NCBI GenBank assembly: GCA_030065155.1
Contig: JASJDI010000038.1
Span: forward strand, 1-34,391
Direction: 5' to 3'
Source: Xenococcaceae cyanobacterium MO_188.B29
GTDB lineage: Bacteria > Cyanobacteriota > Cyanobacteriia > Cyanobacteriales > Xenococcaceae
DNA length: 34,391 nt
In this document: piece after piece, positions 1-34,391 of the stretch
Layout of the letters: each line of letters opens with the position of its first letter
How positions within the stretch are numbered: position 1 is the first letter of the stretch
Translations under genes and position numbers: made by a program
The notes under the pieces: generated by a model
What the model was told of the DNA's origin: nothing
Databases searched by the model: none
The model's input: only the letters and a program-made list of their open reading frames with translations

Positions 1-1
1 G

Positions 2-82
2 ACCTTAGGAAAACTCATTGCCCAGAAAGCCAAGGTTAGCCTGGGCGACCTCGCCGAGACAGTCTCGATGTCATTAGCCTGA
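2..82 (+). CDS. Possible 3' tail of an unidentified gene (partial)
   Basis: An open frame enters from the left edge and stops with TGA at 80-82, giving 26 residues that end in ETVSMSLA. It shows no recognisable domain and may be chance. If real, it is the end of a plus-strand gene converging on the recombinase cluster, 25 bp from the stop of the zinc-ribbon recombinase, and could be the gene next to the element's left end. Confidence 0.2.
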   Translation, partial: TLGKLIAQKAKVSLGDLAETVSMSLA

Positions 83-107
83 CTTTTTGTGGCGAGTCCT
101 CCCAGAC

Positions 108-2057
108 TTATTGAGAAGGTTCAGATTGCCAGGGTAAGAATTTGTTATCGGGATTGAGTAAAAGTTCTTGAAATGGTAAATCTACCTGTGCTATTTGTTC
201 TCTAGTAGGTGGTGCGTAATGCTGGAATGTAGTAGTGCTACTTTTATGGTCTGCATATAATTGTGCAGCTTCCATTCCATATTTAGTACGAACCTCTTGT
301 AAGCGACTAGGACGAGTAATACTACCAATAAAATGTGGTTTTTGTCCGTTAGCATCTAAAATATTTTCTTTTTCTATCAGCATCCGAATGATGCGAACCA
401 TTGGATTAATAGCAACATCAGTTTTTGGAGGGTGTGGTAGAGGTTTTATATTTGGAAAATCAGGATAAAAAGTAACCTTAATATTCCGAAAATGACAAAA
501 CAAATAAGAATAATCTTCACCGAAAACTTTTCTAATCCACTGCTGTTGTTCTTCTATTACTTTTCTAATCTTTCTACTTGCCAGTATTTTATGCCATCGC
601 TTTACTTTCTGTTGTAAAAACTTGATATACCACTTGCCATTTTCTTCAACTAAGCAATCAAAAGATAACTGACATACATCTCCTGGTCTGGCAGCAATAT
701 AAGCTTGAACTAAATAATGACGAGCAATAGGTTTAGGTATTTTATCTAAATGCTGTCTAATAGATTGACGAGTTATTTCATCTAACCAATCAGCATCATT
801 TTTACTAACTTTTAAGAAATCACGACTACGAATTAGGGAAGGAGTTTCTAAATCTAGCCAATCAAAAAAATCTCTTATACAGGCTAGTTTTCCGTTAATA
901 GTTATACTTTGATTATTTTGATAACTATCCAAAAATTGAATTATTGTATTTCTATTAATACTATTCTGGTTTTTAATATCTAAATCAGTAATTATTTTAC
1001 CAAGCTGCCTTAAAGCAGTAATTATTGCTCTTACCCTAGAATCTGAAGAAAATACCTTCGATTTAAGTAAATAATATAAATATTTTTTTACTTCCTGTTG
1101 ATACCAATAAGGATTTACTTCTTGAAAATTTAGTGTTTTTTGATAGGGGTTATCATAAAAATGTTCTAACTCCCAAATATCTTTGTCAAAAGAGAATGGT
1201 TGCAATTTATATTTATATTCTGTTTGACCTCTCACCCAACTTCCACCATGTACTGAATTAATATTAAAAATAATTTGGCAGAAGTAACATCTACAATTAC
1301 TATTTTTATTTTCTATCTTATATACCCATCCTTTTTGTCCATCGTGTCCAATGTCAGTACACAGAGGATTAGGGCATTCGATATTAGGAAGATATCTAGA
1401 TATATGAACTGGAACGTGACAAGTTAGATATGTGTAAACATCACAATAATTACAAGCTAAAGCTAAATTCCCAATTGAATTAGGTCTATAAAAATATTTA
1501 GTCAATTGACCTTTATTACAAACTGGACAATTATATTCTCCTTTATATTCTTTATGCCAATCTATTTTTAGTATTCCATTTAAGGTTTGATGCTGAGAAA
1601 TAGGAGAATACTTTAATCCCACTCCAGGTATTTTACAAGTTAAAAAAGTGTTTTGTTGACATGAATCACATCCAAGTGCAAGCTTGCAGGCAGCTTTTTC
1701 TCTATAAAATAATTTTTTAAGTATTCCTGTTTTACACTTAGGGCAATAATATTCATTGTTATATTCTTCTTTCCAATTAATTTTGAGTATTTTGTTTGAA
1801 GTCTGATGTTGGAAAATGGGTAAGTGTTTTTTTTGTAAACCAGAAATTCTTTGCGTCAAACAAGTATCTTTTTTGCAAGAATTACAGTTAAGACTTAGTT
1901 TACAAATTGTTTTCTCGCGCCGATGGAAACCTGTAATTTTTCCTACTTTACAATATGGACAGCAAAATTCACCATTGTATTCTTGTTGCCAATTTACTTC
2001 TAATTTACCATGTAAAATAGGATGAATTGAAATCGGTGGATATTTACGATTACTCAT
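108..2057 (-). CDS. Zinc-ribbon-array tyrosine recombinase (third gene of trio)
   Basis: This 649-aa protein has an unusual N-terminus: three related ~70-aa repeats (about residues 12-80, 84-150, 155-220), each with a CPxC pair followed ~20 residues later by a CxxC pair (C33/C36-C58/C61, C105/C108-C130/C133, C177/C180-C202/C205). A fourth, divergent Cys cluster lies at 228-260 (C228, C233, C255, C257, C260). This looks like an array of zinc ribbons for DNA or partner binding. The C-terminal ~220 residues fit a tyrosine recombinase: Arg457 in AARPGD, a Lys near 484-489, Arg585 in TRPSR, His604 in ADHKS and nucleophile candidate Tyr614 in FQHY. The first His of the HxxR box seems replaced. The ATG overlaps the end of the preceding gene by 8 bp. 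Fold assignment is inferred from motifs; the zinc-ribbon role is a guess. Confidence 0.75.
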   Translation of the reverse strand: MSNRKYPPISIHPILHGKLEVNWQQEYNGEFCCPYCKVGKITGFHRREKTICKLSLNCNSCKKDTCLTQRISGLQKKHLPIFQHQTSNKILKINWKEEYNNEYYCPKCKTGILKKLFYREKAACKLALGCDSCQQNTFLTCKIPGVGLKYSPISQHQTLNGILKIDWHKEYKGEYNCPVCNKGQLTKYFYRPNSIGNLALACNYCDVYTYLTCHVPVHISRYLPNIECPNPLCTDIGHDGQKGWVYKIENKNSNCRCYFCQIIFNINSVHGGSWVRGQTEYKYKLQPFSFDKDIWELEHFYDNPYQKTLNFQEVNPYWYQQEVKKYLYYLLKSKVFSSDSRVRAIITALRQLGKIITDLDIKNQNSINRNTIIQFLDSYQNNQSITINGKLACIRDFFDWLDLETPSLIRSRDFLKVSKNDADWLDEITRQSIRQHLDKIPKPIARHYLVQAYIAARPGDVCQLSFDCLVEENGKWYIKFLQQKVKRWHKILASRKIRKVIEEQQQWIRKVFGEDYSYLFCHFRNIKVTFYPDFPNIKPLPHPPKTDVAINPMVRIIRMLIEKENILDANGQKPHFIGSITRPSRLQEVRTKYGMEAAQLYADHKSSTTTFQHYAPPTREQIAQVDLPFQELLLNPDNKFLPWQSEPSQ

Positions 2058-3504
2058 GATTTTCTCCCTTCAAATTTTCTAGTTTTTTTAATCCTTGTAA
2101 TCTGGTTTTCAATAACCCTAATAAGCGATTAATTTCCGTAACTCTTCTCTCTTGTCCTGCTGTTTGTGCTTTTTCTAAATCTTGCTGTAAACGTTGAATA
2201 TCGCTTTCTAGTTTTGGTTTATCTTCTAATGTCACTCGATGATGGTCGCAACTCAGACAAGCGTAGCGATACTGACAATCTCCTAATATTGTGGGTCGAT
2301 GACATTCGCCCAATGGGGTACTAACTTTAAGTAGTTCAGCTAATCTTTCATATCTGCGCTTTCTTGGTTTGAAACCAGTTACACGACCGTACATATCGAC
2401 ATAGCCTTTAGTATCGGCTTCTTTCTCTAATCTTTCTAAAGAACGCTTGCGATAGTGAGGCAGCATATCTAACGAACCATGTCCCAAAACGGCAGCAATA
2501 TATTCATCTTTTGCTTCGCAGTAAGCCATTACACTAGCTTTAGTACGCCGAAATTGATGGCTTTTTAGATGAAATCTATTGCCGTATTTATCCTTTAAAT
2601 CTGCTTTTTCACTAAAGTCACGTAACCAAAGATGAATAACCGCATTAGAGAGTGATTGGGGCAAATAAACTGGTTCTATATCAAATCTTTCTCCTTGCGA
2701 AGCACCATCTAGATTTGCGGTAGAAGCTTTACAAAACAGCTTGTCAAAGTCAGAATTAGAACCCAATTGTTCATCTAAAAACTTTTGCTGCTCTCTGACC
2801 AATTCAGCCACAGACGAATGAATCTGGTAAAATCGCCAATGTTTGCGCTTTTGTACCCATCTCAGTAAAAACCATTGTTCCCCCTCTTTTTTAAGGCATT
2901 GACGGGGCATTCTGAGCATTTCCCCGATACGACATCCTAAGACAAGCTGTAGCCTAAATAGTCGTTCTAATGGCGGTGGAAATCGGTCAAAATTTTCATA
3001 AATCTGATGTAATATCTCCTCTGGAATCGTCTCAATTTGAGGTGCTTTCTTTTTGTATTTACGAGGTGTATAAGGTAGTCTTAGCCATTGTTCTTCAGCC
3101 CATAGTCGAGAAACGTAAGCTATTGTTGCTTGCCTGTTGTTTTTACTTCCAGTAGCAACGAATTTTTGTAACAGGGAATCAGTTATTAATTTTGGCTGAT
3201 TATAGCCTTCTGTCACTAGAAACTTATCAAACTGTTTTAAGTAATTAACTCTCTTGCTAACTGAGCTTAAGCTATCTTTTTCCCTAGTACTAGCTAAAGC
3301 TGTTAACTTAGCTAATAACTTGAGCCAAGGCAAGGAAAAATCTTCAAAGTAGATATTTCGAGTTCCCTTTATTCTGGATTCTTCTTCGGTATAACCCAAT
3401 TCTTCAACTGACCAAACATCCCGGTCTAATAAAGGATTATTAATCCATTCTCGTCCTAATTCTGACTGCCCAATTCTTTCCTGTAACGCTTCAATGGGTA
3501 ACAT
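2050..3504 (-). CDS. TnpB-like tyrosine recombinase (second gene of trio)
   Basis: A 484-aa site-specific recombinase of the phage-integrase fold. An N-terminal core-binding region (about 60-150) precedes the catalytic domain with Arg192 (LGCRIGE), Lys219/221 (QKRKH), the box H316-QFR319, His342 (LGHGS) and nucleophile Tyr351 (PHYRK). After the catalytic domain comes a short Cys cluster (C401, C410, C416, C419) and a predicted coiled coil (about 430-475), a layout that resembles TnpB of Tn554-type transposons. The ATG lies 1 bp after the stop of the TnpA-like gene and has a purine-rich Shine-Dalgarno (AGAGGAAGAAG) inside the end of that gene. All catalytic residues are present, so it is probably active. 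It likely works as one partner in a multi-recombinase complex. Confidence 0.85.
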   Translation of the reverse strand: MLPIEALQERIGQSELGREWINNPLLDRDVWSVEELGYTEEESRIKGTRNIYFEDFSLPWLKLLAKLTALASTREKDSLSSVSKRVNYLKQFDKFLVTEGYNQPKLITDSLLQKFVATGSKNNRQATIAYVSRLWAEEQWLRLPYTPRKYKKKAPQIETIPEEILHQIYENFDRFPPPLERLFRLQLVLGCRIGEMLRMPRQCLKKEGEQWFLLRWVQKRKHWRFYQIHSSVAELVREQQKFLDEQLGSNSDFDKLFCKASTANLDGASQGERFDIEPVYLPQSLSNAVIHLWLRDFSEKADLKDKYGNRFHLKSHQFRRTKASVMAYCEAKDEYIAAVLGHGSLDMLPHYRKRSLERLEKEADTKGYVDMYGRVTGFKPRKRRYERLAELLKVSTPLGECHRPTILGDCQYRYACLSCDHHRVTLEDKPKLESDIQRLQQDLEKAQTAGQERRVTEINRLLGLLKTRLQGLKKLENLKGENHE

Positions 3505-3505
3505 T

Positions 3506-4618
3506 CTATTCTTCTTCCTCTCTTGCTAAATAAGCATCTAAACTCATCTCATCCAGTACGTGAGAATAGATATCTTTTGTTGTGGCGATGGATTTATGAC
3601 CTAGTAATTGCTGCACATATTCGTCCATATAACCCGCTTGCAGCATACGAGTGGCAAATGTGTGTCTAAACAAGTGAGGATGAGCTTTGATACCAGTTCT
3701 ATCTCTTAACTGGTAAAACAAGTCATTTAATCGCGCACTGGTCATTGGTTTACCTGTATATTTACCATCCAAATTGACAAACAACATTCCATGTCCCTGT
3801 TGTTCTGCTTCGGATGGATATTCTTCTAATAGGTAAGCTTGAAATGTCTCCTGTATCTCTTCGCGGTTATGTAAAATAGGAATTTCTCGCTCTGTACCTT
3901 TAGCTGTAGCACCATTAGGATTGTCATCCCGTCGAACAATTCTAATTCTTCCTTTGACATCAAAATCTTGTACGTCAACTAAATGTAGCCCCAAGAGTTC
4001 TCCCCTTCTAACACCTGTTTCTCGTAACAGCATCACTATCAATCTGTCACGATAGGTGTAACAAGCATTAGCTAGTTGAACTACTTGTTCGTCCATCAGA
4101 CAACCAGGAAAAACTTTTGGTTCTTTGACTTTAATTCGCTTCCGTCTTTCGGGACTGCTTTTGACAATACCTCTTAAGAACCCACCCCGTTTACCCCAAC
4201 CGTGAGCTAGTTTAGTAAATTTCTTTTCATTAATCCTACCTTCTACAGCGTGGAATTCATACATCCCCTGAATAGCTGTAACTGCCTGATTAACGGTGCG
4301 TGGACTGCGTTTAGATACTACTTCTCTAACCTCTTCTGAGATAACTTCTACCTCTCCACCCAGAAGATACCAGTTAACAAAATCAGCTAACTCATTTAAA
4401 CCAACATCTTGCCAGTTAAGAGATTTGTATTCTAACCAATGCCAGAAATCTAAGAGCCGACAAGCATAGGTCATAACTGTATTAGCAGCTAATTGTCTTT
4501 TGCGACAGTAGTTTAAGTAGCGTTGTATCGGTTCTACTGGCAAACAAGTTTCTGTATCGAATACGCAACTAAATCTTTCCTCGGTTTGAGGGTCAATTGC
4601 TTTTTCTATCGTAATCAC
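3506..4618 (-). CDS. TnpA-like tyrosine recombinase (first gene of trio)
   Basis: A 370-aa tyrosine recombinase with the full catalytic set: Arg204 (TGVRRGE), Lys240 (TAKGTERE), the box H315-LFR318, His341 (LLGHKS) and Tyr351 (IYSHV). The N-terminal ~150 residues form the SAM-like core-binding domain. Length matches TnpA of Tn554 (~360 aa). The start is a GTG at 4618; an in-frame stop lies ~10 codons upstream and the next ATG is 48 codons inside, so GTG is the best choice although no strong Shine-Dalgarno is visible. It is the first gene of the trio, and its promoter must lie in the palindrome-rich region just upstream. Confidence 0.87.
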
Positions 4619-4636
4619 TTCTACTTTATGTAATTG

Positions 4637-4739
4637 AAGGTAAAATTACCTTACCACATAAATTGGGACAGTTGTTGTTGTTTTTTCTAAATTAAATAAT
4701 ATAATTATTTTGTTGTTATAAGGGCATTTCTCTAGAGAA
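4637..4739. repeat. Three short palindromes upstream of the recombinase trio
   Basis: Perfect inverted repeats are AAGGTAA-aa-TTACCTT (4637-4652), AAATAAT-ata-ATTATTT (4694-4710) and the uninterrupted TTCTCTAGAGAA (4728-4739). They lie 18-120 bp upstream of the GTG of the first recombinase. They could be operators for autoregulation or arms of a recombination site; the sequence alone does not decide. Confidence 0.5.
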
Positions 4740-4833
4740 GTTTCGCATGAAAAAGATGCCAATCTTGCATTCTGATTGAGGTTAAAACTCCAAAGCTAAC
4801 AGATAATAAAAGAGGATTATTTTCTATCAAAGT

Positions 4834-4862
4834 AAGCCCCAGGTCTAAAGAGGGGGCTTTTT
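4834..4862 (+). terminator. Rho-independent terminator with no gene upstream
   Basis: Stem AAGCCCC (4834-4840) pairs with GGGGCTT (4853-4859) across a 12-nt loop and is followed by a T run. The T run is only on the plus strand, yet the only neighbour upstream is coded on the minus strand, so this may end a short plus-strand RNA. Confidence 0.65.
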
Positions 4863-5006
4863 CTTAACTGAAAATCGCGCCTATGACCTTTAGAGCTTAT
4901 CAAATGGTTCGAGTGAGCCAACTATACTACAAAACCCAGAGCGAGCAAGCTAGAAAAATCAGCTAAAAAAGCCCTAAAGGATTAGCTTCGCGTCACGCAC
5001 CGCCCG

Positions 5007-5043
5007 CTCGGAGGTTTCCCCCATTCGAGGGCAAGCCTCCGAG
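5007..5043. repeat. GC-rich stem-loop, probable dispersed repeat
   Basis: CTCGGAGG (5007-5014) pairs with CCTCCGAG (5036-5043); the stem extends inward by TTT/AAG with one G-U pair, and the loop contains a further CCC/GGG pairing. The surrounding DNA is AT-rich, so the composition stands out. No T run follows, so it is not a simple terminator. Confidence 0.5.
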
Positions 5044-5081
5044 TTAGGACGGAGCAAGAAAGAAAGTTTTGATATTAACCG

Positions 5082-5192
5082 TCACATCCATCACAACCCA
5101 TCACAAAAAGGCTGAAAGTATTGATGGTGATGAATTATAGAGATTTAGTATCAGTCTCAAAATCTAGCTCGCTGTGATGAGTTATCCATCAC
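5082..5192. promoter_or_regulatory. Cluster of CATCACA motifs upstream of the 573-aa gene
   Basis: The core CATCAC(A) appears on the plus strand at 5089, 5099 and 5187, with a partial copy (TCACA) at 5082, and on the minus strand at 5122-5132 (as TGATGGTGATG) and 5173-5179 (as TGTGATG). At least five copies in 110 bp, the first ones about 10 bp apart (one helical turn), look like operator sites. The next start codon is 97 bp downstream. Confidence 0.4.
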
Positions 5193-5288
5193 GGGGGAGA
5201 AGAAGAAATAGAAGCAAGAGCTGTAGAGGCTCAATTCAGCCTAAATTAGAACTAGATTAAATTTTTAGTGCGATCTACATAAATATCG

Positions 5289-7010
5289 ATGAGTATATCA
5301 GTTCCGCCCCGCTCTCGCGCTCAAGAATCTAGAGCAGCGATCGAGCGCATTTATGTAATTATGCGCCATCTTTTTGTCCGTGGTCATTACAAGCCAGGAG
5401 GGGTGTCTGGTTCGGCTTTAAGTGAAGCTCTTTTGACTTTACGACCAGAAATTTACGGTTCAATGGCTGATTCAGACAAAGTAGAACTGAATGGACTGGC
5501 TTATGTCAGGGCTCGATTACCCAGAGGAATTGAAAAATGTCGCTTTGTCCAACTGATTGCAGCAGAAGGCTACAATAATTCGGGATTGACCAAAATTGTT
5601 CCAGCTAAGCGTCGTCGCCATTGCTATCGGCTCGATCGAGAAACGATGCTGATCGAAGTGACTAGAGGACGTAGTGAAATTTATGATATTCTCACTCATC
5701 TAACTTTTCTGTACATCGAAGCTGACAAAATTAGAGCGCACGCTATGGATGAGGGTCATCCGACTCCAGAGTGGTTAAAGCTCGAAAAAATTGTCCTAGA
5801 GCAAACAGCTAAAGGAAGTTCCGTTTCTTCTTTAGAAGAAATCGAAGTTAAAGAACAAGCTATTGCCTATACTAGTACGCTGTTAGGACGCACTTTTGCC
5901 GAAACTCTGGAAGCCGAACAGCGGTTTCGTCAAGGAGAACCAGACAACAACGGTTTATTGTCCCTCGTTTACTGGTTAGGACGAGTGGCAATGGAAGAGA
6001 GGCAACAGAAGCAAGATCGGCAAATTACCTTTAGTTCAGCATTACGGGAAAGAATTGGTCATCATATTCATGGAGAAAAGTGGGCTACGGACGTCAAAGA
6101 ATTTCTCTGGAGGCAAAATTTGTGGCAGCGTCCCCTTCATATTATCAGTGCTAATCTACATAGCATTCTGAATTGTCTTTATGCCTATCCCGCTCTCAAG
6201 CAGAAAATAGCAGCAGAAGAAACCATGGAAGCTCTGGCTCGTCAACTCAGTTTGCCAGAAAATGCTCATCTCAATCAAGAAGTCCTCAAGTTGGCCCTCA
6301 AGAAGGGAATGTATTATCTCGAAGATCGAGCAGGGACAAATATTCACGTCCAGATTTTTGATACTTCAGAGTTACCTTTAGATTCACTCTCTTCAGAGTT
6401 AAAATTCGACCGAGTATTAGTGGAGGAAAAGAAGCCAGTTATAGTAGTGATGGATTATGCTTTTGGCGAGCAAGCATTTGAGCTGTTCGATGAATTACTC
6501 AAGCCTTATCAAATCGAAGGACAGTCAAAAAAACTTAATCTCCACTCGATTTCCGTTATGGGTAAGGCAGGAATCTTAGTGGGCAATAAGGGAGATTTAA
6601 TGATTCCCACGGCGCATATTTTTGAAGGGACAGCAGACAACTATCCCTTGGACAACGAAATGAGTCCACAAGATTTTCAAGGGGTAGGAATTCCTGTTTA
6701 CCAAGGTGCTTTATTGACTGTCTTGGGAACTTCACTTCAGAATGTGGATGTTTTAGATTATTTTAAAAGTTCTTCTTGGAATGTAATTGGCTTGGAGATG
6801 GAAGGAGCGCACTTACAAAAAGCGATTCAAGCAGCAGCGAAAATTCGCAAGAGTATCGATGAAAATGTCATCTTGCGCTACGTTTACTATGCTTCTGATA
6901 ATCCCTTAATCACTGGTAGGACACTAGCTTCTGGGAGTTTGGGTCTCACGGGGGTCAAACCAACTTATGCGATTTCCTTAAATTTTCTCCAGAAAATTCT
7001 CAGTTATTGA
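5289..7010 (+). CDS. 573-aa protein with nucleoside-phosphorylase-like C-terminus (DUF6909-like)
   Basis: The N-terminal ~330 residues are helical and very conserved-looking (RAAIERIYVIMRHLF; LRPEIYGS; TRGRSEIYDILTHLTFL) but have no function I can name. The last ~200 residues carry hallmarks of the PNP/MTAN nucleoside phosphorylase fold: GLEMEG at 501-506, equivalent to the ribose-binding MEG motif, and YYASDNP around 533-539, equivalent to the catalytic Asp region. From memory it matches the family called DUF6909, best known in Bacteroidetes; I cannot check this here. The ATG has no clear Shine-Dalgarno. It sits between a recombinase element and an IS66 remnant, which suggests acquisition by transfer. 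It is likely an N-glycosidase or phosphorylase of unknown substrate. Confidence 0.7.
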   Translation: MSISVPPRSRAQESRAAIERIYVIMRHLFVRGHYKPGGVSGSALSEALLTLRPEIYGSMADSDKVELNGLAYVRARLPRGIEKCRFVQLIAAEGYNNSGLTKIVPAKRRRHCYRLDRETMLIEVTRGRSEIYDILTHLTFLYIEADKIRAHAMDEGHPTPEWLKLEKIVLEQTAKGSSVSSLEEIEVKEQAIAYTSTLLGRTFAETLEAEQRFRQGEPDNNGLLSLVYWLGRVAMEERQQKQDRQITFSSALRERIGHHIHGEKWATDVKEFLWRQNLWQRPLHIISANLHSILNCLYAYPALKQKIAAEETMEALARQLSLPENAHLNQEVLKLALKKGMYYLEDRAGTNIHVQIFDTSELPLDSLSSELKFDRVLVEEKKPVIVVMDYAFGEQAFELFDELLKPYQIEGQSKKLNLHSISVMGKAGILVGNKGDLMIPTAHIFEGTADNYPLDNEMSPQDFQGVGIPVYQGALLTVLGTSLQNVDVLDYFKSSSWNVIGLEMEGAHLQKAIQAAAKIRKSIDENVILRYVYYASDNPLITGRTLASGSLGLTGVKPTYAISLNFLQKILSY

Positions 7011-7011
7011 G

Positions 7012-7044
7012 GTAACCATTTGCCTTCCCCCCCTCGAGCGATCG
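7012..7044 (+). repeat. Left terminal inverted repeat of IS66 remnant
   Basis: Begins GTAACCATTTGCC and ends CTCGAGCGATCG. It is the reverse complement of 7978-8011 apart from one base in the C tract. The inner part contains a HIP1 octamer. Confidence 0.85.
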
Positions 7045-7096
7045 CTACAAGGGTCAAAAATTGAAACTCGTGCTCCCATCGGGTATGCTATGTTTC

Positions 7097-7897
7097 ATGA
7101 GGCAACTTGACAAAAACGATCTAGCGCAGATGAATCGGGACTACTTCCAATCCCTGGAAAAGGAGAGATTGGTAAAAGTTGCTATTAATCTTCATCAGCT
7201 AGCGGTGGAGCAGTGGGAAAAGCTGCAACAAAATTCCCAAAATAGCTCTTGTCCGCCATCTTCAGACAATCCTTACCGCCAAGCAGATTTAACAGAGAAA
7301 GAGAGGACAGACCAAGAATCAACCGAGTCAGAGGCGAAGCTCGAAGGGCAAGAAATTTCATCAGCCCAAGAGGAAGAGAGTAGCCCAGATAAAGAGGACG
7401 GCGGTCAACCCCATCAGGACGACTCAAACAAGAGGAGAAGACCTGGCCATCAGCCAGGGACTCCGAGTCAATGGCGGAGTACTCCCCTAGTGGCTGAGGA
7501 AATCGTTCCCCACTATCCCTCGAATTGTGCCGCCTGTGGCCAGAACCTGAGTCATGGTGCCCCCAAGCCTTACATGGGTCATTACGTCCTGGAGCTAGAA
7601 AGAGAAGACGATAGATTCCGAGTCGTCTGTCAATTACACCATTACTATGAAGCTACCTGCGACTGCGGTCATAGCTCTCAAGCCAAGCCAGGAAAAGGTT
7701 ATGTTTCTGAAGTCGAAGGTCGGAGCAGAGACCTGAAGCTAACGGAATACGTATTAGTCGGACCGCTCTTAGCGACGCTGATTGCCAGTCTGGCTGTCCG
7801 CTACCGCATGTCGCGAGCCAAAATTCAGGAATTCTTGAGGGACTGGGTAGCTACGGAGTTAGGAATTGGCACGATTGACCGCTGCGTTCAAACATAA
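7097..7897 (+). pseudogene. IS66-family transposase, truncated before the DDE domain
   Basis: An N-terminal Leu/Gln-rich helix (ELHQLA-like, with NSQNSSCPPSSDNP) leads to a low-complexity acidic linker, then RRPGHQPGTP, a zinc-finger-like region with two CxxC pairs (CAACGQ; CDCGH), and the start of the central domain ending in IGTIDRCVQT before a stop. Complete IS66 transposases run to about 450-520 aa and carry the DDE residues in the missing part, so this copy cannot transpose on its own. The frame is open from a TTG at 7061; ATG 7097 fits the family N-terminus best. The 80 bp after the stop contain an imperfect inverted repeat (7899-7911 with 7945-7957, 12 of 13 bases), perhaps marking the deletion junction. 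Confidence 0.8.
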
Positions 7898-7977
7898 CTA
7901 ACTTCACCAGCCCTCTCTGTGTCAGCCTTTTCGGTTCTGAGGATGCTGCTGAAGTTAATTCTGCCTGCTTCCAAGCT

Positions 7978-8011
7978 CGATCGCTCGAGGGGGGGGAAGG
8001 CAAATGGTTAC
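7978..8011 (+). repeat. Right terminal inverted repeat of IS66 remnant
   Basis: Reverse complement of 7012-7044 with one additional G in the G tract; ends GGCAAATGGTTAC. Defines the right boundary of the remnant. Confidence 0.85.
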
Positions 8012-8152
8012 GAAGAGGAAGATATTTAAGTAGTTGATAAATAACGTTCTGTTTGGCGATCGCTAGAACAAGGCTTTGGTAAAGTTGCACTTTCAGTCAC
8101 ATAAAATAAAGATAATATGCGGATATTCACTAAATAACCAAATAAATCTTTT

Positions 8153-10990
8153 GTGAATCAAGTTAACCATCCTAATTCTTTTGTCGATCGTCAACAAGTC
8201 TGGTACACTCAACCAGTATCCCAGACGTTACAACAACTGGGCAGTAACACAGATAGAGGTTTGACGAACCAAGAAGTCGAACAACGACTAGATCATTATG
8301 GGACGAATGAAATAAAAGAAACTGCTGGTCGTAATTCTTGGTCAATATTGCTCGATCAATTCAAAGATATTATGCTACTGATGCTGATTGCTGTAGCAAT
8401 TATTTCAGGTATCTTGGATTTGGTTAATTTACAACAGGTAGGTGTACCCAAAGAGGAAATACCTTTTAAAGATACCATTGCTATTCTGGTGATCGTCATT
8501 CTGAACGGAATTTTAGGCTATTTACAAGAGACTAAGGCGGAAAAAGCTCTTGCTGCCCTCAAAAATCTTGCTTCCCCTGAAGTGCAAGTATTAAGAAATG
8601 GAAATAGATTAGCAGTGGAAGCATCTACTCTGGTACCAGGAGATATTATCTTTCTCGAAGCAGGAGATCAACTTTGTGCTGACGGACAAATTATTGAAGC
8701 TTTTAATTTACAAATTCGCGAATCTGCTTTAACTGGGGAAGCTCAACCTGTTTACAAACGCCCCAATCAATCAGGTTTAAAGGAAGACACCCCCATTGGC
8801 GATCGCACTAACATGGTATTTACTGGTACTGAAGTGCTACAAGGACGAGCTAAGGCAGTAGTTACCAAAACAGGGATGGAAACTGAACTGGGTAAAATTG
8901 CTAGGATGCTGCAATCAGTCGAGAATGAACCTACTCCCTTACAGCAGAGAATGAATCAGTTAGGGCGAGTATTAGTTACTGGTTCAATGCTCCTAGTAGC
9001 GGTAGTAGTAATCTTTGGGACGCTACAAGTAGGCAATTTTAGTCGTATCCAAGAATTGATAGAAGTTTCCCTTTCTATGGCAGTAGCCGTAGTTCCAGAA
9101 GGCTTACCTGCTGTAATTACTGTGACTTTGGCACTGGGAACACAACGAATGGTTAAACGCCATGCTCTTATTCGGAAACTACCTGCTGTAGAAACCCTTG
9201 GTTCTGTTAATACCATTTGTTCCGATAAAACAGGAACTCTGACGCAAAATAAGATGGTTGTGCAGAAAGTTGAGACTTTGAGAGATACCTGGACAGTTAC
9301 AGGAAATGGTTATGAACCAAAAGGAGATTTTTTAGATAAACAACAAAAAGTAATCGAGCCTCAAGAATATAGAGAGCTATTTAATTTATTAATTGCTTGT
9401 ATTCTCTGCAATGATGCAACTCTGGCTCAAGATGGACAAGGAAAATGGAATACCATTGGCGATCCGACAGAAACTGCCTTACTTTCTCTAGCAGGAAAAG
9501 CTAATCTCCAACAGCAAACTCTCAACAGCAAAATTCAAAGAGTAGGAGAATTTCCCTTTTCCTCGGAACGAAAACGGATGAGTACAATTTGTTCGAGCAA
9601 TGGTGATTTGCTATGGAATATTGCTTCTTCTTATGTAATGTTTACCAAAGGTTCGCCAGAATTAGTTTTAGAGCAGTGTGATTCTTATCAATTGGGAGAA
9701 AATGTTTTATCCATACATGCAGCAGCCAAAAATCAAATTCTGCAAGCTAATGCTGCTATGGCAGAACAGGCATTAAGAGTCTTAGGTTTTGCTTATAAAC
9801 CCCTACCAGAAATACCGACAGTAGAAACAGAAAATGAAGCAGAAAATACTGTAGAACAACAGCTAATTTGGTTGGGGTTGGTAGGAATGTTCGATGCTCC
9901 TAGAACAGAGGCGGAAGAAGCAGTACAGCGATGTAAACAGGCAGGAATTAGACCGATCATGATCACGGGAGATCATCCCCTAACTGCTAGAGCGATCGCT
10001 CAAAAATTAACTATGATTCAAGAGAGCGATCGTCTTCTTAATGGTCAAGAATTAGCAAGTCTATCCTCAGCAGAATTAGAACAGGAAGTAGAACGAGTTA
10101 ATGTGTATGCTCGTGTTTCCCCAGAACATAAACTGAGAATTGTCCAAGCTCTCCAAAAAAAAGGTAAATTCGTAGCGATGACAGGGGATGGAGTTAATGA
10201 TGCTCCTGCCCTAAAACAAGCAGATATTGGTATTGCTATGGGCATTACAGGAACAGATGTCAGTAAAGAAGCCAGTGATATGGTTTTGCTGGATGATAAC
10301 TTTGCCACAATAGTAGCTGCTACCGAAGAAGGAAGAGTAGTTTATAGTAATATTCGTCGCTTTATTAAATATATTCTCGGTAGTAATGTGGGGGAAGTTA
10401 TTGTGATTGCGACTGCCCCAATCATTGGATTACAAGATGTTCCTCTTATTCCTCTGCAAATTCTCTGGATGAATTTAGTCACCGATGGTTTGCCAGCCCT
10501 TGCCCTAGCTGTTGAACCAGCCGAACCAGATATTATGCGTCGTCCCCCTGTCGATCCCCAAGAAAGTATCTTTGCCAGGGGGCTTGGTACATATATTATT
10601 CGCATTGGGATTATCTTTGCTCTGATTACTATTACCTTAATGGTATGGGCATATCATGAAGCCCAAGCATCTGGCAATCCTGAATCGTGGAAAACTATGG
10701 TCTTTACCACCCTTTGTATTGCCCAAATGGGACATGCGATCGCGGTGCGATCTAGTCATCGTTTAACCATAGAACTAAATCCTTGGTCTAATCCCTATTT
10801 ACTAATGGCAGTATTAGTAACAACTACTTTACAGTTAATGCTAGTTACTATCGAACCTCTGCGTAACTTTTTTAACACTCAACCTCTGACGGGATCGCAA
10901 ATTTTAATTTGTCTTGGTTTTAGTAGTTTGATTTTTGTTTGGGTGGAATTAGAAAAATTATTTGTGCGTTGGTTTCGCCGTAATAGGTAA
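8153..10990 (+). CDS. pacL: Cation-transporting P-type ATPase, PacL/SERCA type (probable Ca2+ exporter)
   Basis: A 945-aa P2-type ATPase that pumps cations, most likely Ca2+, out of the cytoplasm at the cost of ATP. Seen in order: N-terminal actuator region, TGEA loop (usually TGES), M4 with PEGLP (Glu316), phosphorylation motif SDKTGTLT with Asp358, nucleotide-binding domain, hinge GDGVNDAPA near 678-686, M5 SNVGE (Asn745, Glu748), M6 NLVTDG (Asn774, Thr777, Asp778), and four more C-terminal membrane segments. The M4-M6 ligands match the Ca2+ site II residues of SERCA. The start is a GTG at 8153 with no clear Shine-Dalgarno. Substrate is inferred from these ligands; Mn2+ or other ions remain possible. 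The gene stands alone, followed by a small GGGC-ttc-GCCC hairpin (10996-11006) before the convergent APH gene. Confidence 0.9.
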
Positions 10991-11023
10991 TTAATGGGCT
11001 TCGCCCTTGAAGAAAGACAGCAG

Positions 11024-11971
11024 CTAATTCAATTGGCATATTTGCTTTAAGGAAGAAATACCAAAACTCATTTTTTGATTAGTCACCCATTCATTTTCTG
11101 GTGAAAATACCCATTCAGCATAAGCTACAGCAGCAACACCTCTAAAATACTCTAATAACTTCTGCCAGTTTTGGGGTAAAGTTCTTTGAGACTGGTAGCC
11201 TTGAATAAAACTTTCCACCATGCTGCTATAACGTTGTCCGTAATCGGCAAACTCATTGAAAGTCGTACCAATATCGAAGAGATAATGACCAAACCCCACA
11301 TCGTCAAAATCAATCACTGAGAGATTTTCATCATTCAGAAGAATGTTGCTGAAGTGTAGATCGGAATGAATAATGCCAAAATTACTGGGCATATATCCTA
11401 GTTCATCCATACTTAACCTAATATTCTGTAAGCCCAAAATCAAATCCTGACGCTTTTTCTGAGAAAAATTGAGTCTCTGAGATCCACTTATCAGTGTTTT
11501 ACTTGCTTGTTCTAACCAATGACCATCATAGATCCTCATTCCCTTACCTCTGCCATTATATTCTTCTGAGACATTGTGTAAACAAGCCATTACAGAGCCA
11601 ATCTTTGCAATGTTTTCACTAGTCATACTTGTGCTGATGGGTATACCTTCAACCCATTCGTAGAGCGTGAAAGTATACTGGATTTCCTCTATTTGTATCT
11701 GTGACAAAAAATTTCCTTGATGATTTCTGATAGGAATAGGAAGGTTAAATTTGACTTGATTAGATGCAAACTCAAGCCAATCACAGAGAGTAGAAATTTT
11801 CTCGTCTGAGTGTTTAAGTTTCTTTCTATGGATTTTAAGGGAATATTTTTTTTCTAAAGGAGAGAGCAATTTATAAACTAGATCATCTGTATCTTGTAGT
11901 AGTTCTATATCAATTAAAGTCAACCCATATATTTCTTGAATAGCTGCTGTTATGAGTTCTAGTTGAGTCAT
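11024..11971 (-). CDS. APH-family phosphotransferase (aminoglycoside/choline/homoserine kinase-like)
   Basis: A 315-aa member of the protein-kinase-like APH fold. The catalytic loop is IIHSDLHFSNILL (HxDxxxxN type) and the metal-binding Asp is in VIDFDDVGFGH. Upstream lies an N-lobe with YSLKIHR, whose Lys would bind ATP. The open frame extends to 12115 but that part overlaps the MATE gene in another frame; ATG 11971 (MTQLELI), preceded by GGGGGAAAG, is the better start. It follows the MATE gene by 29 bp on the same strand, so the two are probably co-transcribed. Substrate unknown: small-molecule alcohols such as choline, homoserine or an antibiotic are all possible. The link with an exporter fits a resistance or metabolite-handling role, but that is inference. 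Confidence 0.82.
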   Translation of the reverse strand: MTQLELITAAIQEIYGLTLIDIELLQDTDDLVYKLLSPLEKKYSLKIHRKKLKHSDEKISTLCDWLEFASNQVKFNLPIPIRNHQGNFLSQIQIEEIQYTFTLYEWVEGIPISTSMTSENIAKIGSVMACLHNVSEEYNGRGKGMRIYDGHWLEQASKTLISGSQRLNFSQKKRQDLILGLQNIRLSMDELGYMPSNFGIIHSDLHFSNILLNDENLSVIDFDDVGFGHYLFDIGTTFNEFADYGQRYSSMVESFIQGYQSQRTLPQNWQKLLEYFRGVAAVAYAEWVFSPENEWVTNQKMSFGISSLKQICQLN

Positions 11972-12000
11972 TTGATATTCTTTCCCCCGTGCTAAAACGA

Positions 12001-13377
12001 CTACAAGCTCAACTTTTTTTGACAAATCATTTGATGGCGAAAACGAACTACGAACAGAATTGCAGCGATCGCAATACCAATAGACTGTCCCAACCACAAA
12101 CCAGTTCCACCCCAACCTAAAACAAATCCGAGAAGATAGCCACTCGTCAACCCAACACCCCAGAAAGCAGGAAGACTTAGCAGCATGGGGACGCGAGTAT
12201 CTTGGATTCCTTGCAATACACCATAAGTAATTTTTTGGACTGTATCTAATATTTGGGAAAGAGTAGCAACAGTTAACATGGGTAAAGCTAAATTAATAAC
12301 TTGAGCATTAGCAGGATCTTTGATATCTAAGTACAATCCAACTATTACTTGAGGAAATAACAGCATCGCGATCGTCACAACAATTGCAAACATCAATCCT
12401 ATGCCGATACTAAGATATCCCGATCGCTTTATTCCTGCTAAATTTTTCTGTCCGAACCATTGTCCTACTCTGACTGTCGCTGCATAAGACATTCCCAAGG
12501 GAATCATAAAGATCACCACAATAGTTTGGAAGACAATTTGATGGGCAGCTAGTACTTCTGTGCCTAATGCACCCATAAGATACGTCACAATCGTAAATAA
12601 TCCTATTTCCAGTGCAGAAAAGATACAGATAGGTAACCCAATTTTGATTAAATCCCTTAAAATACTTGGTTTGAGTCGATATACATCTTGAATAATACGA
12701 TACTGTCTAAGTTGTGGATGTTTGAGGATATAAATTAACAAAGCTAAAAACATTCCCCAAAAAGACAAAGTACTTGCTAATGCTAGTCCTGCCAATTCCA
12801 AGCGCGGAAAGCCAAATTTACCGAATCCTAAAACATAGTTACCAGTAATATTAAAAATTGTCCCAGTAATGACGATAAACATAATAGGATTGGCATGAGA
12901 CAAGCCAGATACAACACCCCTCAGCATGATAAAACCCAAAGCAGGGAAAAACCCCCACAAAATGATATCTAAATAAGTATTTGCCAGAGTAATAGTTGTT
13001 TGTGCTTGTCCTAATTGAAGCATAATCTTATCTAAACTGGCGATCGCCAACATTATTGGTATTGTCAGCAACAAAACTAACCAAAATCCTTGACGTGCTA
13101 AAGTTTCAATCCTGGTTTTCTGTCCCGCACCATAAGCTTCAGCAACTAGAGGGCTAACTCCCATAACTAATCCCCCCGCAGTAGCTAATAAAGCCAAGAA
13201 AGTTAGAGAAGCCAAACCTCCACCAGCAAGGGTTTCTGCGGATAGTCTACCCATCATAATCGTATCGAAAAACCCCGTAAGAGATTGTGCTATCTGTGCG
13301 CTAGCTAAGGGAACAGCTAATTGCAGAAATTTTTTAATCTCCGTGCGAATTGAAGAACTAACTAAATTAGAAGTCAT
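12001..13377 (-). CDS. MATE family multidrug/metabolite efflux transporter
   Basis: A 458-aa inner-membrane protein with about twelve hydrophobic segments in two homologous halves, typical of NorM-type MATE antiporters that export cationic drugs or metabolites using Na+ or H+ gradients. Family hallmarks include LAVPLASAQIAQSLTGFFD in TM1, the MGRL loop, GGVVSPLVAEAYGAG-like loop (seen as GVSPLVAEAYGAG) and, in the second half, AHQIVFQ and GMSYAATVRVGQ. ATG 13377 gives the usual length. It heads a two-gene unit with the APH-fold kinase. A small hairpin with a T run lies ~100 bp upstream on the same strand and might act as a leader attenuator. Confidence 0.92.
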   Translation of the reverse strand: MTSNLVSSSIRTEIKKFLQLAVPLASAQIAQSLTGFFDTIMMGRLSAETLAGGGLASLTFLALLATAGGLVMGVSPLVAEAYGAGQKTRIETLARQGFWLVLLLTIPIMLAIASLDKIMLQLGQAQTTITLANTYLDIILWGFFPALGFIMLRGVVSGLSHANPIMFIVITGTIFNITGNYVLGFGKFGFPRLELAGLALASTLSFWGMFLALLIYILKHPQLRQYRIIQDVYRLKPSILRDLIKIGLPICIFSALEIGLFTIVTYLMGALGTEVLAAHQIVFQTIVVIFMIPLGMSYAATVRVGQWFGQKNLAGIKRSGYLSIGIGLMFAIVVTIAMLLFPQVIVGLYLDIKDPANAQVINLALPMLTVATLSQILDTVQKITYGVLQGIQDTRVPMLLSLPAFWGVGLTSGYLLGFVLGWGGTGLWLGQSIGIAIAAILFVVRFRHQMICQKKLSL

Positions 13378-13476
13378 GATTAAATATCTTTAAGTCAAAT
13401 ATTCGCAAGCCAAGACAAGCTGAATCTCTCTAAACCTCGATCGAGTAAAATTTTGCGCTCTATTCTCTAGTAAAAC

Positions 13477-13495
13477 AAAAAAAGCCTTTTAGGCT
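13477..13495 (-). terminator. Small hairpin with T run in the MATE leader (possible attenuator)
   Basis: Read on the minus strand, AGCCT-aaa-AGGCT is followed by seven T. The stem is only 5 bp, so termination would be weak. It points toward the MATE gene 100 bp away, and no minus-strand gene precedes it, so it is either a leader attenuator or an insulator against antisense transcription. Confidence 0.35.
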
Positions 13496-13521
13496 AAACT
13501 TTGGCAAAATTAGAATAAACA

Positions 13522-14043
13522 ATGCCACCTGCTATCAAAACATCTCGTTTATTTCTTCGAGGGCTAGAAATTTCCGATTTAACAGCCGTATTTAATTATT
13601 CCTCTGAGCCTGAATATGCTCAGTTTCTACCTTATCCAAGTATTACTTCCATCGAAGATTTTAAACCAATTTTCCAAAATATACTTGGTAATGAAGATAG
13701 TTATCTTTGGGCAATCTGTCTTAAGGGTGAGTATCAACTAATCGGCATGATTGAACTTAGCCTAGAATCATTAACTGAAGCAAGTTTACATTACGAAATC
13801 GATCGGCAATTTTGGCATAAGGGCTTTGCTACCGAAGCAACCCAAGTTGTTATTACTTGGACATGGAAAAATTTACCACAGATCGCTCATATTAATGCTG
13901 ATACTCACTCTGCTAATCTTGGTTCACAACGAGTTATGGAAAAGAGTGGGATGAACCGTATTAAAACCGAAATTGTAACTTGGGATAAGTATCCCGAACC
14001 AGTAGAAGTCTTATATTATCAAATCGATCGACCTATTTCATGA
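13522..14043 (+). CDS. GNAT acetyltransferase, RimJ/RimL type
   Basis: A 173-aa protein of the Acetyltransf_3 group, which transfers acetyl from acetyl-CoA to N-terminal or small-molecule amines. Seen: N-terminal TSRLFLRGLEISDL, the central strand LIGMIEL, the HYEI strand, the acetyl-CoA loop QFWHKGFATEA (Q/RxxGxG/A type), and the late conserved ANLGSQRVMEKSGM. It starts at ATG 13522 and faces away from the MATE gene, so it has its own promoter in the 144-bp divergent region. Substrate is not predictable. Confidence 0.88.
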   Translation: MPPAIKTSRLFLRGLEISDLTAVFNYSSEPEYAQFLPYPSITSIEDFKPIFQNILGNEDSYLWAICLKGEYQLIGMIELSLESLTEASLHYEIDRQFWHKGFATEATQVVITWTWKNLPQIAHINADTHSANLGSQRVMEKSGMNRIKTEIVTWDKYPEPVEVLYYQIDRPIS

Positions 14044-14312
14044 GCGGTAGATTGACAAGGCGATCGCTTCTAAATTTCACTACATAAATTCCTCAAGTTA
14101 TAATTATCTCAAGATAGTAGAAGAAGTTTTTATTCCTATTTCCAAGAGGTAGAAAATTTACAAACAGTAGCTTGGTAAAGGGTTGCTCCAAAGTGCGATC
14201 GCCATAATAACAAAATTGAAGTTTAAAGAGATACCCAAATCAAAGGTTTGGCAATGAAGGCAATGTCTTGCTATCTCTGATGTCAAGAGGCATCATCTGC
14301 TCTATTCGATAT

Positions 14313-14960
14313 CTATTTCACTGCCCTGTAATAACAAAATGAACCTAGTATTGTATTGATATGATCTACTTCTTTAACCTCCCTAAAACCAGCCACTGTT
14401 ATAAAGTCTGGCAATAAGCCTTTCACATTATCGGTTGTTGTCTCAAAGCCATCAAGTAATTGCACAGTATAGAAGGCAACTCTCATCAATTGATTTTTCG
14501 CTTTTCCCCAGTCTCCAATCACTAATTTACCATTAGGTTTTAAGACTCGAAATATCTCTCTAAGACAATTGCTTTTCGTTTCTCGATCCAGCTGATGAAA
14601 GACTAGACAACTATAAACTTTATCGAAACTATTTGTTTTATAGGGAAACGTTTTTCCGTCGTATAAGTCAAGCTGAATCTCTAAACCAACTTTTCTCAAT
14701 TTATCAGCTGCGATCGCTTTAACCTTTGGATCAATATCCACCCCGACAAGTTGACACCGATCACTTTTTTGTCTTGCCAGGAGCAAATTTTGTCCTGTAC
14801 CAAAGCCAAATTCTAATATCCTTTCCGAGTCTAGGGCTAACTCATCAATCAGCCTCGTTCTGATCTCTCGTTCAGGCAGAGTCAACCGAATGGTTAGGTC
14901 ATAAAAACCTGTTAGCCAATCATAGCCTAGTGCTGGAATAAAATTTTTTCTGTCAGCCAT
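14313..14960 (-). CDS. Class I SAM-dependent methyltransferase
   Basis: A 215-aa methyltransferase of the Methyltransf_11/UbiE-like type. Motif I is ILEFGFGTGQN (about 49-59), Asp of motif II is in LVGVDID, motif III-like FDKVYSCLVFHQL, and post-motif LKPNGKLVIGDWG. These bind S-adenosylmethionine; the acceptor is unknown. The N-terminal YDWLTGFYDLTIRLT is shared with lipid or quinone methyltransferases, which hints at a hydrophobic acceptor, with low certainty. It stands alone between a 269-bp and a 336-bp intergenic region with HIP1 sites. Confidence 0.85.
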   Translation of the reverse strand: MADRKNFIPALGYDWLTGFYDLTIRLTLPEREIRTRLIDELALDSERILEFGFGTGQNLLLARQKSDRCQLVGVDIDPKVKAIAADKLRKVGLEIQLDLYDGKTFPYKTNSFDKVYSCLVFHQLDRETKSNCLREIFRVLKPNGKLVIGDWGKAKNQLMRVAFYTVQLLDGFETTTDNVKGLLPDFITVAGFREVKEVDHINTILGSFCYYRAVK

Positions 14961-15109
14961 GGGGTATCTTTGAAATTTTCCTACCTTACCATGAATTATA
15001 GAAGTCTTCTGGATATTTGGTGGCGAAAACGGACTAGAAATAAGATTATAGCGATCGCTCTATAAACAAAATCAAAGTTTAATCCCATTTCGATTTAAGT
15101 TGGCTACAG

Positions 15110-15280
15110 ATGATTGACACGGAGACACGGAGACGCGGAGATCGATATGTAGCAATATTTTTGGGAATTGGTATGAGAGCTACTTTTTTAGCTAATCCTT
15201 CAGAAGCAGCGATTGTAAATTCTCGTCCAGATAGAAAACTGAATTTGCTGGCGATTCTGTTGACTTCTGCCTTAGGTTGA
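15110..15280 (+). CDS. Small ORF or gene remnant with hydrophobic segments (56 aa)
   Basis: ATG 15110 to TGA 15278-15280 encodes 56 residues. The first ten come from the GACACGGA repeat; the rest (VAIFLGIGMRATFLANPSEA and then NLLAILLTSALG) looks protein-like, with two short hydrophobic stretches. It may be the 3' end of a decayed membrane-protein gene. An ATG at 15173 would give 35 residues. Not recognised. Confidence 0.25.
   Translation: MIDTETRRRGDRYVAIFLGIGMRATFLANPSEAAIVNSRPDRKLNLLAILLTSALG
15116..15139 (+). repeat. 8-bp tandem repeat GACACGGA x3
   Basis: GACACGGA, GACACGGA, GACGCGGA in tandem. Similar GACACGGAGACGCGG tracts recur in cyanobacterial intergenic regions; here it is only three units. 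Confidence 0.7.
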
Positions 15281-15296
15281 CTAGATTGTGAAGGAC

Positions 15297-16082
15297 TTAA
15301 ACTAAAATATGTCCTTCCAAATAAGTCACTGCTTCTCCTGAGATTAAAACCCTTTCACCTACATTTTTACAAAAAAGCTTGCCAATTCTTGATGATAATT
15401 GCAATGCAACCAGAGAATCCTTGTTAAGTTTTTTACTCCAATAGGGAATCAATGAACAATGAGCAGAACCCGTCACAGGGTCTTCAAAAATACTTGCCTG
15501 TGGTGTAAAAAAGCGCGATACGAAATCAACATTTTTTCCTTGGGCTGTCACAATGATACCACCAGGATCGAGATTGATTCGATCGAGAATACTTTGATTT
15601 GGTTGGAGAAGTCGAATTATTTCTTCATCTTCAAACACTAGAATATAGTCTCTCGATTTCAATATTTCTTTAGGTTGATATTTAATTGCGTCCAAAATTA
15701 TCTGCGGAGCTTTACTAGGCTTAGGTTCACGGGAAGGAAAATTTAGGGTTAGTAGCTTATCTTCAATTGTTACTGTAAGCTTTCCACTTTTCGACTTAAA
15801 CTGGATAGACGACAGAGAATAGTTGAGATGTCTTGCTATAATATGCGCTGCTGCTAAGGTTGCGTGTCCACATAAATCCATCTCAATTTCTGGTGTAAAC
15901 CAACGTATTTCAAACCCTTCATCTAATGGAATAAAAAATGCTGTTTCAGCAACAGAGTTTTCCCTGGCTATTTGCTGCATAACATCGTCAGATAGCCAGT
16001 TTTCTAGAAGACAGACAGCAGCAGGATTACCACCGAATACTTTATCTGTAAAAGCATCAACTTGAAATATTGGCAATCTCAT
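15297..16082 (-). CDS. PhzF-family epimerase/isomerase-like protein
   Basis: A 262-aa member of the PhzF/diaminopimelate-epimerase fold. Family signs are FQVDAFTDKVFGGNPAAVC at the N-terminus, ENSVAETAFF with the catalytic-type Glu of PhzF (in SVAET), RWFTPEIEMDLCGHATLAAA, and in the second half FEDPVTGSAHCSL. PhzF enzymes isomerise trans-2,3-dihydro-3-hydroxyanthranilate in phenazine synthesis, but most homologues outside phenazine clusters have unknown substrates, and no phenazine genes are present here. The frame is open 31 codons further upstream, but ATG 16082 (MRLPIFQVDAF) is the family start. It follows the SnoaL-like gene by 47 bp, likely in one operon. Confidence 0.88.
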   Translation of the reverse strand: MRLPIFQVDAFTDKVFGGNPAAVCLLENWLSDDVMQQIARENSVAETAFFIPLDEGFEIRWFTPEIEMDLCGHATLAAAHIIARHLNYSLSSIQFKSKSGKLTVTIEDKLLTLNFPSREPKPSKAPQIILDAIKYQPKEILKSRDYILVFEDEEIIRLLQPNQSILDRINLDPGGIIVTAQGKNVDFVSRFFTPQASIFEDPVTGSAHCSLIPYWSKKLNKDSLVALQLSSRIGKLFCKNVGERVLISGEAVTYLEGHILV

Positions 16083-16129
16083 AATCAACTCAAAATTACG
16101 CAAGATTGTTTTTATAATAATGCAATGCT

Positions 16130-16642
16130 CTATAAAGATATTGGTGTCGAGATATGCTCGTGAATAATTAACCATTCACCATCGTGCTTCTCCCAAATAT
16201 CAGTTTGTCTGCCATCGGTTTCAATGGGAGTTCCATCATTTAATTCTGCCGAAAGATGCCAGGTAAATGTTGTCCAGGCTAAATCACCTCGCCGTGTCAA
16301 ATTAATATCGTCATTAGCAGAAAGAATAAATTTAGGCATCTTATCGAACAAATTTTTTTGAATGCCTTGTTTATAATCATCCCAACCTTGATATTGCATT
16401 GGTAAGGCATCGTAGAAAATTAAATCTGCATCCTTGATATAGAATTTTGATAGGTTATCAGGATTATGGCTATTCCAAGCACCATGAGTTCGATCGATTA
16501 ACTGCTTGAATTCTAGTGTTTCTTTTTGAGTATTTGATATGGTTTCAGCCAGCGTATCTCCCATAAAAAATGAATTAAATCCCAGGAAGATAGACAGAAA
16601 AGCGATCGCCAAGAATATTTTAAAAGCTTTAGCAAATGACAT
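16130..16642 (-). CDS. Secreted SnoaL/DUF4440-like protein (NTF2 fold)
   Basis: A 170-aa protein with a signal peptide (residues ~1-33: basic start, hydrophobic core IFLAIAFLSIFLGF, cleavage probably after DTLA). The mature part is an NTF2-like domain: WNSHNPDNLSKFYIKDADLIFYD, the GWDDYKQGI helix, WTTFTWHLSAEL, and DIWEKHDGEWLIIHEHIS at the end. Such domains act as small hydrolases or isomerases or bind ligands; the exact role is unknown. A good Shine-Dalgarno AAGGAGAA precedes ATG 16642. It leads a likely two-gene operon with the PhzF-like gene and diverges from a VOC gene 72 bp away. Confidence 0.8.
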   Translation of the reverse strand: MSFAKAFKIFLAIAFLSIFLGFNSFFMGDTLAETISNTQKETLEFKQLIDRTHGAWNSHNPDNLSKFYIKDADLIFYDALPMQYQGWDDYKQGIQKNLFDKMPKFILSANDDINLTRRGDLAWTTFTWHLSAELNDGTPIETDGRQTDIWEKHDGEWLIIHEHISTPISL

Positions 16643-16714
16643 GATAATTCTCCTTTTGAAACTATTTATAATTTGAGAAAGAAGGTTATTGATTAGTGCC
16701 TTCTGTAACTAGCA

Positions 16715-17134
16715 ATGATTGATATTGGACTCACTCACGTCGCGCTCCCCATATCAAATGTTGAGCGAAGTATTGAATTCTATTCCACCTATGCAGGTAT
16801 GCAGGTTGTTCATCGTCGTGTTGATGAGGAAACGGGTGTTACAGTAGTTTGGCTCACTGATAGTACTCGCCCTTTTGTAATTGTTCTAATTCAAACTGAT
16901 TCTGTGCATCCTGTTCTTTCTCCATTGGCACATCTCGGTGTTGGTTGCCCAAGTCGTGAGCATATGGATACTCTCTGTAACAAAGCGCGTTCCGAGGGTC
17001 TACTAGTTAAAGAACCGCAAGACTCTGGATATCCAGTAGGTTATTGGGCACTTCTGCGCGATCCCGATGGTCATACCCTGGAACTTTCCTATGGTCAAGA
17101 AGTTGGTTTGATGCTGGAAAAAACCATGCTCTAA
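16715..17134 (+). CDS. VOC family protein (glyoxalase/dioxygenase-like)
   Basis: A 139-aa protein of two beta-alpha-beta-beta-beta modules. Candidate metal ligands are His8 (LTHVALP), His74 area (LAHLGVG) and Glu in HTLELSYG near the end; RDPDGHTLEL is the typical C-terminal VOC signature. It may be a glyoxalase-like lyase, a dioxygenase or a resistance-type binder. It diverges from the SnoaL-like gene. Downstream only a weak AT-rich hairpin separates it from the convergent SDR gene. Confidence 0.85.
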   Translation: MIDIGLTHVALPISNVERSIEFYSTYAGMQVVHRRVDEETGVTVVWLTDSTRPFVIVLIQTDSVHPVLSPLAHLGVGCPSREHMDTLCNKARSEGLLVKEPQDSGYPVGYWALLRDPDGHTLELSYGQEVGLMLEKTML

Positions 17135-17184
17135 TTTTGATAAGTTTTATCTTTTTTATTTTGTTACCTTTTTCCTAATTTATC

Positions 17185-18111
17185 TTAGGAGTAGTTTGCT
17201 CTTATGCTTAGTTTGTGAGTTTGGGCAATATCCTCTAAAAGAGACAAAGTTGTTTGAGGTTTCCAGCCTAGTTGTTCTTTAGCTTTTTTGGCAGAAACTT
17301 GATTGTTAATAGAGAAAAAAGCTGCAATTCCGATTCCCCACTTAGAGATAGCTTCATCAGAGGAAATGCCTTTGATTTTACAACCTACTATACGACTAAT
17401 AGCTTCGGCGATCGCCTTATCGGAAATACCCGATTCAGTTTCAGCATGAAAAATTGAACCAGCAGGGGCTTTATCCAAAGCTAATAAATAAAGTTGTGCC
17501 ACGTCATCAACATCGACAGCAGATACTTGATGTTCTCCAGGAGCGACATAAGGGACAACACCAATTTTTTGAGCCTCTTGAATCCGCATCGAAACGAAAG
17601 TATTATCACTTCCATGCCCGTAAATATAGAGTGGCAGACGCAAAACCACACTGCGAATATTTTTTTTGCTAGCGCGAATAACAGCAGATTCAGCTTTGGC
17701 ACGTTCAGCTAGAAAAAAGTCTGTGGCAATTGGGTAGTCTTCATCGACAATTTCAGTTTCTGTGTCTCCAAGGACACTAGTATCTGAGGTAGTGATTAAA
17801 GGCTTGCCTGAACCAGCTAAGGCACCAGTAAAAGCTTCAATAACCTGACAATCAGTTTCTACTGCATCTGCCCAATGATCAAAGTCATGGATAAATGCAG
17901 TGTGAATTACTCCATCTACTTGCCTTACTGCATGAGCTAATCGCTCAGGATGTTTTAAATCTCCTAAAAATGGTTCGATATTTTGTTTGGCTAATTTGTT
18001 AGCTGACACTTCATTTCTGGCTAAACCAACTACACTATGCCCTGCATCTTGTAATTTTTCAGCAATAACTGTGCCAATGTAACCTGTTGCTCCTGTGAGA
18101 AAGACTTTCAT
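17185..18111 (-). CDS. Extended SDR (NAD-dependent epimerase/dehydratase family), atypical active site
   Basis: A 308-aa Rossmann-fold protein. The nucleotide-binding motif is TGATGYIG at residues 6-13, followed by a basic LARNE turn that favours NADP(H). A conserved VLRLPLYIYGHG segment and VDVDDVAQLYLLAL are typical of extended SDRs. The usual YxxxK pair is not intact: the aligned segment FFLAERAKAES keeps the Lys but has Ala where Tyr is expected, so catalysis may differ or the protein may act as a redox sensor like NmrA proteins. It is monocistronic, with ~200 bp before the divergent RidA gene. Confidence 0.85.
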   Translation of the reverse strand: MKVFLTGATGYIGTVIAEKLQDAGHSVVGLARNEVSANKLAKQNIEPFLGDLKHPERLAHAVRQVDGVIHTAFIHDFDHWADAVETDCQVIEAFTGALAGSGKPLITTSDTSVLGDTETEIVDEDYPIATDFFLAERAKAESAVIRASKKNIRSVVLRLPLYIYGHGSDNTFVSMRIQEAQKIGVVPYVAPGEHQVSAVDVDDVAQLYLLALDKAPAGSIFHAETESGISDKAIAEAISRIVGCKIKGISSDEAISKWGIGIAAFFSINNQVSAKKAKEQLGWKPQTTLSLLEDIAQTHKLSIRANYS

Positions 18112-18334
18112 CTCTAACTCTCCATTTCTACTTTAAAATTATTTAGCGATTAATACCAATTGGCTAAATGTTGTCTACAAATCAAGCATGGATAATAAAT
18201 TTCCAGATAGTTAAATCAATTTTTCAAAAGGGAACTTCAGTTTAGAGATTGTTTATCAAAGTTCAAAGTTAGAGTGCCTTGATATACTCTGAGTGTAAGT
18301 TCTTCAATCAATGAAAGTTGGGTCAAGTGCAAGG

Positions 18335-18739
18335 ATGCCTAAAGAACATATCAATCCAAGTTCGTTGTTTCCAAGTTTAAAATTTGGTTTCTCTCAAATA
18401 GTTACTACTCAGGGTGGTCGAACAGTATACTTATCAGGTCAAGTACCGTTTAATGCTGAAGAAAAAGTAGTAGGTACTAACCGCAGAGAACAAATGCAAC
18501 AGTGCTTAAAAAATGTGAAAACAGCCTTAGAAGAAGTTGGTGGTTCACTCAAAGATGTCGTATCGCTACGAATTTATATGGTGAACTATGATGCTGATAA
18601 AGAAGGTGATGTCATCGCAGAAGTACTTAAGGAGTTTTTTCCTGGCGATCGCCCACCTGCAACAACCTGGATTGGTATTTCCTCACTTGCTGTTAAGGAT
18701 TTCTTGATAGAGATTGAGGCAACAGCCGTCCTAGAATAG
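18335..18739 (+). CDS. RidA/YjgF/Rid-family enamine or imine deaminase
   Basis: A 134-aa Rid-superfamily protein; Rid proteins form trimers that hydrolyse reactive enamines and imines released by PLP enzymes. Seen: VYLSGQVPFNAE, the helix QCLKNVKTALEEVGGSLKDVVSLRIYMV, and DRPPATTWIGISSLAVKDFLIEIEATAVL. In RidA the key Arg sits in the R-P-A-R-S segment; here the equivalent is PPATTW with no second Arg, so this is probably a Rid subfamily other than archetypal RidA. The frame opens at ATG 18311, but ATG 18335 (MPKEHINP) fits the family and has AAGG just before it. Confidence 0.85.
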   Translation: MPKEHINPSSLFPSLKFGFSQIVTTQGGRTVYLSGQVPFNAEEKVVGTNRREQMQQCLKNVKTALEEVGGSLKDVVSLRIYMVNYDADKEGDVIAEVLKEFFPGDRPPATTWIGISSLAVKDFLIEIEATAVLE

Positions 18740-18765
18740 CATTCTGCAAGTAATCCAAAACAAAA

Positions 18766-19077
18766 TTAATTGTTTTTATCTGTTGGCATAAAAAGGACTG
18801 AACCAACAACAAACATAACACTAGCAGGAAGGTGAAGAAAGACGTGAATTGAAATGCCTTCAGTAAGTTCGATTAATCCATCGAAGAAAAATATTAATGA
18901 GCCAATCAGAAATAACCAACTAATTAGGAATTCGCGATCTCTTAGTGCCTCGCTTTTAGCGCGATCGCTATTTTCTTCTATAGTTGTGATAGCAGTTATT
19001 TCTGGATGAATGACCGTAACAAATTTGCTTTTTTGCTGGTGAGTTTTATTAGTGATATGCTTCTTTTCTGGTAACAT
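18766..19077 (-). CDS. YrhK-like small membrane protein
   Basis: A 103-aa protein with a charged N-terminal half (1-48) and two hydrophobic segments (about 50-66, FLISWLFLIGSLIFFFDGL, and 78-96, FLHLPASVMFVVGSVLFM). This pattern resembles the YrhK domain, a family of small membrane proteins of unknown function. A strong Shine-Dalgarno AGGAGTAAAA lies just before ATG 19077. It diverges from the VOC gene 54 bp away. Confidence 0.6.
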   Translation of the reverse strand: MLPEKKHITNKTHQQKSKFVTVIHPEITAITTIEENSDRAKSEALRDREFLISWLFLIGSLIFFFDGLIELTEGISIHVFLHLPASVMFVVGSVLFMPTDKNN

Positions 19078-19131
19078 TTTTACTCCTAAAATTTAAATAA
19101 ATTATTGTCTTAGTCGCAAATCTTTTAATAT

Positions 19132-19581
19132 ATGAACTGGAATAAGTTAGTACCAGAACTTACTGTTTCTGACTTTGCTCTAAGTCTTGAGTTTTATACC
19201 AAGCTTTTGGGCTTTAAAGTTTTGTTTGCCAGAGAAAATCCTCAGTTTGTCTATCTGGAACTTGAGAGCGTACAATTCATGCTCGAAGAGTTCAGAGAGG
19301 ATGGTTGGAATGTGGGCGTGCTTGAGAAGCCTTACGGCAGAGGCATTAACTTTCAAATTGAGTTAGATGACATTCAACCTGTTTACAACAGACTTACCCG
19401 CGATCTCGCGAAGCGAGACAGCGAAGCTGATCGAGTTAGATTGTTCAAAGAAATAAAGGATAATTGGTACAACACAGGTAAGGTACTTTTAGGTCAACGA
19501 GAGTTCTTGGTACAAGACCCAGATGGCTATCTTCTGCGCTTTAGTCAGTTTCTTGGTGAGCGTACCGTATCGACTGAATAG
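19132..19581 (+). CDS. VOC/bleomycin-resistance-like protein with in-frame repeat insertion
   Basis: A 149-aa glyoxalase-fold protein of the bleomycin-binding (Ble) type: LVPELTVSDFALSLEFYTKLLGF at the start, FQIELDDIQPVYNRL in the middle, and GQREFLVQDPDGYLLRFSQ at the end. Relatives have about six residues between the NRL helix and the LF that follows; here there are fifteen, and the extra part (R90-R101) is encoded by a ~34-bp double-hairpin repeat at 19400-19433. The extra residues are charged (RDLAKRDSEADR) and lie in a surface loop, so folding may be unaffected. No Shine-Dalgarno is obvious. It ends 2 bp before the convergent azoreductase stop. Confidence 0.85.
   Translation: MNWNKLVPELTVSDFALSLEFYTKLLGFKVLFARENPQFVYLELESVQFMLEEFREDGWNVGVLEKPYGRGINFQIELDDIQPVYNRLTRDLAKRDSEADRVRLFKEIKDNWYNTGKVLLGQREFLVQDPDGYLLRFSQFLGERTVSTE
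19400..19433 (+). repeat. Double-hairpin dispersed repeat, copy 1 (inside VOC gene)
   Basis: The unit is GCGATC, hairpin TCTCGC-gaa-GCGAGA, hairpin CAGC-gaa-GCTG, then ATCG. The reverse complement of 32924-32958 matches it in 32 of 34 bases; the two differences lie in the first hairpin loop. It is flanked by HIP1-like GCGATC/GATCG half sites. Confidence 0.85.
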
Positions 19582-19583
19582 TT

Positions 19584-20219
19584 TTAAGCAGCAACTAACT
19601 CGGAAATTCTGGAACGAGCAGCAGCTAGAGAATCAGTAAGTTTTTGTCCGCCGTACTCATCATTTTCCACTGTAATAAAAGTAATATCCGTAATACCTAG
19701 CATCCCAAATACTTCTTTAATTAGTGGTATTTGTAAATCCCTTTGATGATTGCGTTCTCCTGGGGCAAAACCACCATCGCCACGAGAAGCAATAACGAAC
19801 ATTTTTTTACCCTGAACTAAAGGTTTATAAGGAAATTCGGGGTTTTCATCGGGAATATAAGCCCAAGTACGATCGATTCTGACAATATTATCAATATATG
19901 CCTTGAAGCCACTAGTCACACTCCAGTTGTACATCGGTACGCTCATTACATATATATCTGTTGCTAACAATTCATCTACTAATTCATCACTAATGCGGAG
20001 AGCTTCTTGCATTTTGGGCGATCGCTCTTCTGGTGGAGTAAAAGCAGCAGCAATCCAAGCTTCGGTTACATGAGGGATAGGATTACGTCCAATGTCGCGA
20101 TAGATAACTCGATCTTGAGGGTGAAATTGTTGCCAAGTTTCCACAAATTCTCTGGTCATTTTACGAGAGTGAGAGCGATCGCCCCTCGGACTAGCATCAA
20201 TATGTAGTAAGTTAATCAT
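19584..20219 (-). CDS. azoR: FMN-dependent NADH:azoreductase / quinone reductase
   Basis: A 211-aa flavodoxin-like enzyme that reduces azo compounds and quinones by two-electron transfer from NAD(P)H through FMN, and so protects against thiol and quinone stress. Seen: IDASPRGDRSHS for FMN phosphate binding, VPMYNWSVTSGFKAYIDNIVR, the typical AzoR signature, and ASRGDGGF near 145. E. coli AzoR has ~200 residues, so this is full length. ATG 20219 fits. The gene diverges from an AraC-type regulator across 145 bp; such a pairing often means the regulator controls the enzyme. Confidence 0.92.
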   Translation of the reverse strand: MINLLHIDASPRGDRSHSRKMTREFVETWQQFHPQDRVIYRDIGRNPIPHVTEAWIAAAFTPPEERSPKMQEALRISDELVDELLATDIYVMSVPMYNWSVTSGFKAYIDNIVRIDRTWAYIPDENPEFPYKPLVQGKKMFVIASRGDGGFAPGERNHQRDLQIPLIKEVFGMLGITDITFITVENDEYGGQKLTDSLAAARSRISELVAA

Positions 20220-20364
20220 ATTTTAGGAAAGCTCTATACTTATTAAGTTTTGTTTGTTTAATCGTTACAATTACAGAATAAGTAACTCAACAATTTAGAG
20301 CTATTTAAATCTTGCGTGATTATCAAAATCTTGCTGCGAGTTGAGAACAAAAGGTAAAACGTTT

Positions 20365-21240
20365 ATGGCAAGCTCGTCACAGAAACCACAAACTAAAATC
20401 CCATCCCCAATTGTTTCCAGTGAAAATTTAGGTTGGGAATCTATTTTGATCGAGGAATTCAAGCTACCGCCAGGAGGTTGTGACTTGAACTCTTGTCAAA
20501 AACATATAATTACTTTGTGTTTAGCAAATAAACCTCATCGCATTTGGCAAGCTATCGGCGATCGCTCTTTTGTGGGAGTATATGCTAAAGGCGATTTTTC
20601 AATTACGCCAGCCGAAGTTCATAGTTCGTATCGAGCTTATGGTGATGACCACTATTTAGAGATTACGATTCCTCCCCAGTTTCTCAAACAAATTGCCAGA
20701 GAAACAATTAATGCCGATCCCGATCGCTTAGAATTGACTACAGAGTTTCGTACCCGCAATCCTCAAATTGAACAGCTGGCAATGATGTTACGCTCTGAAC
20801 TCTATCAAGGTAGTAATGGGGGAGGAAAGCTTTATGTTGAATCTTTAACCAATGCTTTAACAATCAACCTACTACGAGACTACTCTATAACGAAACCTCA
20901 AATAGCAACTTATGAGGGAGGATTGAGAGACCGCGCCTTACTTCAAGTAACAGATTATATTAATGACCATCTCACTCAATCAATTAAACTACAAGATTTA
21001 GCAACCTATCTCGGAATCAGTCAATTTCATTTCAGTAGACTGTTTAAACAATCCACAGGAATATCTCCCCATCAGTATGTCATGCAGCAAAGAATTGAAC
21101 TAGCCAAACGTTTACTTAAAAAAGCAGATATGTCGATCGCGGATGTAGCTTTAGACTCTGGTTTCAATAGTCAGAGCCATTTAGGAAAATATTTTCGTAA
21201 AGTTACAGGTATGACTCCTAAAGACTATCGCAAAAAGTAA
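20365..21240 (+). CDS. AraC-family transcriptional regulator
   Basis: A 291-aa regulator. The N-terminal ~180 residues are a ligand-sensing domain of unknown specificity; the C-terminal ~100 carry two helix-turn-helix motifs: IKLQDLATYLGISQFHFSRLF and SIADVALDSGFNSQSHLGKYF, followed by the family end motif TGMTPKDYRK. The frame is open from TTG 20341, but ATG 20365 has AAAAGG nine bases before it and is the better start. Divergent from azoR. A 7-bp inverted repeat, AGCTCTA at 20230-20236 and TAGAGCT at 20296-20302, in the shared promoter region is a possible operator. Confidence 0.9.
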   Translation: MASSSQKPQTKIPSPIVSSENLGWESILIEEFKLPPGGCDLNSCQKHIITLCLANKPHRIWQAIGDRSFVGVYAKGDFSITPAEVHSSYRAYGDDHYLEITIPPQFLKQIARETINADPDRLELTTEFRTRNPQIEQLAMMLRSELYQGSNGGGKLYVESLTNALTINLLRDYSITKPQIATYEGGLRDRALLQVTDYINDHLTQSIKLQDLATYLGISQFHFSRLFKQSTGISPHQYVMQQRIELAKRLLKKADMSIADVALDSGFNSQSHLGKYFRKVTGMTPKDYRKK

Positions 21241-21334
21241 ACTGTCTCCTGTTTATCCAAAGTCCAAAATGGATTTGCCTATTGCTATAAAATAGCGATC
21301 GCTCTGGCAATTGTAATCAATAAAATTTTTATAA

Positions 21335-21350
21335 CACTAACCACTAACCA
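21335..21350. repeat. Heptamer repeat CACTAAC x2 at the devA stop
   Basis: Two CACTAAC units (21335-21341, 21342-21348). Read on the minus strand they encode the last residues (VSG) and the TAG stop of devA. Confidence 0.7.
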
Positions 21351-22038
21351 AAGCCGTATCTCTTGCCAATCGACCATCTTCCATATCCACAATGCGATCG
21401 GCTATATCCAAAATACGATTATCGTGAGTTACTAACAGAATTGTGCAACCTTGTTCTTTGGCTAACTGCTGCATAATTTCCACAATGTTACGACCAGATT
21501 TACTGTCTAGGGCAGCCGTTGGTTCATCGGCTAAGACTAGCTGAGGTTGACTAACTAAAGCCCGGGCGATCGCTACTCGTTGTTGTTGTCCTCCAGAAAG
21601 GTTATCAGGATAAAAATTCAATCTATCTTCTAGTCCTACTGCCTCTAGAATATGCGTTGTCATGGCACTGCGTTGTTCAAAGGGGATATCTTGATGCAGT
21701 CTTAGAGACATGCGTACATTTTGTTCTGCAGTCAGACAAGAGAGTAAGTTATGGGATTGAAAAATAAAACCGATCTGATTGCGAACCTTAACTAATTCGT
21801 TTTTACTTGCACCATACAGTTCTTGTCCTAAGATTTTAACACTACCTGATTGTATAGAACGCAAACCGCCAATGAGGGTCAAGAGAGTAGTTTTTCCACT
21901 ACCTGAAGGTCCAGTCATAATCACGATTTCGCCCGCCAAGATATCCAAGTCTACATCGAATAGTACAGGTTTGCGTAATTCACCTTTACCAAAAGCATGG
22001 TTGAGATTATTAATAGTGACGACTCGTTTAGAGGACAT
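21337..22038 (-). CDS. devA: DevA-type ABC exporter ATP-binding protein
   Basis: A 233-aa ATPase subunit of the MacB/LolD-like group. Walker A is GPSGSGKT at about 43-50, the Q-loop is FIFQSH, the signature LSGGQQQR, Walker B LVLADEPT and the switch His in LLVTHD. It should power DevB/DevC, which with a TolC outer-membrane channel forms a three-part exporter; in Anabaena DevBCA exports heterocyst glycolipids. Here devA lies ~5.3 kb downstream of the nearest devC on the same strand, after five other genes, instead of next to it. It is 25 bp after the CHAD gene. Its last codons and stop fall in heptamer repeats. Confidence 0.88.
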   Translation of the reverse strand: MSSKRVVTINNLNHAFGKGELRKPVLFDVDLDILAGEIVIMTGPSGSGKTTLLTLIGGLRSIQSGSVKILGQELYGASKNELVKVRNQIGFIFQSHNLLSCLTAEQNVRMSLRLHQDIPFEQRSAMTTHILEAVGLEDRLNFYPDNLSGGQQQRVAIARALVSQPQLVLADEPTAALDSKSGRNIVEIMQQLAKEQGCTILLVTHDNRILDIADRIVDMEDGRLARDTALVSG

Positions 22039-22049
22039 GGTTAATTGTG

Positions 22050-22087
22050 TTAGTGGTTAGTGGTTAGTTGACTTCTGACTCCTGACT
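22050..22087. repeat. Two overlapping heptamer arrays at the CHAD gene end
   Basis: TTAGTGG, TTAGTGG, TTAGTTG (22050-22070) run into GTTGACT, TCTGACT, CCTGACT (22067-22087). On the minus strand the second array encodes the last residues (SQESEVN) of the CHAD protein and the first supplies its TAA stop. Confidence 0.75.
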
Positions 22088-23050
22088 TGTTAAAGGTTGT
22101 TGTATGGTTTGTCTTAATTCTTGGCGGGTTTTATCATCAAGAAACTCTTCTTGTAAAATTGACCATTCTTGCCATTTTTGATAGCGGGTTTTGGTTAGTA
22201 AAGTTGCTAATTCAGGCATTTTCTCGGCGATAGCTGAATTCAAGACTTTTTCTAACACCTCTCTTAAGACGTAACAATCTTGGATTTGACCTAGAACTTC
22301 TTGAATTTGTTCTATTTGCTTGACGTAGTAGTGGTAAGTATCATCGTAGAATCGAGAAAATAGCTCTAGATTGTAACGAGTCTTTTTGGCTTGCTTACGC
22401 AGATCGTGGAGAAGGGATTCTTCCTGTTCTAAGAGTTGCTCTATCTCTTCTTCCTTCAACATTTCAGGAATTTGGATTTTGTCCTCTTTTAGTTCGACTC
22501 CTACTAACCAACCAGGATGAAGTAACAGTTGACTAATTTGAGGTAAAAGTAAATCTGGCAAAACAGGATAAATAGAACAGTTACCTATTGCTTGACATTT
22601 TGGCTTTTCTAACCAATCTTGTAGTCCTTGCTGGAGATTGAGATAAAGCTTGCTGTTGAGAGTTTCCCGAACCTGTTTTAATTCTTTTTTGCGTTGCTTA
22701 TTCAGGGATTTGATAACTTTATCTAAGCTCTTTTGTTCTCCCTTTGGTAATTGCGATCGATAATAATTAGCTAAGGTAGCTAGTAAAACATCTAAATCTC
22801 GCAGTTTTCCTAGAGAACGCCCAATTTTAGCGATATTTTTCTCATTGACTGTTTTTGGTAAGTCTAAAGCGATGGCAAAACCAGCGATCGCACTTCGTAA
22901 ACGTCGCATTCCCACCCGCATTTGATGTAAATCTTCTGGATCTTTATCTTGGATTACTCTAGCTTCATACTTGAGCATCTTGCGAGTATGTTTGGCGATC
23001 GCAATACTTGCCCATTCTCCCAATGTCACAGCATTATCTTTCTGGCTCAT
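22064..23050 (-). CDS. CHAD domain protein (polyphosphate-binding type)
   Basis: A 328-aa all-helical, highly charged CHAD protein. Two halves each carry the family signature: HQMRVGMRRLRSAIAGF near 42-58 and HDLRKQAKKTRYNLELF near 214-231, whose conserved His, Arg and Lys line a basic pore. CHAD proteins bind inorganic polyphosphate and often locate to polyphosphate granules. No CYTH partner is in the window. It is 13 bp after the small conserved protein and 25 bp before devA, probably in one transcript. Its C-terminus is encoded by heptamer repeats, so the terminal eight residues are probably not functional. Confidence 0.88.
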   Translation of the reverse strand: MSQKDNAVTLGEWASIAIAKHTRKMLKYEARVIQDKDPEDLHQMRVGMRRLRSAIAGFAIALDLPKTVNEKNIAKIGRSLGKLRDLDVLLATLANYYRSQLPKGEQKSLDKVIKSLNKQRKKELKQVRETLNSKLYLNLQQGLQDWLEKPKCQAIGNCSIYPVLPDLLLPQISQLLLHPGWLVGVELKEDKIQIPEMLKEEEIEQLLEQEESLLHDLRKQAKKTRYNLELFSRFYDDTYHYYVKQIEQIQEVLGQIQDCYVLREVLEKVLNSAIAEKMPELATLLTKTRYQKWQEWSILQEEFLDDKTRQELRQTIQQPLTSQESEVN

Positions 23051-23063
23051 CTTCGCTATCCGC

Positions 23064-23324
23064 TTACTCCTCTGGGGTGTAATTTGTATTATCTAACAAT
23101 TCTTTCTTAGAATGCTTAAGCTGTTTCCAAAACTTTTTAATCTCTTCATAAGTATCTTCAGGACTAATTTTGCCATTTGCCTCTAGACTGCACAGATAAG
23201 AAACTTGTTGGGCAAACTGTTGCAAGTTGGCATTGAAAACCAAATTTTGAGGAGTAAACTCACCGTAATAGTTACCAATGGGATATAAAAATTGTTCTTC
23301 GATGTTACTGAATTCTTCTGTCAT
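23064..23324 (-). CDS. Small conserved cyanobacterial protein (DUF7219-like)
   Basis: An 86-aa soluble protein. Features are an N-terminal YPIGNYYGEFTPQNLVFNAN segment, then FAQQVSYLCSLEANGKISPE and a basic helix KKFWKQLKHSKKEL. From memory this matches a small cyanobacterial family (DUF7219) of unknown function; I cannot verify the number. Coupled to the CHAD gene by 13 bp. Start ATG 23324 is the only reasonable one. Confidence 0.7.
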   Translation of the reverse strand: MTEEFSNIEEQFLYPIGNYYGEFTPQNLVFNANLQQFAQQVSYLCSLEANGKISPEDTYEEIKKFWKQLKHSKKELLDNTNYTPEE

Positions 23325-23394
23325 TTGTGTGTCCTCTGCTAACTACTGTACGGGAAAGGCACTGCCTTGCTCCTACTAACCACTAGCTTCTCTA

Positions 23395-24912
23395 TTACCA
23401 AGAATGCAAAGCTCTTAACTGGGGTGTTTTCTTTGACTGATGTGCTTCCATACGGGTTAAAACATCATCGAGAATAGTCACAGCCTCAGCAATATAATAC
23501 CCTTTATTGAGCATCACACATTCCGCTCTTTCTGCCATTGCTGCGTCGGTAATTTCTGCTCGTGAGGGAATTCCTTTTTTAACTAAATTTTCTAGTACCT
23601 GAGTTGCCCAAATTACGGGAACGTGAGCAGCTTGACAAAGCCAGAGAATTTCTTCCTGCATTTCTGCTAGACGTTGATAACCAATTTCTACTGCCAGATC
23701 CCCCCTGGCAATCATCACACCAAAAGGCTGCTTACCCGCAGCACGTACAATCAATTCAGGGAGATTTTTAATTGCTTCAGGAGTTTCAATTTTTGCCACA
23801 ATAGCTGGTTTGCGCCAATTAGCACCCAACCGTGTTTGTAATTCTAGCTGGAGTAATTCAATATCAGTAGCTTGTTGGACAAAAGAGTAACCAATGATAT
23901 CTGCATGGGCAGCAATAAAATCTAAATCCTGTTGGTCTTTGCTAGTTAAAGGATTAAGATTAAGTGTAGTATCGGGGAAATTAATTCCCTTATCAGGACG
24001 CAGCTTTTCGCCTTTGTTGCGAGCGTGAGTAATTTCTAAAAGAACTCCTTCAGGCAATAAAGATTTTACTTTCGCACCGATTTTTCCATCATCGATCCAT
24101 ACTCGATCATCGACTCCTAATTGTAACAAAATTTCGGGAATAGTACAGCTAGCTTGAACAATGTTTTTGTTTTTAGCAAGTGGCACTTCTTGAGACAATA
24201 ACAACTTGTCTCCTTGATGCAAACGTTGTTTGTTTTTAGCTAATAATACAGTTCCTAGGCGGGGTTTGGGTCCTCCAATATCCATAAACACTTTACAAGC
24301 ACGTCCTGTTTCTACTTCTGCCTTACGGAGATGATTAATCATTGCTAACCAATGTTCTGTAGTGTCATGGGCGCAATTAATGCGAAGGCAGTCCGTTCCT
24401 CGTTGTATTAGTTCTTTTACCAACTTGTAATTGTCAGCAGCTTCTGTTGGTAAAGTAACCATAATCCTTACTTGACGGAGATTTAAAGACTTACCAAAAA
24501 CTTCTTCTGTATGTTGCTTCAAAAGACGATCGCCAGAAAAAAAAGCTTCTAAAGGTGGACGTTGAGGTAAAAGAGAAGGATCTTGGTGACATACTGCACC
24601 CAAAGTAGCGATCGCAGCATCTAGATTGGGCAAGACTCTTGCTTCAATGCGTCCGAGAGAAGATAAACCCCAAGGCATTAGATCTAGCTGTAATTGGCGT
24701 AAATCTTCATGTCTTAAAGCTAAATAATAAGCCAGATTCACGGCACTTTCAGCAAATGATGGACGGGCGATCGACGGTTGCCATTGACGAAAAATCTTCT
24801 CTCCTTCGTAAATTACAATTTGTCGAATTCTTTGTAATTCATTAAGTAAAATTTGTGGCTCTCTAGGTTTATTGAGACTAAAGCTTTGATTTTGTACAAC
24901 ATAAGTCGTCAT
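23395..24912 (-). CDS. Divergent pyruvate-kinase-like protein
   Basis: A 505-aa protein. An N-terminal extension of ~145 residues of unknown type precedes a pyruvate-kinase TIM barrel. Conserved: Arg177 and Asn179 (RINCAH), Asp211 (DIGGPKPR), DKGINFP, Lys374 and Glu376 (VAKIET), MIARGDLAVE with Asp405, and ATQVL with Thr437. Altered: Ser after RxN is Ala181, and the K+/Mg2+ loop DTKGPEIR is DIGGPKPR, losing Thr and Lys. The C-terminal regulatory domain of ordinary pyruvate kinases is absent. It may still act on a phosphoenolpyruvate-like substrate, but is unlikely to be the glycolytic enzyme. It lies 70 bp before the DUF7219-like gene, and a copy of the shared 18-bp motif sits 50 bp upstream of its start. 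Confidence 0.8.
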   Translation of the reverse strand: MTTYVVQNQSFSLNKPREPQILLNELQRIRQIVIYEGEKIFRQWQPSIARPSFAESAVNLAYYLALRHEDLRQLQLDLMPWGLSSLGRIEARVLPNLDAAIATLGAVCHQDPSLLPQRPPLEAFFSGDRLLKQHTEEVFGKSLNLRQVRIMVTLPTEAADNYKLVKELIQRGTDCLRINCAHDTTEHWLAMINHLRKAEVETGRACKVFMDIGGPKPRLGTVLLAKNKQRLHQGDKLLLSQEVPLAKNKNIVQASCTIPEILLQLGVDDRVWIDDGKIGAKVKSLLPEGVLLEITHARNKGEKLRPDKGINFPDTTLNLNPLTSKDQQDLDFIAAHADIIGYSFVQQATDIELLQLELQTRLGANWRKPAIVAKIETPEAIKNLPELIVRAAGKQPFGVMIARGDLAVEIGYQRLAEMQEEILWLCQAAHVPVIWATQVLENLVKKGIPSRAEITDAAMAERAECVMLNKGYYIAEAVTILDDVLTRMEAHQSKKTPQLRALHSW

Positions 24913-24962
24913 TGTGTTTAACCTATTGCCTCTATCTTCAATTTTTATTTTGGTTCAAAAAC

Positions 24963-24980
24963 TTGAAGAAGTTGTGAGAA
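24963..24980 (+). promoter_or_regulatory. Shared 18-bp motif, copy 1 (upstream of PK-like gene)
   Basis: TTGAAGAAGTTGTGAGAA. One of four sites fitting TTGARNAASTTGTGAR. Read in the direction of the gene it is TCACAACTTCTTCAA and lies 50 bp before the start codon. Confidence 0.55.
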
Positions 24981-24992
24981 GCAATATGAGTT

Positions 24993-26018
24993 TTAATTTT
25001 GGTTAAATTCACTAGCAGAATCAATATGTTTTTTTACTCTCCAACCTGTTTGCGCGCCAATTTTACCTGTTTTCACAAATGCCCAATTACCTCTGTAATA
25101 AATAGTCTCATCATGATTGCAATGGGGTTTAATCCCAATTAAATGTTCCACTTCTTCGGTAGTCAATATCCAGCTAGCAATTGCTGCTTTTTCGAGAACA
25201 TCCATATACCAGAGGGGATTTGATGGTTGCAGTCTAGAGGTTAAAGTTTGTTCTAGCCGTATCAAAGAATCAGCGATCGCTTTTAGCTGTTGTGTTAGTT
25301 GTGGTTCGTTTTCTATCTCAGTCTGAGGAGCAGAGATTAGAGATTTTTCCGTTTCTTCAAGAACTTCAACTGGCTGTGTTTCTACCTTAGCTGATGGGGA
25401 ATCTGTAACAAATTTTTCTGGTTCTGAATCAGTTGGTTGAGTTTCTGTGACAGATCGATCTAGTGCGGGAGTCTCTTCATCAAACCAAGGATCGGGAGCA
25501 ATTTCTTTTTTAAAAGTTGGTTTAAATTGGTGTTTTTGAAGCCAACTACGGTTTAAATCTGTTGCCAAATTAGATAAAAAACTAGCTGTTGATTCATTAC
25601 CTTCTGCTGCTATCTGACGAGCAACTTCTTTCATTATTTTGACTAATTCGGGGTTGATTAAATCTTGATTTGCTTCTAATATTGATTTTTCCTCACCTTC
25701 AGGACAATCCAGTAAGGCTTGGATCAGTTCTATATAGGCTTGAGTTTTATCCTTACTATTTTCAGGAACAGGAACATTATCTGTCAAAATATGGTGCAAT
25801 TTACTAGCCCAGTTGTGCAGATACTTAGCTGCTTTGATGTTTCCTTCTGTAGCGAAATGATTGGCAACTTGTTCCATTATGTCTACTAATTTTTCATTAA
25901 CCAATTCCCCATTTTGTCGGAGTAGTATCCATTCTTCCCCTCTGGGACAACTTAATAATCCTTGGATTAAGTCTAGATAAGCTTTGAGACTGTTTGGATT
26001 CATATCTTCAATACTCAT
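24993..26018 (-). CDS. Hypothetical protein with two ~65-aa repeats
   Basis: A 341-aa protein, not identified. Two homologous helical repeats span residues ~11-75 and ~92-156, each with YxxLIQxLLxCPxGEE, then a NxxLVxxxLVxIMxxVA stretch and an AAEGN-type turn. I have seen similar repeats at the N-terminus of large cyanobacterial TPR/CHAT proteins. A low-complexity acidic, Pro/Glu/Thr-rich linker (~170-240) follows, then a predicted helix (KAIADSLIRLEQTLTSRL) and a C-terminal ~75-residue domain with LTTEEVEHLIGIKP and GWRVKK. No signal peptide or membrane segment. It is 80 bp upstream of the PK-like gene and has its own copy of the shared 18-bp motif. Confidence 0.75.
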   Translation of the reverse strand: MSIEDMNPNSLKAYLDLIQGLLSCPRGEEWILLRQNGELVNEKLVDIMEQVANHFATEGNIKAAKYLHNWASKLHHILTDNVPVPENSKDKTQAYIELIQALLDCPEGEEKSILEANQDLINPELVKIMKEVARQIAAEGNESTASFLSNLATDLNRSWLQKHQFKPTFKKEIAPDPWFDEETPALDRSVTETQPTDSEPEKFVTDSPSAKVETQPVEVLEETEKSLISAPQTEIENEPQLTQQLKAIADSLIRLEQTLTSRLQPSNPLWYMDVLEKAAIASWILTTEEVEHLIGIKPHCNHDETIYYRGNWAFVKTGKIGAQTGWRVKKHIDSASEFNQN

Positions 26019-26057
26019 AATAGTTTCTGTGTATATCTTTAATTTTGAAGAAATAAG

Positions 26058-26075
26058 TTGAAAAACTTGTGAGTA
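26058..26075 (+). promoter_or_regulatory. Shared 18-bp motif, copy 2 (upstream of two-repeat protein)
   Basis: TTGAAAAACTTGTGAGTA, fitting TTGARNAASTTGTGAR, 39 bp upstream of the start of the minus-strand 341-aa gene, in the same relative orientation as the other three copies. Confidence 0.55.
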
Positions 26076-26315
26076 TAGCGAAGTTGTTTATATTTGTAAA
26101 TGTTTGGATTGCTTTATTTGTTCAGATTCTGTGTCTGGCTAGAACAAGCTTACGGATTATAATTACAATAGATGCTAAAGATATTGTATTTGGTTTTCGC
26201 CCTCCTAGTATTCGAGAAAAACTAGCATCAGCCTTACCCAACTTTGCCTAGATTTTTAGTTGCGCTTAACCACTAAGTACCTGGGCAAAATTAATTGTGT
26301 ACTTTTGGAAAGCAA

Positions 26316-26345
26316 GGGGAGCAGGGGAAGCAGAGGGAGCAGGGG
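26316..26345 (+). repeat. G-rich tract with G-quadruplex potential
   Basis: Four G runs (GGGG, GGGG, GGG, GGGG) separated by 4, 7 and 4 bases (AGCA, AAGCAGA, AGCA). Fits the usual intramolecular quadruplex rule. Similar GGGAGCA tracts recur in cyanobacterial intergenic DNA. Confidence 0.6.
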
Positions 26346-26378
26346 AGGAAAGATGATGATAACAATATTTCATTAATA

Positions 26379-26486
26379 TATAGCGTTTCTCAGTTGACTG
26401 AGATACATCTTACTTCTGCCCTCTGCCTTCTGCCTCCTGCCTCCAAACGAACAACTTTGTACCTCATCGATTTGAGAACCGCTATA
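26379..26486. mobile_element. MITE-like element (108 bp) with imperfect terminal inverted repeats
   Basis: The left end TATAGCGTTTCTCA (26379-26392) and right end TGAGAACCGCTATA (26473-26486) are inverted with 13 of 14 bases matching. Both ends carry TATA, consistent with TA-targeting (IS630/Tc1-like) elements. Subterminal hairpins CTCAG-ttga-CTGAG and CTCA-tcgatt-TGAG add to the palindromic structure. No coding capacity. A heptamer array lies inside. Confidence 0.6.
26417..26444 (+). repeat. Heptamer array TGCCYTC-type x4 inside the MITE
   Basis: TGCCCTC, TGCCTTC, TGCCTCC, TGCCTCC in tandem. This is one of the classic short tandem heptamers of cyanobacteria. Confidence 0.75.
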
Positions 26487-26514
26487 CAAATAATTTTGCT
26501 TACCTACTTAGCTA

Positions 26515-27279
26515 TTATTTTTCTGCTATTACCAACATCTCATAATCTTCAGTTGTTAATCGATCGCTGCGACTAAAAACGCCAAGTTTTGCACCGAATA
26601 TGTCAATCACTTTAAATTTAAGTGTTTTTAAAAGCCAGGTGATTTCCGAGGGAACATAATAGCGTTCGTTGCACTCTAGTTCTTTGGTGTTACCGAGATC
26701 GTCCTCAATCTGTATGGTATGGCGATCGCGAAATGTCATCAAATCAAATGAATTATTACTATAAGTGGCATTTCCTTCTTTCGTTGCTGAAGCGAAAAAT
26801 TCTTTCACCGAATGGAATAAGGGAAATAAGCCATTTAAGGTGGTAAATATTAATTTACCCTTGGGTTTTAAAGCATTACTGGCATTGCGAAGAATTTGAA
26901 AATTCATCTCATCAGTTTCCATTAAGGAAAAAGCTCCTTCACAAAGCATAATTACCAAATCGAATTCATCAAAAAAAGTAAGTTTTCTTGCGTCGTGTCG
27001 TTCAAAATTAATTGATAAATTCTGTGCGGATGCCTTTTCTTTGGCTCTGTTTAATTGAGATTCGGATAGATCGATTCCCGTAACGTTATATCCTCTGGTT
27101 GCTAATTCAATAGAATGTCTTCCTGTGCCACATCCAATATCTAGAATTCGCGTAGTTTTATCATAGTTTATCTCTCGTTCGATAAAATCACATTCTCCTA
27201 TTGTGCCTTGGACGAAACTCTCGCGGTCGTATTTTTCTGCGTAATTTTCAAATAATTCTTCGTACCACTGTTTCATCAT
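26515..27279 (-). CDS. Class I SAM-dependent methyltransferase
   Basis: A 254-aa methyltransferase. Motif I ILDIGCGTGRHSIELA is near 45-60, VTGIDLSESQLNRAKE gives the acidic residue for ribose, FDLVIMLCEGAFSLM is motif III-like, and ALKPKGKLIFTTLNG follows. The acceptor is unknown; the long C-terminal beta region with LECNERYYVPSEITWLL is typical of small-molecule methyltransferases. It is 74 bp downstream of devC on the same strand, so it could modify the exported compound, though the gap contains heptamer repeats. Confidence 0.85.
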   Translation of the reverse strand: MMKQWYEELFENYAEKYDRESFVQGTIGECDFIEREINYDKTTRILDIGCGTGRHSIELATRGYNVTGIDLSESQLNRAKEKASAQNLSINFERHDARKLTFFDEFDLVIMLCEGAFSLMETDEMNFQILRNASNALKPKGKLIFTTLNGLFPLFHSVKEFFASATKEGNATYSNNSFDLMTFRDRHTIQIEDDLGNTKELECNERYYVPSEITWLLKTLKFKVIDIFGAKLGVFSRSDRLTTEDYEMLVIAEK

Positions 27280-27328
27280 CGTTTCTCCATAGATATGATA
27301 TTTATGATCGCCTACTAACTACTAACCC

Positions 27329-27356
27329 CGAACTCCGAACTCCGAACTCCGAACTA
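27329..27356. repeat. Heptamer array CGAACTC x4 at the devC stop
   Basis: CGAACTC repeated at 27329, 27336 and 27343, with a last unit CGAACTA (27350-27356). On the minus strand this last unit contains the TAG stop of the downstream devC copy. Confidence 0.8.
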
Positions 27357-28544
27357 AAATATCTCCGCAGGATCGGCAGAATGAAGTTTCCGAATAGCGA
27401 TCGCACCAGAAGCAAGGCACATAGTAACTGTGAGGAAAAATACTCTTAAAGCGACATCAGATTGCATTGCCAAGGGCATCTTGGTTAGAGTTTCTAGTAA
27501 GCTATACATACCAATAGAAGCCCCAAAACCAGGAATAAAACCCAATATAGCCAAAATAATTGCTTCTTGAAAAACTACCACCAACAAACTTTTATCTGGA
27601 TAACCCATTGCTTTGAGGGTGGCGTATTCTGCTAAATGATCGTTAACATCGGCAAATAATACCTGATAGACAATTACTACCCCAACTACAAAACCCATAA
27701 CTACCCCGAAGTTAAAGATCGTTCCTGCTGGATGGTTTTTGTCCCAATGATCTTTTTCGGCGGCAATAAATTCTTCGTGAGTCATTACTGCAACGTCACC
27801 AGGCAAGGTAGCTCTGACTTTTTGCTTGACTGTCTCTACCTCTGCATCGGTTTTAGTTTTAAGCACGCCAACTGTCACATTATCAATACTATCTTTACCG
27901 TACAAACGTAGATAATTCCAATCGCTAGTTATCAGATGGCCTTCAGTAAACATCGTAGTACCCAAAGTAAACATCCCCCCAACGCTAATTCTGCGCTGCG
28001 AGATCTCTGTAGTAATTGCTTTTCCTCGCGCCAAAGTTTCGGCAATTGGCCCCAAATCTGGTCGGGCTAGGCGATCTACCAATACTTTGTCTGGTAGTTT
28101 GATTTGTTCTAGTTGTTGATTGACTTCTGGCAAATCTAAAACAGGATGAGCGGGATCGAAAGCTAAAATCGCTACGCTGGTTACTTTCTTTTCCCAAGGA
28201 TTAATCCAGCCAGCATTAGCATAATAAAAAGGACTAGCCGAAGTAATTCCCTCGACAGCAGCAGCTTGGTAGAGATGACGATGATCAAAATTTTGACCAT
28301 CAATGAGAGTTTTCGCCCTAGCACTCACTAAAAATAGATCTCCATTAAGATGTTCGTGAATGCGAGTGATACCGCCAAACAAACTAGTGTGGAACCCAAG
28401 CTGCATAAAGATCAAAATATCTGCAAAGGCAATTCCCGACAAAGCAACAATCATGCGTACTTTTTGATGGCTAAGTTGCGCCCAACCCAAAGGGGGTTCT
28501 TTGGTGAATTTTTTTAATAGAGTTTTGACTGAAGGAATTTTCAT
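27354..28544 (-). CDS. devC: DevC-type ABC exporter permease, copy 1
   Basis: A 396-aa FtsX/MacB-like permease. One membrane segment lies near the N-terminus (about 28-50), then a large periplasmic domain (~55-265), then three C-terminal membrane segments (about 275-295, 325-350, 365-385). DevC hallmarks are GWAQLSHQKVR at residue ~20, GDLFLVSARAK, HLAEYATLKAMGYPD and a C-terminus ending in SADPAEIF. It works with DevA and DevB. It is the second of two tandem paralogues (50 bp apart, clearly similar along the whole length). Its stop codon lies in CGAACTC heptamers. Confidence 0.88.
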   Translation of the reverse strand: MKIPSVKTLLKKFTKEPPLGWAQLSHQKVRMIVALSGIAFADILIFMQLGFHTSLFGGITRIHEHLNGDLFLVSARAKTLIDGQNFDHRHLYQAAAVEGITSASPFYYANAGWINPWEKKVTSVAILAFDPAHPVLDLPEVNQQLEQIKLPDKVLVDRLARPDLGPIAETLARGKAITTEISQRRISVGGMFTLGTTMFTEGHLITSDWNYLRLYGKDSIDNVTVGVLKTKTDAEVETVKQKVRATLPGDVAVMTHEEFIAAEKDHWDKNHPAGTIFNFGVVMGFVVGVVIVYQVLFADVNDHLAEYATLKAMGYPDKSLLVVVFQEAIILAILGFIPGFGASIGMYSLLETLTKMPLAMQSDVALRVFFLTVTMCLASGAIAIRKLHSADPAEIF

Positions 28545-28594
28545 AACTTGCTTTGCCTTTTTGAGTGGTTAGTAGGTACGAGAAAATCTAGGGA

Positions 28595-29773
28595 CTAAAA
28601 TACATCTGCTGGATCGGCAGATTGGAGTTTCCGCATCGCGATCGCTGCTGAAATCAAGCACATCAAGACAGTAATAACAAATACTTGCGAGACAACTCCA
28701 AATCTCATTGGTAAGGGAATTCGGGTTAAATATCCTAGTAAGGCATATATACCAGCAGAGCCAACAAAACCTGGAATAAAGCCCAACACGCCCAGAATAA
28801 TTCCTTCTTGAAACACAACCATCAAGAGATTTTTATCTGAGTAACCCATCGCTTTGAGGGTGGCATACTCGGATAAATGGTCGTTAACATCCGCGTGTAA
28901 TACTTCATAGACAATCACCACCCCAGTAAAAAATCCCATCACCACGCCAAAATTAAATAGTATGCCACCAGGAACTTCTGCCCAGTAGTCTTCTTCAGAT
29001 TGGATAAATTCTTGATGGGTCATCACCTCCACGTCTTGGGGCAAATATGCCTGGACTTTGCTTTTTACCATTGCCAAATCCACACCAGGCTGAAGAGTAA
29101 GGATACCAACGCTCAAATTATCGATGCTATCCGCACCAAATAAACGCAGGTAATTCCAATCACTGGTAACAAGGTGTCCATCGATAAAAATCGTGCTACC
29201 CATTGTAAAAATACCGCCAACACTAACTCTATGTCCCGATATTTCAGTAGTAACGGTTTTTCCGCGAGCGAAAGATTCGGCTACAGAACCCAATTTAGGA
29301 AGAGATAAGCTGTCAAATAAGACTGTATTGGGCAGTTTGATTTGTTCTAGCTGTTCTTCTATTTCTGGCAAATCGATTACTGGACGAACGGGATCGAAAG
29401 CAATTACGCCGACACTACTTATTTTCTGATTCCAAGGGTTAATCCAGTTGCCAAAAGAAAAATAAAGTGGATCGGCAGATGCTATCCCTTCTACAGCTTC
29501 AGCTTGATACAGATGACGGCGATCAAAGGTTTGACCATCACCAAGGTATTCAGCTCGGTTACTGACTAGAAATAAATCTCCGCGAAGTTGCTTGTGGAGA
29601 TTAGTAGCACCGCCAAACATACTCATCCTAAACCCCTGCATGGTAAAAATCATAATATCGGCAGAGGCAATGGCTATTAGTGCTACCAACAAACGTACTT
29701 TTTGATGTCGGAGTTGCGCCCAACCTAAAGGGGGTTCTTGATTGAATCTTTTGAGTAAGGTTTTAAGAGTCAT
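28595..29773 (-). CDS. devC: DevC-type ABC exporter permease, copy 2
   Basis: A 392-aa paralogue of the neighbouring permease with the same layout: N-terminal membrane segment, periplasmic MacB-like domain, three C-terminal membrane segments, and the end SADPADVF. Conserved stretches shared by both copies include GWAQL-HQKVR, GDLFLVS, INPW, DVNDHL-EYATLKAMGY and VFQE. Two different DevC subunits with one DevA suggest a heterodimeric permease. It follows devB by 61 bp and precedes the other devC by 50 bp. Confidence 0.88.
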   Translation of the reverse strand: MTLKTLLKRFNQEPPLGWAQLRHQKVRLLVALIAIASADIMIFTMQGFRMSMFGGATNLHKQLRGDLFLVSNRAEYLGDGQTFDRRHLYQAEAVEGIASADPLYFSFGNWINPWNQKISSVGVIAFDPVRPVIDLPEIEEQLEQIKLPNTVLFDSLSLPKLGSVAESFARGKTVTTEISGHRVSVGGIFTMGSTIFIDGHLVTSDWNYLRLFGADSIDNLSVGILTLQPGVDLAMVKSKVQAYLPQDVEVMTHQEFIQSEEDYWAEVPGGILFNFGVVMGFFTGVVIVYEVLHADVNDHLSEYATLKAMGYSDKNLLMVVFQEGIILGVLGFIPGFVGSAGIYALLGYLTRIPLPMRFGVVSQVFVITVLMCLISAAIAMRKLQSADPADVF

Positions 29774-29817
29774 TAATTTAATGGTTACTTACGATCTCTA
29801 AAAAACATCTCTACGAA

Positions 29818-29838
29818 CCACTAACCACTAACCACTAA
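29818..29838. repeat. Heptamer array CCACTAA x3 at the devB stop
   Basis: Three perfect CCACTAA units at 29818, 29825 and 29832, in the 61-bp devB-devC gap. The TAG stop of devB (29835-29837 on the minus strand) lies in the last unit. Confidence 0.8.
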
Positions 29839-31067
29839 CTACTACCCAAATTAATCCGAACTCTGACTTGTAAATTAGTCAATCCTGCAACTCGATCGCT
29901 GTCTTGGGGGTCAAGACGCACTTTTACTTCCACCACACGGGCATCCTTATCCGCAGCAGGATCGGATTCGAGAACATCTTGTTTTTTGATTTGTAAGCCG
30001 ATATGGTCTACTGTTCCCTGTAATTCTCCTTCAAAACCACCATGTTCGCTGATTACCGTTGCTTTCTGTCCAACTTTTACTTTACTAACATCAGTTTCAT
30101 AAACTTCAGCGATCGCATACATCTGACTAGTTCTTCCTAATTCTACAATTCCTTGACTAGTATCTACTTGTTCACCTACTAAGGTATTAATCTTGAGAAT
30201 TTGTCCGTCTATGGGTACGCGCACGTAATAGTCTTCTAGTTCAGATTCAATGCGTTTTACTTTAGCGATCGCATAATCGACTTCGGTTTGGGCTTCTGCT
30301 AAATCTACAGGGCGAACTTCCCTTAACTTATTTAGCATTGCCTGTTCTTGGGCTATTTGTTCCTGTAAAGTAGAAATAGTGTTTTCTAGTCTTGCTCGTG
30401 CTTGGTTTAATCTAGCTTGCGCCCGTTCGTATAATTCTTGGCGATCGTCTAAAGCCGATCTACTAACTGCCCCATCTCGATAGAGAGTTTGATAACGATT
30501 ATAGTTAATCTCAACATTTCTTAACTCCGCTTGAGTATCAGCTATTTCTGCTTCTCTTTCTAGGTTTTCAGTGCGTAATTGAGCTTTAAGACGAGCAATA
30601 TTAGCTTTTTGAGCTTCAATTTCTGCGCTTTTAGCTTCTCCTGCTTCAATTTGCGCTAGTTTAGCTCGATAAACTGCTACATTCTGTTTTGCTTCAGCTA
30701 GTTCGGCTTGTTTTTGGTCTAATCCTTGGAGCGTGGCAATTAATTGTTGGGCTTTGACGCGATCGCCTTCTTCTACCAGTAATTTATTGACACGACTATC
30801 CTGGGCATTAGCTACCGAAAGCTTAATCACTTCCCCTTCTGGCTCTAATCTACCTAGAGCAGTAACTGCGATCGGTGCCAGGTTGATGATTGGTTCTGGC
30901 TCAATAGTTTGTTTTGGTGTCTGAGCAATATAAAAATAAGCCATGCCCCCACCGAGAGAAGCAATGAGAAAGCCCAAGAACCAAAGATTAAGCTTTTTCC
31001 TGACCCCTTTCTGCGGTTTCTCTGTAGAAGGCGGATTTGCTGACTTTTTATACCGTAAAAGTTGCAT
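29835..31067 (-). CDS. devB: DevB-type membrane fusion protein (HlyD family)
   Basis: A 410-aa periplasmic adaptor. A basic N-terminus and one membrane anchor (about 28-47) lead to the first lipoyl half (GRLEPEGEVIKLSV, near 73-86), a long coiled coil (about 105-275, rich in Gln, Glu, Ala, Arg) that reaches TolC, the second lipoyl half (YYVRVPIDGQILKI), and a beta-barrel domain ending in VRVRINLGSS. It is the first gene of the minus-strand dev run and diverges from pentapeptide genes across a 157-bp region containing a copy of the shared 18-bp motif. Full length for the family. Confidence 0.9.
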   Translation of the reverse strand: MQLLRYKKSANPPSTEKPQKGVRKKLNLWFLGFLIASLGGGMAYFYIAQTPKQTIEPEPIINLAPIAVTALGRLEPEGEVIKLSVANAQDSRVNKLLVEEGDRVKAQQLIATLQGLDQKQAELAEAKQNVAVYRAKLAQIEAGEAKSAEIEAQKANIARLKAQLRTENLEREAEIADTQAELRNVEINYNRYQTLYRDGAVSRSALDDRQELYERAQARLNQARARLENTISTLQEQIAQEQAMLNKLREVRPVDLAEAQTEVDYAIAKVKRIESELEDYYVRVPIDGQILKINTLVGEQVDTSQGIVELGRTSQMYAIAEVYETDVSKVKVGQKATVISEHGGFEGELQGTVDHIGLQIKKQDVLESDPAADKDARVVEVKVRLDPQDSDRVAGLTNLQVRVRINLGSS

Positions 31068-31160
31068 GGTTGGATATACTAGGAGTAGATAGTTTTTTTC
31101 AGACTTGTCAAATCACCGCCACCTCCGATCAATCTACATTCATAGTTCTAGAAAAATAAT

Positions 31161-31178
31161 TTGAGGAAGTTGTGAAGT
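31161..31178 (+). promoter_or_regulatory. Shared 18-bp motif, copy 3 (devB/pentapeptide divergent region)
   Basis: TTGAGGAAGTTGTGAAGT, fitting TTGARNAASTTGTGAR. It lies 93 bp upstream of devB in the same relative orientation as the other copies, and 46 bp upstream of the divergent pentapeptide gene. Confidence 0.55.
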
Positions 31179-31224
31179 CTAGTAGTCAATAATTACTAAT
31201 CACAAACAACTCCATCAACAGAAA

Positions 31225-31749
31225 ATGAATGTAGATACTTTATTAGCACAATACGCTTCGGGCGATCGCGATTTTAGCAACGCTGAGTTAAGTGAAGCTA
31301 ACTTAGCAGGAGCAATGCTGAGTGGCATTAATTTGATTCGCGCTAATTTATCTCACGCCACACTAATCAAAGCTAATCTTAGCGGTGCATTTCTAGTCTT
31401 AGCAGATCTCAGCCAAGCAGATTTGAGTAGAGCAACAGCGATCGCCGTCAACTTTAGTGGCGCAAACCTTAAGGGGACAAATTTAGCCCATACCCAACTC
31501 ACAGAAGCCATCCTAACTGGTACTTGGTTACAAAGAGCTAATTTAACTAATGCCAATCTCCAAGGAGCAATCCTCGCTGGAGCAAATCTCATTGAAGCCA
31601 ACTTACAAAAAGCCGACTTAAGGGGAGCCAATCTTTATGGTGCAGATTTAAGACAGGCAGATTTGACTGGTGCCACTATGACTCATGCCAATCTGCGAGG
31701 AGCAAATTTAGAAGGAGCAATAATACCAGATAAGGTGATGGCAGTTTAG
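31225..31749 (+). CDS. Pentapeptide-repeat protein
   Basis: A 174-aa protein built almost wholly of A(D/N)LxX pentapeptides, which form a right-handed quadrilateral beta helix. A short N-terminal cap (MNVDTLLAQYASGDRDF) precedes about 29 repeats. Such proteins are abundant in cyanobacteria and usually of unknown function; some mimic DNA. No signal peptide, so cytoplasmic. Followed 34 bp later by a second pentapeptide gene with a related cap, so the pair is likely co-transcribed and arose by duplication. Confidence 0.9.
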   Translation: MNVDTLLAQYASGDRDFSNAELSEANLAGAMLSGINLIRANLSHATLIKANLSGAFLVLADLSQADLSRATAIAVNFSGANLKGTNLAHTQLTEAILTGTWLQRANLTNANLQGAILAGANLIEANLQKADLRGANLYGADLRQADLTGATMTHANLRGANLEGAIIPDKVMAV

Positions 31750-31783
31750 GTGACAAAGTGAAAACTATTACAGGAGAAGAGTA

Positions 31784-32452
31784 ATGATGGATGTAACTGA
31801 GCTACTGGAAGAATATGCTTCAGGAGTTAGAAATTTTGCTGGTATAAATCTGAATGGGGTCTGCCTGTCTCGCGCCCATCTTCGAGAAATTAACTTACAG
31901 AGTGCCAATTTGATTGGAGCCAATTTGAGCGGTGCAGATTTAACAGGAGCAAACTTAAGTCAAGCCAACTTAATTGGGGCTAACCTCAGTGCAGCTAATT
32001 TGGTTGGGGTCAATCTTAGTGATGCAGATTTAATTGGCGCGAATTTAGGCGGTGCCAAGCTAGCTAATGCTAACCTACAGGGAATCACACTCAATGGCGG
32101 AAATATGAGCGGTGCTAACCTCAATGGTGCTAACCTCAGTCGTGCATCTTTAAAAGGTGCTAATTTTAGCGGTGCCTTTTTGAATGCTATTCTCACTGAA
32201 GCCAATCTGAGGAATGCGAATCTAAACAGTGCCAGTTTAGTAGAAGCGGACTTAAGTGGGGCAAATCTACAAGGAGCCAATCTAGTCGGAGCCAATCTTT
32301 CTAAAGCTAATCTCTATGAAGCAATTTTGGTTGAGGCTAACTTGAGTAGTGCTAGTTTAACAGGAGCAAATTTAAAATTAGCTAATTTGCATAAAGCTAA
32401 TCTAAGTCGCGAAACCTTACTAGAAATAGAGTTAGAAAGTTATGTGAATTAA
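31784..32452 (+). CDS. Pentapeptide-repeat protein
   Basis: A 222-aa pentapeptide-repeat protein with the cap MMDVTELLEEYASGVRNF, clearly related to that of the preceding gene (LL-xYASGxRxF), followed by about 38 repeats of A(N/D)LSG type and a short C-terminal LLEIELESYVN. A Shine-Dalgarno-like AGGAGAAGAG lies before ATG 31784. Function unknown. It is longer than its neighbour by about ten repeats. Confidence 0.9.
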   Translation: MMDVTELLEEYASGVRNFAGINLNGVCLSRAHLREINLQSANLIGANLSGADLTGANLSQANLIGANLSAANLVGVNLSDADLIGANLGGAKLANANLQGITLNGGNMSGANLNGANLSRASLKGANFSGAFLNAILTEANLRNANLNSASLVEADLSGANLQGANLVGANLSKANLYEAILVEANLSSASLTGANLKLANLHKANLSRETLLEIELESYVN

Positions 32453-32536
32453 TAGTGCAAGCCTAAGTTGAGCAAGATAGGTAATTTTTATTCATCTTAA
32501 TTTGAATAGGATTAATACTTTTAGGAGGGGGAAATT

Positions 32537-32761
32537 ATGACTAGTAGAGATCCACAACATAATAAACATTTCTGTATCTTTGATTATTTCTTAGATGGAG
32601 TCTTTCTGAGATGGGAAGAGGTAAAGGGAGAATGTCCAGTCTTAATTAGAGGACAAGAATGGATAGTTAGTCTTGAAGATGGAACTAAAATTGCGACAAC
32701 AATCGTTGAAATCCAGGATATTAGTGAGAGCGAATGCAGAATATTTCTCCGCTCTTGTTAA
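32537..32761 (+). CDS. Hypothetical 74-aa protein
   Basis: Not identified. A small soluble protein, acidic to neutral, with FDYFLDGVFLRWEEVKGE, then LIRGQEWIVSLEDG and ECRIFLRSC at the end, suggesting a compact beta-rich fold. It has an excellent Shine-Dalgarno (AGGAGGGG at 32523-32530, about 6 bp before ATG), better than most genes in the window, so it is very likely translated. It stands 84 bp after the second pentapeptide gene. Confidence 0.7.
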   Translation: MTSRDPQHNKHFCIFDYFLDGVFLRWEEVKGECPVLIRGQEWIVSLEDGTKIATTIVEIQDISESECRIFLRSC

Positions 32762-32771
32762 GAAAATACAC

Positions 32772-32789
32772 TCTTCACAAGTTACTCAA
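32772..32789 (-). promoter_or_regulatory. Shared 18-bp motif, copy 4 (upstream of L,D-transpeptidase)
   Basis: On the minus strand TTGAGTAACTTGTGAAGA, fitting TTGARNAASTTGTGAR. Read with the plus-strand gene it is TCACAAGTTACTCAA, about 88-95 bp upstream of the start, the same relative orientation as at the other three genes. Confidence 0.55.
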
Positions 32790-32884
32790 ACTGTGTTGTT
32801 AATTTAAAACTGCAAGAGAGGTTAGATCGATTCGAGCGGAGGAGGTTTGGGCAACTGCCATAAAGGAGGTGGAAGAGATGAAAA

Positions 32885-33415
32885 GTGGCTTTTTTTAGTC
32901 GTGGAATCCCTTGTTTAATTGGTGCGATCAGCTTCGCTGTCTCGCTAGGCGAGATCGCAGCCTTAACCATAGTAGAATCTTGGTTACTATCTAATCTAGT
33001 ATGGGCTAATCCTACACCAGAAAATACTGTTGCCCAAAAAATTGAAAACCTTAAGCAATCAGGTCAACATTGGATTGAAATCGATCTTTCTGACCAACAT
33101 CTATTTGCTTGGGAAGGCACAAATCAAACATTTACAGCAGTTATTTCTACCGGTAAAGCAACAACGCCAACTAATCCAGGGATTTATACCATTCAAAGAA
33201 AATATCCTCAAGATAGAATGCGTGGTGCAGACTACGATATTGCCGATGTTCCCAACGTGCTTTATTTCGATCGCGGTTATGCCCTTCACGGTGCATACTG
33301 GCACAATAATTTTGGAACACCAGTTAGTCATGGTTGCATTAATCTTCCTGTGAATAATGCTCAATGGTTATTTGAGTGGACAAAAATCGGCACACCTGTA
33401 ATTATTCATGAATAG
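32885..33415 (+). CDS. L,D-transpeptidase (YkuD domain), secreted
   Basis: A 176-aa cell-wall enzyme that makes 3-3 peptidoglycan crosslinks or attaches lipoproteins. Catalytic motif: [20 protein letters not shown] with Cys151 and His149. Substrate groove segments [16 protein letters not shown] and [10 protein letters not shown] are typical of YkuD. The N-terminal ~40 residues form a hydrophobic signal peptide ending near VWANP. Start is uncertain: the in-frame start is GTG 32885, but the strong Shine-Dalgarno AAAGGAGG is 15 bp away from it and perfectly spaced (8 bp) for ATG 32878, which is out of frame by one base in a T7 tract; with T6 the two frames would join (MKSGFFSRG). Part of the signal peptide (A14-A25) is encoded by the dispersed double-hairpin repeat. 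Confidence 0.88.
32924..32958 (-). repeat. Double-hairpin dispersed repeat, copy 2 (inside L,D-transpeptidase)
   Basis: Reverse complement of the unit at 19400-19433 with two differences in the first hairpin loop (CTA instead of GAA between TCTCGC and GCGAGA). Flanked by GCGATC and GATCGC. Here it encodes [12 protein letters not shown] in the signal peptide. Confidence 0.85.
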
Positions 33416-33441
33416 AATTCAATCCTAATAATTACTTGATT

Positions 33442-34083
33442 ATGGATATCGGCAATCTCAGGACAGAATATACTTTAGAAGGTTTAAGACGCGAACAACT
33501 CGATCCCGATCCTTTTAATCAATTTGAACTGTGGTTTCAACAAGCCTGTGCTGCGAATCTACCAGAACCAAATGCTATGTGTTTGGCAACAACTTCAGCC
33601 ACTGGTGAGCCTTCACAACGCATAGTGCTTTTGAAGTATTTCGATCGCCAGGGATTCGTTTTTTTTACTAACTACGAAAGCAGAAAAGCTCGTCAAATCG
33701 AAGCTAATCCCCAAGTATCATTGTTATTTTTCTGGATACCCTTAGAGCGTCAGGTACAAATTTCTGGTTATGCTGCTAAAATTTCTACTGCCGAATCTCT
33801 AAAATATTTCACCACTCGTCCTAGAGGTAGTCAAATTGGAGCTTGGTGTTCCCAACAAAGTACAGTAATCTCTTCTCGCCAAATACTGGAGATGAAATTT
33901 GATGAGATTAAACGTAAGTTTCACAACCAGGAAATACCTCTACCTTCGGCTTGGGGTGGTTATCGAATTGTGCCTCATAGTTTTGAATTTTGGCAAGGTA
34001 GATCCAATCGATTACACGATCGATTTTTATATTCTCGCTTAGATGATGAATCTGCTTGGGATATTCAAAGACTAGCTCCATAA
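33442..34083 (+). CDS. pdxH: Pyridoxamine/pyridoxine 5'-phosphate oxidase
   Basis: A 213-aa FMN enzyme that oxidises pyridoxamine- or pyridoxine-5'-phosphate to PLP, the last step of vitamin B6 salvage. Seen: the N-terminal [40 protein letters not shown] (FMN binding), [26 protein letters not shown], and the C-terminal [24 protein letters not shown] signature with RLHDR. Length matches E. coli PdxH (218 aa). The frame opens at TTG 33436; ATG 33442 is the likelier start, without a clear Shine-Dalgarno. Ends at a strong bidirectional terminator shared with psbA. Confidence 0.93.
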
Positions 34084-34086
34084 CAA

Positions 34087-34114
34087 AAAACCCCCTCCAA
34101 TTGGAGGGGGTTTT
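34087..34114. terminator. Bidirectional terminator between pdxH and psbA
   Basis: A perfect 28-bp palindrome: AAAACCCCCTCCAA followed by its reverse complement, giving a GC-rich stem with A and T runs on the two sides. It serves plus-strand pdxH and minus-strand psbA. Confidence 0.88.
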
Positions 34115-34136
34115 AAGATTAGCTAACAACTAGGTC

Positions 34137-34391
34137 TTAGCCGTTGATGGAAGGAGCAGTTAAAGCTACAGGAGCTTGCTCGCCACTTGCCAAGTCTAAG
34201 GGGAAGTTGTGTGCATTTCTTTCGTGCATTACTTCAAAGCCGAGGTTAGCACGGTTTAAGATGTCTGCCCAAGTGTTCACTACGTGTCCTTGAGAATCCA
34301 TGATGGACTGGTTGAAGTTGAAGCCGTTGAGGTTGAATGCCATGGTGGAAATCCCCATTGCAGTAAACCAAATACCGATTACTGGCCATGC
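34137..34391 (-). CDS. psbA: Photosystem II D1 protein, C-terminal part (runs off the edge)
   Basis: The last 84 residues of D1, the reaction-centre subunit that carries the Mn4CaO5 cluster. The frame is open to the window edge (begins [10 protein letters not shown]). Near the C-terminus [15 protein letters not shown] gives the known Mn/Ca ligands (His332, Glu333, His337, Asp342, and the carboxylate of Ala344 in standard numbering). The 16 residues [16 protein letters not shown] after DLA are the extension removed by CtpA. Cyanobacteria usually have several psbA copies; which form this is cannot be told from the C-terminus. Confidence 0.97.

Follow-up and report, generated by a model that had tools for sequence, protein, structure and literature searches.

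How do transposons that use site-specific recombinases change their target? The question is raised by three adjacent tyrosine recombinase genes at one end of a contig of 34,391 nucleotides from Xenococcaceae cyanobacterium MO_188.B29 (JASJDI010000038.1; C60 in our numbering); the entire contig is referred to below as the window. After comparison with relatives of this locus, we consider it probable that the trio represents the 5' portion of a site-specific transposon of the Tn554/Tsy type, in which the target is changed through the exchange of two of the three genes, B and C.

The three genes lie on the minus strand. Gene A (3506..4618) encodes a TnpA-like tyrosine recombinase of 370 aa; gene B (2050..3504) encodes a TnpB-like tyrosine recombinase of 484 aa with a C-terminal Cys cluster and a probable coiled coil; gene C (108..2057), delimited from its ORF and from the relatives, encodes a zinc-ribbon tyrosine recombinase of 649 aa and lacks its 3' end. 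The initial annotation described three coupled recombinase genes, and its ORF coordinates and lengths, the 8-bp overlap of C and B and the 1-bp gap between B and A are all reproduced. Pfam phage-integrase and/or SAM-like domains match A, B and C, the catalytic-domain match of the 649-aa protein being weak (E 0.0039, under the curated cut-off). Tn554-type TnpA aligns with A over nearly the full length at about 31% identity (152-154 bits), and Tn554-type TnpB aligns with B and also with C. Since both B and C resemble Tn554 TnpB, the best reading of C is that of a TnpB paralogue with a zinc-ribbon array, and so of an additional TnpB-like recombinase.

The array of C is present as originally described: three repeats of about 70 aa, each containing two Cys pairs, are followed by a fourth Cys cluster. 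The zinc-ribbon-like modules occupy, on the minus strand, positions 1833..2033 (residues ~9-75), 1617..1817 (~81-147) and 1404..1601 (~153-218), and the fourth cluster 1260..1382 (~226-266); then come a SAM-like core-binding domain (828..1109, residues ~317-410) and the catalytic domain (198..785, residues ~425-620). Conservation of the Cys pairs had been set as a test beforehand: in the alignment of 17 proteins (that of the window and 16 relatives), Cys 177, 180, 202 and 205 of the last module and Cys 228, 233, 257 and 260 of the fourth cluster are kept in 17/17. The same is true of R457, K484, R582, H604 and Y614. Another residue takes the place of the usual His in HxxR, and for this reason the recombinase activity of C is likely but not certain.

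The length of the array varies. Counted from Cys positions, it is readable in 35 of the 39 loci with C, with one module in 15, two in 10, three in 4 and four in 6; the array of L103 has a single CxxC per module, and as many as five ribbons occur in sub-family 2, whose identity to C is about 25%. In L058 and L060, the two modules match the third and fourth of the L031 type, which has four. The Pfam zinc-ribbon model PF23451 matches a four-module relative (E 2.4e-6), and short beta strands of the ribbon type are predicted for the last module (mean pLDDT 71.6). Confidence in the structure models is low (mean pLDDT 57.6 and 71.6); the full model was too poor for a usable fold search, and a search with the sub-model ranked zinc domains best in a second look (ATCase regulatory chain, Z 3.8; Rpb9, Z <=3.2), which is too weak to count. 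A sequence search of solved structures gave no match.

The copy in the window is incomplete. Bases 1..122 (minus strand) recur 100% identical in three more contigs of the same genome, beside unrelated DNA and with a sharp edge (one of the three further matches spans 101 bases), and we regard them as an insertion-sequence-like repeat. Because of this sharp-edged recurrence beside unrelated DNA, we read the operon as interrupted after C and the contig as ending inside the repeat; as a consequence, the C ORF ends about 108 residues early compared with the relatives, where the extra C-terminal residues comprise a Cys cluster and a coiled coil. Judged by its sequence, the window copy is damaged, being cut off after C, and it is probably inactive. 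The left end of the element occupies 4619..4721 (minus strand), with the border at 4721 (TTATAACAACAA...). A second copy of this left end, with the start of tnpA, closes contig C246 of the same genome (G000:C246:15932-16068, L126); it is identical over the ~136 bases present and lies at a site unrelated to that of the window, which suggests recent movement of the window element. Relatives in the same genome are also found on C8 (A 91%, B 66%, C 53%) and C130. No relative matches across the junction to reveal an empty site for the window element; the right flank is missing in the window. A gene of the DUF6909 family adjoins the element (5289-7010). Further on, a perfect 18-nt inverted repeat at 7027-7995 surrounds an ORF (7061-7897) matching DUF6444 and, weakly, IS66 transposase; this is probably a small insertion sequence.

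The relatives carry a fourth gene, D, which belongs to the DUF6262 family (PF19776; E 4e-11 and 2e-12), the Pfam family of Tn554 TnpC, and lies downstream of C, overlapping it. In named plasmids of Nostoc, Anabaena and Brasilonema the order is A, B, C, an overlapping or close DUF6262 gene and then a gene for a WGR protein; in relatives of the window lineage it is A, B, C, D, usually followed by a DnaB-like helicase gene. All four genes are present in 30 of 41 distinct loci, a count that omits duplicates (GTDB and named copies; L082, L086, L088; L099-L102, L108) and the fragments L092-L095. The other 11 (the window, L045, L055, L056, L060, L068, L076, L078, L080, L084, L104) look truncated, whether by the end of a contig or record, by an insertion or by decay. 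The co-occurrence of homologues of the 649-aa protein with A and B, which the initial annotation treated as decisive, is therefore found, and its view of a three-recombinase transposon related to Tn554 stands, three recombinase genes being present in the complete loci.

The DnaB-like helicase is common after D (L036-L043, L046, L071, L087, L091); in L079 it has the Pfam DnaB N and C domains, and the copy in L006 is internally deleted. This companion may conceivably have a role in replication. Three elements that sit in a C5 cytosine methylase gene (L072, L074, L075) have a methylase ORF of their own, with 441 codons open, between D and the DnaB-like gene, as if the carried methylase compensated for the broken target.

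Sequences upstream of tnpA agree up to TTATAACAACAA, or TATATAGACAAC for the Nostoc type; immediately beyond it they part, the flanks being unrelated. The right ends terminate in a TATAA-like sequence. Where both borders were read, the elements are 5.2-7.5 kb long. A 6-bp border repeat is exact in 6/17 of them, has one mismatch in 3/17 and is absent as drawn in 8/17; in L038, one of the repeat-free elements, it appears if one border is shifted by 2 nt.

Judged from the flanks, the insertions lie inside genes. The targets include genes for an HNH endonuclease (annotation and HNH_3, E 3e-6), a C5 cytosine methylase (dcm, E 3e-12), TnpA of sub-family 2 (the N-terminal half up to the catalytic-Arg region is in the flank), TnpB of the IS605 type and an rve/Mu-type transposase (weak matches), as well as UvrD-type helicase, transglutaminase-like and dynamin-like genes, APH-like and N6-methylase genes (matches just under the curated cut-off) and a "SIKLDS" gene (SIKL), of which uninterrupted homologues exist; comM is absent among the recognised target genes. 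More than one locus of differing make-up is found at only four targets: HNH (12 loci), dcm (3), TnpA (2) and SIKL (3). The SIKL loci were joined via the uninterrupted homologues; in the dcm group, L091 ends 4 bases from the border and was assigned by its proteins and those bases. Our reading of the junction residues is that the exact insertion sites are conserved, often catalytic, motifs.

Several copies at different sites of one genome are observed (L081/L082/L088). At L044:5280-5294, an element of the window type lies inside the tnpA of a sub-family-2 element, that is, a transposon targets the recombinase gene of another transposon. In one Gloeomargaritales lineage (L081, L105, L106), the sites are in IS605-type TnpB genes versus an unrelated methyltransferase gene, and the junction codons alone are similar; this suggests recognition of DNA, not of a gene family. 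A contig labelled Crocinitomicaceae (L076) carries an element of the cyanobacterial type and is possibly misbinned. A scan of IMG/VR with A gave no match, and among phage records two from Listeria alone were found, at 36% coverage.

The main observation is that elements with a common target have B and C in common, not A and D. The target groups were named from the flanks before the trees were built. The trees are quick searches without bootstrap, their support being given as SH-aLRT; those of A and B cover 34 loci (L080, L083, L084, L106 and loci without both genes are omitted), and that of C omits L104, L106, short fragments and the arrays. Each of the four target groups forms a clade in the B tree (HNH 96, the others 100). 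In the C tree, built without the array, the support is 86 for HNH and 100 for each of dcm, TnpA and SIKL (L043/L055). For A, AU tests reject an HNH clade (p 4.3e-5) and a SIKL clade (p 0.030), and the TnpA-target pair is not rejected (p 0.125); for D, the HNH clade (2.4e-5) and the TnpA clade (0.010) are rejected. The dcm group is a clade in every tree and is uninformative.

Comparisons by segment agree with the trees. The two elements in TnpA (L044/L077) match at 84% in B, 68 in the last zinc-ribbon module, 73 in the core-binding domain and 87 in the catalytic domain, against best values of 68, 55, 60 and 77 between either of them and elements with other targets; their A (79) and D (72) give ordinary values. 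In this comparison L056, L080, L083 and L084 were scored as background though most are in the HNH site, which works against our reading. In the SIKL pair L043/L068, B matches at 99% and the last module at 93%, versus 86% for A; the A of L068 is nearest to that of the window (91%). At the DNA level, these two agree at 71-85% through most of tnpA and at 97-100% from the tnpA 3' end through B and C, so that the identity switches (~78% to 97-100%) at the A/B border. L071 and L078 have an A of the window lineage, yet they occupy the HNH site; their B groups with that of Nostoc HNH elements (96), as does the C of L071 (86). L036 and L037 count against our reading: their C proteins are similar (81-83% in the last module), and their right flanks are alike while the left ones are not.

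These comparisons show, at the level of sequence, that B and C move between elements as one cassette, independent of A and D, and track the target. Given that same-target elements share B and C rather than A and D, B and C probably read the target and A and D the ends. The suggestion of the initial annotation that the large recombinase sets target choice stands in so far as C tracks the target; it does not stand for C alone, for the target tracks the TnpB homologue B too. Since B and C always travel together, their separate shares are inseparable. The number of modules as the sole target code is rejected: C proteins with two modules (L058, L060) and with four (L031 type) share the HNH site, so module number is not equivalent to specificity.

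A mechanism can be proposed by analogy with Tsy, where a zinc-finger recombinase binds the target. A and D would bind the two ends of the element, and we infer that the element forms a circle; B and C would occupy the target core, on its two arms, and the predicted zinc ribbons of C would extend the contact; strand exchange would then take place across a 6-bp spacer. We presume a division of labour between B and C. Such a scheme, with A/D on the joined ends, B/C on the target arms and a 6-bp exchange, is likely. An element that gained a new B-C cassette would be retargeted to conserved codons of another gene family. We propose more tentatively, and with some doubt, that this is a naturally reprogrammable family, in which a constant A/D chassis receives exchangeable B-C cassettes, each homing to one motif of one gene family by means of a modular zinc-ribbon reader that gains and loses modules.

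Other explanations have to be weighed against target change through B-C exchange. B alone could set the target, with C and its ribbons a structural or catalytic partner carried by linkage; B is indeed no worse than C at telling the target groups apart (HNH 96 versus 86), and arrays range from 1 to 4 modules without a matching change of target (L058 versus L031). We find this unlikely, considering that the array and the core-binding domain are the most variable parts of C and their nearest neighbours follow the target, and that the target binder of Tsy, according to PMC10293859, is the zinc-finger recombinase. Alternatively, no retargeting takes place and the shared target is the cause of the similarity in B and C, through gene conversion between elements meeting at one site. 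In its favour, some elements are nested or lie side by side (L044), and there are clear signs that elements recombine with one another; however, conversion would not leave A and D untouched in every case, nor stop near the same gene borders, and the carriers are different genomes. Different A/D chassis would moreover need to have had one specificity beforehand, and we consider this explanation improbable.

The locus could be an immobile remnant or an ordinary phage-type integrase cluster, and the window copy is indeed truncated and possibly dead. Several copies at different sites per genome (L081/L082/L088, and the second left end in the genome of the window), the sharp ends and the 6-bp repeats make this very hard to accept. 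The proposal of a three-gene transposon in which a large DNA-reading recombinase stands in for TnpC, made in the initial annotation, agrees with the lack of a TnpC-like ORF in the window itself; but the window ends in a repeat after C, and in the four-gene relatives a DUF6262 gene of the TnpC family follows C and overlaps its end, which rules out the replacement there and leaves it next to no credibility.

If target change through B-C exchange is correct, nature has done a swap experiment several times, with differing chassis and the same B-C pair leading to the same site. Target reading by B and C becomes directly testable, and the matched panel of proteins and sites allows a search for a zinc-ribbon reading rule; retargetable DNA integration may follow.

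That zinc-finger recombinases select targets is already known: in Tsy, PMC10293859 reports experimental evidence that the zinc-finger tyrosine recombinase TnsF is the target selector, and that the activities of both recombinases are needed. Natural swaps of a B-C cassette look unreported in the open-licence literature of PMC; full-text searches of this collection, outside of which most subscription papers and all preprints fall, led to the GInt, strand-biased circularizing element, RIT/Tn554 and Tsy papers, and among the matches listed and their passages none described a four-gene, three-recombinase, zinc-array element or such swaps. By the description of Tsy in PMC10293859, our elements resemble it in being tyrosine-recombinase transposons with one recombinase bearing N-terminal zinc fingers (predicted here) and a small partner (an HTH protein in Tsy), in inserting at codons of a conserved motif (Walker B of comM in Tsy) and in having no long terminal repeats. 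They differ from the Tsy described there, which has one YRec and a small HTH protein, in two further recombinases (A, B) and a DUF6262 protein, in 1-4 modules (as many as five ribbons in sub-family 2), in many target gene families without comM, and in the swapping of B and C between elements; C and TnsF were compared by description.

RIT elements likewise have three adjacent, overlapping tyrosine recombinase genes; by the description in the accessible part of PMC3414803, the zinc array and the DUF6262 partner distinguish our elements from them. Strand-biased circularizing elements (intA-tfp-intB-srap) share the four-gene core, the TnpC-like fourth protein and perhaps the 6-bp footprint; according to PMC10214605, Tfp is without the catalytic motif, whereas C keeps R, K, R, H and Y. 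GInt islands (ginABCD; PMC5385486) also combine three integrases with a small fourth protein, and all four are needed. GinC, however, is without the first Arg, whereas R457 is invariant here (17/17); GInt cargo is 2.5-70 kb, versus 5-7.5 kb for these entire elements; and GInt attL can overlap a gene end with the product unaltered, whereas our elements cut inside genes. As to Tn554 (TnpA, TnpB, TnpC), A is a homologue of TnpA, B and C are homologues of TnpB, and D is a member of the TnpC family DUF6262; the 6-bp border repeats found in part of our set may be a further likeness. Unlike these elements with three recombinases, Tn554 has two and no zinc-ribbon array. The family also links Tn554, Tsy and the three-integrase elements.

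Follow-up and report, generated by a model that had tools for sequence, protein, structure and literature searches.

A small double-hairpin repeat, probably of the SDR5 type, inserted in frame at HIP1 sites in genes of a Xenococcaceae cyanobacterium

The stretch of DNA analysed here (34,391 nucleotides, hereafter the window) contains two copies of a double-hairpin unit in two unrelated protein-coding genes. The unit is very probably a copy of an SDR5-type small dispersed repeat targeted to HIP1 (GCGATCGC), an octamer common in cyanobacteria; the usual length of the repeat allows it to survive in proteins. The assignment was made by comparing target, fold and length with the description of SDR5. 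The insert splits the octamer and leaves GCGAT and ATCGC at its ends. The two copies in the window are a small sample of dozens. The following features were located in the window.

19132–19581 (+): VOC-family protein (glyoxalase/bleomycin-resistance superfamily), 149 aa; PF00903, E 8.5e-8
19400–19434 (+): repeat unit in the VOC gene, GCGATCTCGCGAAGCGAGACAGCGAAGCTGATCGA, 35 nt including the HIP1 octamer
19400–19404 (+): HIP1 half GCGAT of the VOC unit
19405–19417 (+): hairpin A of the VOC unit, 5 bp, loop GAA
19418 (+): spacer of the VOC unit
19419–19429 (+): hairpin B of the VOC unit, 4 bp, loop GAA
19430–19434 (+): HIP1 half ATCGA of the VOC unit
32885–33415 (+): L,D-transpeptidase (YkuD domain), 176 aa, true start uncertain; PF03734, E 1.5e-26, and orthologues
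32924–32958 (−): repeat unit in the L,D-transpeptidase gene, GCGATCTCGCCTAGCGAGACAGCGAAGCTGATCGC, in opposite orientation to the gene; in plus-strand order GCGAT, 4-bp hairpin, 1 nt, 5-bp hairpin, ATCGC
18934–18968 (−): repeat-like 35-nt stretch in a 103-aa ORF (SDRAKSEALRDRE; ORF 18766–19077, −), a weak match to the family model (39 bits)

The first-pass annotation had described a 34-base unit shared by two sites of the window. Positions 19400–19433 (+) and 32925–32958 (−) are indeed identical in 32 of 34 bases, and both mismatches lie in the loop of the longer (first) hairpin, GAA versus CTA, which agrees with the statement that substitutions fall in a hairpin loop while the stems are kept. 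When up to three mismatches to the 34-mer were allowed, two matches were obtained in the window and none in 100 dinucleotide-preserving shuffles. Neither ORF is interrupted by the unit, and the copies differ in reading frame and in strand; the claim of one double-hairpin repeat placed in frame in two unrelated proteins, in opposite orientations, thus holds. Since eight of the 35 bases represent the pre-existing HIP1 octamer, the net insert is 27 nt and not 35, so that each unit of the window brings a gain of nine codons. The insert for which twelve residues had been quoted is real, its net contribution being nine residues and the remainder deriving from HIP1.

Comparison with orthologues, as had been proposed in order to define the exact ends, placed the insertion inside HIP1. 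At 12 sites in eleven genes the relatives lack exactly nine codons (27 nt), and at two further sites, in a methyltransferase and a PTS-like protein, they lack eight (24 nt). In eight of these 14 empty sites HIP1 is intact in a relative. The clearest case is CoaBC, where the gene of a congener (G007) reads CAGATTTAGGCGATCGCGAAGTACCC with an intact HIP1, and the gene of the studied genome has the same flanks plus 27 nt. The insert in MoaA is common to the studied genome and G007 with different loops (GAA and TAC), while MoaA of other genera is 27 nt shorter and HIP1 is intact at this spot in G009 and G001. The L,D-transpeptidase copy had been assigned to the signal-peptide region, and the gene is exactly 27 nt shorter there in G007 and G006, with HIP1 intact in G006 and G019. 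Intact octamers were also found for an AddB-like nuclease (G007), GlpD (G010, G009, G014, G006 and G026), ParA (G026) and a glycosyltransferase 61 carrying two inserts (G023 for the first, G009 and G023 for the second). A CHAT protein, a 255-aa protein and an ATP-synthase-B-like gene have exactly nine codons fewer in relatives. For the VOC protein, the loop said to be absent from relatives corresponds to exactly nine residues that the 79 aligned relatives, all non-cyanobacterial, lack. The reverse situation was encountered at two loci, filled in G007 and empty in the studied genome. These junctions fit a cut between nucleotides 3 and 4 of HIP1; because ATC/GATC is common to both junctions, the exact cut is ambiguous and a short target duplication is possible. 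Precise insertion between nucleotides 3 and 4 of HIP1 is reported for SDR5 (PMC4390886).

Some sites appear to have been used more than once. Close to the N-terminus of CoaBC, a single HIP1 is occupied by differing 24-nt inserts in G026, G008, G024 and G021, and is empty in G025, which belongs to the same genus as G026. In the ATP-synthase-B-like gene an independent 35-nt unit is present at the same place in G014. As judged from these alignments, CoaBC and one other gene hold independent same-site inserts in other genera. Separately, the repeat was seen in glpD-type genes (DAO and DAO_C domains) of three genomes, each time at a different position (L311, L365 and L288).

The studied genome (6.24 Mb in 383 contigs, the window being contig 60; about 1.3 Mb of it was read in stretches) was searched for the unit, as the first-pass annotation had suggested. 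Six copies lie within three mismatches, the unit core gives 27 matches, and a covariance model of the family gives about 84 matches, with 58 in the congeneric G007. Among 40 relatives, most of the compared genomes being drafts, 34 have some covariance-model matches, many within the same family and few in other families. No exact match to the repeat was found in viral contigs. Copies occur at dozens of loci, in both orientations, within and between genes, and identical 33- to 35-nt units are found at unrelated loci of one genome. The common plan consists of GCGAT, a hairpin of 3–6 bp with a 3-nt loop, one nucleotide (mostly C or G), a second hairpin of 3–6 bp, and ATCGC; the typical unit is a 5+4 bp double mini-hairpin with 3-nt loops and a 1-nt spacer. 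Within a single genome the plan is kept, but the stem sequences are very diverse. A detector that follows this plan and ignores stem sequence recovered 131 units in 1.9 Mb of fetched sequence versus two in reversed sequence, a number that is not a census since the loci were picked from model matches seeded by copies of the studied genome. One poor detector match (L159) was dropped. The net insert measures 23–27 nt, mostly 25 or 27, the usual gain in the genus under study being 27 nt, and HIP1 occurs in the studied genome once per 1.7 kb, a density that together with gene content marks the host as a cyanobacterium. Nested or tandem units, several with common HIP1 halves, were observed at L184:3310–3380, L217:14220–14280 and L167:1770–1830.

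In the 5+4 class (14 copies), pairing holds in 94% of cells, and 13 cells are altered on both sides, a level reached by none of 500 shuffles. The covariation score was 0.165, versus 0.040 for shuffles and at most 0.05 for slid versions. GNA and its complement TNC make up 162 of the 228 three-base loops, and C-G is the closing pair in 222 of the 228; the stem CAGC was found with both loop orientations (GAA 14 times, TTC 22 times). DNA mini-hairpins of exceptional stability are formed by GNA loops closed by G-C, for example in d(GCGAAGC) (PMC4686876). The repeat resembles the d(GCGNAGC) hairpins of that study in its C-G-closed loops, one strand of which bears GNA or the complementary triplet; the latter are a biophysical motif, unlike the repeat, and no mobile element. 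By analogy, these loops point to a single-stranded DNA state of the repeat.

The effect of length on survival in genes was evaluated by replacing the insert with HIP1 in silico, considering ORFs of at least 100 aa with the site at least 20 aa from the end. Units with a net length divisible by three were located inside ORFs in 38 out of 76 cases, versus ten out of 43 for other lengths (p=0.006), and several of the non-divisible units inside ORFs visibly break the ORF or sit in one repeated sequence. The contrast is moderate, and with a margin of 35 aa it is not significant (p=0.14). This test replaced an earlier ORF-based one, which looked stronger but contained some circularity, since any frameshift terminates the ORF close to the insert. 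With the 20-aa margin, 890 of 1307 HIP1 octamers lie inside ORFs compared with 36 of 76 divisible units; the units are depleted (p=4e-4), as would be expected if many insertions were harmful. In ORFs of at least 150 aa, the D-R, A-I and R-S frames account for 24, 12 and 1 of the divisible units and for 354, 486 and 95 of the HIP1 octamers, respectively (chi-square p ~3e-4, stop codons allowed for). Pfam domains back most of the host ORFs scanned.

An AlphaFold2 model of the VOC protein shows an intact fold with a mean pLDDT of 88. The insert occupies the end of helix 82–94 and the loop preceding strand 104–114, residues 91–100 being less certain (mean pLDDT 68). In the L,D-transpeptidase the insert lengthens the signal-peptide region. 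It is inferred that the host proteins still work with the insert. The VOC gene is missing from all 26 further genomes of the family that were searched, and its nearest relatives are in Vibrio, Xenorhabdus and others; it was probably acquired laterally before entry of the repeat. Around the start of the L,D-transpeptidase gene (32878–32905), a strong Shine-Dalgarno sequence and an ATG (GTG in one case) are followed by ATGAAAA...TTTTTT in nearly all orthologues, and the open frame is +1 to that start in every orthologue (L035, L036, L038–L043, L045 and L046). This pattern would fit a conserved +1 frameshift, or slippage of the transcript, where the signal peptide begins. Near the same place in the signal peptide, the orthologue of G003 (L039) carries another hairpin-like stretch (GCAAGCGAGGCGCTTCGCTTG), possibly another independent insertion. 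At the left contig end, three consecutive ORFs with phage-integrase domains (108–4618, −) resemble a tyrosine-recombinase trio.

Several other explanations were considered besides an SDR5-type repeat. That the two stretches are ordinary protein sequence, similar by descent or convergence and free of any insertion, has practically no probability left and is refuted for both reported copies: these and ten more sites correspond to exactly nine codons missing in relatives, often with HIP1 intact, and the window copies differ in the frame and strand in which they are read. The first-pass annotation had named distant orthologues with the same residues and without the repeat DNA as contrary evidence; the relatives of both genes lack the residues. 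The ordinary-protein explanation does hold for the stretch at 18934–18968, where the proteins of G001 and G020 are equally long without the repeat. Its designation as an in-frame insertion was consequently withdrawn, and it may be a decayed old copy or a chance resemblance.

A local origin, in which hairpin pairs are made at HIP1 by replication slippage or snap-back synthesis without copying from other loci, could accommodate the great variety of stems in one genome under a constant plan, as well as the two loop orientations on the same stem. The variety of the stems also speaks against the SDR5-type reading, in that a single copied master sequence is not obvious. A local origin is nevertheless improbable, as identical 33- to 35-nt units stand at unrelated loci of one genome, the window copies share 32 of their 34 bases, and the bases of the units are not derivable from their flanks. 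Still less probable is a functional RNA or mRNA-stability element with its fold under selection. The stems covary, and the RNA fold of the unit is somewhat better than that of shuffles (z −1.7 to −2.6), but covariation could also stem from the mode of copying, units are found in unrelated genes and between genes, and for most host genes the orthologues lack them. With units mixed in orientation relative to the gene (25 to 15, p=0.15), a function at the mRNA level was set aside for want of orientation bias. Of the proposed conservation of RNA or DNA structure, the part concerning stems therefore stands, as they covary throughout the family, and selection on an RNA fold is unneeded given the mixed orientation and the DNA mini-hairpin loops.

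SDR5 elements are reportedly 21–27 nt long and form a double-hairpin fold with compensatory changes. The repeat has the SDR5-like traits of HIP1 insertion, a double hairpin with compensatory changes and a net length of 23–27 nt. SDR5 (Elhai et al. 2008, Genome Res 18:1484, cited in PMC4390886) is likewise a very small cyanobacterial repeat reported to lie precisely within HIP1. It differs in host lineage, and in the present case the stems are highly diverse, 27 nt is the usual gain and numerous copies stand in frame in conserved genes. Palindromic repeats placed in frame in many unrelated protein genes are known as Rickettsia palindromic elements (PMC10969869); these are about 150 bp long with a peptide ORF of their own, whereas the cyanobacterial repeat is 27 nt (about one fifth), HIP1-targeted and read in more than one frame. 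REP/REPIN sequences with their RAYT transposases (PMC3116915, PMC3733652) are also short dispersed hairpins, but the GTAG/CGTC tag at the hairpin foot is missing here, the ends are GCGAT/ATCGC, the target is HIP1 and many copies lie in genes. At 35 nt including its target, the repeat also falls outside MITEs (70–300 bp with terminal inverted repeats of 15–30 bp).

An SDR5-type repeat accounts for target, fold, dispersal, turnover between species and recurrent insertion. As suggested by the differences between species, it would spread by copying into HIP1 sites, and the predominance of GNA/TNC loops makes a single-stranded DNA step plausible. Selection would purge from genes any copy that introduces a frameshift or a stop codon. 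The 27-nt class would be tolerated, mostly in the frame giving a hydrophilic D-x-A-x-R-x-x-E-A-D-R-like peptide, and this usual net length together with the scarcity of stop codons would let copies persist in genes; persistence would not depend on any advantage for the host. Y1 transposases occur commonly in these genomes, and within the family the number of transposases and the repeat copy number are correlated (rho 0.49, p=0.013), a relationship confounded by kinship and assembly quality, some genomes being incomplete; a Y1 transposase as the mover is a lead only. More speculatively, and rather doubtfully, the lineage of the element itself may have come to favour a largely stop-free unit of 27 nt because most of its HIP1 targets are in coding DNA, and may thus be adapted to nine-residue read-through and act as a recurrent source of new loops in conserved enzymes.

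Two findings go beyond the first-pass annotation: HIP1 as the target, and how widely and regularly the repeat enters proteins in frame. The many clean pairs of filled and empty sites, for one of the smallest proposed mobile elements, make its target, length rule and movement testable. In a single step, conserved enzymes (MoaA, CoaBC, ParA and GlpD) acquire nine residues, in some cases more than once at one codon. The abundance of HIP1, a long-standing puzzle, would thereby be tied to a mobile element, and one of the smallest candidate mobile DNA elements would also be one that alters proteins.
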